A stretch of 64,000 nt of DNA from Bifidobacterium sp. 7101. Its GTDB lineage: Bacteria; Actinomycetota; Actinomycetes; Actinomycetales; Bifidobacteriaceae. The translations under genes and the position numbers were made by a program. Below are positions 1 through 64,000 of the stretch, one piece after another. The stretch's first letter is position 1. Every line of letters starts with the position of its first letter. The notes beneath the pieces are model-generated. The model was given only the letters and a program-made list of their open reading frames with translations, searched no databases and had not been told where the DNA came from. Where the stretch lies: contig NZ_AWUN01000002.1 in NCBI RefSeq assembly GCF_000499285.1, positions 248,001-312,000 on the forward strand, given 5' to 3'.

Positions 1-1
1 T

Positions 2-3000
2 GGAGCTGTTGCTCCGACTGCCTCACCATCACCGCTGGCCAGCAACAATCCTTCACCATTCAAGTCCATCCAACTGTTCAACAGCAAAAGGGCGGACAGA
101 TCGTTCAGGGACAGCTCACCGAGAGACAAGTCACCGCAGACCAGGGATTCATCCTCATATACCCTCACCTTCGAGCCCGACGGGGGCTCGCTGGTATCCG
201 GCTCGCCTGCCCTGAGCCAGACAGTAGCCTCAGGTCATCTGGCATCCCCACCTGCTGTCAACAAATCAGGCTACCTGTTTGACGGATGGTTCCTCAAAGG
301 CTCCAACGTCGCTTATGATTTCGGCAAGCCGGTCACCAGCACGCAGTCGCTGACGGCCCATTGGTCATCGGTCAACGATGGTCAGTGGACGACAACCGAC
401 GTCAACGGCGACGACACCGGCGGCTCTGCTATCACCCTTACGCCCCCCAAGCCAAGAGGGGTCAGATTCGCGCAGGTTAGCGCCGGCCACGACCATACAC
501 TGGCCGTAGGCTCGGACGGCCACGTCTACGCCTGGGGAGACAACAGCAAGGGCGAGCTTGGCGACGGCACCACAATCAACAAAAACACGCCGGTGCGGAT
601 CACCGAAAACGACGCCATCAAAGGCAAGACCTTCATATCCGTCAGCGCAGGGACCACTTTCTCCATGGCCTTGGCCTCCGACGGCACCGTCTACACCTGG
701 GGCGACAACAGTCGCGGCGAACTCGGCAACGGGTCCACCACGAATTCTTCAGTACCGGTAAAGGCAAATCTTAATGCCACCATCACCGCCATCAGCGCCG
801 GATACTGGCATGCCATGGCCCTGTCCTCGAGCGGGACGATCTACACATGGGGAGACAACCAATACGGCCAGCTCGGCAACGGGCACACGGGCGTCAACGT
901 CAACTCTTCACCTGCAGCGGTCTCTTCATCCGGCGTCACCTTCACCACCATCAGTGCCGGATACGATTTTCAAACGGCGCTGGACAGCCAAGGACATGCC
1001 TACGCCTGGGGACGCAACCAGGGCGGCCAGCTCAGCATCGGCACCATGGACGGCACCAGCAGTGGTTCCAATGTCTACACTCCATCGCGCATTTACGGCG
1101 ACTCGACCGGCAACCCAGACAGCACTGTCTACACCGACATCGATGCAGGGTACCTGCACGTCCTGGCACTGAGCAATACAGGCAAGGTGTACTACTGGGG
1201 TTATCCCCTGACCAAGGGCAATGACGCCAATGCCGACAGCGTCCACTCCTTCTATCCCAGCCTGGTAAGTTTGCCCACGGAAGCGGCGACGCCTGTTTCA
1301 GCCAGCGCCGGGGACTACTCCTCTGCGGTGGTCGACTCTGCGGGCAGCCTGTATATGTTCGGCAGCAATTCCAGCGGCCAGCTGGGCGACGGCACCACAA
1401 AGCCCAAATCAACTATGACCAAGGTGAGCCTGACAGGCGTCACGGTCACTGCATTCGATGTCTGTCGGCACAGCCTGGCCATTGGTTCGGACGGGCTCCC
1501 CTACAGCTGGGGGGAAGCGAAAAACGGCAAGCTGGGACAAGGCAGCAAGGGACCTCAAAGCGGTTCGCAGACCACGCCTGCAGCGGTCGGCCCGCCCCAG
1601 ATAGACCTGGCCAAGGTGACCTTCGGCAGGACGGATGTAGCCAAGACCGACACCAACAGCCCGATTAGCCGAACTTCAGCAGGCGACGATACCTGGAGTT
1701 CAAATACCCCATGGACGGTCACTACCCCGCACCACACTTACGGAACCACCAAGATCAGGATCAACGACGGTCAATGGTCCATTGGCGGCGCCGCACAGCA
1801 GGGGCAAAGCATCGGCAACTATACATTCACACCCACTGCCCAGAAGATCACCTTTGATTCGGACGGAGGCTCATCAGCCTCGGACCAGTTCGTCACCGCA
1901 GGCAAGCAGGCTTCACCTCCCACCGTGACCAAGGCAGGTTCCCTCTTCGACGGCTGGTTCATCAAGGAGGCAGACGGCAGCTCCAATGTGGCCTACGACT
2001 TCAGCAGTCCTGTCACCGAGCCACTGAATCTGAAAGCGCATTGGTCTTCGTCAGATATGAAATGGAAGACCTCGGATGCCCTCCATGGCGACGACACCGG
2101 GGGCTCCAAAATCACCCTGACTCCTCCCAAGCCCAGAGCAGTGAGGTTTGCCCAGGCCAGCGCCGGGCGCTACCACACCCTGGCTGTGGGTTCTGACGGA
2201 CACGTCTACGCCTGGGGAAATCAGGCCAGCGGCGGACTGGGGAACAGCAAAGACTCAGGCACGGCGGCCACACCAGTACGGATCACCGAAAATGATGCCA
2301 TAAAAGGAAAAATCTTCATAGCCGTCAGCGCCGGCGACGCTTATTCCATGGCCCTGGCCTCGGACGGCACCGTCTATACCTGGGGCAGCAACGGCAAGGG
2401 ACAACTCGGCAACGGCACTACCGATAATTCCAACGAACCAGTAAAGGCACAGACAGGCGATGCCAAAATCACCGCAATCAGCGCGGGACGGGCATACGCC
2501 ATGGCCCTGGCCTCGGACGGCACGGTCTACACCTGGGGCGACAACACTCAAGGCCAGCTCGGCAACGGCAGCTCAGACAAAGACAGCCCTACCCCTACCA
2601 AGGTCACGGCGTTGTCCAACATAACAGCCATCAGCGCAGGATTTACCTCGGGTACGGCCCTGGACAGTCAAGGCCATGTCTGGACTTGGGGCGAAAACAC
2701 CAAGGGGCAGCTCGGCAACGGCGCCTCTAATGGCAGTCCGACTCCGACACGTGTCCAAGACCTAGGCACCGGACAGCCTGATACCCGGTTCTATATCGCC
2801 ATCAGCGCGGGCTACCAGCACGTGTTGGCACTGGATACGGATCATGACCTCTACGGATGGGGTTCCGGCACCGCCATCGGCTCCACTACAGATACCAACG
2901 TCAGCACGAGAGGATCCACCGCGATCAGTTTCGGAAACGAGCCCGTCAACATCACCGCCATCAGCGCAGGCGATGATGGATCGGAAGCCATAGACGACAG

Positions 3001-5299
3001 CGGAAGGATCTATACCTGGGGCAAGGAGGGTTACGGCCAGCTGGGCAACGGCGTGAACGACAATACGGCATGGCAGACCAATCCGAAAGCCATCACCCTG
3101 GCCCAATCGGTAAAGGCTTCCGCAGTGTCCACCTCCAGCCATCACCAGACGGCCATCGGGTCTGACGGATTGCTCTACACCTGGGGATACAGCTACTACA
3201 ACCAACTCGGACGAACCGGAGCGACCTCAGTGCCCGGCACCACACAGTCGCCGCAGATCACCCTGATTAAGGTCATCTTCGGCACCATGGCCAGCAGCAC
3301 CAAGCCGGCCACAAACCTGACCCAGACAGGCAAAGACACCTGGGATGCAAACCAGGATTGGACCTTCGTCACGCCCGCGTACCCGTACGGCCCCTCCAGT
3401 TTCACCATCACATGGACTATTGCCGACGATACCGGAGACTCGAGGCAGACACAGCAATTCGACTACACCTTCGATCGGACCAAGAAACGCATAACGCTTG
3501 ACCCTGAGGGAGGTACTGGAGCCGCATGGACAAGCAAGGACATCGAGGAAGGCGAATTGGTACCCCGACAGACCGTGGCCAAGACGGGCTTCCTGTTCGA
3601 CGGGTGGTTCGTCAAAGCGGCTGACGGCAGTTCAAATGTTGCCTACGACTTCGGCAAGCCGGTAACGGACCCGTTGACCCTGGTCGCGCACTGGACGCTT
3701 TCGTCGACTCAAATGACCGTCGACCCAACCGTCAGTCCGTCCACTGGCGGATACCAGGTCACCATCACTCCGCCCTCGCAGCGCGGCATCCGCTTCGCCC
3801 AGGTCAGCACAGGCAAAAACCATACCCTGGCTGTCGGCAGTGACGGCAATGCCTACGCCTGGGGAAACAACAGCACGGGACAGCTCGGTAACGGCAGCAA
3901 GGACAGCAGCAAGACGCCCATCCAAGTGAAGAAGCCATCCGGCGCAGGTACAGACTTCGCCTACATCCAGGTAAGCGCAGGATATGGATTCTCGTTGGCC
4001 CTCGGCAGTGACGGCAATGCCTACGCCTGGGGAGACAACGGCAGGGGGCAGCTCGGCAAGGGCACCGCAGGCGGCACCAACACGACGCCCGTCCAAGTGA
4101 AGAAGCCATCCGACGCAGGTACTGACTTTGCCTACACCCAGGTAAGTGCAGGAGGCTATCATTCCCTGGCCATCGGCAAGGATCATCAGGTCTACGCCTG
4201 GGGAGACAGGAGCAACGGCGGACAGGTGGGCGACGGCAACACGAGCGGGAACGCCCCTGCTCCTGTAGCTGTCAACGCAAGCGCCACCAGTCCTGGGTTC
4301 CAGGCAAGACAGGTCAGTGCGGGATATCAGCACTCTCTGATCATCGGCATAAGCGGGCAAACCTACGCCTGGGGATACGGCGACAGCGGTAGACTGGGCA
4401 ACAATGCCAAATCCTCACAGGCCACTCCTGTGTCGGTATCGTCACCCGTGCAATACGAGGACGGATCGATAGGATTCTTCGCCACTCAGGTCAGCGCAGG
4501 AGGCTCGCACTCCCTGGCCATTGGCAGAGACGGCAAAGCCTACGCCTGGGGTGCGAATACCGATGGGCGACTGGGCACCGGAGACACCAATGATGCAGCA
4601 ATACCAACCCTGGTGGCTGATCCTGACGGAGGCAGCGATGGATTCAAACCCACCGAGATCAGCGCCGGTGGATGGTTCTGCGCGGGAATCAACGACAAAG
4701 GGAAGATATACACCTGGGGAAACAATGGTCAAAACGCCCTGGGCAATGTCTCCATCTCAGGATCCATCAGCGCATCCCCCGTTTTGGTGAGCAAGGACGG
4801 CAGCAGCATACAGATCAGTGCAGGCGAGCGCCAAGTCCTGGCCATCGACTCCGACGGCATGGCCTACGGTTGGGGCGACAACAGCGGCAGACAGCTAGGC
4901 ACCAATTTGGACAGCACTTCCGTCAAAGCAGCAACTTTGGTCTGCCCGCCGCAATTGACCATCAGCTCAGTCACCGTCGGCACGGATCCGCATACTGCAT
5001 CAGTTCTTGAACTGACCCGGAGCGGCACAGCCGACGCATGGGGATCATGGAATACCTGGACCTTCTATACCCCAGCCTTCAAGGCAGGACGGACAACAGT
5101 CAATATCACCTGGAATGTGGGCCAAGGCAACTCTCAGACTGAGAGCCTTCCCTTTACCTACAGGGATATTCTGCCCCTGACCGGCAGCCAGGGTCTGCTC
5201 GTCATACTGCTTGTAGGACTTTTCGTGACGGTGACGGTCCTGGCGGCGAGGCAACATTACCTGGAAACAGCCCATCAGACTCTAGCCAGCACTCACTGA
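2..5299 (+). CDS. RCC1-repeat / InlB B-repeat LPXTG surface protein, 5' partial
   Basis: The reading frame is open from the left edge, so the start and signal peptide lie outside; 1765 residues are visible. A Ser/Pro-rich linker (nt 2-155) is followed by three modules. Each begins with an InlB/Listeria-Bacteroides B-repeat (motifs LFDGWF, AYDF.PVT, AHW; nt about 158-364, 1846-2044, 3484-3692). Next come a GG..ITLTPP strand, seven RCC1 blades of the form ISAG..H.LA...DG.VYAWG.N..GQLG (about 467-1560, 2147-3210, 3794-4910), and an Ig-like tail. The C-terminus has LPLTG (5171-5185), a hydrophobic stretch and an AARQH tail, so a sortase should link it to peptidoglycan. The role is inferred to be adhesion or ligand binding at the cell surface; no enzyme motif is seen. 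Modules A and B share nearly identical blade-1/2 linkers ([11 protein letters not shown]), a sign of internal duplication. It is the first of three paralogs. Confidence 0.9.
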
Positions 5300-5306
5300 T
5301 ACCTCA

Positions 5307-5344
5307 TGGCCGATGGCATAGGAGTTAACCCGTGCCGTCGGCCA
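5307..5344 (+). terminator. Hairpin after first RCC1 gene
   Basis: A 12-bp imperfect stem (TGGCCGATGGCA with TGCCGTCGGCCA, one T/G pair) lies 8 bases after the stop codon of the first surface-protein gene. A short T-rich stretch (GGTTTTCTTGT) follows about 10 bases downstream, so it probably acts as a rho-independent terminator of moderate strength. Confidence 0.5.
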
Positions 5345-5466
5345 CAAGAGCAGGTTTTCTTGTAGCTTCGTACTTAAAAAGCTCTTTACAATGATGACCG
5401 CCAAACAGTATCCTTCCTGATCGCCATTTACCCCTTTGAGGTGACAGACGGCCAGCTAGAGCCTAA

Positions 5467-5496
5467 TTGATATAAGCGCAGGTGCTCTGCTAAACT
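5467..5496 (+). promoter_or_regulatory. Putative promoter of phase-variable RCC1 gene
   Basis: TTGATA (5467-5472) and TAAACT (5491-5496) are separated by 18 bases in an AT-rich patch. They sit about 90 bases upstream of the ATG at 5584, which has a very strong ribosome-binding site (GGAGGAGG, 5571-5578). The intact promoter and binding site argue that the gene downstream is live and not a decaying relic. Confidence 0.45.
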
Positions 5497-5583
5497 ATTT
5501 AATGTAATGCCTGTTTTGCAGGCGGCACATTTTCAGCTCCGATCGGGGATTTCGGGCTGGTCTGTGCTTTGGAGGAGGAACTC

Positions 5584-8500
5584 ATGGGGAAGCAACAGCT
5601 TATTCGCGGCGTTTTCACGGTATTGACCACGCTCGGCCTGTGCGCTGTTACTGGTTTGACCTGCGCTAACGCGGCTCAGGATTTTGCTCCCGCTTCCCAA
5701 GAACAAAGTTCATATGAGAATCGAGGGGGGGGGGGGGTCGGAAGTTAAATATACCTTATTATCCTAATAATATTGAAGCAGGAACTAACGATAAAACCCC
5801 CCATTCATCCTCGGCATCATCCCCTATCCCCTCACCATCTTCCTCGCCGCTGAACTCGTATTCGCCGTTTCCATCATCCCCGACTCTATCGTCTCCCTCG
5901 CCTCTGAGTATCCAATCTGCTCCAGTTCCGCAAATCGAATCCAGCTACCAAGTATCGTTCAATCCGGCAGGCGGATTGCCTACTCCGGAAACGCAAAATC
6001 TACAAAGCGGGCAAAATGCCCAACGACCTGCTGACCCCACCCGTCAGGGCTTCTCCTTCGATGGCTGGTTCAATGGCGATGTTGCCTATGACTTCAGCCA
6101 GCCTGTGACATCAAATCTAGCTCTAACAGCTCATTGGACGCCAGTCAAGGGCATCTGGAGCATGAATCCAGACCACGGGAGCACCCAGGGAGGCACCGAG
6201 GTGACCCTGACGCCTCCTCAGCCTCGAGGCATACGCTTCACCCAGATCAGCGCAGGAGCTTACCACAACCTGGCCTTGGCATCCGACGGAAGCACCTGGT
6301 CCTGGGGACTCAACGGCTCCGGACAACTGGGCAACGGCCAACACGCTACTGGAAATAAGAACATAAGCTATACGGACAATAGCGCCAGTAAGGCAACGCC
6401 TGTCAAGATCCAGTCACCAGCCAATATACGTTTTACGAAAGTCTCCGCCGGCTTCTACCACTCCCTGGCCTTGGACAACGACGGTAACGCCTGGGCCTGG
6501 GGACTGAACGGAACAGGACAGCTGGGTATCGGCGTTGATCCCGGAACAAGCACCACTAGCAATTTCAACAATACCGCAGACAAGGATCAGCCCACCAAGG
6601 TAGTCATGCCAACTGGAGTTCACTTCACCAAGATCAGCGCCGGAGGGGTAGAATCGCTGGCCCTGGACGATCATGGCAGAGTCTGGGCCTGGGGACTCAA
6701 CAATGCCGGGCAACTGGGAACAGGGACGGGAGATAAGAGCAATCCGGTACAAAACAAACCTGTTCAGATACGGATTCCCGACGACTCCCGAATAACTGCC
6801 ATCAGCACCGGTTGGTTCCATTCCCTGGCCTTGGACGAACAGGGCAGGGTCTGGGCCTGGGGACTGAATGGATCAGGCCAAATCGGCAACGGAAAGAATG
6901 GCACCAGCTATATGGATGGGAGCGTCAACGCCCCCACTCCCACCCTTTCGCAGTTACCGAATACAGTCGTCATAAAACAGATTAGTGCCGGAGCCTACCA
7001 TTCCCTAGCAATCGACAACACAGGACAGGCTTGGGCCTGGGGATTGAATAGTTCAGGCGCACTAGGCAACGGCGCTAAGGGCAGCAAAGGAATCTGGGAT
7101 GCGGAAAGCACAAGTGCGGATACAAACAAACCAGTTCAAGTTCAGGTACCAGGCGGCACCAAGTTCATGCAAATCAACGCCACCGCTTACCACACCACAG
7201 CCATTGACGAGGCAGGTCAAGCCTGGGCCTGGGGACTCAATGGCTCTGGCCAACTAGGCAACGGACAAAGCGGGAGCAACTATATCGACAATTCAGTCAG
7301 CGTCGCCAAGCCGAACAAGGTGGAGATGCCCAATAACATCCATGCCGTCCAGATATGTGCTGGATACTCACACTCTATTGCTCTTGGCAGCGATGGGCAG
7401 ACATACTCATGGGGGTACAATGCCTCTGGCCAATTAGGCAATGGAAATACGATTCAAGGCGGGATCTGGGATGATACCAGCGAGGAAGAGGACACTTCCC
7501 ATCCAAATCCAGTGCTCTTCCCGGAACCAGCACGTATCACCGGCGCCAAATTTGACGGGATACCCAGTACGACCATCCCATCCAGGCAAGCCAATGGGAC
7601 GTGGAAGATAACATCACCTGCCCACCCCGAGGGACTGGTGAAGCTGGATGTTGACTGGAGTATGGAGGGAACCCGCCCAACCGAGCAATTCGATTATCGC
7701 TACCTCTCTGCCACCAAGCACAAGGTCACCTTCATGACCAGCGAAGATTCATCCGCACCTCCATCCCAGTGGGTTGACGATGGCGGGCAGGCTGTTCGCC
7801 CTGTTTCCGATCCCGTCCGAGCAGGCTGGTTGTTTGACGGATGGTTTTTAAATGAGGTCGCATACAATTTCGCTGATCCTGTGGTCAGAGATATGACCTT
7901 GGCCGCGCATTGGACTAAGGGGGATGGATCGTGGAGCACAGATCGCAAGCAAGGGGCAACAACTGGCGGTGACAATGTGATCTTGACACCTCCGGCTGCC
8001 CGAGGTATCAAGTTCAGCCAGGTCAGTGGTGGTGATGCCTTCTCCTTGGCCCTCGGCAGCGATGGAGCCTTGTATTCGTGGGGATCGAATGCTAAGGGCC
8101 AACTTGGGATCGGCAGTGCTGGTTCAAAAGACAATTCCGCATTAAGAGACACGCCTACCAGAGTCGCAGCACCCCAGGGGGCACGTTTCATCGCCGTCAG
8201 CGCGGGAGGTTTGCATGCTCTGGCCTTGGACAGTTCTGGACAAGCCTGGGCTTGGGGCATGGACGGTTCGGGGCAGCTAGGGGATGGCCGAAACGGCTCG
8301 GGTACCACAGATGATTCCGTCAACAGTACCGCTCCTGTAAAAGTCCAGATGCCAACGGGTGTCCGATTCACACGAATTGCCGCTGGCTACTATCACTCCC
8401 TGGCCTTGGATGAACAGGGCGGGGTCTGGGCCTGGGGACTGGATGGTGCAGGTCAGCTAGGCGATGGACATCTGGGATCGGACCGAGATGACAATACGGT

Positions 8501-9584
8501 CATTGCCAAGGCCCCAACTAAGGTGAAGTCACCCACCGGAGTCAAATTCACGCAAATCGCTTCTGGAGCATACCACTCACTGGCATTGGATGACACTGGC
8601 AAGGTCTGGGCCTGGGGACTCAACGGAACGGGACAGTTGGGCAATGGCGAGAATGCCGGTGCTGTTGGTCTTAACTCAAAAAGCAAGAGCCTGCCGACAC
8701 GCGTTTCAATGGATGGGAACACCCGAATCACCCAGCTTGCCGCAGGAGCCTACCACTCACTGGCCTTGGACAACACAGGACAGGTCTGGGCCTGGGGACT
8801 CAATAGCTCAGGCCAGCTGGGTATGGGCACGAGCGCTTCCTCCATATGGGACTATACCAAGGCAAGCTTGAGCAAACCCACAGCGGTCAAGCTGCCTTCC
8901 GATGTCACCGCAACCCGCATTGCATCTGGCTACTATCATTCCACGCTCGAAGGCACCGACGGGAAGTGGTACACCTGGGGACTGGACGCGTCAGGCCAAT
9001 TAGGCGATGGGAGAAACAGCACCTCGTGGCGGGCTAACGATGTCATTACTACCAGCCCGTCATCTCCTCAGACTCTCGCCGGACACGCATTTAACAGACT
9101 GGAAGCAGGCGGATACCACACCGTGGGGATCGGCGAAGATGGCGAGCTGTACGCTTGGGGACAGAACAGCTCCGGTCAACTCGGCAACAAAAAGCATGGC
9201 GACCCATCTGTATGGGACGACCCTTCCACCTATATGAATACCCCCGTAAAGGCTATCTTCCCTGGCGAGCCCAAAGCTGAAAGCGTCACTTTCGGACAGA
9301 CCCCCAGCCCAGGCACTCCGACTGATCTTCACAATGGCACCTGGCTGGTCACCACTCCCTGGCACGCACCTGAGGAAGTCACCGTCACCATTGCGTGGAG
9401 CCTGAACGGTTCCGCGGAACCGGACGACACCACTAACACTTACAAATACATACAGTTAGGGGTTCTTCCCCTGACCGGGCAGCAAGGCATCATGACCGCC
9501 CTTCTAGTCGGACTCATACTTGCTAGCAGCGGACTGGCCGCCAGACGACATCGCATGAGCCAAAAAGTCCACGGTATCATGTGA
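5584..9584 (+). CDS. Phase-variable RCC1/B-repeat LPXTG surface protein (out of frame at a 13-G tract here)
   Basis: The ATG at 5584 follows GGAGGAGG and encodes a clear signal peptide (MGKQQLIRGVFTVL, then a hydrophobic core, cleavage near ANA-AQ). The frame enters a run of 13 G and stops at TAA 5746-5748 after 54 codons. The rest of the protein is open in another frame from just after the tract to 9584; one extra G (14) or two fewer (11) would join them into 1333 residues. After a Ser/Pro-rich linker come two modules: B-repeats (about 5950-6137 and 7720-7915), each followed by a GG..VTLTPP or GG..VILTPP strand, seven RCC1 blades (about 6235-7440 and 8009-9190) and a TIG-like tail. LPLTG (9465-9479), a membrane segment and an AARRHR tail end it. 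The body has no disabling mutation, so a reversible slipped-strand switch is more likely than a pseudogene. Function is inferred as surface binding. Confidence 0.85.
5725..5737 (+). repeat. Poly-G tract (13 G), probable phase-variation switch
   Basis: Thirteen consecutive G residues directly follow codon 47 of the signal-peptide reading frame. With 13 the frame ends nine bases after the tract; with 11 or 14 it continues into the large RCC1 protein. Long mononucleotide runs of this kind are known slipped-strand sites, and poly-G tracts have been reported to control bifidobacterial pilus genes. Confidence 0.9.
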
Positions 9585-9656
9585 ACCTGAAGCCGTCCCA
9601 CTACCATTCTTGACACGAGTAAGGAAAGTCGGGAGCACACTCAACAATCCCGACAC

Positions 9657-9697
9657 GGGGTGGTCCCGCCAACCCCCAAGTACAACGGGACCACCCC
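9657..9697 (+). terminator. Hairpin between RCC1 gene 2 and chorismate mutase
   Basis: A perfect 12-bp stem (GGGGTGGTCCCG / CGGGACCACCCC) with a 17-base loop lies 72 bases after the stop of the second surface-protein gene. That gene converges with the chorismate mutase gene, so the hairpin may serve both, although no clear T-run follows. Confidence 0.55.
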
Positions 9698-9845
9698 ATT
9701 ACTCCACTATGAGTAATGCCAAATCCCTCCTAAGCTTCATAATTCCACAGACAGCAAGGGCAAGCTTGCCACCTTTATCCCTATCGGCCAAGAAGCTCGG
9801 GCGCTGACCATTTCGCAGAGCCGGAGGTTGTGCATTTAAATCGCC

Positions 9846-10202
9846 TCAGCGTGAGTTGGCCTGGCTGGCCAGCCGTTCGTGCTCCCGCTTGGCGGCATCG
9901 GCCACCAGATGCAGATAGGCCTCAGCTAGCTCAGGATCCAGCCCATAATCATCAGCCTTGTCTCGCAAGACAGCTATTTGTGCACTCTCCCGGTGCATAT
10001 CCGCCGAGGCGAATCCTGCCTGGGCCTTAAGCAGACCGATGCGGTGGGTCACCCGGAACCGTTCAGCCATCATGGCGACTATGGCGGCATCAATGGTGTC
10101 CACATCTGCACGCAGCTCCTCCACCTGGCGGGCGGCCTGGGATTGTGGACCCCCGCTCTGCGCCTGGTCATCGATCACTGTTTCCATCTTTGCATCGCTC
10201 AT
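9846..10202 (-). CDS. Chorismate mutase (AroQ type)
   Basis: This 118-residue protein should convert chorismate to prephenate in the cytoplasm, the entry step to phenylalanine and tyrosine. After a short Gln-rich lead, an all-helical AroQ-type domain starts at VEELRADVDTIDAAIVAMMAERF, with the helix-1 Arg and the RIGLLKAQAG segment (Arg and Lys that bind chorismate in the family). It continues through ...RESAQIAVLRDKADDYGLDPELAEAYLHLV. Length fits stand-alone monofunctional enzymes. It sits alone on the minus strand between two surface-protein genes, converging with one and diverging from the other, so it looks like an older chromosomal gene around which the paralogs are arranged. Confidence 0.88.
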   Translation of the reverse strand: MSDAKMETVIDDQAQSGGPQSQAARQVEELRADVDTIDAAIVAMMAERFRVTHRIGLLKAQAGFASADMHRESAQIAVLRDKADDYGLDPELAEAYLHLVADAAKREHERLASQANSR

Positions 10203-10365
10203 AAAATACCAGTCTAATCAAGCGCCCTAAGCGACTATGCCGGGCTCCTCTCCATCTTGACATTGGTGTTATTGTATTGGATGGGATTATTGACTCTTGG
10301 GGAGAGTTTCGTTCGTCTACACCTGCCTATACAAGTGCCGGACGCATGGGGGAGGATGCCTTCAC

Positions 10366-13300
10366 ATGAAGATGGTACGTAGTCGTCGCGTCACACTGCT
10401 CGTCAGCCTATGCTGCGTCTTAGTCGCCTGCAGCATGCTCGGCCTGCAATTCGGTCAAGCAGCGCCGGAAGCCAATGAGACCGCAGTCGCAACTCAGGGA
10501 AATGGAGCAATTGGTACTGGAACCAATACTCCCGGACAGATTCCCTCGGTTTCCCCCGGTCCGTCATCATCACCGTCGGGCATGCCCACCCTGTCCAATG
10601 GCTCTGGTGCCGTGGCAACAGGAAAATCAGCGCCTGCCGCCAGCACATCGCCCACCTCGCCGTCCTCGCCGTCGCCCGGCGCCACTGGTTCTTCGGATCC
10701 GACCCCGACTGCCGCATCCCCGTCGAATACCACCAGCCACACAGTCACTTTCGACTACAACATGCAGTCTGCAACTCCGACAACTTCGACTGTGGCTGAT
10801 GGCGCCCAGGTTGCGCGCCCTAGTCCTGACCCCACCCGCCGAGGATTCGTTCTCGAAGGATGGTTCGCAGGAAAGGTAGCCTACGACTTCTCCGCTCCTG
10901 TACACGCGGACCTGACCCTGAAAGCCAAGTGGGCCCGCGCCGACCAGACCTGGACCATGCAGCCACAGGAGGGCCCCGAATCAGGAGGTACCGGGGTGAC
11001 CCTTACCCCACCCCCGCCCTCCGGTGTCCGTTTCAGCCAGGTCAGTGCAGGCATCCGGTTCTCCCTGGCTTTGGGATCGGATGGCAATGTCTACGCCTGG
11101 GGCTTTAACCGTGCTGGTCAGCTGGGCGATGGCACTATTGTCGACCGGTCAACGCCCATAAGGGTGCCCCGGCCCGAAGAAGTCCGCAATGACAAGGATT
11201 TTCGGTTTGTCAGCGTCAACGCTGGGCAATTCTTCAGCATGGCCCTGGACAACCATGGCACCCTCTGGTCCTGGGGTTACAACTATCTGAAGACCTTGGG
11301 CAACCCCAATGTGGCCGACAGTGGCATGCATAACTACTCGGAATACCCGGTCAAGGTGATGCTGCCTGAAGGGGCACCAGCTGGATTCACCTACAAGGCC
11401 GTCAACGGCAATTACACCCACATCTTGGCCATAGGATCGGATGGCAACGTCTACGCCTGGGGCACCTGCGGCGACGGAGAGAGCGGCAGAGATGACTGCA
11501 CCGGCATATGCGACTACAGACCCAACCTCATCAAGGGATTCGACCAAAACCATAAAATCATAGCTGTGCAGACCGGATTGGACTACTCAACCGCTCTGGA
11601 CGACGCTGGCACGGTATGGTCATGGGGAAGCAATCTTTTCCACCAGTTGGACCCATCCGCCGGTGCGGCCGTTGGCAACTATAAGCCAATCAAGATCCAC
11701 GGCCTTGACAAGGTCCATGTGGTGGCCATCGCAGACGGCTTCGAGAACACCCTGGCCCTGGATGACCAGGGAAGGGTCTGGACCTGGGGAATGAACGAAA
11801 CCGGCCAGATCGGCAACGGGTCAAGCGCCAGCAAGACCGACGTGTTCAAAGACCCGGTTCAGGTCAGCTTCCCGCAGGGGACCAGAATCACCGCCATCAC
11901 TGGCGGCGGCAATTACCATCTCAGCCATGCCATGGCTCTGGATTCCAATGGCGATATCTGGACCTGGGGCGACAACAGCTACGGACAAATGGGCGACGGT
12001 AAGACCCCTGCAGCAGACAGCCCCCAGACCACTCCGGAACGTTTGGAGGATCCGAAGCTTGCCGGTCGACACTGGATCAGCATCGACGCTGGCGAGGAGT
12101 ATAACCTGGCTATCTGCGACGACGGCCAGACCTACAGCTGGGGGAGAGACACCCAGGGTCAGCTGGGTCAGGGCACCAGCGGCGATACCGGCCATAATCG
12201 GCCCTCCGCGGTCGCCTTCCCCTGGCCGGCAAAATTGACAGGACTCCAATTCGACACCACGGATATCACCACCGGAATGAAGGCACAAAAGAACGGGACC
12301 TGGACGGCCACCACCCCACCACACGCCCCAGGGCTGGTGGATGTGACCCTGACATGGACCTTGAACGACCAAGAACAGACCCAGGTCCACCTGCCTTTCC
12401 GTTACCTGTCGGGCGGGGTGACTGTAACCTTCCAATCGGAGAGCGATTCACCAGCGCCACCCAGCCAGAGTCTGGAAGCGGGAGAGCGGGCAGTCCGCCC
12501 CAGTGCTGACCCGACCAAGGTCGGCTATCGCTTCGATGGCTGGTTCCTAGGCAAGACCGCCTACGACTTCTCCAAGCCAGTCACCAGTTCCATGACGCTC
12601 AAGGCCCACTGGAGCCCTGAGAGTCAGAACTGGACCATGACACCAGACCATGGAACCGAGATGGGCGGAACAAAGATCACCCTGACACCGCCAGCCCTGC
12701 GAGGCATTCGCTTCAGTCAGGTCAGTGCCGGTTCCCACTGGTCCCTGGCCCTGGGATCCGATGGGATGGCTTACGCCTGGGGCAAGAACAACAACGGCCA
12801 GCTGGGCAACGCGAACATTCCCAAGGGCAACGCCAGCACCATGCCGGTCCGAGTGGATATGCCCGAGAATGCGGAAACCGACTTCGTCTTCACCCAGGTC
12901 AGCGCAGGCGGTGACTATGGCCTGGCCCTAGGCTCCGATGGGAAGGTCTACGCCTGGGGCAACAACGATGTCGGCCAGCTGGGTGACTCCACCTTGGACG
13001 CCCAAAGCAGGCCCCACCTGGTACCCGGCCTGCCGGCCAAGATCCAGTCCATCAGCGCCGGCGGCGGGCATGCCCTGGCCTTGGATTCCCAGGGACGAGT
13101 CTGGTCCTGGGGCGCCAACCAATACGGTCAGCTGGGCTTGGATAACGCCGGCGGCGATGCCGTCTCACCAGACGGGCGAACCAGCCCTGCCATGGTGACC
13201 GGAATTCCGACGACCACAACGGCAATCAGCGCCGGAAGCCGGTATTCACTAGCCATGACCGTGGATGGACAAGTCTACGCCTGGGGCAGCAATGATTCCG

Positions 13301-14121
13301 GCCAGCTGGGCGATCCCACCCTGCCGGTCAAGGCTGACGGCGCCAACCCCACGCCGTCTGCGGTTCAAGGACTGACGGGCGAGATGAGCGCCATCAGCGC
13401 CGGAGACCATCAGGCTCTGGCCCTGGATTCCCAGGGACGCATCTGGACCTGGGGACAGGTCAAAGGTGAGAGCAAGAAAGTCCCCGCCCTATTGGCCCTT
13501 CCCGACGGACTGCCGACGGGGTTTGCCATCACGCAGATCAGCGCCGGCACCGGAGCATCCTCTGCTCTGGGTTCCGACGGGCGGATTCTGACCTGGAGCA
13601 ATGCCGCAGAGAGCGCAGATCCCACATTCTTGGCCGAACCCAAGGACGTGCCTGGAGATTTCAGGTTCACTGCCGTCAGCACGGGTGACTCGAGCTCATT
13701 GGCCCTGGGCTCTGACGGTCTGGCCTACGGATGGGGCGCCGACGATGCCGGCCAGCTGGGCGATGACCAGTCCGGACCGGACCTGAACAGCAAGACACCA
13801 CAGGCTGTCGTGATCAGAAGTCTGGTTAAGGCGGTCATCTTCGCCGGATTGTCTGCGGAGGGAACTCCGCAGTACCAGAATGGCACATGGTTGGCACTCA
13901 CTCCACGCTACAGGCCCGGACAGGTGGACACCGTCATTCAATGGAGCCTGGTAGGCGTAGATCAAAAGGATCAAACCCTGCCTTACACCTATGACCAGTT
14001 GGCCGTACTGCCCCTGACCGGCAGCACCGGCATGGTCCTGCTGGTCTTAGCCGGCTTGCTGGCCATGGGTGCGGCCATGGCTGCCAGATTCCAGCGGCGG
14101 GAGAAGAGGATGGCAGTATGA
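10366..14121 (+). CDS. RCC1-repeat / InlB B-repeat LPXTG surface protein
   Basis: The ATG at 10366 is chosen because GGGGGAGGA lies 10 bases upstream; a TTG at 10297 is in frame but lacks a good site. The protein has 1251 residues: a signal peptide (MKMVRSRRVTLLVSLCCVLVAC...), a long Ser/Pro/Gly linker to about residue 125, and two modules. Each has a B-repeat (about 10744-10930 and 12418-12610), a GGT.VTLTPP-like strand, seven RCC1 blades (about 11032-12170 and 12709-13760) and a TIG-like tail. LPLTG (14008-14022), a hydrophobic segment and RFQRREKR follow. Some blades are degenerate (blade 3 of module 1 reads TCGDGESG; blades 5-6 of module 2 lose the GQLG motif). No long homopolymer is present, so unlike its neighbour it should be constitutively in frame. 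TTGACA at 10257 may be its -35 box, with no convincing -10. Confidence 0.9.
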   Translation: MKMVRSRRVTLLVSLCCVLVACSMLGLQFGQAAPEANETAVATQGNGAIGTGTNTPGQIPSVSPGPSSSPSGMPTLSNGSGAVATGKSAPAASTSPTSPSSPSPGATGSSDPTPTAASPSNTTSHTVTFDYNMQSATPTTSTVADGAQVARPSPDPTRRGFVLEGWFAGKVAYDFSAPVHADLTLKAKWARADQTWTMQPQEGPESGGTGVTLTPPPPSGVRFSQVSAGIRFSLALGSDGNVYAWGFNRAGQLGDGTIVDRSTPIRVPRPEEVRNDKDFRFVSVNAGQFFSMALDNHGTLWSWGYNYLKTLGNPNVADSGMHNYSEYPVKVMLPEGAPAGFTYKAVNGNYTHILAIGSDGNVYAWGTCGDGESGRDDCTGICDYRPNLIKGFDQNHKIIAVQTGLDYSTALDDAGTVWSWGSNLFHQLDPSAGAAVGNYKPIKIHGLDKVHVVAIADGFENTLALDDQGRVWTWGMNETGQIGNGSSASKTDVFKDPVQVSFPQGTRITAITGGGNYHLSHAMALDSNGDIWTWGDNSYGQMGDGKTPAADSPQTTPERLEDPKLAGRHWISIDAGEEYNLAICDDGQTYSWGRDTQGQLGQGTSGDTGHNRPSAVAFPWPAKLTGLQFDTTDITTGMKAQKNGTWTATTPPHAPGLVDVTLTWTLNDQEQTQVHLPFRYLSGGVTVTFQSESDSPAPPSQSLEAGERAVRPSADPTKVGYRFDGWFLGKTAYDFSKPVTSSMTLKAHWSPESQNWTMTPDHGTEMGGTKITLTPPALRGIRFSQVSAGSHWSLALGSDGMAYAWGKNNNGQLGNANIPKGNASTMPVRVDMPENAETDFVFTQVSAGGDYGLALGSDGKVYAWGNNDVGQLGDSTLDAQSRPHLVPGLPAKIQSISAGGGHALALDSQGRVWSWGANQYGQLGLDNAGGDAVSPDGRTSPAMVTGIPTTTTAISAGSRYSLAMTVDGQVYAWGSNDSGQLGDPTLPVKADGANPTPSAVQGLTGEMSAISAGDHQALALDSQGRIWTWGQVKGESKKVPALLALPDGLPTGFAITQISAGTGASSALGSDGRILTWSNAAESADPTFLAEPKDVPGDFRFTAVSTGDSSSLALGSDGLAYGWGADDAGQLGDDQSGPDLNSKTPQAVVIRSLVKAVIFAGLSAEGTPQYQNGTWLALTPRYRPGQVDTVIQWSLVGVDQKDQTLPYTYDQLAVLPLTGSTGMVLLVLAGLLAMGAAMAARFQRREKRMAV

Positions 14122-14214
14122 CAGAATGGCGACGATACTATGAAAAACCAGGGCCGACAGGTTTCGAATGGATCATCGTCCTAAACGGCTGTCTTGTTTC
14201 GTAGCTGCCTATGC

Positions 14215-14256
14215 ATTGGGCCCCATCCGTTAACTGAATCGCGGATGGGGCCCAAT
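14215..14256. terminator. Strong bidirectional terminator
   Basis: A perfect 15-bp stem (ATTGGGCCCCATCCG / CGGATGGGGCCCAAT) with a 12-base loop lies between the third surface-protein gene and rho, which converge on it. It can end transcription from both sides. Confidence 0.8.
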
Positions 14257-14281
14257 AAACGTGTCAGGCGTCAGACCCGAG

Positions 14282-16171
14282 TCACTTCTGAGCCAGCATG
14301 GACTGGTTGATGGCCGCCAGGAAGTCCCGGTTGGTGGCGGTCTTCTTCAGCCTGGGCACCAGGGTCTGGTAGGCCTGCTCGGTCTCCATGCCGCCCAGGA
14401 GGCGACGCAACCGGTAAACCACGGCCAGCTCCTCGGGAGCAGTGATCAGCTCCTCGCGCCGGGTGCCGGAGGCATTGATGTCGATGGCGGGGAACATGCG
14501 CTTGTCGGCCAGATCCCTGGTCAGCCTCAGCTCCATGTTGCCGGTGCCCTTGAACTCCTCGAAGATGACCTCATCCATCTTGGACCCGGTCTCCACCAGA
14601 GCCGAAGAGATGATGGTCAGGGAGCCACCGTTCTCGATGTTGCGGGCGGCGCCGAAGAAACGCTTGGGCGGATAGAGGGCCTGTGCGTCCACACCGCCGG
14701 AGAGGATACGGCCGGAGGCGGGAGCCGAAATGTTGTAGGCACGTGCCAGGCGGGTCATGGAATCCAGAAGGACCACCACATCCTGCCCCAGCTCCACCAG
14801 GCGCTTGGCCCGTTCGATGGCCAGCTCGGCCACGGTGGTGTGATCGCTGGCGGGACGGTCGAAGGTGGAGGAAATGACCTCGCCCTGGACCGTGCGCTCC
14901 ATGTCGGTGACCTCCTCGGGCCGCTCATCCACCAGGACCACCATCAGGTGCACCTCAGGATTATTGGCGGTGATGGAGTTGGCGATGGACTGCAGGGTCA
15001 GGGTCTTGCCGGCCTTGGGCGGCGAAACAATCAGACCGCGCTGACCCTTGCCGATGGGAGCGACGATGTCGATCAGACGACCGGTGATGTTCTTGGGCTG
15101 GGTCTCCATCCGCATGCGCTCCTGCGGGTAGAGAGGGGTCAGCTTGTTGAAGTGGGGCCGCCCTGCGGCATCCTCCACGCTCATGCCGTTGATGGTGTCG
15201 ATGGCCTGCAGGGGGACGAACTTCTGTCGCTGGTTGCGGTGTTCGCCCTCGCGAGGGGGACGGATGGAACCGTGTACAGCATCGCCCTTGCGCAGACCGT
15301 ACTTCTTGACCTGGCCCATGGAGATGTAGACGTCGTTGGGACCAGGCAGGTAGCCGGAAGTGCGCACAAAGGCGTAGGAGTCCAGCACATCCACAATGCC
15401 TGCCACGGGGACCAGATCCTCGGGCTTGAAGTTCTCCCTGGGCTCATAGTCACGATCCCGGCCGTTGCTGCGATGGTTGTTGCGGTTGCGTCGGTCATTG
15501 CGGTCGTTGCGATCACCACGGTTCCGGCGATCATAGCCGTTATGGCGGTAGTCACGCCCTTCATCGCCGCGATCCTCGTAGCTGCGCCGACGGGGCCGAT
15601 CATTGCGTGAGGGCAGGGCTGCCAGAATATCGTCCAAATTGCGCACTGAACCGGAGCTGGAGCCTTCGCGCTCCTCGCCATGCTCGCGCTCGTTCCGGCC
15701 ACGGTTGGTGTGGGAGCCTCGGGCTGAATCCGTGTTGCGGTGACGGCGACGGGATATGACCACATTCTCCTCGTCGGCCACGGTATGGGGGAAGCGGTTC
15801 CGGTGCTCGCTATGGCCGCTCTTATGATCGTCAATACCCAAAACATCGAAGAGGTCGCCGACAGGACGATCGTCCTTGGATTCCTCGGATTCCTTGGTAT
15901 CCGTGGTCTCCTGTCCGCCTTCCGAAGAGGACTTCTCCTCCTGCTTTGTCGGCTGCTGATTGGCGGCCTGGCCCTCCTTGGCCACGGCGGCCGCAGCCTT
16001 GGGCTTACCAACGGTTACTCCCTCAGGGGCCTTGCCGCCCGAGCGTGCCGCCTCGATCGTCTCGATCAGGACAGGCTTGCGCATGCCGGAAATACCGCGC
16101 AACCCCAGCTGCCTGGCCAATTCCTTGAGTTCGGGCAGCTTCATGGAATGAATATCTTGGCTTGTTGCCAC
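14282..16171 (-). CDS. rho: Transcription termination factor Rho
   Basis: Rho is a hexameric RNA-dependent ATPase that releases RNA polymerase. The 629-residue protein has the N-terminal helical domain ([20 protein letters not shown]). A long disordered insert rich in Arg, Asn and Asp (residues about 60-245) follows, then the cold-shock-like RNA-binding domain ([20 protein letters not shown]), and then the RecA-like motor with Walker [26 protein letters not shown] and [11 protein letters not shown]. The Q-loop/R-loop region reads [20 protein letters not shown]. It is about 200 residues longer than E. coli Rho because of the insert, which is usual in high-GC Gram-positives. The start is GTG at 16171, with AAAGG 10 bases upstream; an internal ATG at 16144 is an alternative. 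Confidence 0.96.
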
Positions 16172-16366
16172 TGTTGTAATGCCTTTCCTTCGCTATACCT
16201 AATTAGGCTAGGCAAATAGCTTGAGAATAGTGCGGGGGTACCGCTCATGAAAATTCGATGCCGACTCGGCTTATCGAACTTCCATAAGCCTACAACGTGC
16301 GGCCGACCGGTGCAAGAATCGGCCTGCGTGTCCAAAAATTCATGGGTAAACCTCTAGACTGGGCAT

Positions 16367-17029
16367 ATGAATGACCGATCATCTCTGCGTGAGCAACGGC
16401 GGAGCGAATTCGTAACCACCGCCATGCGGGTCTTCGACCGGAAAGGCGCTGCAAACACCTCCCTGCGTGACGTAATCCACGCCATGAACCACGGCAAGGG
16501 CGTGGGCATGAGCGTTTTCTATTACTACTTCAAATCCAAGGACGACCTGATAGATGCCTGCGTGCGCACCTATCTGGCCTCCTACGTGGACAATGTGGTC
16601 GACATTCTGAAGGATCCCGATCTGAGCGTTCAAGAGGCGCTGGACGACATATGCCCGCATCTGATAAGGGCCATCTGGAAGATGGATGTCATCTTCGCTG
16701 ATAAGGCCAACTGGTACAACTATCTGAGCACCAACAGCAATGTGATGGAGGGCTTCGTCAGACAGATCATCGACCCTTTGACCAAGGCCCTGGACCGCTG
16801 GCTGGATCGGGACGACCTGCCTCAGACCCAGCTGATCCAAACAGCCGGCACCCGCACTGTGGCCTGGCTGATGGCCGACGGGCTCTCGTCCATCGTCAGC
16901 AATGGCAGAGGGGCGGCAGGCCACCCACAGATCAGAGAGGTGGTCCGCCAACGGGTCCGCGAGAGCGTGGCCTTCTTCTCGCAGCTATTGGGCCTGCCTC
17001 TGAAGGCACCGGCCATCGCCCTGTCATAA
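16367..17029 (+). CDS. TetR/AcrR-family transcriptional regulator
   Basis: This 220-residue protein has an N-terminal helix-turn-helix of the TetR type (RRSEFVTTAMRVFDRKGAAN, then TSLRDVIHAM, then VGMSVFYYYFKSKDDLIDAC). A helical ligand-binding domain without a recognised signature follows. It is transcribed away from rho and converges on the FAD oxidoreductase gene, so its target is not obvious from context; it may control itself or a distant gene. The start at 16367 agrees with the usual distance to the DNA-binding helix. Confidence 0.85.
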   Translation: MNDRSSLREQRRSEFVTTAMRVFDRKGAANTSLRDVIHAMNHGKGVGMSVFYYYFKSKDDLIDACVRTYLASYVDNVVDILKDPDLSVQEALDDICPHLIRAIWKMDVIFADKANWYNYLSTNSNVMEGFVRQIIDPLTKALDRWLDRDDLPQTQLIQTAGTRTVAWLMADGLSSIVSNGRGAAGHPQIREVVRQRVRESVAFFSQLLGLPLKAPAIALS

Positions 17030-17035
17030 ATGACA

Positions 17036-17063
17036 AAGCCCCCGACCCTGCAGTCGGAGGCTT
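17036..17063. terminator. Bidirectional terminator
   Basis: An 11-bp stem with one mismatch (AAGCCCCCGAC / GTCGGAGGCTT, loop CCTGCA) sits between the convergent TetR and FAD-oxidoreductase genes, 7 bases after the first stop codon. Confidence 0.65.
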
Positions 17064-17089
17064 GGAAGAAAACGAAGGCCGAGGTTTGC

Positions 17090-18679
17090 TTACTTCTCCT
17101 CGTGGTAGGACTTCTCGGTATTGACGTTCCAAACGTTGGTCTTGTCGTTACGCCCCGATTTGATGTTGGCCACGGCCTCCATGGATGTGGCCATGGAGTG
17201 GTCCTGGTTGTTGTAGTGGTGCTGCCCGTTGCGGCCCACGCAGTAGAGGTTGCCGAAGGAGTCCAGCCATTTGACCAGCTCAGGCATCTGGGCGTAAGTG
17301 TCGAAGTAGGCCGGGTAGGCCTTGACCACACGCTCCCGATGCGAGTCCAGCACGTCGGCAGGCCCGTTGATGATGCCCATCCGGGTCAGCTCCTTGATGG
17401 CGAAGTCGGTGGTCTCCTGATCGCTCATGCTCCAGAAGTCATCGCCCTCCTTGCAGAAGTACTCCAGGCCGATCCAGACAGTGCCGTCCACATTCTTGAC
17501 CATGTAGGGGCTCCAGTTGTTGAAGATCTGGATTCGGCCCATCTTGTAGCCGGGGTCCTGCACATAAATCCAGCAATCGGGAACGATGGGCGGATCGCCC
17601 AAGGTCTTGATGGAGGTGGTGTTGCGGATGCGCAGGTGGCGGACCAGCAGGCCAACGGTTACGAAGTCGCGGTAGGGCAGGCCCTGAGCCACCCTGACCA
17701 TTTCCTTGTCAGTGGAGGGCTCCTCGTGGGCAATGGCCTCCACCAGGTCCTTGATGGGCATGGAGGAGATGATCTGGTCAGCCTGCAAGGTCACATCCTT
17801 GCCATCAGCGTTGCGATAGACCACACCGGTCATGTGGCCGTCTTGCTGGGTCAATCCAATCACACGGGCATCGGTGATCACATGGACCCCATGCTCCACA
17901 TTGCGACGCTCCACGGTTTCCCAGAGCTGTCCTGGACCCAGCTTGGGGTACCAGAACTCCTCGATCAGGCTGGTTTCGACCTGATGGGCATCGCGCTTCT
18001 TGGGCAGCAGCTTCTGGAAGGCGTTCTTGAGCACGCCCATGATGCTGAGCCCCTTGACCCGCTGGGCGCCCCAGTCAGCGCTGATCTCGCGGGGGTGACG
18101 GCCCCAGAGCTTTTCGGTATAGCCCTCGAAGAACATGGAGTAGAGCTTGCGGCCGAACCGGTTGATGTAGAAGTTCTCCAGGTTGTCCTCAGGCAGCTTG
18201 TGGACGACGGACTTGAGATAGCTGAACCCGGCCTGCATGGTCAGCTTGAAGCCCATGGCCCTGAGAGTGTTGAGCGTCAAAGAGATGGGATAGTCGAAGA
18301 AATGGTGGTTCCAGTAAATCCTGGAGACGCGGTGACGCTTGAGCATGACCCGGTCAGTCTTCTCCGGGTCGGGACCGCCAGGCTCCAGGTCGTGGTGGCG
18401 GCCAAGTTTTTTATCGTCATAGGAGGGTGCGCCCTGCAGAGGCAGGACCTCCTTCCACCAGTCCATAATCCGGTCATCCTTGGAGAAGAACCGATGGCCG
18501 CCGATGTCCATGCGGTTGCCGTTGTGCCGGACCGTGCGGGAGATGCCGCCAAAAGCGTTGGTGGCCTCCAACACAGTGACGTCATAGCGCTCGTCGCCGC
18601 CGTCCTTGACCAGTTCCCATGCCGCTGTCAAGCCGGCGGGCCCTCCGCCGATGACAACCACGGACTGTTTGCGCTCCAT
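17090..18679 (-). CDS. NAD(P)/FAD-dependent oxidoreductase, UDP-galactopyranose-mutase-like
   Basis: The ATG at 18679 is preceded by AGGAGGT, so the 529-residue form beginning MERKQSVVVIGGGPAGLTAA is preferred to a longer upstream reading. The N-terminus is a Rossmann FAD-binding motif (GGGPAGLTAAWELV). It continues with VLEATNAFGGISRTV and the GGHRFFSK segment seen in amine-oxidase/protoporphyrinogen-oxidase-fold proteins of the COG1232 group. Members near polysaccharide genes are often labelled UDP-galactopyranose mutase, but this sequence differs clearly from the true glf in this window (57249-58427). Substrate is unknown; a role in cell-surface glycan or lipid metabolism is a guess. The gene is monocistronic, with the shared terminator at 17036-17063. 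Confidence 0.8.
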   Translation of the reverse strand: MERKQSVVVIGGGPAGLTAAWELVKDGGDERYDVTVLEATNAFGGISRTVRHNGNRMDIGGHRFFSKDDRIMDWWKEVLPLQGAPSYDDKKLGRHHDLEPGGPDPEKTDRVMLKRHRVSRIYWNHHFFDYPISLTLNTLRAMGFKLTMQAGFSYLKSVVHKLPEDNLENFYINRFGRKLYSMFFEGYTEKLWGRHPREISADWGAQRVKGLSIMGVLKNAFQKLLPKKRDAHQVETSLIEEFWYPKLGPGQLWETVERRNVEHGVHVITDARVIGLTQQDGHMTGVVYRNADGKDVTLQADQIISSMPIKDLVEAIAHEEPSTDKEMVRVAQGLPYRDFVTVGLLVRHLRIRNTTSIKTLGDPPIVPDCWIYVQDPGYKMGRIQIFNNWSPYMVKNVDGTVWIGLEYFCKEGDDFWSMSDQETTDFAIKELTRMGIINGPADVLDSHRERVVKAYPAYFDTYAQMPELVKWLDSFGNLYCVGRNGQHHYNNQDHSMATSMEAVANIKSGRNDKTNVWNVNTEKSYHEEK

Positions 18680-18817
18680 GCCAACCTCCTGAAAACCGTA
18701 TGAAATCATCACCACTGTACCCGGCTCGTCCCCAGTCAGATGCTGCCGAGCGACTTCCCACACGAATTCCCGCCATTGCGTGGAACAAACGTGATGATGC
18801 TCGCCCCTGGGCGATGT

Positions 18818-19132
18818 TTAGCCCAACGCATCGGGGATGTCGATGTCTGTCTTCTGTACTTCTTCTACATTGACATCCTTGAAAGTGACGATGCGGACGT
18901 TCTTGACGAACCGGCTGGATCGGTAGACGTCCCAGACCCAGGCATCGGTCAGCCGAACGTCAAAGTAGACATCCTGCCCGGCGGATCGGACGTTGAAATC
19001 CACCTTGTTGGCCAGGTAGAACCGCCGCTCGGTCTCGACCACATAGGTGAACAGCTTGATCACGTCCCGGTATTCGCGATACAGGGCCAGTTCGGCGTTG
19101 GTCTCGTAGTTGTCGAGATCCTCAGCACTCAT
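18818..19132 (-). CDS. DUF2469 family protein
   Basis: This small conserved actinobacterial protein (104 residues) begins MSAEDLDNYETNAELALYRE and contains the family core YVVETERRFYLANKVDF and VYFDVRLTDAWVWDVYR. Its biochemical role is unknown. Its start codon overlaps the stop of the upstream GNAT gene by four bases (ATGA), so the two are translationally coupled. Confidence 0.9.
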   Translation of the reverse strand: MSAEDLDNYETNAELALYREYRDVIKLFTYVVETERRFYLANKVDFNVRSAGQDVYFDVRLTDAWVWDVYRSSRFVKNVRIVTFKDVNVEEVQKTDIDIPDALG

Positions 19133-20295
19133 CGACTACCTCCATTCGCGCGATCACGGCCATGGCCAAGCGTACGCCACCAGGCACGCTTGGATCGCTT
19201 GGTCTCGGTCGACCCATAGGCCCAATCCGACGCCGTATGCTCCTCATCAGACTGCTCGGCAGCGGATTCTGCGGAAGCAGACTCCTCCCCCGCATCCTCG
19301 GCGTTCGTCTGACCAAGGCCCACCTTCTCATCATGTCTGCTCTTGGGTCTTGCATGGCCATCGGCAGATTTCTCTGAATGTGAACCACTCTTCGGGGTCA
19401 GATTAGCCTGGTCGTCTGATGGCTGCGAATCCTGAACCACTGGAGTGGACTCCTCAGACTTGGCTTCGCTGATACCGCCATCCTCATCCGCGGCGTATCC
19501 ATGTGCAACAAGGGCTTCAGCCACACCGGGATTTTCACGGATGACATGCATGCCGAAAGCATTCAAAGAACGGATGGGATCATACTCGTCGACCAGAGCA
19601 TCCATGACGATCTGATCCTGATACTTGCCGTTCTCGGCATCCCAGAGGGCATCACGGGAGGTGCCTGAGATCATGAATCCAAGGGACTGATAGACGGAGA
19701 TTGAGCGTGTGTTTTTCTCTGGTACAGCCACCCAGATCCGGTGCAGGCCCAGACCCGTAGGAGCAGCCGCGTACCCGTAGGTCATGATTCTAGGCATGGC
19801 ATCCCGGGAGTAGCCGCGCCCGCGGAAATGTCTGCCCAGAACCACCTGGATCCTGGCCGAGCGGGACCAGCCGTCCACATCAATCAGGAAGATCATGCCA
19901 ATGACCCCTTTGGTGGCATCGGCATCGGGCGAGCCGTCCTGGTCAGTGTCCGCATCAGTGACCATGGCCCAGGCCAGGGTGCGGCGGGACTCGGGATCGC
20001 CCACGCCCGAATCACGGGCAGCCAGACCCTTGGACCAGGCCACCGACCGACGCACCCAGGCGTTGACCACTGCTCGTTCGGCGTTAGGTCCCTTGCCGGT
20101 GATGCCAGTGGAATTGTAGAAGGCCTCCAGCTGGTCCATTGCCGTCAGATCGGCGATGACAGCCGGCCGCAGGTGCAACATTTCGCCCCTGATATAGGGG
20201 ATCTCAATCCGATCGGGCAGCTGTCTGTTCGCCGCATCTTCGGATCCCTCGGATTGCGTTTGCGGTCGGTCATTGCCCCTGCCGCTCATAGACAT
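19129..20295 (-). CDS. GNAT-family N-acetyltransferase with long disordered C-terminal tail
   Basis: The start is placed at ATG 20295, preceded by GGAGGTG at a 5-base spacing; an ATG at 20331 lacks such a site. The first roughly 240 of 388 residues form a RimJ/RimL-like GNAT domain: YIRGEMLHLRPAVIADL, the acetyl-CoA-binding region VVLGRHFRGRGYSRDAM, and the late segment VPEKNTRSISVYQSLGF. It probably acetylates a protein or amino-sugar amine; the acceptor cannot be named. The last 150 residues are low-complexity, rich in Ser, Glu and Asp, and end in a basic KRSKRAWWRTLGHGRDRANG segment. It is coupled to the DUF2469 gene. Confidence 0.85.
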   Translation of the reverse strand: MSMSGRGNDRPQTQSEGSEDAANRQLPDRIEIPYIRGEMLHLRPAVIADLTAMDQLEAFYNSTGITGKGPNAERAVVNAWVRRSVAWSKGLAARDSGVGDPESRRTLAWAMVTDADTDQDGSPDADATKGVIGMIFLIDVDGWSRSARIQVVLGRHFRGRGYSRDAMPRIMTYGYAAAPTGLGLHRIWVAVPEKNTRSISVYQSLGFMISGTSRDALWDAENGKYQDQIVMDALVDEYDPIRSLNAFGMHVIRENPGVAEALVAHGYAADEDGGISEAKSEESTPVVQDSQPSDDQANLTPKSGSHSEKSADGHARPKSRHDEKVGLGQTNAEDAGEESASAESAAEQSDEEHTASDWAYGSTETKRSKRAWWRTLGHGRDRANGGSR

Positions 20296-20426
20296 CACGT
20301 CACCTCCATGATCGCCACCTTGCGATGGCAATCAATTGTAATCCCTCGCCCCTGGGAAAACCATGAGAAGCCGGGCAGGTCCGCCGGTCCGAACCCGCTG
20401 GAACCAGGCCGGCGGACCAGGTGCGG

Positions 20427-21929
20427 TCAGGACTTGGCGATGCGCTCCATGACGATCTTGCTGACCGCCTTGGCATCGGCCTGACCCTTGGTGGCCCGCA
20501 TGACCGCTCCGATAATAGCGCCCATGGGCTTCATATTGCCGCCCTTGAGTTTGGCCACGATGTCCGGGTTATCCTTGAGGGCCTGATCGACGGCTGCGTC
20601 CAGAGCCCCGTCATCCGAAACCACCTGATAGCCGTGTTTCTTGACGACCTCGGCTGGCTTGCCCTCGCCTGCCAACACGCCGGAGACGGTCTGCTTGGCC
20701 AGCTTGTCATTGAGCTTGCCGTCAGCAATCAGCTGCTCAACATCAGCGACATCCTGAGCCGAAATGGGCAGCTCCTGCAGGCTGACCCCGCGGGCGTTGG
20801 CTTCGCGCGAGATCTCGCCCAACCACCACTTGCGGGCTCCGGCAGCCGTGGCGCCGGCCTTGACCGTATCCTCGATCAGATCCACGGCATCGGCGTTGAC
20901 CGCGTCCTGCATCTGCCGGTCGGTGAAGTCCCACTCCTTCTTGAGGCGGGCGCGGCGTTCGCGCGGCATCTCAGGCATCTGGGCCTTGAGCTCCTCGATA
21001 TGGTCCTTGGTCACATGGACCATGACCAGGTCAGGATCGGGGAAGTAACGGTAATCATTGGCATCGGTCTTGACTCGGCCGCCGGCAGTGGTCTGCGTGG
21101 ACTCATCCCAGTGACGGGTCTCCTGCAGCACCTCCCCACCGGACTCCAGCAGGGCGGCCTGACGACGGATCTCGTAGGTCAGGGTCTTCTCGATGCCCTT
21201 GAAGGTGTTGACGTTCTTGGTCTCCGACCGGGTTCCCAGAGGGGCATCCGGCCCGGTGTGCAGGGAGACGTTGACGTCGGCACGCATGTTGCCCTGCTCC
21301 ATCCGGGCGTGGGAGATGCCCAGGGCGCGGACGATGTCGCGGATGGCCCGGACATAAGCCCCGGCCACCTCGGGGGTGCGTGCCCCAGCACCCTCGATGG
21401 GCTTGGTCACGATCTCAACCAGAGGAACACCGGCACGGTTGTAGTCCACCAAGGAGTGGTCGGCGCCTTCGATACGGCCATCGGCCCCACCCACGTGGGT
21501 GTTCTTGCCGGCATCGTCCTCCACATGGGCCCGCTCGATGGGCACACGGAAAATGCTGCCGTCGTCCAGCTCCACGTCCAGATAGCCCTCGCCATTCAGA
21601 GGCTTGTCATACTGGGAGATCTGATAGTCGCGGGGCATGTCCGGGTAGAAGTAGTTCTTCCTGGCGAACTGGCTCCACTCGTTGACCTTGCAGTGCAGGG
21701 CCAGGCCAAGCTTGACCGCATAATCGATGGCGGTCTTGTTGACTACGGGCAGGCTGCCGGGCAGACCCAGTGAGACCGGGGTCAGCTGGGTGTTGGGCTC
21801 GCCGCCGAACTCGATATGGGCCGGGCAGAAGAGCTTGGTATTGGTGCACAGCTCGACGTGGACCTCCAGGCCGAACACCGGGTCGTACTTGGCCACGGCA
21901 TCGGCATACTTCATTAGTTTTTCAGCCAT
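20427..21929 (-). CDS. gatB: Asp-tRNA(Asn)/Glu-tRNA(Gln) amidotransferase subunit B
   Basis: GatB binds the mischarged tRNA and activates it with ATP inside the GatCAB complex. The 500-residue protein starts with [21 protein letters not shown], has the family blocks [36 protein letters not shown] and [17 protein letters not shown], and ends with the tail domain ([18 protein letters not shown]). It is the last gene of gatC-gatA-gatB, 24 bases after gatA. Together these make Gln-tRNA(Gln) and/or Asn-tRNA(Asn), as is normal where the direct synthetases are missing. Confidence 0.97.
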
Positions 21930-21953
21930 TGTGATTCCGTTTCCTTCCGATGC

Positions 21954-23507
21954 CTACTTGGTCGAATCCTGAGCCAGACCATCCAGCCAGGGGGTGGACA
22001 GCTTCTTGGAGATGGGCCCGCCCCACTGCTCCTCCAGGGCCGCCTCAAGAGCTGCCGCAGGCCGGTACATGACCTCGTCGCGCATCTGAGGGGCGAAGAA
22101 CTGGAAGCCGACAGGCAGCCCGTCGTCGCTGAGCCCGGCGGGAATCGACATGGCCGGAGTGCCGGCCAGGTTGGCCGGAATGGTAGCCACATCGTTCAGA
22201 TACATGGCCAGCGGGTCGTCCATCTTTTCGCCAAAGCGGAAGGCCGTGGTCGGCGAAGTCGGCGATACCAGGACATCGGCCTGCTCGAAGGCCTTCTCAA
22301 AGTCGCGGATGACCAGGGTGCGGACCTTCTGAGCGGAGCCGTACCAGGCGTCATAGTAGCCGGCGGACAGGGCGTAGATGCCCAGGATGATCCTGCGCTT
22401 GACCTCGTCGCCGAACCCGGCTTCACGGGTGGCAGCCATCATGTTGGCAGCCGTCTGGGGGACGCCCTCGGGGGGCATGACCCGCAAGCCATAGCGCATG
22501 CCGTCGTAACGGGCCAGGTTTGAAGAGACCTCGGAGGGCATGATGATGTAGTAGGCGGCCAGCGCGTAGGGGAAGTGCGGGCAGGAGACCTGGACCACCT
22601 CGGCACCCATGGATTCCAGCAGCGAGACGGCCTCGTTGAAGCGGGCCTCGACGCCGGGCTGGTAGCCCTCGCCACCCAGCTCCTTGACCAGACCCACCTT
22701 GAGGCCCTTCAAATCGCGATTCTGGCCCTGACGAGCGGCCTGAGCCAGAGGGGGAACCGGCTTGGGAATGGAGGTGGAGTCTCGACGGTCATAGCCGCCG
22801 ATGACCTCTTGCAATAGGGCCGCATCCAGCACAGACCGGGAAACCGGACCGATCTGATCCAGAGAGGAGGCCATGGCGATGGCCCCGAACCGGGAGACGC
22901 CGCCATAGGTGGGTTTGACGCCCACGGTGCCGGTCAGGGATCCGGGCTGACGAATGGACCCGCCGGTGTCGGTGCCCAGGGCCAGCGGGGCCTCAAAGGC
23001 GCCGACAGCCGAGGCCGAGCCGCCCCCCGAGCCACCTGGAACCCGCTCGGTGTCCCAGGGGTTGTGTGTAGTCTTGAAGGCCGAGTGCTCAGTGGAAGAT
23101 CCCTGGGCGAACTCGTCCAGGTTGGTCTTTCCTAGAATGGGCATCCCTGCGGCCTTGAGCTTCTTGATGACGGTAGCGTCGTAAGGCGGCACCCATCCCT
23201 CGAGAATCTTGGAGGCGGCTGTAGTGGGAATGCCCTTGGTGACGATCATGTCCTTGATGGCAATGGGAACGCCGGCCAGTTCCGGCAACCCCTCGGCGCC
23301 TTCATGGGCCAGGTGCTGGTCGAAGGCATCGGCCTGCTCCAGGGCCTGATCGGCGCTGACCTGCAGAAACGCATCAATGCTGGGCTCGGCGGCTTCGATC
23401 ACATCCAGATGAGCCTGAACCAGCTCGCGGCTGGAGACCTGCCCCGACCGCAGCTGTGCGGCCATGTCGGAGGCGGATTGCTTGACCAATTCTTCCTGTG
23501 CGCTCAT
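21954..23507 (-). CDS. gatA: Asp-tRNA(Asn)/Glu-tRNA(Gln) amidotransferase subunit A
   Basis: GatA is the amidase subunit that releases ammonia from glutamine. The start is ATG 23507, with GAGGAG upstream; an earlier frame start at 23543 would overlap gatC. The 517 residues include the amidase signature [29 protein letters not shown], split here as GGSGGGSA (Ser cis-Ser of the triad), [11 protein letters not shown] (nucleophile Ser) and [11 protein letters not shown] (catalytic Lys). It lies four bases after gatC. Confidence 0.97.
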
Positions 23508-23511
23508 CTTT

Positions 23512-23808
23512 TCACTCCTCACCCAGAATGCGCGGGGCCACAAACATGCCCGACTCGGTGACCGGCGCCCCCGAGAGGGCAGCCTCCTGGGTCAGCGGTT
23601 CCTCAGCCTCGTCGGGGCGCAGGTAGGCCTCCAGGGGAATGGGATTGGCAGTGGGGGGCACGTCGCCGCCGGCCACCTCCTGGACCTTGGTAATGGAATC
23701 GGCGATCACGTTGAGTTCGCCCTTGAGGCGGTCAGCCTCCTGATCGGTCAAGGCAATTCGGGCCAAATCGCCCAAGTGCTTGATCTCTTCACGTGTAAAA
23801 GTTGGCAT
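23512..23808 (-). CDS. gatC: Asp-tRNA(Asn)/Glu-tRNA(Gln) amidotransferase subunit C
   Basis: The small stabilising subunit of GatCAB. From ATG 23808 it has 98 residues: [20 protein letters not shown], the helical segment [18 protein letters not shown], and the C-terminal [20 protein letters not shown] typical of the family. It is the first gene of the operon. An in-frame ATG 12 bases upstream is possible but gives an unusual N-terminus. Confidence 0.95.
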
Positions 23809-23851
23809 ACCACTTATCATATGGGTGCTCTATGACACGCAGAAGGCAGGG

Positions 23852-24841
23852 TCAACCGATGTCTGCGCGCCTAAAGACCAGGGTTCCCAGAGCACAGCTT
23901 AGGGCCGTCCAAACCATCAGGATCAGGCCCGCCTGCCACCAGGTCGGGCACCATCTGATACCTGTCTCTGCCGCCCGGTTCAGGCCAGAGAGGAAGGTGA
24001 CCAGCAGGCTGGTTGGCGTCAGTCTGAAGGGGGCCTGCAGCCAGCCGACATGAGGGACCAAACCCCCCAAGAGGCCCAGAATCAGTGGCAAGATCAACGT
24101 CAGTCCCAGAAACAGGCCGACCCCGCCTGCCCTGGATCGACTCAAAGCCCCCAGACCCAGGCCCATCAAAGCGAAGAGGACCAGGATGAGCGGACCGCCC
24201 AGCAGATCAAGCAGAGCAAGCCCAGGCTTGTAAGCGGGCAGGGTCCCCAATCTGCCCGGCAGAAGCAGGGCCGCCAGGATCCAGCTGAGCAGCAGGCCTA
24301 CCTGCGCCGCCAGCCAGGTCGACAAGGCCAAGGCAAGGCCCTTGGCCATCAGGACCATGCCCCGACGAGGATTGGCAGTCAGCGTGCTCTCAATGGTGGC
24401 GCCGGAAAACTCTCGAGTAAGGACCAGAACACCCAGAATGCCCGCCACAATCATGCCCGGAAACAGACCGGAAACGACGGCCGACCAGAAAACGTCACTG
24501 GATGCAGGCAACAGGTGGGCCAGAAGGTGATTGGTCTGCCAGCCCAGGCCAGCCAGGACCCGGGTCGCACAGGCCATCAGGCCGGTGCTCAACGGCTGCA
24601 GCAGCATGACGATCAGGAGCAGGACCCAAGTCGATCGCAGGGAGAGCATCTTGCGCAGCTCTCCTCGAACCGCCCCGAAAAGGGTCAACTGACCGGATGG
24701 ACGACGCGAATCCAGGAAGGACAGCCCCGGGGTTCGACGTAGCCGAGTGAAAGCGGAACCATGCCGCGGAGTTGCCTTATCAGGTCCTGCGGGTATCTCT
24801 CGCCGACTCCGGCGAACTCGACGGCCGCTGTCCGCACTCAT
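23852..24841 (-). CDS. ABC transporter permease (ABC-2 type)
   Basis: A 329-residue membrane protein with about six hydrophobic segments (for example TWVLLLIVMLLQPLSTGLMAC, split from LFPGMIVAGILGVLVLT, and LIVLFALMGLG-like stretches). The soluble N-terminus is basic (RRVRRSRREIPAG). The REFSGATIESTLTANPRR segment is typical of bacitracin/multidrug-type ABC-2 permeases. Its start overlaps the stop of the upstream ATPase gene by four bases, so the two form one exporter. Substrate is unknown; defence against a peptide or drug is an inference. Confidence 0.85.
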   Translation of the reverse strand: MSADSGRRVRRSRREIPAGPDKATPRHGSAFTRLRRTPGLSFLDSRRPSGQLTLFGAVRGELRKMLSLRSTWVLLLIVMLLQPLSTGLMACATRVLAGLGWQTNHLLAHLLPASSDVFWSAVVSGLFPGMIVAGILGVLVLTREFSGATIESTLTANPRRGMVLMAKGLALALSTWLAAQVGLLLSWILAALLLPGRLGTLPAYKPGLALLDLLGGPLILVLFALMGLGLGALSRSRAGGVGLFLGLTLILPLILGLLGGLVPHVGWLQAPFRLTPTSLLVTFLSGLNRAAETGIRWCPTWWQAGLILMVWTALSCALGTLVFRRADIG

Positions 24842-25764
24842 GACCGTGCATCCCTTCTACCGCGGATGATGTCCTTGTAGGCCTGTTCCAGGGAAACTTC
24901 CTCAGGCTGAAAATCATAGAGCACCACACCCTCCTGGGCCAGAATCGAGGCTGTGGAAGCCAGGGGCGCACCCTGGATGCGGAAGCGGGCAGCATCGGGC
25001 GGACAGCTCTCGTCTGGCGGCAGGCGGGTGATGCTGATTCCGGCAGCCGTGGCCAGGGCGGCTTTTAATTGGTCGGGTTGCGGCGTCACCGCATAGATGG
25101 AGTCATGGGAGTGCTCGCCAATAAACCGGGCCACTGTCGTTCTCTCCAGGATCCGCCCCTTGGCGATGATGACCAGATCGTCGGCGATTTGAGCCACCTC
25201 GTTGATCTTACGGGAGCTCAGGAGGACTGCCCTGCCCTGTGAAGCAAGACCGCGCCAAATGTCCCTCACCCGCTCGGCTCCCCCGGGATCCAGACCGTGA
25301 AGGGGATCATCCAGAACCAGGTTGTGCGGGTCGCCCAGAAGGGCTGCAGCCAAGGCCAGTCGCTGACTCATCCCCAGAGAAAGGGAACCTGTCGGCCTGT
25401 CGGCGACCGATTGCAAGCCGACCATCTCAAGCACCTGGTCCACCCGACCGTGATCAATACCACTGATCGCAGCTAGGGCCAGCAGGTGATCCCTGGCCTT
25501 GCAGGCAGGATGGGCGTTGGGTGGATTCAGTACAGCCCCCGCTGTCCGCATGGGCGATGAGAGCCGAACAAAGGGCTGGCCATCGAACAGGGCCTTGCCT
25601 GCGTCAGGGCGAACCAGGCCCAGAGCAATGCGCAGTGTGGTCGACTTGCCAGCGCCTTTAGGCCCCACAAACCCGGTCACCCGACCGTCCCTGGCCGTGA
25701 AAGAGACACGGTTCAGTACCTTGCGGGAGCCAAAGCGCTTGGTCAGCGAGTCGATGCCAATCAT
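24838..25764 (-). CDS. ABC transporter ATP-binding protein
   Basis: A 308-residue ATPase of the BcrA/NatA type. Walker A reads GPKGAGKSTT, with Lys in place of the usual N or P before GAGKST. The signature motif is SLGMSQRLALAAALL, Walker B NLVLDDPLHGLD, and the switch SSRKINEVAQIADD has Arg where most members have His (S-S-H becomes S-S-R). The Walker B glutamate is also unusual: LDDPLHGLD has D-P where most have E-P. These changes suggest altered or weak hydrolysis. It overlaps both neighbours by four bases. Confidence 0.87.
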   Translation of the reverse strand: MIGIDSLTKRFGSRKVLNRVSFTARDGRVTGFVGPKGAGKSTTLRIALGLVRPDAGKALFDGQPFVRLSSPMRTAGAVLNPPNAHPACKARDHLLALAAISGIDHGRVDQVLEMVGLQSVADRPTGSLSLGMSQRLALAAALLGDPHNLVLDDPLHGLDPGGAERVRDIWRGLASQGRAVLLSSRKINEVAQIADDLVIIAKGRILERTTVARFIGEHSHDSIYAVTPQPDQLKAALATAAGISITRLPPDESCPPDAARFRIQGAPLASTASILAQEGVVLYDFQPEEVSLEQAYKDIIRGRRDARS

Positions 25765-26465
25765 GGACCCGCCACCTCCGCGTGCTGGCAGATCCAGGAG
25801 TGCATGGCCACGGCAGCCGCAGCGCCGGCGTTGATGGAGCGCACCGAGCCGAACTGGGAGATGTAGACCACATCGTCGGCCAGCTCCAAGGCCTTCTCGG
25901 ACAGCCCCGGCCCCTCGGCGCCGAACATAAGCAGACAGCGGCGAGGAAAGCGATAGGTTTCCATAGGGACTGCCCCGGGGACGTTATCGATAGCAATCAT
26001 GCGGGGGGCGGACTGCCCCTGCCCGGCCGCCTCTTCTTGCAGGGTGGACGCCATGGTTGCTATATCGGGATCGTGGACCACGTGCTGGTAGAGCTCGGTC
26101 ATCAGCGAGCCCTTGCGGTTCCATTTATGAGGACCGACTATATGGACGCGGCGGGCGGCGAAGGCGTTGGCGGTTCTGACCATGGAGCCGATATTGAAGT
26201 CGTGGGTCCAGTTCTCCACAGCCACCTCGAAATCATGACGACCCCGACGGTCCAGGTCGTCCCGAATGGCCTCGACCTTCCAATAGCGGTACCGGTCCAG
26301 AACGTTGCGCCGATCCCCCTGCTCCAGCAGTTCGCGGTCATAGCGCGGATCCGTCGGCATGGGCTGTTCAGGATGCTCTTCCTGCCAGGGGCCGACCCCT
26401 ACCTGCCGGAAAACGGGCTCATCTGAGGCCATGGCCGCTCGGGTCACTGGGTCAGGCTCCCTCAT
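25761..26465 (-). CDS. SPOUT (TrmH/SpoU) RNA 2'-O-methyltransferase
   Basis: A 234-residue methyltransferase predicted to methylate a ribose 2'-OH in tRNA or rRNA using S-adenosylmethionine. The three SPOUT motifs are intact: NWTHDFNIGSMVRTANAF, CLLMFGAEGPGLS and YISQFGSVRSINAGAAAAVA. The N-terminal 60 residues are a variable extension. Members of this family adjoin pyrE-like genes in other actinobacteria, and the same arrangement is found here with 4-base overlaps on both sides. Confidence 0.9.
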   Translation of the reverse strand: MREPDPVTRAAMASDEPVFRQVGVGPWQEEHPEQPMPTDPRYDRELLEQGDRRNVLDRYRYWKVEAIRDDLDRRGRHDFEVAVENWTHDFNIGSMVRTANAFAARRVHIVGPHKWNRKGSLMTELYQHVVHDPDIATMASTLQEEAAGQGQSAPRMIAIDNVPGAVPMETYRFPRRCLLMFGAEGPGLSEKALELADDVVYISQFGSVRSINAGAAAAVAMHSWICQHAEVAGP

Positions 26466-27139
26466 GACCGCTCCGGGGAGTCGTCGGCCGCACCGACGAA
26501 TTGATCCTCCTGGTAGGCGCAGATGAAAGGTAGCCTTTGCCGGGATCCGTCCACCGGATCGACCACCTGAATGCTGCCATCGGTCCGGCCACCCACCAGC
26601 GAGGCGATGGCCAGCGTCTTGGCGCCCTGACGCTGGATGATCCCACAGTCAAGATTGAGTTCGTTATTCCTGCCCAAGGTAACCAGGGACGAGGTCTGCA
26701 CATAGGATTTCCGGCCCAGCCAAGCATCCAGAAGGATAACCCGTCTGCCTTCGATGGACGGGCCCTTGATGGAGGGGTAAACGAAGTCCATGACAAAGGC
26801 GTCCAGATCCTGCCCACGCGAGGCTGCGGCATGAAGCATGGCATCAGCCAGTGGCACGGCAGCGGCGGTCAGGGCCCCAACCGCATCGAAGTCGTCGACT
26901 GAATAGCCCGCATCCTCCAGGGTGTCCAGAAGAACATGCCCGGCAAGTTCGGCCCCGCGATGATGGAAGGTGACCCCGCTCAGCTCGGTGAAGGGACGCC
27001 CGCCGATCTCCTGGGTCAGGAGTTCACGCAGCTGATCGACCGGCTCAGGCAGGTCCACGTCAGATTCGCGTCCGACCAGATCAGGCGACCCAGTGGGCCT
27101 GAAGGATGAACCCTCTTGTCTCTTCGTTGCCTCGTTCAT
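26462..27139 (-). CDS. Orotate-phosphoribosyltransferase-like protein with atypical PRPP site
   Basis: This 225-residue protein has the type I phosphoribosyltransferase layout. It has an N-terminal helix (VDQLRELLTQEIGGRP), a hood start (DFDAVGALTAAAVPLADAMLHAAASRG), AFVMDFVYPSIKGPSIEG, and a strand-turn where the PRPP-binding motif belongs. That motif normally reads like VVLVEDVxTTGGS, but here it is VILLDAWLGRKSYVQTS, lacking the second acid and the Thr-Gly-Gly turn. Neighbouring SPOUT methyltransferase context matches pyrE loci of other actinobacteria. It may have a changed substrate or a regulatory role rather than making OMP. It starts the four-gene coupled set. Confidence 0.65.
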   Translation of the reverse strand: MNEATKRQEGSSFRPTGSPDLVGRESDVDLPEPVDQLRELLTQEIGGRPFTELSGVTFHHRGAELAGHVLLDTLEDAGYSVDDFDAVGALTAAAVPLADAMLHAAASRGQDLDAFVMDFVYPSIKGPSIEGRRVILLDAWLGRKSYVQTSSLVTLGRNNELNLDCGIIQRQGAKTLAIASLVGGRTDGSIQVVDPVDGSRQRLPFICAYQEDQFVGAADDSPERS

Positions 27140-27176
27140 GCTTATCAGACTAGCGCCGGAGGCCCCTAAGCGGCAC

Positions 27177-28529
27177 TCACTGCCCTTGGTCAGGCAAAAC
27201 TTCCGGAGCGGTCAGCTCCCTGATATTGCCCTTGTCTGAATCGATCATGTCAACCGAATCGATGACCTTGGAGGGATCCATCTGCTGCAGCTTGCGGGCG
27301 GTGACCAGAACGCGCGACTCCAAAGAGGAGGCGAACTTGTTGTAGGCGGTCACTGTGGCAGTGATGGAACGGCCCAGTTTGTTGGCCCGATCACCCAAGA
27401 CCACAAAGCGGTCATAGAGCTCGTGGGTCAATGTAAAGAGAGTGCGGGCGTCCTCGGACAGGTTCTGCTGCTGCCAGGCGTAGGCCACCGACTTGAGCAC
27501 AGCCCAGAGAGTCACCGGCGAGGTCAGGGCCACCTTTTGGGCAAAGGCATCATCCATCAGGGTGGGGTCTACCTCCAGGGCAGCCTGCAGAAGGGAGTCG
27601 TTGGGGATGAAGGCCACCACGAAGTCCGGAGCCGTTTCGAAGGCGTTCCAGTACTCCTTGTCGGCCAGGGCCTTGACGTGCTCGCGCAGGGCCCGGGCAT
27701 GTGCCTTGAGCAGCTCGTCCCGGCGGTGCAGTTCGTCGTCCGAAGCAGTATCGGGAATCTCGCAGGCCCGCTGGTAGTCGGAATAAGGAGCCTTGGCATC
27801 AATGGGAATGGTCTTGCCGCCGGGCAGGTGGACCACCATGTCGGGACGCAGGACGCGGCCATCCGAGGCGGTTACCACAACCTGAGTGTCGAAGTCCACA
27901 TGCTCCAGGAGCCCCGCAGACTCGACAATATTCCTGAGCTGGGCCTCTCCCCAGGCGCCGCGCACCTTGTTGTTGCGCAGGGCCGAAGCCAGTGAACTGG
28001 TCTCCTTGTCAAGTCGCCCTTGCTGCTCACCCAGACTCTTCAGCTGCTGTCCCAGGGAGCCCATCTCCTGCTTGCGGCCCTCCTCGATCTGGGCCACCTT
28101 GTGCTGGAGGGCATCCAGATTCTTCTGCACGGGGGCCAGGGCCGAGAGCACCTTGCTCTCCTCCTCCATGCTCTCAGCCTGCTTGCGCCGCTTCTCCTCC
28201 TCCTGAGCCTGGGCGCGGCGGCGCTCCTGCTCGATTCTGATCTGTTCGGCCTGCTGGGCCTGGGCCAGCTGGGACTTGACAAAGGAGAGCTCGCGGTTCA
28301 GGCCGTCCACCTTGGTCCGTGCCTCGACCAGAGCCGCATCGGATCCATGGAGCCGTTCCTGGGCCTGATCCAGCTGCGCACGCAGTTCATCCACCTGGCC
28401 GTCGGACCCCATGCCGACGGCCTTCCGACCCTGGGCGCGACCCAGCACATACCCGGCCAGTCCTCCCAGGACTATACCGATCAGCAGGAGAAGCACCACC
28501 ATGACCACTGATGACGTAGAATCGAACAT
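27177..28529 (-). CDS. rmuC: DNA recombination protein RmuC
   Basis: RmuC-family proteins are membrane-tethered, nuclease-like factors that limit inverted-repeat recombination. From ATG 28529 the protein has 450 residues: a single N-terminal membrane helix (VVMVVLLLLIGIVLGGLAGY), a coiled coil (about residues 45-170, rich in Gln, Glu and Arg), and the RmuC core with NKVRGAWGEAQLRNIVESAGL, LPGGKTIPIDAKAPYSDY and FVVAFIPNDSLLQAALEVDPTL, each in family order. A longer upstream frame exists but lacks a ribosome site and would put the helix in the interior. It diverges from the P-type-ATPase-like gene. Confidence 0.93.
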   Translation of the reverse strand: MFDSTSSVVMVVLLLLIGIVLGGLAGYVLGRAQGRKAVGMGSDGQVDELRAQLDQAQERLHGSDAALVEARTKVDGLNRELSFVKSQLAQAQQAEQIRIEQERRRAQAQEEEKRRKQAESMEEESKVLSALAPVQKNLDALQHKVAQIEEGRKQEMGSLGQQLKSLGEQQGRLDKETSSLASALRNNKVRGAWGEAQLRNIVESAGLLEHVDFDTQVVVTASDGRVLRPDMVVHLPGGKTIPIDAKAPYSDYQRACEIPDTASDDELHRRDELLKAHARALREHVKALADKEYWNAFETAPDFVVAFIPNDSLLQAALEVDPTLMDDAFAQKVALTSPVTLWAVLKSVAYAWQQQNLSEDARTLFTLTHELYDRFVVLGDRANKLGRSITATVTAYNKFASSLESRVLVTARKLQQMDPSKVIDSVDMIDSDKGNIRELTAPEVLPDQGQ

Positions 28530-28706
28530 ATGTTCTAGTAAACCTCCAGCACTGGACCCGAAAAACAAGGTCGGCACGGCAGGTTGCCGGCGATAATTTG
28601 AGAATTCGTTTTTTCCGCAAGGAATCGGCCTTATGACCGGCACCGGGCCGCAATAAAGGGCAGAATAGGAAATATTAAGGGGTTGGAGCAAGACCGAAGG
28701 AGATCC

Positions 28707-30782
28707 GTGGGTATCGATATCTTCCTGGCGATAGCCGATCTGGTCGTGGCCTGTGCGGTCACTTGGCTGATCATCTGGTACTTCCTTATGCCGTCGGCTC
28801 ATGTTAGCGACCAGGATGCAGGCACGGACTCCCCGGCCAACCACCCCTGGCGCGATCCCGAGGATTGGGGCAAATGGGGGGCCGATCTGGACTCCCGCAG
28901 CCATCGTCTGCTCAGGCCTACCATCATCAGCGCCCTGCTGACCGCGCCCGTTCTGGTTCTGGACCTGTTCGATCGCTTCGGCCCCGATCTGATTCCTTCC
29001 TGGCTGACCAGCCCCTGGGTCCAGGCTATTCTGATAACTCCAGTCATCTTCTACTGCGGCCGCGGGATACTCATGGACGGGTGGAAGGCCATGACCGAAC
29101 ACCGCTGCAGCCCAGATCTCCTGGCCATGCTGGCCACAAGTCTGGCCTACCTATACAGCCTGGCTACCTGCCTGGCCGGATCCCTGCTGCCTGAGGGCTC
29201 CCGATCCCCCTACTTCGATCTGGTCGGCGTGGTCATTACCCTCTTACTGCTGGCCCGGGTCATCGGCACCAAAATGGAAGCCTCCCTGGTGGCCTCTTTG
29301 AACCACCTGACAGAGATCCGGCCAGCCTCAGGCCTGGTGGCCGATTCCGAGCATCCGCAGACAGTTCCCGCCCAAATCCTTGCACGTGACCGGATCCACC
29401 CAGGCGATCTGCTCCTGGTACGCACAGGAGAACGCCCGGCCGCCGATGGGGTTGTGGAGTCAGGGTCGGCCCTGGTGGACGACAGCGAGCTGACAGGCGG
29501 TGACAGGCCCCGGCCATGCGGACCCGGTGACCGAATCCTGGCCTCCAGCAAGATCCTGGAAGGCCGATTGTCCATCCGCGTGGATGCCGCCGGTGACAAC
29601 ACCTATGCAGCCAGGCTCGTGAAAATCATTCCTCAGGCTCTGGTCGAGCGCTCCCCCGCCATGCGCAGGATGGACCGTATCGTCCACACAGCCATAGCCC
29701 TGATCATGATTCTGGCTGTCTGGACCTTCATGCTCTGGCTCATGCTGGGACCACAGCCTCACCTGGCCCATGCCGTAGGCAATGCCGTCTGTGTGCTTAC
29801 CATCGCCTGCCCTGCCGTCGCAGCCATGACCATCCCCCTGGCCTTCCGAACCAGCCTGGAGACGGGCCTGGCCCACGGTTTGCTCTTCACCTCACCACGG
29901 GCCATGAACCACCTGGGCCGGGTACGCACCCTGATTCTGGACGACTCCTCTCTGCTGGATCCCGACGACTCGGAGGGACAGGGTGTCCACACGGAATCCC
30001 TGACCCGGGCCGCTACCCATCTACGCGCCCTTCGGGTAAGCAGCCTGATCCTGGATGGGAGCCGCCAGCCGGACGACAGGGTTGAGCGGGCGGCGCGTCA
30101 GGCGGGCGTGGATATGCTGATTACCCGGCTGACCCCCGAGCGCAAGCGCGAGTGCATGGATCGGCTCAATCACGACCTGACACGGACCAGCAAGGGCGTT
30201 CCAGCGGATCGGACCGATCAAGAAACCGCCTCCGCCGCAAAGCAGGGCCGAACCAGCCTGGTGGCTCTGGCGGCCGGGACCACAGCGGATCCCAAACTGA
30301 CGGCCAAGGCTCGAGTAGACATCACTCTAGGTCCAAAACTCCAGACCCACACGGACGATGCCGCAGAGGACATCGACCTGCCGCAGGCGGACCTGATCCT
30401 GCACCAGGGCGACCTGGACGGGACCAGTAGGGCCATAGAACTGAGCCGAGCCACCACCCAGGTCATTAGGCAGAACCTGACCTGGTCCACTGTCTACAAC
30501 ATCATCGCCCTGGTCATTGCCACCGGAATCTGCCAACCCTTCCTGGGCTGGATGCTCAACCCCATGATCGCAGCAGTAACAGGTGCCCTGTCAACCATCC
30601 TGGCCATGCTCAACGTTCGTCGTCTGCACCGGCTGCGGCACCTGCGCCGTCGCTGGCTGCACCTTGCCCTGATCGACACGGACCAGCTTCCAACAATCGC
30701 GGCACGACGCCCCCAGATCATCGTCGACAGCCAGTGGGAGTCCATGCAAGAGGGCAAGGACCCGGCTGCTGCTATGGATTGA
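28707..30782 (+). CDS. P-type-ATPase-like membrane protein lacking catalytic motifs (pseudo-ATPase)
   Basis: The GTG at 28707 follows AAGGAGA closely; a TTG at 28683 is an alternative. The 691-residue protein follows a heavy-metal P1B ATPase from end to end in its membrane and actuator parts, including GDLLLVRTGERPAADGVVESG and LSRATTQVIRQNLTWSTVYN. The key residues are changed: the TGE loop is DDSELTGGD, the membrane metal site CPC is CPAVAAM, and the phosphorylation site DKTGT is DDSSLLD (near 29938-29960). The nucleotide-binding domain is almost wholly missing, and the hinge GDGxND is AAGTTADPKL. It has no N-terminal metal-binding domain. It cannot work as a normal ion pump; it may be a sensor, scaffold or partner. 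The frame is clean, so it is under selection. Confidence 0.82.
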   Translation: MGIDIFLAIADLVVACAVTWLIIWYFLMPSAHVSDQDAGTDSPANHPWRDPEDWGKWGADLDSRSHRLLRPTIISALLTAPVLVLDLFDRFGPDLIPSWLTSPWVQAILITPVIFYCGRGILMDGWKAMTEHRCSPDLLAMLATSLAYLYSLATCLAGSLLPEGSRSPYFDLVGVVITLLLLARVIGTKMEASLVASLNHLTEIRPASGLVADSEHPQTVPAQILARDRIHPGDLLLVRTGERPAADGVVESGSALVDDSELTGGDRPRPCGPGDRILASSKILEGRLSIRVDAAGDNTYAARLVKIIPQALVERSPAMRRMDRIVHTAIALIMILAVWTFMLWLMLGPQPHLAHAVGNAVCVLTIACPAVAAMTIPLAFRTSLETGLAHGLLFTSPRAMNHLGRVRTLILDDSSLLDPDDSEGQGVHTESLTRAATHLRALRVSSLILDGSRQPDDRVERAARQAGVDMLITRLTPERKRECMDRLNHDLTRTSKGVPADRTDQETASAAKQGRTSLVALAAGTTADPKLTAKARVDITLGPKLQTHTDDAAEDIDLPQADLILHQGDLDGTSRAIELSRATTQVIRQNLTWSTVYNIIALVIATGICQPFLGWMLNPMIAAVTGALSTILAMLNVRRLHRLRHLRRRWLHLALIDTDQLPTIAARRPQIIVDSQWESMQEGKDPAAAMD

Positions 30783-30811
30783 ATCCACAAAGACAGTCTG
30801 TGGAGCGAAAA

Positions 30812-30847
30812 GGTTCGGCACCCGGGAATGATCCCGGGTGCCGAACC
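30812..30847. terminator. Bidirectional terminator
   Basis: A perfect 16-bp stem (GGTTCGGCACCCGGGA / TCCCGGGTGCCGAACC) with loop ATGA sits between the converging P-type-ATPase-like gene and clpB. Confidence 0.85.
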
Positions 30848-30856
30848 CAATTGACC

Positions 30857-33640
30857 TCAGTGAGACTGGATCTGACCTTGATCGTCGCCACGTGCGGCAT
30901 GACGGCCACGACCTCCATCGCGTCCGGCATCACCGGCATCAGCATCAGCGTCGCCATCAGCCGTCACATCGTCGACCGTGACCGAGTCATCGACCAGGTT
31001 TTCAGTGGGCCAGGCGGTCAGCTCCAGGTGGTCGCCGCCGGTCTGATCCACCAGGACCGTGTCGCCGTCGTGGACCTTGCCAGCCAGCAACATCCTGGCA
31101 AGCTGATCGCCCACCTCGGTCTGGACCAGTCGACGCAGCGGACGAGCGCCGAAAGCCGGATCATAACCTATGTTGGCCAGCCACTCCCGAGCGGAGTCGG
31201 TGACATCCAGAGTGATGCGCCGATCGGTCAGCCGCTGGGCCACCTGCTTGACCTGGATGTCCACAATGGAACCCAGCTCGTCGCGGGTTAACGGATGGAA
31301 GATGACCAGATCGTCCAAGCGGTTGATGAACTCGGGCTTGAAGTTGGCGTGCACAGCATCCATGACGGCCTTGCGCTTGCCTTCCTCGTCAAGGTCGTCC
31401 CGGACCAGGAACTGCGAGCCCAGGTTGGAGGTCATAATCAGGATGGTGTTCTTGAAGTCCACCGTTCTGCCCTGGCCATCGGTCAACCTGCCGTCATCCA
31501 GGACCTGCAGGAGCAGGTCGAAGACCTCAGGGTTGGCCTTCTCCACCTCATCGAAGAGGACCACCGAGTAGGGCCGCCTACGCACGGCCTCGGTCAGCTG
31601 GCCGCCCTCCTCATAGCCCACATAGCCGGGGGCAGCGCCAATCAGCCGGGAGACCGAGGCCTTCTCCATGTACTCTGACATGTCGATGCGAACCATGGCT
31701 TTCTCGTCGTCGAAGAGGAAGTCTGCCAAAGCCTTGGCCAGCTCCGTCTTACCTACGCCCGTGGGGCCCAGGAACATGAAGGATCCTGTGGGCCTATCGG
31801 GGTCGGCGATGCCGGCACGCGAGCGCCGGACTGCGTCGGAGACTGCATGGATGGCCTCCTGCTGGCCAACCACCCGCTTGCCCAGGTAGTCCTCCATATG
31901 CAGGAGCTTCTCGTTCTCTCCCTCCATGAGCCGTCCCACAGGGATACCGGTCCAGTCAGAGACGATTTCGGCCACGGAATCCGCATCCACGTGGTCAGGA
32001 ACCATGGGCTCCTGGGCCGGGCCCCCGGCGATGTCAGCCCCATCGGGACCAGCGTCATTGGAGGCGTTCTTGGCCTGCTCGGCCGCGTTCTCCGCCTGGG
32101 CCAGCTGCTTGCGAATGCCAGGGATTTCCCCGTAGAGAATGCGGGAGGCCTTCTCCAGGTCCCCTTCGCGGGTGGCCTTGTCGGCTTCGACCCGCTTGGC
32201 ATCCAACTGGGCACGCAGGTCTCCGACCTTGTTGTGGCCAGCCTTCTCGTTCTCCCAACGGGCCTTGAGACCACCCAGCTTCTCGCTGGAGTCCGCCAGC
32301 TCGGCCTGCAGCTTGCTCAGACGATCCTTGGAGGCGGGGTCGTCAGCCTTCTTCAGCTGCATCTCCTCCATCTCCAGACGGGTGACGCGACGCTGAAGCT
32401 CGTCGATCTCCTCAGGCTGGGAGTCCAGCTCCATCCGCAGGTGGGCAGCAGCCTCGTCAACCAGGTCGATGGCCTTGTCAGGGAGCTGACGACCAGAGAT
32501 GTACCGGTTGGATAGCGTTGCCGCAGCCACCAGGGCGTCATCACCGATGGTCACCTTGTGGTGGGCCTCGTAACGCTGCTTGAGACCACGCAGGATGGCC
32601 ACGGTGTCCTCCACGGAGGGCTCACCCACGAAGACCTGCTGGAAGCGGCGCTCCAGAGCCGGATCCTTCTCGATGTTCTCCCGATATTCGTCCAAGGTGG
32701 TGGCGCCGATCAGGCGCAGTTCACCCCTGGCCAACATGGGCTTGAGCATGTTGCCCGCGTCCATGGATCCCTCGGCGGCACCAGCACCGACGATGGTGTG
32801 AATCTCGTCGATGAAGGTGATGACCTGACCGTTGGCGCTCTTGATCTCGTTGAGGACGGCCTTGAGTCGTTCCTCGAATTCGCCGCGGTACTTGCTGCCA
32901 GCCACCATGGAGCTCAGATCCAGGGAGATCAGCCTCTTGCCTTGCAGGGTGGTAGGTACGTCACCGGCCACGATACGCTCGGCCAGACCCTCGACCACGG
33001 CTGTCTTGCCCACGCCGGGCTCGCCGATGAGAACAGGGTTGTTCTTGGTGCGCCGCGACAGGATCTGCATGACACGACGAATCTCCTGATCCCTGCCGAT
33101 GACCGGGTCCAGCTTGCCCTCCTTGGCCTGGGCGGTCAGATCGGTGGAGTACTTCTCCAGGGCCTTGTAGGTACCTTCGGCATCCGGGCTGGTCACCTTG
33201 GCGCCGCCGCGCACCTGGGGCACAGCCTTGCGCAGGGTATCGGCCTGCAGACCGTTCCGATTCAGAATATCGGCGGCCTGCGAGGGACCCTGGGCGATGG
33301 CGATGAGCAGGTGCTCGGTGGAGACGTACTCGTCCCCCATGGCCTGCATTTCCTTCTCAGCCTGGGCCAGGGCCATGCTGAGCTGACGGCTGGCATCGGG
33401 CTGTGAGGCCGTGGATCCGCTGGCCGACGGCAGAGCCACCAGGGCCTGACGGACCTCGGCGCCGACTCTTTGGCTGTCACCACCTGCGGCCTGGATCAGT
33501 CCAGGAACCACGCCGGACTGCTGACGCAGCAAGGAGTCCAACAGATGGAGCACATCCACCTGGGGGTTGCCGGCCGCCGAGGCCGACTGGATAGCATCGC
33601 CTATGGCCTGCTGAGCCATGGTGGTGAAGTTTTCGTTCAT
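30857..33640 (-). CDS. clpB: ATP-dependent chaperone ClpB
   Basis: ClpB is the hexameric disaggregase that works with DnaK. From ATG 33640 (GGAGG upstream) it has 927 residues: an N-domain, nucleotide domain 1 with [15 protein letters not shown], a middle coiled coil (about 410-560), and nucleotide domain 2 with [17 protein letters not shown], then a C-terminal domain. The C-terminus is about 55 residues longer than usual and is Asp/Gly-rich ([19 protein letters not shown]), ending GQIQSH. The middle region also carries an extra Gly/Ala-rich insert ([18 protein letters not shown]). Heat-shock control is likely through the HAIR-like site at 33750-33770. Confidence 0.97.
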
Positions 33641-33749
33641 AGAGCATCCTCCAACATTCTTCAGCGGGGCCAGCCGAATCACTCAACCAGACCCCGTCAC
33701 GGGTTCATCTGTCTTCTACAACAGCGAAAGGAGGACACCTATTCCCAAA

Positions 33750-33770
33750 CTTGAGCCTAAACGACTCAAG
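33750..33770. promoter_or_regulatory. HspR operator (HAIR element) upstream of clpB
   Basis: CTTGAGC-N7-ACTCAAG matches the HAIR consensus (CTTGAGT-N7-ACTCAAG) at 13 of 14 fixed positions. It lies 110 bases upstream of clpB, beside a TATAAA-like -10 (33772-33777, minus strand). HspR should repress clpB here until heat shock. The inverted repeat could also fold in RNA, but the consensus match and position favour an operator. Confidence 0.85.
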
Positions 33771-33800
33771 TTTTTATATCGTTTGTTTTCCTGCTATTTG

Positions 33801-34616
33801 CTACTCGTCAATGATCACATTGCGCAGGTAGCCGATTCCCTCCACCTGGACAGTGGCCTCGTCACGGTTTTTCAAGGAACCCGTGGCGTTAGGGGTACCG
33901 GTCATGATGACATCGCCGGGCAGCAGTGTGGCGAAACTGGAGATGAAGGCGATCTGCTCAGGAATGGAGTGAATCAGGTTGGCGGTGGTGCCGCTTGCCT
34001 CAGGCACCTCTTCCCCGTTGAGCCTGAAGGAGATCTTCGCATCCCGATAGTCCAGGTCGGTCTCGATCCAAGGCCCGAGGGGGCAGGCAGTGTCAAAGCC
34101 CTTGCAGCGGGTCCACATTGGGTCGTTCTTCTGCAGGTCGCGCAGGGTCACATCGTTGACGCAGGTGTAGCCCAGCACATAGTCCATGGCCTCGTTGACG
34201 CTCACCTTCCGCGCCATCCTGCCCATGACAACGGCAACCTCGGGCTCGTAGTTCATGTCCTTGCTGTAAGAAGGCTTGACGATGGGGTCGTCAGGGCCGA
34301 TGACCGAGGTGGAGGGCTTCATGAAGAGCATGAGCTTCTCCGGAGGCTCCGGGTCCGAGGACTGGCCCTGCTCGGCCATGTAGGCGGCGTGAGCTCGGTA
34401 GTTCTTGGCCGCCCCGTAGATCTTGGAGGGGATGACCGGAGCCAGCAGCCGCACATCCTCGTCGTCCAGGGGGTAACGCTTGCCGGTGGGCTCGACCTGC
34501 TGACCGGTCAGGGGGTAGCCGCTCAGCTCGACCAGGTAATCCTTGCCGTCCTGCTTATCAGTTTGGACGAAGGCATATCGTGGGGTGTCCTTGTAGGAAA
34601 AACGCGCGATTCTCAT
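33801..34616 (-). CDS. Fumarylacetoacetate hydrolase family protein
   Basis: A 271-residue member of the FAH superfamily, metal-dependent enzymes that cleave or decarboxylate beta-keto acids such as acylpyruvates or homoprotocatechuate-pathway products. Family features are PSKIYGAAKNYRAHAAYM, KPSTSVIGPDDPI, the metal-binding glutamates in YEPEVAVVMG, YTCVNDVTLRDLQ, and GDVIMTGTPNATG near the end. Substrate cannot be named. It is upstream of clpB's promoter on the same strand and its own ribosome site is weak. Confidence 0.9.
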   Translation of the reverse strand: MRIARFSYKDTPRYAFVQTDKQDGKDYLVELSGYPLTGQQVEPTGKRYPLDDEDVRLLAPVIPSKIYGAAKNYRAHAAYMAEQGQSSDPEPPEKLMLFMKPSTSVIGPDDPIVKPSYSKDMNYEPEVAVVMGRMARKVSVNEAMDYVLGYTCVNDVTLRDLQKNDPMWTRCKGFDTACPLGPWIETDLDYRDAKISFRLNGEEVPEASGTTANLIHSIPEQIAFISSFATLLPGDVIMTGTPNATGSLKNRDEATVQVEGIGYLRNVIIDE

Positions 34617-34682
34617 AGGGCACAGTCTAGCCCCAGGCCGGGCCGCTTGATAGGTTCGGGTTCCGAAACAGACAGTGGCTGG

Positions 34683-35501
34683 TCAGATAAAAGCCCGCGG
34701 GCCGAAGATGGCTGTGCCTACACGAACCTCGGTCGACCCCTCAGCCACTGCATACTCCATGTCTCCGGTCATTCCCATGGACAGCATGGTGCAGGTGTCG
34801 GTGCCCGGCTCCCCCGAATCCCTGATGCGGTCGCGCAGACCGCGCAAATGGGCGAATCCGCTCCTGATGATGGCCTCATCGTCCACATGTGCGCCGACGG
34901 TCATCAGACCCTTAAGCTGAATCCCCTCCATAGCTGCCAGCTCATAGGCCAGATCCAGGGCCTGGTCGGGGGCACATCCCGACTTGGCCTGCTCGCCGGA
35001 CTCGTTGACCTCCAGGAGTATGCCCACAGTCCTGCCTGCAGCCAGTGCCCGCATGGCCAGCTTCCGAGCCAGCGAGGGCCCGTCGACCGACTCGACCGTG
35101 TCGACATATGGCAGGATCTTATTGATCTTGTTGGATTGGAGCTGCCCGATAAGGTGGAAGCCCAGACTGGCGCTTGATGAATCACTGTCTACAACGTCGG
35201 TGCCAAGAGCCAGTCCCCTGTCCCGACAGAGCTCCAGCAATCCCTGGGCCTTGGCGGTGACCTCCTGGGGACGGTTCTCGCCGATCCGACGCACCCCGGC
35301 ATCGATGGCTGCCATAATCTCGCCCACATCGCGGGTCTTGGTGGCCGCCAGCAGGGTTACCGAGCCTTCTTTTCGACCAGCGGAGACCTCCGCTTTGGCA
35401 ATCCTGTCGGCCACACGCTTGACCCCATCCGCAATCTGTCTGGCTCGTTCCTGGCTGATCTGCCGATTGCCCAGATCCTTGTGGTCCATATAGGCGACCA
35501 T
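34683..35501 (-). CDS. YggS-family pyridoxal-phosphate homeostasis protein
   Basis: A 272-residue single-domain PLP-binding protein (YggS/PROSC) that buffers free PLP. It contains VTLLAATKTRDVGEIMAAIDAG (PLP-lysine in ATKT), RRIGENRPQEV, GFHLIGQLQSNKINKIL, and the end block LSMGMTGDMEYAVAEGSTEVRVGTAIFG that grips the phosphate. It is slightly longer than typical because of an N-terminal lead and a short insert. The start has GGAGGT nine bases upstream. Confidence 0.95.
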   Translation of the reverse strand: MVAYMDHKDLGNRQISQERARQIADGVKRVADRIAKAEVSAGRKEGSVTLLAATKTRDVGEIMAAIDAGVRRIGENRPQEVTAKAQGLLELCRDRGLALGTDVVDSDSSSASLGFHLIGQLQSNKINKILPYVDTVESVDGPSLARKLAMRALAAGRTVGILLEVNESGEQAKSGCAPDQALDLAYELAAMEGIQLKGLMTVGAHVDDEAIIRSGFAHLRGLRDRIRDSGEPGTDTCTMLSMGMTGDMEYAVAEGSTEVRVGTAIFGPRAFI

Positions 35502-35632
35502 GACCCGCTACCTCCTTAAATTCCGGAAGCCTTGACTGAGGCCATGGTAGCCAGTGGCTCATACCTGCAAACCTACGAGCCCGGGAGAAAGCCGATGTCG
35601 GAAACGAGCTGCGAAATTCAGGATCGAAGAAC

Positions 35633-36697
35633 CTACAGACTCGGCTTTGCTTCAGAAACGTTCAGCTCGCTCAGGTTTAGCTGCCGGTCCTTGCGGTCAG
35701 CGGCCAGAGTGTTCCATGTGAAACCATCCAGCAGTTCCCGAGCACTGGCAGGTCTGGGACGGTCCAAGATTCCCAGAAGCCAGCCACAGACCCCCAACAC
35801 CTGCCTGGACGACCAGCCGTCTCTTCTCAGTAATCCCAGGTCCGGCGATCCGAAACGCTTGGACATCCTCCTGCCGTCCACACCATCAATCAGAGGCAGA
35901 TGCGCATATTGAACGCGAGAAGCCTGTGGCTGAAGATGATTCCGGATCCACATCTGAATGGCCGTTGACCTCAGCAGGTCCCTTCCCCGCACGATCTGGT
36001 TGACACCCATGGCCAGGTCATCCACCGTCACCGCCAGCTGGTAGGAAACCAAACCATCCGAACGTTTGACGACCACATCGCCGACCTGCCTGGCCAAGTT
36101 GAAGGACTGCGGGCCAAAAATCAGATCGTCGAAGCGACAGATGGCATCCGGTTCGTCGGGCTGATCAGGGACTGCGATTCTCAGACTGTGCCGCTGCCCT
36201 CGAGCCATCCTTTCACTGACCACCTCAGGGGAAAGTCCTCGGCAGGTGCCGGGATAGACGATGAACCCGTCGCCTTCATTCGGCGCCGATGCCGCGCGGA
36301 TGTCGGCACGGGAGCAGAAGCAGGGATAAATCAGCGGCTGCTCGCCTACCAATTGCTGCGATTCCAGCAGCTTCAATGCCTGCCTGTAGGCATCGGCGCG
36401 CTGGGACTGGTAGACCACCTCGCCATCCCAATCCAATCCCAGCCAGGCCAGGTCATCCATGATCCAATGATCAGCGTCCTTGACCACCCGTGGCGTATCT
36501 ATGTCTTCGATGCGAAGCCGCAGAACCCCGCCAGGCCCTTGCGACCTGACACCCAGCCAGGCCGCCAGACATGCATAGATATTGCCCAGATGCATTCGCC
36601 CGGTTGGCGAAGGCGCCAACCTTCCTACGACCTTGGCCTGGCCGACCTGGTCCACTATCGGTTCTCCCTTGTGCATACCGACATGCTTGCATGCCAC
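35633..36697 (-). CDS. gluQ: Glutamyl-Q tRNA(Asp) synthetase (GluRS-like)
   Basis: A truncated GluRS paralog that attaches glutamate to queuosine in tRNA(Asp). The 354-residue form has the HIGH-like motif PSPTGRMHLGN, the Zn-binding cysteines CFCSR...PGTCR, and a KMSKS-like loop RRMSKRFGS. The anticodon-binding domain of full GluRS is absent. The C-terminal tail is about 60 residues longer than in E. coli. The start is GTG at 36697 or ATG at 36676; neither has a clear ribosome site. Confidence 0.9.
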   Translation of the reverse strand: MACKHVGMHKGEPIVDQVGQAKVVGRLAPSPTGRMHLGNIYACLAAWLGVRSQGPGGVLRLRIEDIDTPRVVKDADHWIMDDLAWLGLDWDGEVVYQSQRADAYRQALKLLESQQLVGEQPLIYPCFCSRADIRAASAPNEGDGFIVYPGTCRGLSPEVVSERMARGQRHSLRIAVPDQPDEPDAICRFDDLIFGPQSFNLARQVGDVVVKRSDGLVSYQLAVTVDDLAMGVNQIVRGRDLLRSTAIQMWIRNHLQPQASRVQYAHLPLIDGVDGRRMSKRFGSPDLGLLRRDGWSSRQVLGVCGWLLGILDRPRPASARELLDGFTWNTLAADRKDRQLNLSELNVSEAKPSL

Positions 36698-36766
36698 CCG
36701 GTCATCGAGGAACCATCAGGCAGTCAAACTACTACATGCCCTTGAATGGTCACGCAAGGTAAATGG

Positions 36767-38113
36767 TCAGAAGCTGTCGAGCAAGCGATCGATCTCCTCG
36801 AAGTGCTTGACCTCAGGGCGCCAGACCGGCTTGCCACGAACAATGACCAACTTGGGGTCAGCCAGGGTCCGCACATTCTTGGCAGGGTCCTCGTCAAGGA
36901 CGATCAGATCCGCATCCTTGCCCGTGTCGACCGAGCCAGTGACATTGTCGAAGCCCAGGTTTCGGGCATTGACCTGGGTGGCGGCGTGGAAGGCCTGAGC
37001 CGGGGTGAAGTCAGCGTACCGCACCAGATAGTCGAGTTCTCGCCAAGTGCCGTACTGGGGCACAAAGGTCATGCCGGTGTCGGTCCCAACGCCGACGGCA
37101 ATGCCGTTCTCATGAGCCTGCTTGGCGCTCTTGACCATGCCATCGACGACCAGCTCGGAGTTGCCACGAACTATATCGCTGATCCCCAGCTCCTGCTGGC
37201 TGATCTTGACCAGCGGCAGCCCGGCGGACAGGGTGGGATCCAGGGCAGAGAAACCACGAAGCGAGCGCGGATTGTCAAGGAAGAGTCCGATCATCTCGTC
37301 GTCAAGGGCGCTGCCATGCTCGATGGTGTCCACGCCTGCCTTGAGAGCGGCCTTGACGCCCTCGGGACTCTGAGCGTGTGCTGCGACGAGCACACCAAAC
37401 TCATGGGCCTCATCACAGACGGCGGCCATTTCCTCCTCGGTCATCTGCGGGCTGCCGGCCTCGCCAAGCTTGGTGGCATCGGTGACGCCGCCGGTCGCAG
37501 CCACCTTGATGGCATTGACACCATGATCCAGGTTCTCCCTGGTTCGACGCCTGGCTTCTTCTGGAGAGGAGCAGGAGAGGGCGATGAAAGGATCGCCATG
37601 CCCTCCTGGAATCGCCAGGAGTGGGCCGGCAGCCAGCATGCGCGGACCGGTCAGTTCATCGGCATCAATCTTGTCGCGCAGACGAACCGCCTCATAACCC
37701 ACATCGCCCAGGGTACGAATGGTCGTGACGCCCGAGTTCAACAGTGTAGAAACGTTACCTTTGATCCTGGCGTCCATGAGGACTCTGCCGGCAGGGCTGT
37801 GCACCACCTTCAAGCCGGCATTGACCACACGTGGCGAGAGTTCCGTACCACCAGACAATGGCTTGCCATCGGCAAAGAGATGGGTATGGGCATTGATGAG
37901 TCCAGGTGCCACGAACTTGCCCGTAGCGTTGATCCGGTGATATCCGGAAGGCACGTAGGCCAGCGGCGTCGGGCAGACCTGTTCTATCCGGCCGTCCGCG
38001 GACACCAGAACAGACATATCCTTCTGGACCGTGCCTTGTTCATCACCGGTCGCGATACTGGCATGCTCGAGCACAAACGGCTCGCGCTCTTTCCTGCCTT
38101 GAAGACGCCCCAT
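36767..38113 (-). CDS. Amidohydrolase-family metalloenzyme
   Basis: From ATG 38113 (a purine-rich site upstream) there are 448 residues forming a metal-dependent hydrolase barrel. Metal and catalytic residues are visible: APGLINAHTHLF (HxH), the carboxylated lysine in NAIKVAATGG, LVAAHAQ, TIEHGSAL, and the late Asp in VGTDTGM. This set matches imidazolonepropionase/prolidase-like amidohydrolases that cleave amide bonds in small molecules or dipeptides. No signal peptide is seen, so it acts in the cytoplasm. The substrate is unknown; the gene stands alone. Confidence 0.87.
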   Translation of the reverse strand: MGRLQGRKEREPFVLEHASIATGDEQGTVQKDMSVLVSADGRIEQVCPTPLAYVPSGYHRINATGKFVAPGLINAHTHLFADGKPLSGGTELSPRVVNAGLKVVHSPAGRVLMDARIKGNVSTLLNSGVTTIRTLGDVGYEAVRLRDKIDADELTGPRMLAAGPLLAIPGGHGDPFIALSCSSPEEARRRTRENLDHGVNAIKVAATGGVTDATKLGEAGSPQMTEEEMAAVCDEAHEFGVLVAAHAQSPEGVKAALKAGVDTIEHGSALDDEMIGLFLDNPRSLRGFSALDPTLSAGLPLVKISQQELGISDIVRGNSELVVDGMVKSAKQAHENGIAVGVGTDTGMTFVPQYGTWRELDYLVRYADFTPAQAFHAATQVNARNLGFDNVTGSVDTGKDADLIVLDEDPAKNVRTLADPKLVIVRGKPVWRPEVKHFEEIDRLLDSF

Positions 38114-38291
38114 GGTCGTACCTGCCTTCCCATCTCCGATGCACTCATTGCGAGGAATCGGGCATATATGATTAATAATATCCATGGCAGGACGAACCAT
38201 TCAAGCTTGACTACCCACAAGCTCGACAACGCAATAAATAAGGTCTTGAGCCTCCAAGATGAAGCCTGGGGCCTTGTCACCAAGCTGCTGG

Positions 38292-39026
38292 TCAGGCAGC
38301 GAAAAGAACTTTGAAAATCGCGGCTCCGACGATGGCACCGGCGATGGGTGCCACCACCGGAATCCAAGCCTCGCCCCAGCGTGAGTCCCCCTTATTGGGC
38401 ACGGGCAGAATCCAGTGCAGGAAGCGTGGCACCAGGTCTCGTGCAGGGTTCAGACCAGGGCCAGTGGGACCGCCCAGAGAGGTGACCAACCCCCAGACGA
38501 TCAAGCCGACAACGATGGAGGCGGCGGCCAACCCCTTAGACCCCCATGGGCCCTGCAAACAGCAGAGGGCTCCCAGGACCAGCACCAGCGTGCCAAAGAG
38601 CTCATTGATAAAATAGTTGACCGGCGATCCCGAGGCATCAGTGGTGCAGAAGGTGCCCAAAATCGGCGCAGGCTCCTTGGTCATGCGGTAGTGCGGGAAG
38701 TAGCAGACATAGACAACCAGCTGACCCAGGGCTGCTCCAATCAACTGCGCGAGAATATAAGGCAGAACCTGACTCCAGGGGAAGATGCCGATGACGGCCT
38801 GTCCCAGAGTCATGGCCGGGTTGATGTGGGCTCCGGATACCCCGCCGAACATGAGCACTGGAAACATGACTCCGAACCCGTATCCCATGGCGATGGTGAG
38901 CCAGCCGGAATGGTGGCCCTTGGTGCCCTCCAGATCCACGTCGGCGACCGCGCCGTTGCCGAAGATCATCAATATGGCAGTGCCGACACATTCAGCGGCC
39001 AGCTTGGTCATGAGCGAATATTCCAT
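38292..39026 (-). CDS. Aquaglyceroporin (GlpF-like MIP family)
   Basis: A 244-residue channel with six membrane segments and the two half-helix NPA motifs: SGAHINPAMTLGQAVIG and GPGLNPARDLVPRF. The Asp after the second NPA box (NPARD) is the usual mark of glycerol-passing members rather than pure water channels. The N-terminus is chosen at ATG 39026. It is probably a glycerol or small-solute facilitator. An apparently gene-free 339 bases lie upstream. Confidence 0.92.
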   Translation of the reverse strand: MEYSLMTKLAAECVGTAILMIFGNGAVADVDLEGTKGHHSGWLTIAMGYGFGVMFPVLMFGGVSGAHINPAMTLGQAVIGIFPWSQVLPYILAQLIGAALGQLVVYVCYFPHYRMTKEPAPILGTFCTTDASGSPVNYFINELFGTLVLVLGALCCLQGPWGSKGLAAASIVVGLIVWGLVTSLGGPTGPGLNPARDLVPRFLHWILPVPNKGDSRWGEAWIPVVAPIAGAIVGAAIFKVLFAA

Positions 39027-39365
39027 TCGACCCTTCACCCCTCTCTCGATGCCGCCTTGTGACCAAGGCACGGGCATCATTCAATAGAAACAGGTGATGA
39101 CACTAGACCGAGAAGCGCTCATGATCTCCATTGATTCAAGTAATTCTTTGAAATCCGATACGCACCAGCCCCAACCGCGTGTCACCATCAACACGACTGC
39201 ACTTCAACCGGCATAAATATTCTATGCCAACTACCACTGATTATGACGCATTGAGAATCGCATGGAGTGCACTACCTCTAGGGAAAACGAGCAGAGCCCC
39301 CCAACTCAATCAGGCACACAGACTTCATAAACCGCTGGAGCCTTATCCAGGGGGGGGGGGCAGTG
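39027..39365. other. Gene-free stretch upstream of aquaglyceroporin
   Basis: This 339-base stretch has no convincing coding frame. It holds AT-rich segments that could contain the aquaglyceroporin promoter and an 11-G run at its far end (39350-39360). No clear hairpin or known riboswitch pattern was recognised. Confidence 0.6.
39350..39360. repeat. Poly-G tract (11 G), intergenic
   Basis: Eleven consecutive G (C on the gene strand) lie five bases after the stop codon of an ECF ATPase gene and about 320 bases upstream of the aquaglyceroporin start. Its length is likely unstable. No gene frame crosses it, so any effect would be on RNA ends or a distant promoter. Confidence 0.85.
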
Positions 39366-40184
39366 TCACTGATTTGTCAGTAATGATGTCTGGGGCAGGG
39401 CCGCCATGAAATCCTCAGAGGTGAGCACGTCGTGGAAGCCCCAGGCCTGGGCCAACTGCGCCAGATAGGGACGGGCCAGATGAGCCTGTTCAAGCAGATC
39501 ATCATCCCTGAAGATCCGAGCGATGGGCCCATCCATGAGGATCTGTCTGTCGGCCATGACAATGCCCCGCTGGAAATGACGAGTGACGAACTCCATGTCA
39601 TGACTGATGGTGATGACCGTCTTACCCATTGCCGTCACCTGCTGGATTATCCCTGCCAGCAGGTCCGTAGCGGCCCTGTCCTGACCGGCGGTAGGCTCGT
39701 CCAGAATCAGCACCTGAGGGTCCATGACCAAAGCCGAGGCTATGGTGACGAACTTGCGCTGCGAGAAGGGAAGGTCATAGGGATGGGAATCCAGGCTGTC
39801 ACCCAAACCGCAGACTTCAGCAGCCCAGGCGACCCGCCCCCCGATACGGTCCCGGGCAACATGCTTTTTCACAAGCCCATAGGCTATTTCCCGGCGAATG
39901 CTGTCCTGGAAGATCTGATCATCCGGATTCTGGAAGACATAGCCGACCTTGGCTGCCACATGGGCGGCATCCTCTTGATCAGTTGCAGTCCCGTCCACCG
40001 TGACACGACCATGAGTGGGCTTGAGCAGTCCGTTCATGAGCTTGACCATAGTGGTCTTTCCGGCCCCGTTGCGGCCGATAATGGCAACAGCTTCCCCAAG
40101 CTCGCATGACAGGCTGACCTCCCGCAGAGCCTGATATCCGTTTGGATAGGTATATCCGACCCTGTCCAACTCAAGATAGGCCAT
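39366..40184 (-). CDS. ECF transporter ATPase (EcfA-type)
   Basis: A 272-residue ATPase that powers an energy-coupling-factor importer. Walker A is GRNGAGKTTMVKLM, the Q-loop region YVFQNPDDQIF, then PFSQRKFVTIASAL as a variant ABC signature (S-Q-R-K where most have S-G-G-Q-K-Q), Walker B LILDEPTAGQD, and ISHDMEFV. The missing glycines in the signature are unusual but shared by some EcfA proteins. It is the last gene of the ECF set, two bases after its partner. Confidence 0.9.
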   Translation of the reverse strand: MAYLELDRVGYTYPNGYQALREVSLSCELGEAVAIIGRNGAGKTTMVKLMNGLLKPTHGRVTVDGTATDQEDAAHVAAKVGYVFQNPDDQIFQDSIRREIAYGLVKKHVARDRIGGRVAWAAEVCGLGDSLDSHPYDLPFSQRKFVTIASALVMDPQVLILDEPTAGQDRAATDLLAGIIQQVTAMGKTVITISHDMEFVTRHFQRGIVMADRQILMDGPIARIFRDDDLLEQAHLARPYLAQLAQAWGFHDVLTSEDFMAALPQTSLLTNQ

Positions 40185-40186
40185 CT

Positions 40187-41032
40187 TCAGGCCCCTTTCC
40201 GTCCGTAACGTTTTATGGCATCCTCGACCGAGAGCGGCACGGGATCATTCAACCCCAGCTTCTGGTTGCGTTCCAGGAAGAAGCGGGTGACCTCGGGCAA
40301 CTGACCGCCGTGATCCAAGACCTGCGGATCGGTGAGCACACGACGCGCCGGCCCACTCATGGCAACCCGGCCATCTTCCATGAGGATGACCAGGTCACTG
40401 TAACGGGCCACCAGATCGATCTTGTGCTCAACCAGGATGACGGTCTTGCCCTGGCGCTTGAGCAGAGCGATGATGTTGAATACATCCTCGGTGCTCTGCG
40501 GATCCAGCTGAGAGGTGGGTTCATCCAAAACGACAATGGGTGGGTCCGTCACCAGCACCGCGGCAATGGCCACTCGCTGCCGTTGCCCCCCGGAAAGCTC
40601 CAGAGGATTGGCATCGGCGATGTCGTCCAGGTGAAGCAGATCAATCATGGCATCCACGCGCGCGGCCATCGCCTCCCTCTCTATGCCGAGGTTCTCCAGC
40701 GCATAGGCGATCTCCTCCCGCACATTGTCTTTGACACCGGACATCTGCGTAAAAGGGTTCTGAAAGGAGTAGCCGATGGTTTCAGTCAGTTCCGCGTCGT
40801 CATATTGCTCCACAGGCCTTCCGGCCAGCTGAACCTGACCCGTCGGCTCTCCCCGGTAAAAGCGCGGTATGAAGCCGCGGATCAGATTACAGATAGTGGT
40901 CTTCCCCGACCCATTGGCACCCAGAAGCGCACAGACCTGCCCCTGCTCCACCTGGAAGGAGACATCATGCACGGCATCCTCATGGCCCAGAGGATAACGG
41001 TATCCCACATGTTCCAGACTGATGACACTCAT
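40187..41032 (-). CDS. ECF transporter ATPase (EcfA-type)
   Basis: The second ATPase of the importer, 281 residues, with a complete set of motifs: Walker A GANGSGKTTICNLI, YSFQNPFTQM, signature LSGGQRQRVAIAAVL, Walker B IVVLDEPTSQLD, and LVEHKIDL. It probably forms a heterodimer with the adjacent EcfA. Its start overlaps the ecfT stop by four bases. Confidence 0.92.
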   Translation of the reverse strand: MSVISLEHVGYRYPLGHEDAVHDVSFQVEQGQVCALLGANGSGKTTICNLIRGFIPRFYRGEPTGQVQLAGRPVEQYDDAELTETIGYSFQNPFTQMSGVKDNVREEIAYALENLGIEREAMAARVDAMIDLLHLDDIADANPLELSGGQRQRVAIAAVLVTDPPIVVLDEPTSQLDPQSTEDVFNIIALLKRQGKTVILVEHKIDLVARYSDLVILMEDGRVAMSGPARRVLTDPQVLDHGGQLPEVTRFFLERNQKLGLNDPVPLSVEDAIKRYGRKGA

Positions 41033-41769
41033 TTCCAGACCCTCCAGACGATGAACAGAATCAACAGCAGCAAGCAGATCACCTGAATCACCCGATCGAT
41101 CGTGTGCTTGTCAAGGCGATAAAGGGAGGTCTTGGGTACAGGCGCCAGAAAGGCCCGTGACTGCAATGCCAGAGCGTGTTCCTCGGTCTGCTGAATTAGG
41201 GAGAAAATCAATGGTCCCAACATGGGCACGAAGGACTTCACCCGTGCCCAGGCGTTGCCCTCGGTCTCGATGCCGCGGGATTTCTGTGCATCCATAATGG
41301 TCCTGGAACGATTAATCACCTGAGGAACCATGCCAATGGTCGACATGATCACAAAGGTAACCTTCTTGGGCAAATGCGCTTGTTCCATGGCATAGACCAT
41401 GTCCTTGGGCGTGGTCACCTGGAAGTACCACATGATGGCCGAAGCGCTGGATACGATTCTGGAAGTGATTCCCAGGCTCTTGTCCAAACCGGTAGGAGAC
41501 AAGGCAATGAACGCCCAGATATGCGCGCTGTCTGGATAGCGGACAATGAAGACCTGCACCAGGAAGATCACCAGGACGACCGTGCCGACGGACGAGAGAA
41601 AGGCCTTGAAGAACCTCATGCCGTTACCGGCCATGATTGCCAGCAGCAGGAAGACCGGGAACATGGCATATTGCAGAATGTACCCAGGGGTGAAGATACC
41701 GACAATGATGGCAAGCAGCACCATGGCTGCCTTGGAGGACGGATATAGTCGGTCTATGAAACCAGTCAT
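41029..41769 (-). CDS. ECF transporter transmembrane component (EcfT)
   Basis: A 246-residue membrane protein that couples ATPases to the substrate-binding component. It has four to five hydrophobic segments and the cytoplasmic coupling helices, with the conserved short motif seen as ...NRSRTIMDAQKSRGIE (Ala-Arg-Gly type, here K-S-R-G). It overlaps its two neighbours by four bases each, as in a dedicated ECF operon. Confidence 0.9.
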   Translation of the reverse strand: MTGFIDRLYPSSKAAMVLLAIIVGIFTPGYILQYAMFPVFLLLAIMAGNGMRFFKAFLSSVGTVVLVIFLVQVFIVRYPDSAHIWAFIALSPTGLDKSLGITSRIVSSASAIMWYFQVTTPKDMVYAMEQAHLPKKVTFVIMSTIGMVPQVINRSRTIMDAQKSRGIETEGNAWARVKSFVPMLGPLIFSLIQQTEEHALALQSRAFLAPVPKTSLYRLDKHTIDRVIQVICLLLLILFIVWRVWK

Positions 41770-42374
41770 GATGCCGTGGCGACCTTCCTGACATAAGGGG
41801 ATCCGTAATTGAACTTGATCAGGAACCTGTCGGGCAACTTGCGCAGGATCACCCAGCTGACCGAAACATCGATGGCTGTAGAGGCCACTGCGGTGAAGAT
41901 GCTGGTCGAAAAAACCGACTTGATCAGGCTGGTCCCCGTCACCAGCAAGGCTGCTGTCAGCAGATCGCTACCGGCGCCAGTAACTCCGCCAAAAACAGCT
42001 ATGGTGACCGGCGCCTTGACCACGGCCGCCGCAATGCTGATCACGAAGCAGGCGGCCACTGCGCCGATGATGTTCGTATACCACCGCCAGCGGGAGAGCA
42101 GCCCGGCCACAAACCCTGTAGTCATGGCGACCAAAGCATAGGGGAAGGCCACAGGATTGAGCATGCCGTTGATTACATTGCCCATGAGTCCCGTCACCAA
42201 GCCCACCCAGGGCCCGCCGAGCATTGACACAAAGAGGGTGCCTATCTGATCGATGAAGATAGGGAATTTCAGAATCGAGGACAGCTGATAACCCACCACG
42301 TTGACCGAAACGCCTACTGGTATGAGCAGGAGGGCCAGCAGCGAGAAGTCATATCGCAAACCACGTTTCATCAT
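41766..42374 (-). CDS. ECF transporter substrate-binding (S) component
   Basis: A 202-residue membrane protein with about six hydrophobic segments, beginning MMKRGLRYDFSLLALLLIPV from ATG 42374 (GGAAGG upstream). The segment IDQIGTLFVSMLGGPWVGLV and the GNVINGMLNP loop have the look of ECF S components. Because it is adjacent to T and two A genes and in the same operon as a nucleoside hydrolase, the substrate is inferred to be a nucleoside, base or pentose; the sequence alone does not tell. Confidence 0.82.
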   Translation of the reverse strand: MMKRGLRYDFSLLALLLIPVGVSVNVVGYQLSSILKFPIFIDQIGTLFVSMLGGPWVGLVTGLMGNVINGMLNPVAFPYALVAMTTGFVAGLLSRWRWYTNIIGAVAACFVISIAAAVVKAPVTIAVFGGVTGAGSDLLTAALLVTGTSLIKSVFSTSIFTAVASTAIDVSVSWVILRKLPDRFLIKFNYGSPYVRKVATAS

Positions 42375-42494
42375 GGTTCCTTCCCGCGCCAAGAGATACA
42401 CTCCCAGCGCTACGGGTCCATGCCAGGTTCCCCACCAGTCCAAAGGACAGCAGGGAACCAGTCATGAAATGCCGATGAATTCGCAATATTCTCG

Positions 42495-43901
42495 TCAGGC
42501 CTGCTGCTTGTCCTCTTTCACGTTCTTGAAGACGAAGTAGTAGGACACCATGCCTATGACAATGACCACCGCAAAGATGAAGCAGACATTGGAATAGATG
42601 AATGACTGATCTGTGTGGCCCATGGCAGGAATGATCTTCTTGGCCAGACCAGAGCCGGACATGAGCACGCCTGCAACGGCTATCATGGCCGTGTTGATCA
42701 ATCGGTTGAGCAGATTGTTGACAGCCATGCACCGACCTACAACATCATTGGGCAGAGAATTCGGCAGAATCGAATTATATGCCGGGTAGATAACCGTATA
42801 GCCAACCCCGAACAGGGCAAGGGCTATCCACATGAAGATGATGTTTCCGCCCAGGCAGAATCCGAACATCAACTGCGAGAGCAGGATGATCAGGCATCCC
42901 AACTGGAAGCCTTTCTTCGAGCCAATCTTATTGGTGATGAATCCTGATGACATGCCGGAGAGAAATGCACAGATATTAGCAGGCAAGTACATCATGCCGA
43001 CGGTCGCGCTGCTCACATCGTAATTGGCCTTGATGAGGAAGGGGAAGACGAAGAAGAACGACATCTGTACCCCGTAGACAATGGCACCGACCAGCGAACC
43101 CGACACCAACTTGGGTACCTTGAACAGGGTGATATCGATGATGGGGTTCTTGACCATCTTGGAGCAGATCACATAGATCACGACGGATACAAGCGCCAAG
43201 CCCCACCACATAATCGTGTTCTTGTTGATGGCCATAAGAATCAGCGCGAAAGCAATCGAAAAGATCACGATGGAAACCACATTCATACGCTCGGCAGGCT
43301 GCTTGCCGGTCTCCTTGGCCTTGTCGGGAAGATATTTGCGAACGGCAGGCAGGGCGATGAGCACTATAACAGGCACGATCATGGTCATCTGCCATGACAG
43401 GTACTTGCTGACGAATCCGCCGAACACGGCACCCAAGGCAGCTGACAGCTGATACATGGCTGTATTGAAACCAAGGTACTTGGCCTGTTTATCGGCAGAC
43501 AGATACTTGCGCACGAAGACCACGAAACATCCTGGAATAACAGCAGCGCCGGCTACCTGCACCGATCTGGCGGCGATAATCAGCCAGAAAGAGAACTGGA
43601 AGGCAACCATCAGGATGGAGCCAATTCCGAACATAGCCGTTCCGACAGTGAATAGCTTTCGCGGCGATACATCGTCTGACAGCGTGGAATAGATGGCGCC
43701 ACCCACACCGAATACCAGGGATGCAATGGTCGTCAGCCAGCCCACCTGAGCCGGAGAAAGGGCGAAAGTCCCGGCAATGTCGGGCGAAACGATGCCGAAC
43801 ATCTTATCGCTGAAAACCTGCATGAAGCAGATGAAGATCATGAAAGGCATAGCCTTGAGGATCAACGACTCCTCAAGCTCGTCGGTAGATTTCTCGTTCA
43901 T
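42495..43901 (-). CDS. MFS transporter
   Basis: A 468-residue major facilitator with about 12-14 membrane segments. The A-loop-like region reads STLSDDVSPRKLF, and mid-protein NVVSIVIFSIAFALILMAI starts the second half. It resembles the DHA/multidrug type more than sugar symporters. It lies 18 bases after the nucleoside hydrolase gene, so a nucleoside or related metabolite is the most likely cargo (inference). The 120 bases to the next gene hold a short inverted repeat (GGTTCCC/GGGAACC). Confidence 0.88.
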   Translation of the reverse strand: MNEKSTDELEESLILKAMPFMIFICFMQVFSDKMFGIVSPDIAGTFALSPAQVGWLTTIASLVFGVGGAIYSTLSDDVSPRKLFTVGTAMFGIGSILMVAFQFSFWLIIAARSVQVAGAAVIPGCFVVFVRKYLSADKQAKYLGFNTAMYQLSAALGAVFGGFVSKYLSWQMTMIVPVIVLIALPAVRKYLPDKAKETGKQPAERMNVVSIVIFSIAFALILMAINKNTIMWWGLALVSVVIYVICSKMVKNPIIDITLFKVPKLVSGSLVGAIVYGVQMSFFFVFPFLIKANYDVSSATVGMMYLPANICAFLSGMSSGFITNKIGSKKGFQLGCLIILLSQLMFGFCLGGNIIFMWIALALFGVGYTVIYPAYNSILPNSLPNDVVGRCMAVNNLLNRLINTAMIAVAGVLMSGSGLAKKIIPAMGHTDQSFIYSNVCFIFAVVIVIGMVSYYFVFKNVKEDKQQA

Positions 43902-43919
43902 TGCTCTCGATTGCCTTTC

Positions 43920-44864
43920 CTAGCGAAGTACCGCGTCCATATGGGCGTAGAAGTCTTTCATGAACCGCTCGCCATCTACGCTCAGCGCCACTTTGGTGGT
44001 AGGCTCTTCGGCCACCTTGTCGAGGTTCTCCACGGTATCGCCATCGGCTTCCCCAGAAGTGACGACAGTGATGTTCATCGGGATGGTAGTGACCAGATCA
44101 GGATGCATGGCTACACCAACAGCCAGAGGATCATGCAAAGCGCAGCCGGCCAGATAGGGGTGGTGAACTCGGTAGGCCTCAAGATAGAACCCCACAGCCT
44201 TACTGAGAATCTTGGCGCTTTCACTGTCATAGCCCTGCCAGACCTTCAACTCCTTTTCAGTCAGCAGAGTCTTCCTGGTGACATCCAAGCCAACCATGGT
44301 GATGGGCACTCCAGATTCGAAGCAGATCTTGGCCGCTTCTGGATCTACCATCACATTCGCCTCGGAATAAAGATTGCAGTTCCCTGGGGTTATAGCCGCA
44401 CCAGCCATACTAACCATGCTGAAGCCAGGAAGTGGACCGTCAGGGAATCGCAGCAACACCTTGGCCATGTCGGTCATAGGCCCAGTGGTGATAATCTGCA
44501 GATCTTCCCCGTAACGTTTGATGCTGTCAACGATAAAGTCGACCGACTCCTCTGGAGTGGCATCGCCACTGATATCAGGAAGATCTTGATTGCCCAGTCC
44601 ATCCATGCCATGAAAAGTGCCCGAATATTCGCGATCACGCTGCAACGGCTTTTCAGATCCCATGTAAACCGGAATCTGGTCGCCCTTGCCAAGACTATTC
44701 ACAATGTGCTTGGTGTTGGAGTAGGTCTTGGGGACGGTAGCCATGCCATAGGAGGCACAGATGCCGATCAGGTCAAGATCCTCGTGAGACAGGGCATAGC
44801 AAAGTGCGAGGGCATCGTCCACACCCGTGTCAACGCATAGAATTGATTTCTTCCGGCTCTCCAT
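43920..44864 (-). CDS. Inosine-uridine-preferring nucleoside hydrolase
   Basis: This family cleaves the N-glycosidic bond of ribonucleosides to a base and ribose. The 314-residue protein starts at ATG 44864 (GAGGAAA upstream). The calcium-binding loop is ILCVDTGVDDALAL: the first Asp of the usual DTDPGxDDA is replaced by Cys, while the next Asp and the final DD pair are retained. ITTGPMTDMAKV (Thr ligand) and CALHDPLAVGVAM (late Asp ligand) are intact, so it is probably active. It is the first gene of the operon under a LacI-type regulator. Confidence 0.93.
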   Translation of the reverse strand: MESRKKSILCVDTGVDDALALCYALSHEDLDLIGICASYGMATVPKTYSNTKHIVNSLGKGDQIPVYMGSEKPLQRDREYSGTFHGMDGLGNQDLPDISGDATPEESVDFIVDSIKRYGEDLQIITTGPMTDMAKVLLRFPDGPLPGFSMVSMAGAAITPGNCNLYSEANVMVDPEAAKICFESGVPITMVGLDVTRKTLLTEKELKVWQGYDSESAKILSKAVGFYLEAYRVHHPYLAGCALHDPLAVGVAMHPDLVTTIPMNITVVTSGEADGDTVENLDKVAEEPTTKVALSVDGERFMKDFYAHMDAVLR

Positions 44865-45079
44865 TGATTTCCTCGTTTCCGTTCCTCTCGGAACTCCCGT
44901 CAACCGGAATCAGACAAGCTGTCACGCGACATTCTCGTCAGCATCGATTCCCGCATCAGCGGTCATCCGCCGCCCGGTCGCCGTGACCGTGAGGTTGATG
45001 GCCGGCATTACTCTCCCCCGCAATTCCACGGAAAGTCGACGCTTCATCATCATCCGGTGTACAGCGCTCACGCCATTGG

Positions 45080-45136
45080 TTTAACGTTTTATCGCTGTCG
45101 TATGATTACGATAAAACGTTAAATCATCGCTGTCAA
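45080..45136 (-). promoter_or_regulatory. Promoter with paired LacI-type operators for the nucleoside operon
   Basis: Two 15-base arms (TTTAACGTTTTATCG at 45080-45094 and its exact reverse complement at 45109-45123) are 14 bases apart. Each contains a LacI-family-like core AACGTT. On the minus strand TTGACA (45131-45136), a 17-base spacer and TATCGT (45108-45113) form a promoter that the right arm covers. The first gene starts about 210-240 bases downstream, leaving a long untranslated leader. A second TTGACA lies at 45145-45150. Confidence 0.8.
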
Positions 45137-45191
45137 CAGAGGCGTGTCAATACCAGATTTGCAATATCAGGTATGGTATGTGATCTTGCTG

Positions 45192-46256
45192 TCAGTCACG
45201 ATGCAGCGGGCCGACCGAATCCCTGGCAATGAAGATGGTAGGAATAGCTACCATGTGCCGCTCCCTGCTGTCATTGGCCTCTTGCGGCGAAGGAGTCTTC
45301 CCGTCATCGTCAGCGGCATTCTCACGGGCCCCGATCAGCTCCAGCACTTCCCGCACACCTCGGCGACCCATCTCCTGGGCCTGTTGGGATATGACCGACA
45401 CCTGCGGGGTCATGAGCCGAAAGACCTCGATGTCATCAAAGGAAACCACCGAGATGTCCACGCCAATGACGAGCCGACGCTTCTGCATCAGCCCGATCAT
45501 GGTGATGGCATCCGGCGAGTAGCCGAAGATGACAGCCGTGACCTGGTGGGCCATCAGCACATCCAGATCCGCCACACGCGAGTCATACTCCCCCTGGCAA
45601 TCCACGACCGGGCAGTCACAATCCGGCATCATCTCGGCAGTCAGCTCACGGAAGGCGCTCTCCCGCTCATAGAGGGTGGTCGAAGCCAGCGAGGAATGCG
45701 AGACGAATCCGACGCGTCGATGACCTTTCTGAAAGAGGGCCTGCAGGGCCTGACGTATACCCTGGCTGGGGTCCGAAACGATGTAAGGCACCGAAGTCAG
45801 ACCTGGCACCCGTCGATCCACGAAGACCAGGGGCAGCCCCCACCTGACTACATCCTCAATACCATGGGTGGGCACCCCCTTGGGCACAACGATGGCCCCA
45901 TCGATCCGCTGGCCCATGATGTTGCGCAAAAAAGAGTCCTGTCGAGCCGAATCCTCGCCGAAAGAACCAATCAGCGTCGAAATGCCGCGGGCATAGAGCT
46001 CCTCCTCCATGGAGGCAACCATGTCGGCGAAATAGGCGTTACGCAAGTCAGGCACCAACAGCCCCACCGTCTTGACCGGATCAGAGCGCATGGCTCGGGC
46101 ACGGGAGTCGGGCACGTAACCCATGGACTTGACCATACTCAGCACAAACTTTCTGGTCTTGCTTGAAAAGCGGCCTTTGCCGTGCAGGATCTGCGAAACG
46201 GTGGTGGGTGATACCCCCGCCCGCTCAGCCACATCGCGAATGGTCACATACGTCAA
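45192..46256 (-). CDS. LacI-family transcriptional regulator
   Basis: A 354-residue repressor. The DNA-binding part is TIRDVAERAGVSPTTVSQILHG, followed by the hinge and a periplasmic-binding-protein-like sensor (TVGLLVPDLRNAYFADMV ... DGAIVVPKG). The start is set at TTG 46256, because AAGGGG lies seven bases upstream and it places the helix-turn-helix at residue 4 as in relatives; GTG 46247 is possible. It is upstream of the nucleoside hydrolase operon and same-strand; the operators at 45080-45123 lie just after its stop, so it probably controls that operon in response to a nucleoside or ribose. Confidence 0.9.
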   Translation of the reverse strand: MTYVTIRDVAERAGVSPTTVSQILHGKGRFSSKTRKFVLSMVKSMGYVPDSRARAMRSDPVKTVGLLVPDLRNAYFADMVASMEEELYARGISTLIGSFGEDSARQDSFLRNIMGQRIDGAIVVPKGVPTHGIEDVVRWGLPLVFVDRRVPGLTSVPYIVSDPSQGIRQALQALFQKGHRRVGFVSHSSLASTTLYERESAFRELTAEMMPDCDCPVVDCQGEYDSRVADLDVLMAHQVTAVIFGYSPDAITMIGLMQKRRLVIGVDISVVSFDDIEVFRLMTPQVSVISQQAQEMGRRGVREVLELIGARENAADDDGKTPSPQEANDSRERHMVAIPTIFIARDSVGPLHRD

Positions 46257-46509
46257 CGCCAGCCCCCTTATGCCTGCCCAAGAGAGCAGGCTCCCTGCTC
46301 TTCTGCCATCATCAAGATACCTCACGACCATCGCCGCGTAGGTGAAGGGCGGCAGACAGGCAACGTGAGGAACACGCCAGCCGATTAATCAACAGACCTC
46401 AAAGCGTCCCGCTTCGGCAAGGCCTCATCTCAGGTCGAGAGTGCCAGAATTCCCCTGATGCAATTTAGTATACATTTTGGGGCTTGCAGGCCTTAGCGTA
46501 GATAAAGGA

Positions 46510-46542
46510 AAAGCCCAGCAACCATTACGATTGCTGGGCTTT
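46510..46542 (-). terminator. Terminator of tRNA-Lys
   Basis: A perfect 12-bp stem (AAAGCCCAGCAA / TTGCTGGGCTTT) with a nine-base loop lies eight bases beyond the tRNA 3' end and ends in a short T run on the minus strand. Confidence 0.85.
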
Positions 46543-46549
46543 GACTCTG

Positions 46550-46623
46550 TGCCCCCACGGGGGCTCGAACCCCGGACACGCTGATTAAGAGTCAGCTGCT
46601 CTAGCCAACTGAGCTATAGGGGC
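46550..46623 (-). tRNA. tRNA-Lys (CTT)
   Basis: A complete 74-base cloverleaf on the minus strand: acceptor GCCCCTA/TGGGGGC with discriminator A, D-arm AGCTCAGTTGG, anticodon loop CTCTTAA (anticodon CTT), and T-arm GGTTCGAGCC. No CCA is encoded. The surrounding 46257-46718 gap has no protein gene. Confidence 0.97.
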
Positions 46624-46718
46624 AGGGCACTTTCAAGAGCCAAGTAGATACTATACACGGTTTCGGCAGGCCCGCAACACGGCGCGTCACAGACCTGTCG
46701 AATCCATGCACAGCCCGC

Positions 46719-48239
46719 TCAGACGATCTTGGGCATGGGCGTGGTCAAGGATGTGGTCAGGTTCACCTGCAGGAGGCCGGCACCCGTATGGGCCTCGACC
46801 TTCTTCAAGGTGACTGTGCGCTTGTCCTGGTCGGCCCGGTCATCGTCGGTCATGGTAGCCGGCGATTTGACCGCCACCACCACCAGATCTTCGAGGGAAA
46901 TGCCTGCCTTGCTGCACAGGTCGGAGGCCGCCTGGAGGCTGTCCTGGAAGCCCTCACGCTCGACGACCCGATCAGCCGGCACGCCGTAAGCGCTCTGGGC
47001 GATCCAGCGGATCCGATCCGGCACGGACATATCATGCAGGCTGGCTGTATCCGCCTGGGCGTTCGTGGGCTCCTGCAAGGCCTTGATCAGATCGTCCACC
47101 TGAGGCTTAAGGGCCTTGCCCCCGTCACGGAAGAGGTTGCCCGCGATCGGCTTGCGGAAGCCCAGGCCATCGGCGGTCTCCCGCAAGGAATCCACTTGGT
47201 CGTCCTCGCCCTCCCAGAGGTTGATCAGCGGGAAGGTGGGGATGCCCAGTCCCTCCAGACGATGCACGTGGAAGGGATAGCGCCAGCTCAGCTTGGGATC
47301 ATCCCGCCAGGTGGTGGCACGTGTGACGACCACGGCGGCGGCCGGCCACTGGGCCCCATACTCGCGGGCGGCGATGTCCAGCCATTTCTGGGCGCCGGCA
47401 TCGGCTCCGTAGCCCGCCTCGACGACGACCACGTCATGCCGGGCGCAGGCCATCTCCACGGACACCAGGCTGGGAATGCCGATGGAGACGTTGGCGAATG
47501 GCCCGCCATGCACGTAGACCGGGGAGCCCTCCAGGGTCTGAGTGAAAGCGGGCTTGACGGCATCGGTCAGAATGCCGGTGATCCGCCAGAGATCCACAAA
47601 CTCTCCGAAGGTGACCGGGCGGCCATCCAGGGTTCCCGCGACCATGGCGGCCACGCGCCGTTCGATCTCCTCCATGCTCCGGGAGAGCACCACAATCTGC
47701 ATGAGCTCACAGGTGGGCGTCAGCACGGTCCGCTCAGGCAGATCACCCTTGCCGCGGTCCACGGTGATCTGCCGCAGGGATCGCGATGGCACCTCACTGA
47801 CCCGGGGAACCAGGACGGTGTCCAACCGACCCTCGTCCACAGCTTTCTCCGCAAAGGAGACCAAGAGGTTCTGGGCGGATTCGATGGCCGCCATCTCCCC
47901 GCACAGACCCCAGTCCACCAGCTCAGGATGCGTCAGGGAGGACTTGCCGCCACCAGAGGCGCCACCCTTGGATCCTGCGGCGGTAATGCCCATGCTGGGC
48001 TGACGCAGGACAGCTGCGGCATCCACTCCCCGGGCGCGCAGGGCATCGATCAGGGCGATGGTGGTGGTGGTCTTGCCCTCCCCACGCGATGCCTTCAGCG
48101 GGGTGTCTGCGGTAACCAGCAGCACCTGGCCATGCTTGCGCGGCATATCCGGATGATCCTGCAGATCCTTCAGGTAGCCGAAAGCATCGATCTTCTCAAA
48201 CAGGCCATATGGCCTGACGTAATCGTCGAAGCCCGTCAT
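46719..48239 (-). CDS. fhs: Formate--tetrahydrofolate ligase
   Basis: Makes 10-formyl-THF from formate, THF and ATP for one-carbon metabolism. The 506-residue protein has VTADTPLKASRGEGKTTTTIAL (nucleotide loop GEGKTTT). Other family blocks are VLRQPSMGITAAGSKGGASGGG, VYVHGGPFANVSIGIPS and VVVEAGYGADAGAQKW. It is about 50 residues shorter than the classic enzyme, the usual bifidobacterial form. The start has AGGAGGAG upstream. Confidence 0.95.
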   Translation of the reverse strand: MTGFDDYVRPYGLFEKIDAFGYLKDLQDHPDMPRKHGQVLLVTADTPLKASRGEGKTTTTIALIDALRARGVDAAAVLRQPSMGITAAGSKGGASGGGKSSLTHPELVDWGLCGEMAAIESAQNLLVSFAEKAVDEGRLDTVLVPRVSEVPSRSLRQITVDRGKGDLPERTVLTPTCELMQIVVLSRSMEEIERRVAAMVAGTLDGRPVTFGEFVDLWRITGILTDAVKPAFTQTLEGSPVYVHGGPFANVSIGIPSLVSVEMACARHDVVVVEAGYGADAGAQKWLDIAAREYGAQWPAAAVVVTRATTWRDDPKLSWRYPFHVHRLEGLGIPTFPLINLWEGEDDQVDSLRETADGLGFRKPIAGNLFRDGGKALKPQVDDLIKALQEPTNAQADTASLHDMSVPDRIRWIAQSAYGVPADRVVEREGFQDSLQAASDLCSKAGISLEDLVVVAVKSPATMTDDDRADQDKRTVTLKKVEAHTGAGLLQVNLTTSLTTPMPKIV

Positions 48240-48278
48240 GAGGCTCTCCTCCTTTATGATCCTTGTCGATCGAATGGC

Positions 48279-49805
48279 TCAGTTGTCGGACAGATGGTAT
48301 CCGTTGCGCATGCCCATGCTGACTGTATAAAGCACCTGGCCCAGCAGGTCATCGGTCTCCTTGCGCAGGCGGTCGGCCATGTCCTGGTTTGCAGCCTCCA
48401 GGACCTGGCGGACCTCGGGGTTGTCCGTGCCCTTATCGGCGCCCTCCAGCCTGGCCACCTGTTCGTCCGCAGCGGCGATTAGACGATGGCCCTCTCCCCC
48501 AACGCTCTGCTGGTAGCGTTCGACTGCAGCTGAAGTGCCGGCGAAGGCCGAGTCGCACAGTGCAGCGATCAGCCGATCGGACCAGTAGAGGCTGTCGGTG
48601 GAGACACGATCCGTAGCGTTGGCAAGATAATCAGGCGTTCTTTCCACATTGGCATAGAAGGGAACCAGTGCATTGAAAGCGTTGGATCCATAGGACATCC
48701 ACTGGATGGCCCGGCAGGATTCAGGCCGGTATGGGCGCAGCTGGATCAGGGCCAGCTGGTCGTTGCGGTTGATGCCGATGGGCCGGTAGAGCCCCTTGGT
48801 GTGCTCGTCGCCGGTCCGCCCATAAGGATCGTAGGGCGTGCCCTGATAGTGGGAACTGAGCAAGTATTTGACATCCTCCACGGTAATCAGACGCTCGGGC
48901 TGGCGGCACCAGGGGATGTTGTCGCTGGTGGGGGCATGGTCAGCGTCCGGCCCATCCCAGATCTCGTCATAGGGATTGAGGAAACGCTGCATGTACCAGG
49001 CGCGAGGCGTGTTGTATACATGGTCTGAATCGCTATGGGAGCCAAAGGCATCACGGGGGTTGAAGGGCGAGGCGGACTCCACAGCCAGGTTCAGGTGGTT
49101 GTCGACAATGAACTCCCGCAGGTCGGCCGAGCAGAGGTGGTCAGTTTGATCCCCGAAAGCGTCGTCCAGATCGAACTCATCGATGCCCAGCTGGTTGGGC
49201 ATGGTCACATAGGAGTCATCGGGCACCCGCTTGGCTATCCAATGGTGGCCGCCCACGGTCTCCATCCACCAGATCTCGTCCACGTCGCTGAAAGCGATGC
49301 CGTTCATCTCATAGGTGCCGTAGCGCTCCAACAGGGAGCCCAACCGCTTGACACCCTCCCGTGCCGAGTGGATATAGGGCAGGACGATGGTGACCAGATC
49401 CTCCTCGCCGATACCTCCGGGCACCTCGGCCAGATAGCCCTCATCGCCGGGGCGGCCCTGTGCAGGGGTGAGCTCCACCAGCGGGTCTGCACCCAGAACA
49501 CGCTCGTTGGTAGTGATGGTCTCGGTGGCTGACATGGCCACATTGTCGCTGTTAACGCCTGCTTCGGCCCAGAGCCCCTGATCGAGCACGGCGTTGGGCA
49601 CCGAAGTGTAACGCATAGGATCCTTGGGCAGATCCATCTCCAGGTGGCTGATCACGCTGCGGTAGTGTTGGGGTTGCTGGTCGGGAGTGACCAGAACGAA
49701 ACGCTTGGGACGGAACTCTCCGTTGGCTGAATCCTCATTCCGAGCGATGATGGTGGACCCGTCGTAACTGGCATTCTTGCCTATCAGAAGCGTGGTGCAG
49801 GGCAT
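48279..49805 (-). CDS. C69-family dipeptidase
   Basis: A 508-residue peptidase of family C69 (PepD-like), which cleaves dipeptides with broad preference. The nucleophile is Cys3, in MPCTTLLIGKNASYDGSTIIARNEDS, with the family's Asn-Glu-Asp pocket right after. GGHHWIAKRVPDDSYVTMPNQLGID is a second family block. In many relatives the first residues are removed so that Cys becomes N-terminal. No signal peptide is seen, so it acts in the cytoplasm on imported peptides. Confidence 0.93.
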   Translation of the reverse strand: MPCTTLLIGKNASYDGSTIIARNEDSANGEFRPKRFVLVTPDQQPQHYRSVISHLEMDLPKDPMRYTSVPNAVLDQGLWAEAGVNSDNVAMSATETITTNERVLGADPLVELTPAQGRPGDEGYLAEVPGGIGEEDLVTIVLPYIHSAREGVKRLGSLLERYGTYEMNGIAFSDVDEIWWMETVGGHHWIAKRVPDDSYVTMPNQLGIDEFDLDDAFGDQTDHLCSADLREFIVDNHLNLAVESASPFNPRDAFGSHSDSDHVYNTPRAWYMQRFLNPYDEIWDGPDADHAPTSDNIPWCRQPERLITVEDVKYLLSSHYQGTPYDPYGRTGDEHTKGLYRPIGINRNDQLALIQLRPYRPESCRAIQWMSYGSNAFNALVPFYANVERTPDYLANATDRVSTDSLYWSDRLIAALCDSAFAGTSAAVERYQQSVGGEGHRLIAAADEQVARLEGADKGTDNPEVRQVLEAANQDMADRLRKETDDLLGQVLYTVSMGMRNGYHLSDN

Positions 49806-49998
49806 GTAAGCGTCTTCCTTTTATCTGGTCGCGGTCAACTGTCATCACCAACCCGGAGGTCGAAGGATACTTGTCCAACCGACTGCGTGTGTAGACAGGG
49901 ATGACGTCCGTCTGCGCACTTGGGGCATGGCCTCACTCTAGTGCCAGACAACCCCAATATCAGTCCCAATATCAGGAGATGTGCGCTAAATCAAATCC

Positions 49999-50571
49999 TC
50001 ATGCATCGGCGGGCAGCCAGGCCCGAGCTGCTGCGGCTACCGGCTGGGCGGAGTGGATGGCATGGGCCAGGGCATTGAGCCAGAACCCCTCTTCCAGGCC
50101 GGGCAACGCCTCTTGTGTGGCCCAGACCGACAGCACATAGTCATGAACCCGGTCTGGAGGCGTGGGGCCGTTATAACGCATAAGCACGGCGGGATCGTCG
50201 GCGATCTCCTCCTCCATGACCAGGGGCGAGGCCGCCGAGGTACGTCCTTGGGGCACGCCGGGAATCAGATTAGACAGATTTCTGGAGAAGTCCTCGGGAA
50301 TGGCCAAAGCGGAGCTTCCGCCCGCATCAGGCTGCAAGGCAGTCAGAGCGTCTACGGGTAGGTTGGCCAGGGACCAGTGAATCCAGGGGAAGCCACACAC
50401 AGGCACAGAGTCAGGATCCACCAACATCCAGTGCAGGTAGCGGGCCTCCTGGGGCACATCCTCGAGCCGGAAGGGGAAGGAGACCACGGGACGTCCCTTG
50501 CGGGTAAGGGACTGAGGGGCGCGCTTTGCGTACCGATCGGGAATAGTGCCGAAATCAGTGATAATCCTCAT
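49999..50571 (-). CDS. YbhB/YbcL family Raf-kinase-inhibitor-like protein (PEBP)
   Basis: A 190-residue phosphatidylethanolamine-binding-protein fold. Family pieces are LHWMLVDPDSVPVCGFPWIHWSLANLP (the D-P-D and H-W anchor residues), VLMRYNGPTPPDRVHDYVLSVWA, and a His-rich middle. Bacterial members have no settled function. The ATG at 50571 fits the fold better than an upstream start at 50625; neither has a strong ribosome site. Confidence 0.88.
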   Translation of the reverse strand: MRIITDFGTIPDRYAKRAPQSLTRKGRPVVSFPFRLEDVPQEARYLHWMLVDPDSVPVCGFPWIHWSLANLPVDALTALQPDAGGSSALAIPEDFSRNLSNLIPGVPQGRTSAASPLVMEEEIADDPAVLMRYNGPTPPDRVHDYVLSVWATQEALPGLEEGFWLNALAHAIHSAQPVAAAARAWLPADA

Positions 50572-50645
50572 GATTCGATTCTCGCCCGCCCAGCCGACGA
50601 GGTCAAGTTCATCCTTGGCCGACAATTACGGCAATTGTGTCATAC

Positions 50646-51806
50646 TCAGACCAGCAGAGTGCAGAAAAGGGCCTCGAAGACCAAGAGCGGGGAACCGTTG
50701 GCAGCCAGCCTCCTGCGAGCCCGGGCAATCAGCTGAATGCGATCGATGGCCCCCTGCCTGGAGAGCCTGACGGACAGATCGGCAATTGCCGCCCGATTTT
50801 CCAAATTGACCAGGCCGGCCTTTTCCTCGGCGCCGTTCTGCAGGACGCCCACATCTCGATAGACGCTGGCCAGGGTGCTTAGGTTACGGTCCAGCACATC
50901 CCGGGTCAGTCTGGTGACCCGACGGCGAACCTGATCCTTGCCGCCCAGGGCATGATAGGCCCCACGCAGCTGCCGGGGAATACGTTCTTTGTCCCTAAGC
51001 CCGTTGACCTGCCGAAACTCCCGCTCGTCCCTGGCCACCTCATCGTCCACGGTGGCGGTGGCCTGATCCCGGGCCGCATCCACCACCCGGCCAGCCAGGA
51101 TCACGGCATCAGAAGCACGCCTAAGGCCCAGCAGACCCACCACAAGCTCGTCACGGTCGGCCAGGACCTGATCCCTGGTAGCGTAGAGACAGGCGATGCC
51201 TATATGCCCTTGGGCCAGGCGGGCGGCCTTGGCGGCCAGGGGCCGGTCCACCCCCACCTGATCAGTCAGGAAATCGGCCACTGCAGTGTTGGACGGCACA
51301 GCCAGGTTGAGCACTCTGGTCCGCGAACGGATGGTGGGCAGCACATCCTGGGCGCTGGGTGCGCACAGAAGCCAGATAGTATGTTCGGCCGGCTCCTCGA
51401 TCTCCTTGAGCAGTACATTGGTGGTCCGCTCCAGCATCCGATCCACGTCTTCGATGATGATGACCCGCCAGCGCGAGGTTGAGGGCATCTGCTCTGAGGT
51501 CATGATCAACTCCCTGACCTCGTTGATGCCGATGGTGACCTTGTTGGTGGACAGTATGGTCACATCCGGATGGGTACCAGCCAGAACCTGCTGAGTGACG
51601 CGGGTAGGCTGGTCGCTCAATCCCTGATCCGGACTGATCAGGGCTGCCGCGAAAGCTCGGGCCAGGTTGGAGCGACCTGAACCAGGAGGGCCACAGATCA
51701 GCCAGGACTGTGCCACCTCGTCATGGCCCTGCGCCTGAGCGGCCACCGTCCGCTTGAGTAGCTCAACCGTGGGCTGCTGGCCCACAATGGCATCCCAGAC
51801 ACTCAT
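50646..51806 (-). CDS. holB: DNA polymerase III subunit delta'
   Basis: Part of the clamp loader that places the sliding clamp on DNA. The 386-residue protein has an AAA+ fold with [20 protein letters not shown] (R instead of K in Walker A, as in non-hydrolysing delta'), [30 protein letters not shown], and [12 protein letters not shown]. The four zinc-binding cysteines between Walker A and GTHPD in E. coli are absent here. It overlaps tmk by four bases. Confidence 0.9.
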
Positions 51807-52783
51807 CGGGTCTTCCGCAGGAGCCGGGACCGGAGCAGCCAGCGAGCGCGGGAATCCACAGGAACCGAATTGTCGTCAGCATCCCCGCCGACTGTTCCTG
51901 CCTCCATGGGCTGGTCATCCTGGTCAGCGTCAGCTTCCGGTGCCTGATCGGACGTATCCGCAACCTCGGTCCAGTCCGACTCGGCACCCTGCTCATCATC
52001 CTCATATCCTGCCGTCGATTCATCCTCGTCGGCATCGTCCTGGGGATCAGTGTCATCAGTGTCATCATCGACATCCGGGAGTTCATCGTCTACCTGAGGC
52101 AGATCCGGCTCACGCCCTTCGACCAACTTGTCCAAATCGTCCTGGATGATCTGCCAAATCTGGTCGATGGATTGGGTGGCATCGATAACCAGGAACCGGT
52201 CGGGCTCCTTCTGTGCCAGCTGCAGGAATGCCTGGCGCACATGCTGCTGAAAGTCATCGCCAGCCGACTCCAGCCGGTCGGGTTCATGATCCAGACGCGA
52301 CTTGGACTGAGACGGATCCGCGTCCAGCAGGTAGGTGCGTTTGGGCAGCAAACCCTGACTGGCCCAGAGGCTCAGCCGACGAATCACATCCGCCGACAGA
52401 TCACGGCCTCCGGCCTGATAGGCCACTGAGGAGTCCAGATAGCGGTCGCAGAGCACAATGTCTCCTCGCTCCAGAGCCGGACGCACCACCTGGGCCACAT
52501 GCTCAGCCCGATCCGCCGCATAGAGCAAGGCCTCGGTCCTGGGGGCCAGATCGTCGGAGGCATCAACCACGTCGGTACCTCCGGTCACGGCGACCGAGGG
52601 AAAAGCGGCCAACCCGTGAAGGACGAGTTCCCGAATAGTCAACCCGACAGGGGTACCGCCTGGCTCGCGGGTAACCAGGGACCGCAGGCCACGCTCCTGC
52701 AGATAGTTGTGTGCTTGTTGGACCTGGGTGGTTTTGCCTGCACCATCCACGCCCTCGAAGGAAATGAACAAACCATCGCTCAT
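51803..52783 (-). CDS. tmk: Thymidylate kinase with long acidic C-terminal extension
   Basis: Phosphorylates dTMP to dTDP. The first roughly 215 residues are a normal kinase: [16 protein letters not shown] (P-loop), [28 protein letters not shown] and [13 protein letters not shown]. The next 110 residues are extremely acidic (for example [19 protein letters not shown]) and end in a basic [15 protein letters not shown] stretch. This tail is not part of the fold and is probably disordered. The gene is coupled with topA and holB by 4-base overlaps. Confidence 0.93.
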
Positions 52784-55656
52784 GCCTGATGCTCCCTAGT
52801 CTTGGAAGTCTTGGTAGTTTTAGTCTTCTTCGTGGTTTTGCGTGCGCGAGTGGTCGACTTGCCAGCTGTGGATTTGCTGGACCCCGACTTGCGGGCAGTC
52901 GACTTTCGCGCGGTCGACTTGCTGGTGGTCCGGCCGCGCCGCTTAGCAGGTCCGGCCGCGCGCTTCTCCGCCAGCAGGCGGAAGGCCACCTCCGGCTCGA
53001 TGGACTGGGCCGTGTACTGCTTGGGCAGGGTCCTGTTGGTCTGTCCGTCGGTGATATAGACGCCGTAGAACCCGTCTTTGATGGTGACTGGTTTGCCACT
53101 GTCAGGGTCCGTACCCAACTCACGAAGAGGGGGTTTGGCCGCGCTCCGGGAACGCCGTCCGTACTTGGGCTGGTCGAAAAGGGCCTTGGCCCCGGCCTGG
53201 TCGATAGAGAAAATCTGCCCCTCGTCGGTCAACGAACGCGTCTCGGTGCCGCCGTCGGCCTTGGTGGCCGTCAGATAGGGGCCATAACGGCCGTTGCTGG
53301 CCGTGACAGTGGCCTGGCTGGTTTCTCCCGTCTTGGCATCAGTCAGTTCGATGCTCCCAACCGTCCTAGGTAGGCTGAGCAGTTTCAGAGCATCCTCCAG
53401 GGTGACCGTATCCGGATCCATGGTCTTGAAGAGCGATGCCATCTTGGGCTTAGGAGCAGTCTGTTTGGCCGTGCGTACAGTTTTGCCGGACGGCTTTTTC
53501 TGCTCGGCCGTTTCCTCCTCAGGGCTGATCAGAGCCACATAGGGCCCGAATCTGCCCTTGCGCACCTCGACGCGACCGCCGGTCTGTGGATCCTTGCCCA
53601 GCTGACGGGGACCGCCGGCGTTGGCTGCAATCAGCTCATGGCCCGCCGCCACAGTCAGCTCGTCCGGAGCCATGGTGGGCGGCAACGAAGCACGCTTAGG
53701 GTTTCCGTCGGCATCCAGGTTAGCCGTATCTTCAAGATAGGGACCATAGCGGCCGACCCTCACCTGCAGACCATCCCCTATCTCGATGGTGTTGATCTTG
53801 CGGGCGTCGATGTCTCCCAGCTGGGCCACCTGCTCCTGCAAGCCCTGATGAGCCTGGTCAGCGTTCTGAGCGGCACCAGGGCCCGAGCCGAAGTAGAACC
53901 TAGTCAGCCAGTCCTTGCCTCGCTCCTTACCATGGGCGATCATATCCAGGCCGTTCTCCATCTGCGCCGTGAATTGGTAGTCCACGTATTTGGGGAAGTT
54001 GGTCTCCAACAATCTGACCACCGAAAAGGCCAGCCAGGATGGGATCAGGGCACGACCGCGCTCGTAAACGTATCCACGATCGATGATGGTCGAAATAATG
54101 CTGGCATAAGTGGAAGGTCTGCCGATCTCCTTGGCCTCCAGGGTCTTGACCAGGGAGGCCTCGGTGTAGCGTGCAGGCGGCTGGGTTTCATGTCCCTCAG
54201 GCTCTACGGAGGCGGCGCGAAGCACATCCCCCTTCTGGACTGGAGGCAGGGATGAATCCTCATCGCTCTGCTCAGAGCCAGAACCCACAGCCTTGAGGAA
54301 ACCGGGGAACTTGATGACAGTGCCTGAAGCCTGGAAGAGGGCCGTACCCTCCCTGCCCACCTGCGCCGACAGGCGGATAGTGGCTGTGGACCCGGTGGCG
54401 TCGGCCATCTGCGAAGCCAGGGTTCGCCGCCAAATCAGGGTGTAGAGCTTGAGCTGATCAGGGGCCAGGCGGTCGGCCAGCTCCTGGGGCCTGTGGAAGG
54501 TGGAACCGGCGGGCCGGATGCACTCGTGGGCCTCCTGGGCGCCGGCGGTCTTGGTCACATACTGCTTGGACTTGGCCGAAAGATATTCGGCACCGTACTC
54601 ACGCTCGACCCCCTTGCGGGCAGCTGCGATGGCTTCCTGGGAGAGGGTGACCGAATCGGTACGCATGTAGGTGATGAACCCGTTCTCATAGAGCCCCTGG
54701 GCAGCGCGCATGGTAGCCCTGGAACTCATGCCCAGCCGGTTGCCAGCCGTCTGCTGCAGGGTAGACGTGGTGAATGGGGGCTGGGGACGCCGCCGATAGG
54801 GCTTGGTCTCCATACCCGTCACCGTGAAGTCCTGATCCTTCAAAGCCTCTGCCAGGCTCCGGGCATGCTGTTCATCCAGCTGCAGGACCTGCTCCTTGGC
54901 AGCAGCCTGCGTCAGCTGACCCTTGGATGTGAAGTCCTTGGAGACCGCCAGCCGCTGCTCCCCCAGGCTGATCATGCGCGCCTGAAAACCACTCGACGAC
55001 GCCGATTCCTTGGCATCCTTCTGCACCAGATGCGCGAGCAGATCCCAGTAGGAGGCCTTGACAAAGGCCATGCGCTCACGCTCGCGCTCCACAATCAGCC
55101 GAGTCGCCACAGACTGGACACGCCCGGCACTCAGCCCCGGACCCACCTTGCGCCAGAGCACCGGCGAAAGCTCGTAGCCATAGAGCCGATCCAGCACCCT
55201 GCGGGTCTCCTGGGCGTCGACCATGTGGGCATCCACGTCCCTGGTGTGCTTGAGCGAATTCTTGATGGCCTCTGGAGTGATCTCATGAAAGACCATGCGC
55301 TTTACCGGCACCTTGGGTTTAAGGGTCTGGACCAGATGCCAGGCGATGGCCTCCCCCTCACGATCCTCATCAGTGGCCAGGTAGAGCTCGTCGGCATTCT
55401 TCAGCGCCTTCTTGAGTTCGGATACCGTGTGCTTCTTTTTATCGTCCACAATGTAGTAGGGCTTGAAGCCATCGTTCACGTCTACGCCGAACTTGCCGTA
55501 GGCCTTCTTCTGGGAGGCCGGAATCTGCGACGGCTGAGCCAGGTCGCGGATATGGCCCACCGAAGCCATGACCGTGTAGCCCTTGCCCAGGTACCCGCCG
55601 ATCTTCTTTGCCTTGGTTGGCGACTCAACAATGACGAGCTTATTGCCGGATGCCAT
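52780..55656 (-). CDS. topA: DNA topoisomerase I
   Basis: The 958-residue type IA enzyme relaxes negative supercoils. It has the Toprim start [30 protein letters not shown], the [14 protein letters not shown] segment, and the active-site Tyr in [14 protein letters not shown]. Instead of zinc fingers it has four C-terminal GRYGPYL-type repeats ([39 protein letters not shown]) and a Lys/Arg/Thr/Ser-rich tail that should bind DNA. This layout is typical of actinobacteria. It begins the topA-tmk-holB operon. Confidence 0.97.
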
Positions 55657-55803
55657 GGCCTCTCCTTATATTGTGTTCTTTCGCACGCCATCTTACTCAC
55701 GAGGTTCCGTCACCATGCAAATCAAGGGGCTATGTGCGCGGGTGTGGATCCCCGAGTTTGATGGTGAATAAATCAAATGCGTTCAGTACGCCAAAAATCA
55801 ACC

Positions 55804-56823
55804 TCAGTCATTTTGGGGCGGAGCCGGAGGCCGACCGACAAGGCCCATCCTGGTCAAAGGCGAGGCCGTAATCTGCCTCATCGCCAGAACCAGTCCCAAG
55901 GTCAGTGACAGAACCGAGGCCATCATTATGACAGCCGAGCAGTGCACCCCATAGGCCGTCCACCGGGCTCCGATCTCCAGACCAGGACTGACCTGCCAGA
56001 TGACATAGCAGGCGTAGAGAACCCCCAGGAACCCCGCAACCAACATCAGTGTGGAGACAATCTGGATCGAAGCCGAGGACATTCTGGTCCCAGGAACATC
56101 CATCCCGGTGCCTCGAGTGGCGGCCAGAGCAATAAGACAGAGACCAACCGGAATAAGAATGCCCATGATTACGTCTGAGGGGCGATGCCAGCCGCCCTGG
56201 ACCAGGGAGCAGCCCACGGACAGGTCAAAGGCGAACCCCACCAAGGCGACCGGAGCCCTCCAAACACGCGGCACCACACAGAGCAGGGCCAGGACCACCG
56301 CCAGAGCCAGGATGGTGTGTCCGGATGGAGCCGAGTTGGCTGCGGAGGCCTGGGCATGGATCAGCACAGGGCGAGGCAGGAAGCGTTTGAGAATGCGCGC
56401 GGCCCCGTAAACCACCAGAGCATAAACCGCAACCTGGCCAAGCAGCCACCACCGGCGGCGGGCCAAAACTACCGCCAGGGCTGCAAGACCCAGCACCACG
56501 CAGATCACCACAGTCACATAAGGAATGGTGAACAGTCCCAGGTAGGCCTTGACCAGGGGCGCCTGGTCAAGGAAACCTCGGAAGTTGGTCAGGGCCATGT
56601 CGTCATAGGTCTGCCCGGGCACAGTCCAGACCGCTGCCCACCAAACCAAAGCCGACAGACCCAGGCAGACCAGGCCGGCGACCAGGCACAGGACCAGGGC
56701 TGAAATCCGGGGGCGAGACGTCAAGGGATCCCGGTCAACATGACTGCCGTCCGCTTCGGTCTGCTCATTCGGGCTCCGGTACCAGGTCTGCTGTGCTTCG
56801 CCCTGCTTGTGCTTGTTGGTCAT
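55804..56823 (-). CDS. PAP2-family membrane phosphatase
   Basis: A 339-residue protein with six to eight membrane segments and the three PAP2 motifs: KRFLPRP, NSAPSGHTI and GWHRPSDVIMG (catalytic His and Asp). Such enzymes remove phosphate from lipids such as undecaprenyl diphosphate or phosphatidic acid. The N-terminus is hydrophilic, about 35 residues, with no signal peptide. Substrate is not determined. It is monocistronic, running toward topA. Confidence 0.9.
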   Translation of the reverse strand: MTNKHKQGEAQQTWYRSPNEQTEADGSHVDRDPLTSRPRISALVLCLVAGLVCLGLSALVWWAAVWTVPGQTYDDMALTNFRGFLDQAPLVKAYLGLFTIPYVTVVICVVLGLAALAVVLARRRWWLLGQVAVYALVVYGAARILKRFLPRPVLIHAQASAANSAPSGHTILALAVVLALLCVVPRVWRAPVALVGFAFDLSVGCSLVQGGWHRPSDVIMGILIPVGLCLIALAATRGTGMDVPGTRMSSASIQIVSTLMLVAGFLGVLYACYVIWQVSPGLEIGARWTAYGVHCSAVIMMASVLSLTLGLVLAMRQITASPLTRMGLVGRPPAPPQND

Positions 56824-56927
56824 ACCTCAAGACTCTATCCAACCCCTGGGTCGACAGCCGACACCCCGTCCGACTAACGCGTTGTTTTCACGACTCCAGC
56901 CAGCTCGGGCAGAACACACATGGAAAA

Positions 56928-57009
56928 CTCCCACGCACCCGCCAGAGGCCACTTACCCTTGCTGCATTCCTGCCCTGGGGGGATTGGGTGACATAACGCC
57001 ACGTGAGAG
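56928..57009 (-). ncRNA. ffs: Signal recognition particle RNA (small bacterial type)
   Basis: On the minus strand the conserved apical loop reads GGGCAGGAATGCAGCAAGGG followed by TAAGTGGCCTCTGG, the classic Ffh-binding region. The ends pair (CTCTCACG with CGTGGGAG) and a short T run follows (TTTTCC), giving about 82 bases. It is the RNA of the Ffh particle that targets membrane proteins. Confidence 0.9.
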
Positions 57010-57248
57010 CAAGTCACCATAATAGCAGACAGGCTCCACTTGTCCACTGAAAAGCGCCGACCCGTCCATGCCAGGTGCGTATTCGGTCGATATTACCGTC
57101 CGCTGCTTCCATGACCAGACCTGTCCGCTAGCATGTAGGCAACAGGATCGCCGTACTCCAGCGGTTGATCAGGGATCATGCCGGAACCTGGCAATAGATA
57201 ATAGTCAGCCCGGCATCACAGCGACAAGGGATGGATGGCTTAAGACGA

Positions 57249-58427
57249 ATGGCTGACATGGATGCTGATTTGGTGATTGTGGGCGCTGGCCTGTTCGGTC
57301 TGACCGTGGCCCAGCAGGCGGTCGAGCACAGCGGGGCCCGGGTACGGATCATCGACGTGCGCGACCACATCGGCGGCAATGCCTACTCCTACATGGACGA
57401 GGAGACTGGGGCCGAAATCCATAAGTATGGAGCCCACCTCTTCCACACCTCCAACCGCAAGGTCTGGGAGTACGTCAATCGCTTCACCGAATTCACCGAC
57501 TACACCCACCGGGTTTACACCACCCACAAGGGCGAGGTCTACCCCCTGCCCATCAACCTGGGCACCATCAATCAGTTCTTCCACGCCCACTACACCCCCC
57601 AGCAGGCCCGGGAACTGATCCGGGAGCAAGCCGGCGAGCTGGCCGGGACCGACCCGAGCAACCTGAACGACCAGGGGATCAGCCTGATTGGCCGCCCCCT
57701 GTACGAGGCCTTCATCAAGAACTACACGGCCAAGCAGTGGCAGACCGACCCCTCCCAGCTACCCGCCTCAATCATCAAGCGGCTCCCGGTGCGGTTCAAC
57801 TATGACAACCACTACTTCAAGGACACCTGGGAGGGCCTGCCCAAGGACGGCTACACCGCCTGGTTCGAGCGGATGATTGACGACCCGCGCATCCAGGTGA
57901 GCCTGAAGACCGACTTCTTCGACAACTCCCAGCCCTGGAACCGGGATGCTCTGGTGGGACAGGTCCCCGTGGTCTACACCGGCCCGGTCGACCGCTACTT
58001 CGACTACCGTCTGGGCGAGCTCAAGTGGCGGACCGTGGACTTCAAGGAGCGCCGCTACGACGAGGACGACCACTTCGGCTGCCCGGTCATGAACTTCTCC
58101 GATCCTGACGTGCCCTACACCCGCGCCATCGAGTTCAAGAACTTCAACCCCGAACGCTACGACCGGCAGAACCATGAGCGCACCGTGGTCTGGGAGGAGT
58201 ACAGCCGCTTCGCCGGCAAGGGCGATGAGCCCTACTACCCCATCAACACCAGCGACGACCGGGCCCTCTACACCCAGTACAAGCAACTGGCAGCCCAGCA
58301 GCCAAAGGTAATCTTCGGCGGCCGCCTGGGCACCTACGCTTACTACGACATGCACCAGGTCATCAACTCGGCCCTGGATGCCTGGGACAAGAGGATCGCT
58401 CCCCTGGTAGGCCCCGCCAAGGACTGA
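57249..58427 (+). CDS. glf: UDP-galactopyranose mutase
   Basis: Converts UDP-galactopyranose to UDP-galactofuranose for surface glycans. The 392-residue protein has the FAD motif LVIVGAGLFGLTVAQQA, the family block GAEIHKYGAHLFHTSNRKVWEYV, NYTAKQWQTDP (active-site region), and a late GGRLGTYAYYDMHQVI that closes over FAD. ATG 57249 puts the FAD motif at the usual distance; ATG 57231 lies in frame but its AAGGG site is too close. Its gene follows the SRP RNA and faces a TetR gene. Confidence 0.95.
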   Translation: MADMDADLVIVGAGLFGLTVAQQAVEHSGARVRIIDVRDHIGGNAYSYMDEETGAEIHKYGAHLFHTSNRKVWEYVNRFTEFTDYTHRVYTTHKGEVYPLPINLGTINQFFHAHYTPQQARELIREQAGELAGTDPSNLNDQGISLIGRPLYEAFIKNYTAKQWQTDPSQLPASIIKRLPVRFNYDNHYFKDTWEGLPKDGYTAWFERMIDDPRIQVSLKTDFFDNSQPWNRDALVGQVPVVYTGPVDRYFDYRLGELKWRTVDFKERRYDEDDHFGCPVMNFSDPDVPYTRAIEFKNFNPERYDRQNHERTVVWEEYSRFAGKGDEPYYPINTSDDRALYTQYKQLAAQQPKVIFGGRLGTYAYYDMHQVINSALDAWDKRIAPLVGPAKD

Positions 58428-58453
58428 AACAGAACCCGATTCCTGTCGACCCT

Positions 58454-59176
58454 CTAGCGGCAATCATCCCACTGGGGTGACGGGAAGAGAATGGGTTCCG
58501 CCTTTGTCCACAGGGCGATCATGTCGTCGTCGGGATTGGTCAGCGCCTGGATCTGCACCCCATCCATGGTGCAATAAACGGTTCTAATCAACCGATGGAA
58601 GGCCGACCGATCCCGATAGGGCTCAGGCAGCTTCCAACGGATTCCGTCCATAAAGTCGATCATCCGGGCATGACGATCACGGTAGTATTCGTGTGCGGGA
58701 TGAGCCGGATCATGAGCCTCCACAGCCAAATGCATGAAGAGCATGACCAGGACCATACGCTCGGCGTTCTCCTTGATCAGACGACGCAGATAACCCGGCA
58801 GCGAATAGAGGGGATGCCCCTCCCGATCTCGACCAATGGCAAGCTCATCGCGCTCACCAGGCTTGGATCCAAAGGTGAAGGAACCCTGGTCGTAGTAGAC
58901 CTGGATGACCAGGGAGAGCAGCTCCTCGCGCGTGCGGACGTAATGACGCAGTCCCGGCAAGGTCAGACCGACGGCATCCGCAATGGCCTGCATGGAGACA
59001 CCATAGGTGCCGTAGTAGGCGATCATCTGGGCGGCGACCTGGGCTATCTGTCTGCGGCGTTCATCGGGGGCCATCCGCTGGCGGGCGCCAATCGGGCGGC
59101 CCGGAAGGCGTCCAACCTGATCTCCGCCCACCTTGCTACCGGTCTTCCTGTTCGCATCACTCATCAGAATCATCAT
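58454..59176 (-). CDS. TetR/AcrR-family transcriptional regulator
   Basis: A 240-residue regulator. After a basic lead, the helix-turn-helix reads RRRQIAQVAAQMIAYYGTYGVSMQAIADAVGLTLPGLRHYVRTREELL. The helical C-terminal half is distinctive (YYRDRHARMIDFMDGIRW). It diverges from the MFS/GH51 genes, with palindromic sites in the shared gap. It probably represses that pair, or itself, until an arabinoside-type inducer is present. The start codon among three close ATGs (59176, 59173, 59164) is uncertain. Confidence 0.88.
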   Translation of the reverse strand: MMILMSDANRKTGSKVGGDQVGRLPGRPIGARQRMAPDERRRQIAQVAAQMIAYYGTYGVSMQAIADAVGLTLPGLRHYVRTREELLSLVIQVYYDQGSFTFGSKPGERDELAIGRDREGHPLYSLPGYLRRLIKENAERMVLVMLFMHLAVEAHDPAHPAHEYYRDRHARMIDFMDGIRWKLPEPYRDRSAFHRLIRTVYCTMDGVQIQALTNPDDDMIALWTKAEPILFPSPQWDDCR

Positions 59177-59228
59177 ACCGTTGGCCGACAGACCGTCCTA
59201 GGCCGTGCATAGCCCCTTTCTCTGCCCC

Positions 59229-59296
59229 GTTCCCATGATGGGAACCGCCCGCAAAGACCTGCCCTCTTGCTTATTTTATATTTATAAGATATAAAA
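59229..59296. promoter_or_regulatory. Palindromic operators and promoter between TetR and MFS-GH51
   Basis: A perfect 17-base palindrome, GTTCCCAT-G-ATGGGAAC (59229-59245), and an AT-rich inverted repeat TTTTATAT-N7-ATATAAAA (59274-59296) lie in the gap. TTGCTT (59267-59272), a 17-base spacer and TATAAA (59290-59295) form a good promoter for the MFS gene. The first palindrome is just downstream of where the TetR promoter would start, so it suits self-control. Confidence 0.7.
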
Positions 59297-59360
59297 CAAT
59301 ATGGGAAGCACGGCGCTTCCCCACTGTGCACAGACGCACCGAAAGAGAGGGAGTCGGATA

Positions 59361-60611
59361 ATGACACAAGCCGATTCAGCAGGCGGGCAGGAGCTCGGCA
59401 CCGCAGCTAAAAGCCGATACTGCATAGCCTTCTTCATTTTCAATCTGTTCTGGATGATGGCCCTGTCCATCGTCGCCTCGGTCCTGCTGCCCCAACGCCT
59501 GACCGACATCGCTCCGGGGTCCAAGGTGGCCATATCCGGGGTCTTCAACGCCACCACGGCTCTGACATCCCTGGTATCCAACCTAATCGTGGGCAACCTG
59601 TCCGACAGGACCCGTTCCATCTTCGGCCGCAGAACCCCCTGGGTCGTTTCCGGCGGTGTACTGGCCGGTATCTCGCTCTTCCTCATGGGAGTCATCGCCA
59701 ATGTCTGGGCCATCGGCATCTTCTACTGCCTGGCCATGGTCGGCCTGAACATGATGATCTCGCCAGTAGTCGCCTCCCTGTCCGACCGCGTTCCCGAATC
59801 ACAGCGGGCCACCATGTCGGCATTCATATCGGCAGGCAACCTGGTGGGCAACTCCCTGGGCACCCTGGTCGGCGCCCGGTTTATCACCATGCAAATCCCA
59901 GGCTGGATCATGTCCGGCATAGTCATGGGCGTGGCCGGACTGGTCACAGTGGTCATCTGGCCCAAGGAGCCCTCCTCAAAGGACATGCCCGCCTTGAGCA
60001 GCAGCCTGCGCTCCATCCTGGAATCCTTCCGCCCGCCCCGCCACGCACCCGACTTCTGGATGGCCTTCGTGGGACGTTCACTGCTCCTGTTCAGTTACTA
60101 CATGATCCTCAACTACCAGCTCTTCATTCTTCAGGACTACATGGGCCAGTCCGTCAAAGACTCGGCGGCCACCATGTCGACCATGTCCCTGGTGTTGATC
60201 GTGGTCTCCATGATCGCCGCCCTGGGAGCAGGCCCGATCTCCGACAGGATCGGCCGCAGGAAGATGCCCGTGGTCATCGCCAGCCTGCTTCTGGCCCTGG
60301 GCTATGCCATGCCCTGGATCATCCACAGCCCCCTGGGCATGATTCTGTTCACCGCCATCGGCGGCTTCGGCTACGGCATGTACGGGTCGGTCGACCAGGC
60401 GCTCAACGTTGACGTTCTGCCCAATGCCGAGGAGGCCGGCAAGGATCTGGGCATCCTCAACATCGCCACCACCCTGGGCCAGATGGTGGGGCCCATGGTG
60501 ACCTCGCTGATCGTCTCGGTGACTAAGTCCTACCAGCTGGTCTTTCCCACCGCCATCGTCCTGGTGCTGCTGGCCTGCATCTTCATCAGCCGCATCCGCA
60601 CCATCAAGTAA
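59361..60611 (+). CDS. MFS transporter (probable oligosaccharide uptake)
   Basis: A 416-residue facilitator with 12 predicted membrane segments. The A-loop motif is NLSDRTRSIFGRRTPWVVSGG, which is near the sugar-symporter (GPH-like) style with its RRTPW sequence. A second-half copy is SDRIGRRKMPVVIAS. ATG 59361 has GGGAG upstream. It lies 12 bases before the arabinofuranosidase gene, so it probably imports arabinose-containing oligosaccharides or plant glycosides for the intracellular enzyme. Confidence 0.9.
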   Translation: MTQADSAGGQELGTAAKSRYCIAFFIFNLFWMMALSIVASVLLPQRLTDIAPGSKVAISGVFNATTALTSLVSNLIVGNLSDRTRSIFGRRTPWVVSGGVLAGISLFLMGVIANVWAIGIFYCLAMVGLNMMISPVVASLSDRVPESQRATMSAFISAGNLVGNSLGTLVGARFITMQIPGWIMSGIVMGVAGLVTVVIWPKEPSSKDMPALSSSLRSILESFRPPRHAPDFWMAFVGRSLLLFSYYMILNYQLFILQDYMGQSVKDSAATMSTMSLVLIVVSMIAALGAGPISDRIGRRKMPVVIASLLLALGYAMPWIIHSPLGMILFTAIGGFGYGMYGSVDQALNVDVLPNAEEAGKDLGILNIATTLGQMVGPMVTSLIVSVTKSYQLVFPTAIVLVLLACIFISRIRTIK

Positions 60612-60623
60612 GGAGTCCAAACA

Positions 60624-62147
60624 GTGAGCATCCATATCGACCCGCGCCTGACCACCGGCACTATCAGCCCCTACTTGCACGGCCAGTTCATCGAATTCCT
60701 CGGCGAGTGCATCGATCAGGGACTATGGGTGGGCACGGATTCCTCCATTCCCAACACCGACGGCATCCGCACGGACGCCCTCAAGGCCCTGAAAGCACTG
60801 AAGCCCCCCCTGCTGCGCTGGCCCGGCGGCTGCTATGCCGACACCTACCACTGGCGTCAGGGGGTCGGGCCCCGCAACCAGCGTCCGGTGGGATACAACG
60901 AGAACTTCGGTACCTACCAACCTGACGGGCATGGTTTCGGCACCGACGAGTTCCTCCGCCTGTGCCAGGCCATTGGCACCGAACCCTGGATCAACGTGAA
61001 CATGCTGAGCGGATCCGTGGCCGAGATGCGCGACTGGATGGAGTACTGCAACCGTCCATCGGGCACGGCCATGTCAGCCATGCGGGCCGCCAACGGCCAC
61101 CCCTCCCCCTATGGCGTGAAGTTCTGGGGTCTGGGGAACGAGCCCTGGGCCGGCGGGGGGACGATGACCCCGTCCATGTACGCGGACCGCTATCGGATGT
61201 TCGCCTCGGCCATGCCCACCTTCGCCGAGAACGGGGATCAGCCCCCGATGATCCGGCCCATCGCCTGCGGCCCAGACGGAAACAAGCCTATGGAACGGGT
61301 GCGCTGGACCAAGGACTTCTTCCAGGCTTTGGCCCAGTACCGCCAGCCGCCCATCGCCGCCTACGACCTGCACTTCTACAACTGGAACATCGATCACCCC
61401 AACGACACTTCCACTCAGTTTGATCAGGACGGCTGGGATCGGGTGATTCAAGGCGCCCTTGAACTCGGTGAGGTCATCGACCAGCAGTGGGATCTGATGC
61501 AGGCCTGCCTGGCCACCATGCCCCACCCTGAGAGCACCATGGATTCCAGGCTGACAAGGGTCGACCTGGTCATGGGCGAATGGGGCAACTGGCATGGCGA
61601 TGCCTTCACGGCTCGTCCGGCGCTCCGGCAGCAGGTGACCATGCGCGACGCGGTCACCTCGGCTCTGACGCTGGATATCCTTCAGTCCAGATGCGACAAG
61701 GTGTCCATGGCCTGCAATGCCCAGACCCTGAACGTCCTCAACTCGTTGATCCTGACCGAGGACGACGCCACAATCCTGACCCCCAACTACGACGTCTTCA
61801 TGATGTACCGGTGCCACCAGGGAGCCCGGGCGGTCCAGAGCCTGCCGGAGGCCGACAACCCGTCCCTGCACGTCTTTGCCTCGGTCAAGGACGGACACAT
61901 CATGGTGGATCTGGTAAACGCCGACATGGCCTCAGCCGCCGAAGCGACGCTGACCCTGCCCGAGCCTGTGCGTCCTGCGGGCATGCAAAGCCTTTCCGCA
62001 CAGGATCCACATGTCTGCAATACCCGATCCGACCCGGACCAGGTCAGGGCTCGCCAGGTCGATGTCTCGGACATCCCCGAAGGACGTGAAATTACAGTCC
62101 GTCTGGACCCGGCCTCAGTGAATGTGCTTGACCTGGCCATGGTCTGA
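60624..62147 (+). CDS. GH51 alpha-L-arabinofuranosidase
   Basis: A 507-residue intracellular hydrolase, with no signal peptide, that removes alpha-L-arabinofuranosyl groups from oligosaccharides. GH51 features are SPYLHGQFIEFLGECID near the start, LLRWPGGCYADTYHWR, the acid/base glutamate in KFWGLGNEPWAGGG, the HFYNWN motif, and the nucleophile in VMGEWGNWHGDAF. The C-terminal beta domain is complete (SVNVLDLAMV). It is cotranscribed with the MFS gene. Confidence 0.95.
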   Translation: MSIHIDPRLTTGTISPYLHGQFIEFLGECIDQGLWVGTDSSIPNTDGIRTDALKALKALKPPLLRWPGGCYADTYHWRQGVGPRNQRPVGYNENFGTYQPDGHGFGTDEFLRLCQAIGTEPWINVNMLSGSVAEMRDWMEYCNRPSGTAMSAMRAANGHPSPYGVKFWGLGNEPWAGGGTMTPSMYADRYRMFASAMPTFAENGDQPPMIRPIACGPDGNKPMERVRWTKDFFQALAQYRQPPIAAYDLHFYNWNIDHPNDTSTQFDQDGWDRVIQGALELGEVIDQQWDLMQACLATMPHPESTMDSRLTRVDLVMGEWGNWHGDAFTARPALRQQVTMRDAVTSALTLDILQSRCDKVSMACNAQTLNVLNSLILTEDDATILTPNYDVFMMYRCHQGARAVQSLPEADNPSLHVFASVKDGHIMVDLVNADMASAAEATLTLPEPVRPAGMQSLSAQDPHVCNTRSDPDQVRARQVDVSDIPEGREITVRLDPASVNVLDLAMV

Positions 62148-62244
62148 GAATCAGCAGCAGCGATCGGCGGGCTGGGCACTATGCCTGAAGTCCGCCGACT
62201 CAAATCTACGATCCAGCTATATAAACAAACCAAACATATAAACA

Positions 62245-62282
62245 GCATGTGGCCGATCCCCCGAAAGAGGTCGGCCACATGC
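62245..62282. terminator. Bidirectional terminator
   Basis: A perfect 12-bp stem (GCATGTGGCCGA / TCGGCCACATGC) with a 14-base loop lies between the convergent GH51 and inositol-phosphate synthase genes. Confidence 0.75.
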
Positions 62283-62323
62283 TTATATCAGGCGCACGAC
62301 AGCACCCGACTGGGGTGTTCTAC

Positions 62324-63466
62324 TCAGGCGTGCCAGACGTCCTTGCCGTTCTCCTTTGCGGCCTTGACATCGGCATCCAGGGCGCTCTCGTCACCCTCCA
62401 CCTTGCCGGCGATGTAATCCTCGACCAGCTGACGGGCCTCGTTGTCCTCATGCTGGACAGCGGGCGACTTCATGAAGTAGGAGCTGGGTGCCAGCACCGG
62501 GCCGGCCAGGTGGCGGTCCAGGGCGATCTTGGCGGCGCGCAGGGCATCGATGACGATGCCAGCCGAGTTGGGCGAATCCCAGACCTCCAGCTTGTACTCC
62601 AGATTCAGCGGGACGTCACCAAAGGTGGTGCCCTCCAGACGCACAAAGGCGAACTTGCGGTCATCCAGCCAGGCCACATAGTCGGAAGGGCCGATGTGGA
62701 CGTTGTGGGGATCCATGTCGTGGGGAACGATGGAGGTGACTGCACGGGTCTTGGAAACCTTCTTGGACTCCAGACGAGTACGCTGCAGCATGTTCATGAA
62801 GTCCATGTTGCCGCCGACGTTCAGCTGGTAGGTGCGGTCCAGACGCACGCCGCGATCCTCGAAGAGGCGGGCCATGACCCTGTGGGTAATGGTGGCGCCC
62901 ACCTGGCTCTTGATGTCATCACCCACGATGGGCAGGCCGGCATCGCGGAACTTCTGGGCCCACTCGGGGTCTGAGGCGATGAAGACAGGCAGGCAGTTGA
63001 CGAAGGCGCACCCGGCCTCGATGGCGGCGGTGGCATAGGCCTTGTCGGCCTGCTCAGAGCCGACGGGCAGGTAGGAGACCAGCACATCGACCTTCTTGTC
63101 GCGCAGGACCTGGGCCACATCCACGGGCTCGGCATCCGACTCGGTGATCATCTTCTTGTAGTACTCGCCCAGTCCGTCGCCGGTCGGCCCGCGCAGGACC
63201 TCCACGCCCTTGTTGGGGACGTCGCAGAACTTGTAGGTGTTGTTTTGCGAGGCGAAGATAGCCTCGCTCAGGTCCTTGCCGACCTTGAGTGAATCCACAT
63301 CGAAGGCGGTCACGAACTCCACGTCACGAATGCGGTAGCCACCGAAATTGGCGTGCATGATGCCGGGGATTTTGTCATCATCCTTGGCGTCCTTGTAATA
63401 CTCGACTCCCTGTACCAGCGAGGAAGCGCAGTTGCCCACGCCCGCTATAGCTACACGGATGCTCAT
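62324..63466 (-). CDS. ino1: Inositol-3-phosphate synthase
   Basis: Converts glucose 6-phosphate to 1D-myo-inositol 3-phosphate, using NAD. The 380-residue protein starts with the NAD-binding loop [20 protein letters not shown] and has [19 protein letters not shown], the family blocks [16 protein letters not shown] and [12 protein letters not shown], and [17 protein letters not shown] (active-site Lys). Length matches actinobacterial enzymes, which are shorter than eukaryotic ones. Start ATG has GAGGAG upstream. It probably feeds phosphatidylinositol-type lipids. Confidence 0.95.
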
Positions 63467-63637
63467 ACAAACTCCTCTGATTTACTGAGTTATTCCAACC
63501 TAAGCATACCTTCTCCCGATGAATAGCATGGAGGAATGAGCAGTACAGAACTCCAAGGATGGCGCAAACGTACGAAAATGATGAACGTTCAGCCTTAGGT
63601 CGAACAGTTTTCAGCCCCGCCGGATAGCGTGGTTGGC

Positions 63638-64000
63638 ATGGCCAATCAGACTCGTTCAGTCAGTTCGACCTCTCCCACACGCAGGACCCAGTCCGGAACG
63701 CGCGGCAGCAGGAATCGCGCCGACAGGCTCACCTCGCGGCATGCCGACCGGAAACCCCGGGGCGGCGGACCCCGTCGCGGACGGCCCCACAAATCGCATC
63801 GCGTACTTAAGTGGACCCTGGCCCTGCTGGGACTGGTGCTGGTCGCCGGGGCGGCGGCCTTCGCATACCTGTATCTGACCACTGAAATCATCCCGCCTGA
63901 GAAACAGGCCCTGGCACAAAAGACCACGGTCTACTATGCGGACGGCACCACCCCCATCGGAACCTACGCCAATCAGAACCGGGAGATCATCAACTGCTCG
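63638..64000 (+). CDS. Class A penicillin-binding protein, 3' partial
   Basis: Only the first 121 codons are visible. A basic cytoplasmic tail of about 52 residues (RGGGPRRGRPHKSHR) precedes one membrane anchor (WTLALLGLVLVAGAAAFAYL). The start of the extracellular part has TTVYYADGTTPIGTYANQNREII, the beta-strand that opens the glycosyltransferase domain of class A PBPs. The catalytic glycosyltransferase and transpeptidase regions lie beyond the right edge. It is divergent from ino1. Confidence 0.82.
   Translation, partial: MANQTRSVSSTSPTRRTQSGTRGSRNRADRLTSRHADRKPRGGGPRRGRPHKSHRVLKWTLALLGLVLVAGAAAFAYLYLTTEIIPPEKQALAQKTTVYYADGTTPIGTYANQNREIINCS

What the first reader, a model, noticed from the sequence alone, without database searches (positions are those of the whole stretch)
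5584..9584. Poly-G phase switch in a giant LPXTG RCC1 protein
A strong ribosome site and a good signal peptide are joined, through a 13-G run, to a long intact reading frame ending in LPLTG. The frames differ at 13 G but would match at 11 or 14 G. This is an ON/OFF slipped-strand switch; with 13 G only a 54-residue stub would be made. Poly-G control is known for bifidobacterial pili, but I know of no report for RCC1 surface proteins.
Basis: partly seen in the sequence, partly recalled or inferred. Interest (0 to 1): 0.92.

Follow-up and report, generated by a model that had tools for sequence, protein, structure and literature searches.

The report
Poly-G switches in bee-symbiont surface propellers
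A bee-gut Bifidobacterium carries a giant cell-surface propeller protein whose gene is interrupted by a run of 13 Gs that most likely turns it on and off by random gain or loss of single Gs, and related bifidobacteria carry many copies of the same kind of switch.

Summary
A ribosome site, an ATG (5584) and a signal peptide run through 13 Gs (5725-5737) into a stub that stops at 5748. The RCC1/LPLTG frame (1281 codons after the tract) lies in another register, fused at 11 or 14 G. Comparative evidence supports a slippage switch.

The one ortholog found (B. choladohabitans) has 15 G, also OFF, with the ON length still 2 mod 3 although the flanks differ by non-triplet changes. The long frame is under purifying selection (dN/dS 0.156, like its neighbours).

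It is one of many. I identified 100 tract-bearing RCC1 genes with a signal peptide in 19 genomes of the genus: 29 ON and 71 OFF as assembled, 10-17 G. Closely related orthologs differ by one G. OFF frames are as intact and as constrained as ON frames. After the tract, wrong frames stop within 15 codons in 118 of 122 cases, against about a third in controls. A 27-bp element carrying two such stops follows a tract in 70 of 72 fetched copies.

The mechanism is known from bifidobacterial pili; my literature searches found no report for RCC1 proteins. Not shown: length mixtures within a clone, expression, or function. Assembled poly-G lengths are error-prone.

The parts
5467..5496 (+). promoter-like site (TTGATA-18-TAAACT, TG before the second hexamer); consensus match only
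5571..5578 (+). Shine-Dalgarno sequence GGAGGAGG, 5 nt before the ATG
   Evidence: identical in the ortholog
5584..5748 (+). upstream frame: signal peptide and OFF-state stub (54 residues and stop at 13 G)
5725..5737 (+). 13-G tract, the proposed switch; fused frame at 11 or 14 G
   Evidence: 15 G in the ortholog (G011, L061)
5738..5767 (+). short stretch that closes both wrong frames (first stops 2 and 9 codons after the tract)
5718..9584 (+). long open frame of the RCC1 surface protein (gene B); 1281 codons after the tract
5946..6134 (+). first Listeria-Bacteroides repeat (Flg_new, PF09479)
   Evidence: residues 70-132 of P0002
6216..7529 (+). first seven-bladed RCC1 propeller (predicted fold)
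   Evidence: model residues about 95-532 of window 5934-7658
7713..9398 (+). second Flg_new-plus-RCC1 unit (43% identical to the first)
9465..9479 (+). LPLTG sortase motif, followed by a hydrophobic stretch and a basic tail
5343..9844 (+). segment carrying gene B between neighbour A and the chorismate mutase-like gene; absent at the aligned place in G005 and G024
1..5299 (+). neighbour A: RCC1/LPLTG gene without tract (frame open from G000:C2:247765, before the window)
9846..10202 (-). chorismate mutase type II-like gene on the other strand between B and C
10366..14121 (+). neighbour C: RCC1/LPLTG gene without tract

Best explanation
Gene B is a phase-variable, sortase-anchored surface protein. 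Translation starts at 5584 and makes a signal peptide. Slippage of DNA polymerase changes the G-run by one or a few bases (inferred). At 11 or 14 G the ribosome passes in frame into the RCC1 frame, and a large two-propeller protein is exported and anchored at LPLTG (ON). At other lengths it meets a stop within ten codons of the tract and makes a short peptide (OFF; the assembled state, 13 G). Many paralogs in this and related genomes have their own tracts, so a population would show a shifting mixture of propeller proteins (inferred). Shown by sequence: anatomy, phase relation, length differences between orthologs, constraint on OFF frames, early stops in wrong frames. Inferred: reversible slippage within a clone, expression, and a role in adhesion or in escaping whatever recognises the surface.
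For: Both frames fit a split gene: SD, ATG and signal peptide in one, LPXTG protein without signal peptide in the other. The ortholog in G011 has 15 G; the flanks differ by a base that is A here and G there (joining one more G to the run) and by one base after the tract, yet the ON length is 2 mod 3 in both. dN/dS of the long frame is 0.156; neighbours A 0.141, C 0.187. OFF/OFF ortholog pairs have median 0.238 (23 pairs) against 0.253 for tract-free pairs (79). Orthologs differ by one G: G003 11 ON / G010 12 OFF (96.5% identical), G013 12 OFF / G024 11 ON (97.3%, though their signal-peptide regions differ more), G014 13 / G020 12 (both OFF, 98.7%). Of 100 tract genes 29 are ON. In cassette genes found by DNA pattern alone, the frame after the tract keeps at least 900 codons in 46 of 47 uncut OFF genes and 12 of 14 uncut ON genes. 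First stops in wrong frames lie within 15 codons in 118 of 122, against 44 of 122 in tract-free genes and 31% of 2940 random frames.
Against: No reads or sister strains: a mixture of lengths within a clone is not shown. Both known copies of gene B are OFF. Lengths are not spread evenly: 49 of 100 tracts are 12 G, and nearly all of these would turn ON by losing one G; among 61 surveyed tract genes 32 need -1 and 11 need +1. Cassette lengths cluster by genome (76 of 5000 shuffles as tight), which could come from relatedness, gene conversion or sequencing method. G024, rich in 11-G tracts, also has several frameshifted RCC1 genes, so its assembly may hold indel errors. Penno et al. warn that database G-tract lengths can be wrong. 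C3 in this genome has a second frameshift. Three ortholog pairs of one tract group have high dN/dS (0.54-0.65), as do five tract-free pairs (8 of 195 pairs above 0.5). My survey accepted a signal peptide only if in frame or followed by a G-run, so 'tract-free genes are in frame' is partly by construction.
Confidence: 0.8

Rival explanations
1. Re-framing happens in RNA, not DNA: RNA polymerase slippage or ribosomal frameshifting on the G-run makes a constant fraction of full-length protein whatever the DNA length.
For: 49 of 100 tracts are 12 G, mostly OFF, as if a fixed out-of-frame length were kept; the 16 tract genes identified in G020 are all OFF. Purifying selection on OFF frames would follow too.
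Against: Orthologs differ in tract length and state, 29 of 100 genes are in frame in DNA, and tract-free genes with cassette or G-rich remnants are in frame. No unusual RNA structure around the tract (z 0.75).
Confidence: 0.1
2. The 13-G count is a sequencing or assembly error and the gene is simply in frame in all cells.
For: Poly-G lengths are hard to call; lengths cluster by genome.
Against: Even if single counts are wrong, long G-runs follow the signal peptides of many RCC1 genes, wrong frames are closed early, and flanks carry non-triplet differences that an ordinary gene would not keep.
Confidence: 0.07
3. Gene B is a pseudogene caught early after a frameshift in a G-run.
For: It is out of frame in both species that have it; some RCC1 copies in the genus are broken.
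Against: The long frame is open in both species, dN/dS 0.156, and ribosome site and signal peptide are nearly unchanged.
Confidence: 0.03

Closest known systems
G-tract ON/OFF replication-slippage switch of sortase-dependent pili in Bifidobacterium breve UCC2003 (bbr_0113, bbr_1889; Penno et al. 2022, PMC9187656; also noted for B. dentium PMC12104195 and B. bifidum PMC10757668, passages)
   Same: Upstream frame with SD and Sec signal, a G-tract, LPXTG frame in another register; productive change there mainly loss of one G, which is also what most OFF tracts here would need.
   Different: Here the product is an RCC1 propeller protein and no sortase gene lies beside it; up to 16 tract genes were identified in one genome (G020), against one or two tract-bearing pilus clusters per strain in their Table 1; a shared element with stops in both wrong frames follows many tracts.
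RCC1-repeat LPxTG proteins of bee bifidobacteria (Bottacini 2012 PMC3447821; Ellegaard 2015 PMC4449606)
   Same: Same family: Flg_new before each RCC1 domain, LPxTG anchor, tandem clusters, 7-24 genes per genome.
   Different: No hits there for homopolymer, frameshift, phase variation, poly-G or slippage, nor for homopolymer or frameshift (its three hits for 'phase' include growth phases in the passages shown).
Contingency loci of Neisseria, Campylobacter and Bordetella (recalled; related titles in the listing)
   Same: Many independent repeat-tract switches on surface genes in one genome.
   Different: Here a Gram-positive gut symbiont, LPXTG propeller proteins, and a paralog-shared cassette.

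Membership tests
RCC1-repeat LPxTG surface proteins of bee bifidobacteria | RCC1 repeats forming seven-bladed propellers | tested here: met
RCC1-repeat LPxTG surface proteins of bee bifidobacteria | Flg_new domain before each RCC1 domain | tested here: met
   two PF09479 stretches
RCC1-repeat LPxTG surface proteins of bee bifidobacteria | C-terminal LPxTG, hydrophobic stretch, basic tail | tested here: met
   tail read; the Gram_pos_anchor model PF00746 matched neighbour C but was not reported for B
Bifidobacterial G-tract replication-slippage switch | signal-peptide frame with SD, G-tract, LPXTG frame in another register without its own start signals | tested here: met
Bifidobacterial G-tract replication-slippage switch | tract length differs between related alleles | tested here: met
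   13 G against 15 G in the ortholog; one-G differences in other orthologs
Bifidobacterial G-tract replication-slippage switch | mixture of lengths within one clonal population | not testable with these tools
   no reads held
Bifidobacterial G-tract replication-slippage switch | first gene of a pilus operon with a dedicated sortase | tested here: not met
   the two sortase matches of this genome are on C7 and C1, not on this contig; the next genes are the opposite-strand chorismate mutase-like gene and RCC1 gene C

The most novel reading that the evidence does not exclude
Bee bifidobacteria run a combinatorial surface code: many RCC1 propeller genes each carry an independent G-tract switch, and a standard module (G-run plus a 27-bp element that puts a stop in each wrong frame) is kept by selection and copied between paralogs, so switches are gained, homogenised and lost (locked ON) as units.
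Probability: 0.5. Interest if true: 0.75.

Novelty: new variant of a known kind. Interest (0 to 1): 0.62.

Why it matters
It would give the large RCC1 surface family of bee bifidobacteria, whose function is unknown, a regulatory logic: cells of one clone would wear different sets of propeller proteins. Colonisation, aggregation or phage-sensitivity differences between cultures then become testable by counting Gs. It would also show multi-gene homopolymer phase variation, best known from pathogens, in a beneficial insect symbiont, and it warns that such genes may be annotated as fragments or pseudogenes.

Tried and rejected
Viral contigs held no exact match to the gene's start or to the tract-plus-cassette sequence. 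A stimulatory RNA structure at the tract was looked for and not found (z 0.75). A PADLOC match to AbiEi (E 0.0009, 47 residues inside the repeats) was dismissed as chance. The idea that gene B is inherited by all relatives was dropped. A and C lie about 0.5 kb apart with no B in G005, G013, G014, G020 and G024 (frame coordinates; aligned for G005 and G024). Its start region matched only G000 and G011 among 27 genomes. Its dS to G011 (0.09) is well below that of A (0.22) and C (0.28), so it may have moved between these two species.

Of 18 other G-runs of 10 or more examined in this genome (one more was not fetched), 15 have no stop-to-stop frame over 200 codons through them, so such runs are not simply common inside genes. 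I did not treat the assembled ON/OFF state as a measured state, because homopolymer counts are unreliable. Rows dropped: 11 of 158 RCC1 frames under 900 codons, 9 at locus edges and 16 without a recognised signal peptide stayed out of the state counts. The 16 include one orthologous group of 10, the broken C3 gene, and two G007 genes that do have 11-G runs. The union re-admits four shorter frames with tracts. dN/dS covers 195 of 207 reciprocal pairs (the rest had a frame under 900 codons), without the first 120 codons. The RCC1 places came from a listing that was cut off, so counts are lower bounds; loci came from 20 of 27 genomes of the genus. A Foldseek PDB job could not be placed; the VIA-align look was used. 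In one search my recount of the second stop used a wrong index and printed 0; the figure 70 of 72 is read from the letters listed.

Full report

Setting. The window is in the genome called G000 (contig C2, 248001-312000; 2.117 Mb). That these are honeybee-gut species is recalled and fits the RCC1 papers. G000 has 14 giant RCC1 frames and two sortase matches on other contigs. Gene B stands between two RCC1/LPLTG genes without tract (A, C), as a segment of about 4.5 kb that is absent from the aligned place in G005 and G024.

Is it more than chance. The 9-G pattern alone is not unusual for the window (9 of 100 shuffles reach the count). The genome has 25 runs of 10 or more G (counted); six are within 260 nt after the signal-peptide start of RCC1 genes, against about 0.02 expected.

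Ortholog test. The ortholog has 15 G and is also out of frame as assembled. The flanks differ by an A/G difference that joins one more G to the run there and by one base after the tract; the ON length is 2 mod 3 in both species. An ordinary gene could not keep a one-base difference of this kind; a gene whose tract can re-phase it can. The long frame has dN 0.014 and dS 0.090 (ratio 0.156); A and C between the same species give 0.141 and 0.187.

Genus survey. Regions around RCC1 places listed (a cut-off list) were fetched from 20 of 27 genomes of the genus. A script found 158 RCC1 frames of 500 or more codons, 147 of 900 or more: 61 with a tract of at least 9 G after a signal peptide (18 in frame, 43 out), 61 with an in-frame signal peptide and no such tract, 16 without a recognised signal peptide, 9 at locus edges. 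Because the script accepted a signal peptide only if in frame or followed by a tract, the tract-free class is in frame partly by construction. A 27-bp sequence found right after many tracts, TCGTCAGACCCCTCRYGTAGCNRAGCA, was then searched in all 27 genomes: 73 places in 11 genomes with up to 2 mismatches, none for the reversed pattern. Of 72 copies recovered from fetched DNA, 70 follow a run of 11-17 G; the other two have no tract, are in frame with a signal peptide, and have frames that end early (400 and 204 codons). Joining both sets gives 100 tract genes with a signal peptide in 19 genomes: 29 ON, 71 OFF; lengths 10 to 17, 49 of them 12.

OFF genes are alive. Among cassette genes (found by DNA, not by open frame) 46 of 47 uncut OFF genes and 12 of 14 uncut ON genes keep at least 900 codons after the tract. 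dN/dS in OFF/OFF ortholog pairs has median 0.238 (23 pairs, range 0.15-0.43); tract-free pairs 0.253 (79 pairs, range 0.126-0.687). Eight of 195 pairs exceed 0.5, three of them in one tract group. Pairs share ancestry and are not independent.

Length changes. G003 (11, ON) and G010 (12, OFF) are 96.5% identical; G013 (12, OFF) and G024 (11, ON) 97.3%, although their signal-peptide regions differ more; G014 (13) and G020 (12), both OFF, 98.7%. In two orthologous groups some species have a tract and others an interrupted G-rich stretch, and three tract-free genes carry remnants of the cassette-encoded peptide: switches are gained or lost.

Stops in the wrong frames. After the tract, the first stop in each wrong frame comes within 15 codons in 118 of 122 cases (61 genes), against 44 of 122 from a like position in tract-free genes and 31% of 2940 frames from random positions. 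In the cassette the two stops are TAG and TAA/TGA: TAG is present in 72 of 72 and TAA/TGA in 70 of 72 (read from the letters). The two that lack the second stop have no tract (G000) or no recognised signal peptide (G001). The TAA/TGA difference changes Lys to Glu in the ON frame but keeps the stop in the wrong frame. The window's own gene has a different flank, with stops 2 and 9 codons after the tract. The four exceptions over 15 codons are three tracts about 56 nt after the start and one G019 gene.

What speaks against. There are no reads. Assembled G-tract lengths can be wrong (Penno et al., Discussion). The excess of 12 G, the excess of tracts that need -1 over +1 (32 against 11) and clustering by genome (76 of 5000 shuffles as tight) are not explained; the main productive event in B. 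breve pili is also loss of one G. One tract gene of this genome has a second frameshift (C3). RNA-level re-framing is not excluded.

Literature. Penno et al. 2022 (PMC9187656; abstract and sections 12, 15, 21, 22 read) show the mechanism for pili; 'RCC1' has no hit in its main text. Two later papers extend it to pili of B. dentium and B. bifidum (PMC12104195, PMC10757668; passages; no RCC1 hit). Ellegaard 2015 (PMC4449606, passages) and Bottacini 2012 (PMC3447821, passages) describe the RCC1 family; the phase-variation terms tried there had no relevant hit. Searches whose listings showed no report of phase variation in these proteins: (open-licence papers; many papers are not held).

Verdict.

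Noticed in passing
G000:C1:63840-63852 (locus L089:2841-2853): A 13-G run near the start of an ABC-transporter permease gene (PF00528), in frame with one possible start and out of frame with another; a possible poly-G switch on a transporter.
   Followed up: partly
window 39350-39360: An 11-G run just past the end of an ABC ATPase gene (39366-40184, minus) and about 270 bp upstream of an aquaporin-family gene (38292-39080, minus); could affect a promoter.
   Followed up: partly
G000:C1:168339-169664 (locus L091): Three G-runs of 11-13 within 1.3 kb with no long frame around them.
   Followed up: no
window 5343-9844: Gene B is less diverged at synonymous sites from the G011 copy (0.09) than neighbours A (0.22) and C (0.28), suggesting exchange between the species.
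   Followed up: partly
genomes G006, G007, G017, G023 (unnamed): There the G-tract lies about 56 nt after the start, inside or at the end of the signal peptide, a second architecture that may have arisen separately.
   Followed up: partly
G000:C1:440731-444294 and orthologs in 9 other genomes: An RCC1 group of 10 genes with a hydrophobic N-terminus but no good start codon or ribosome site found.
   Followed up: no
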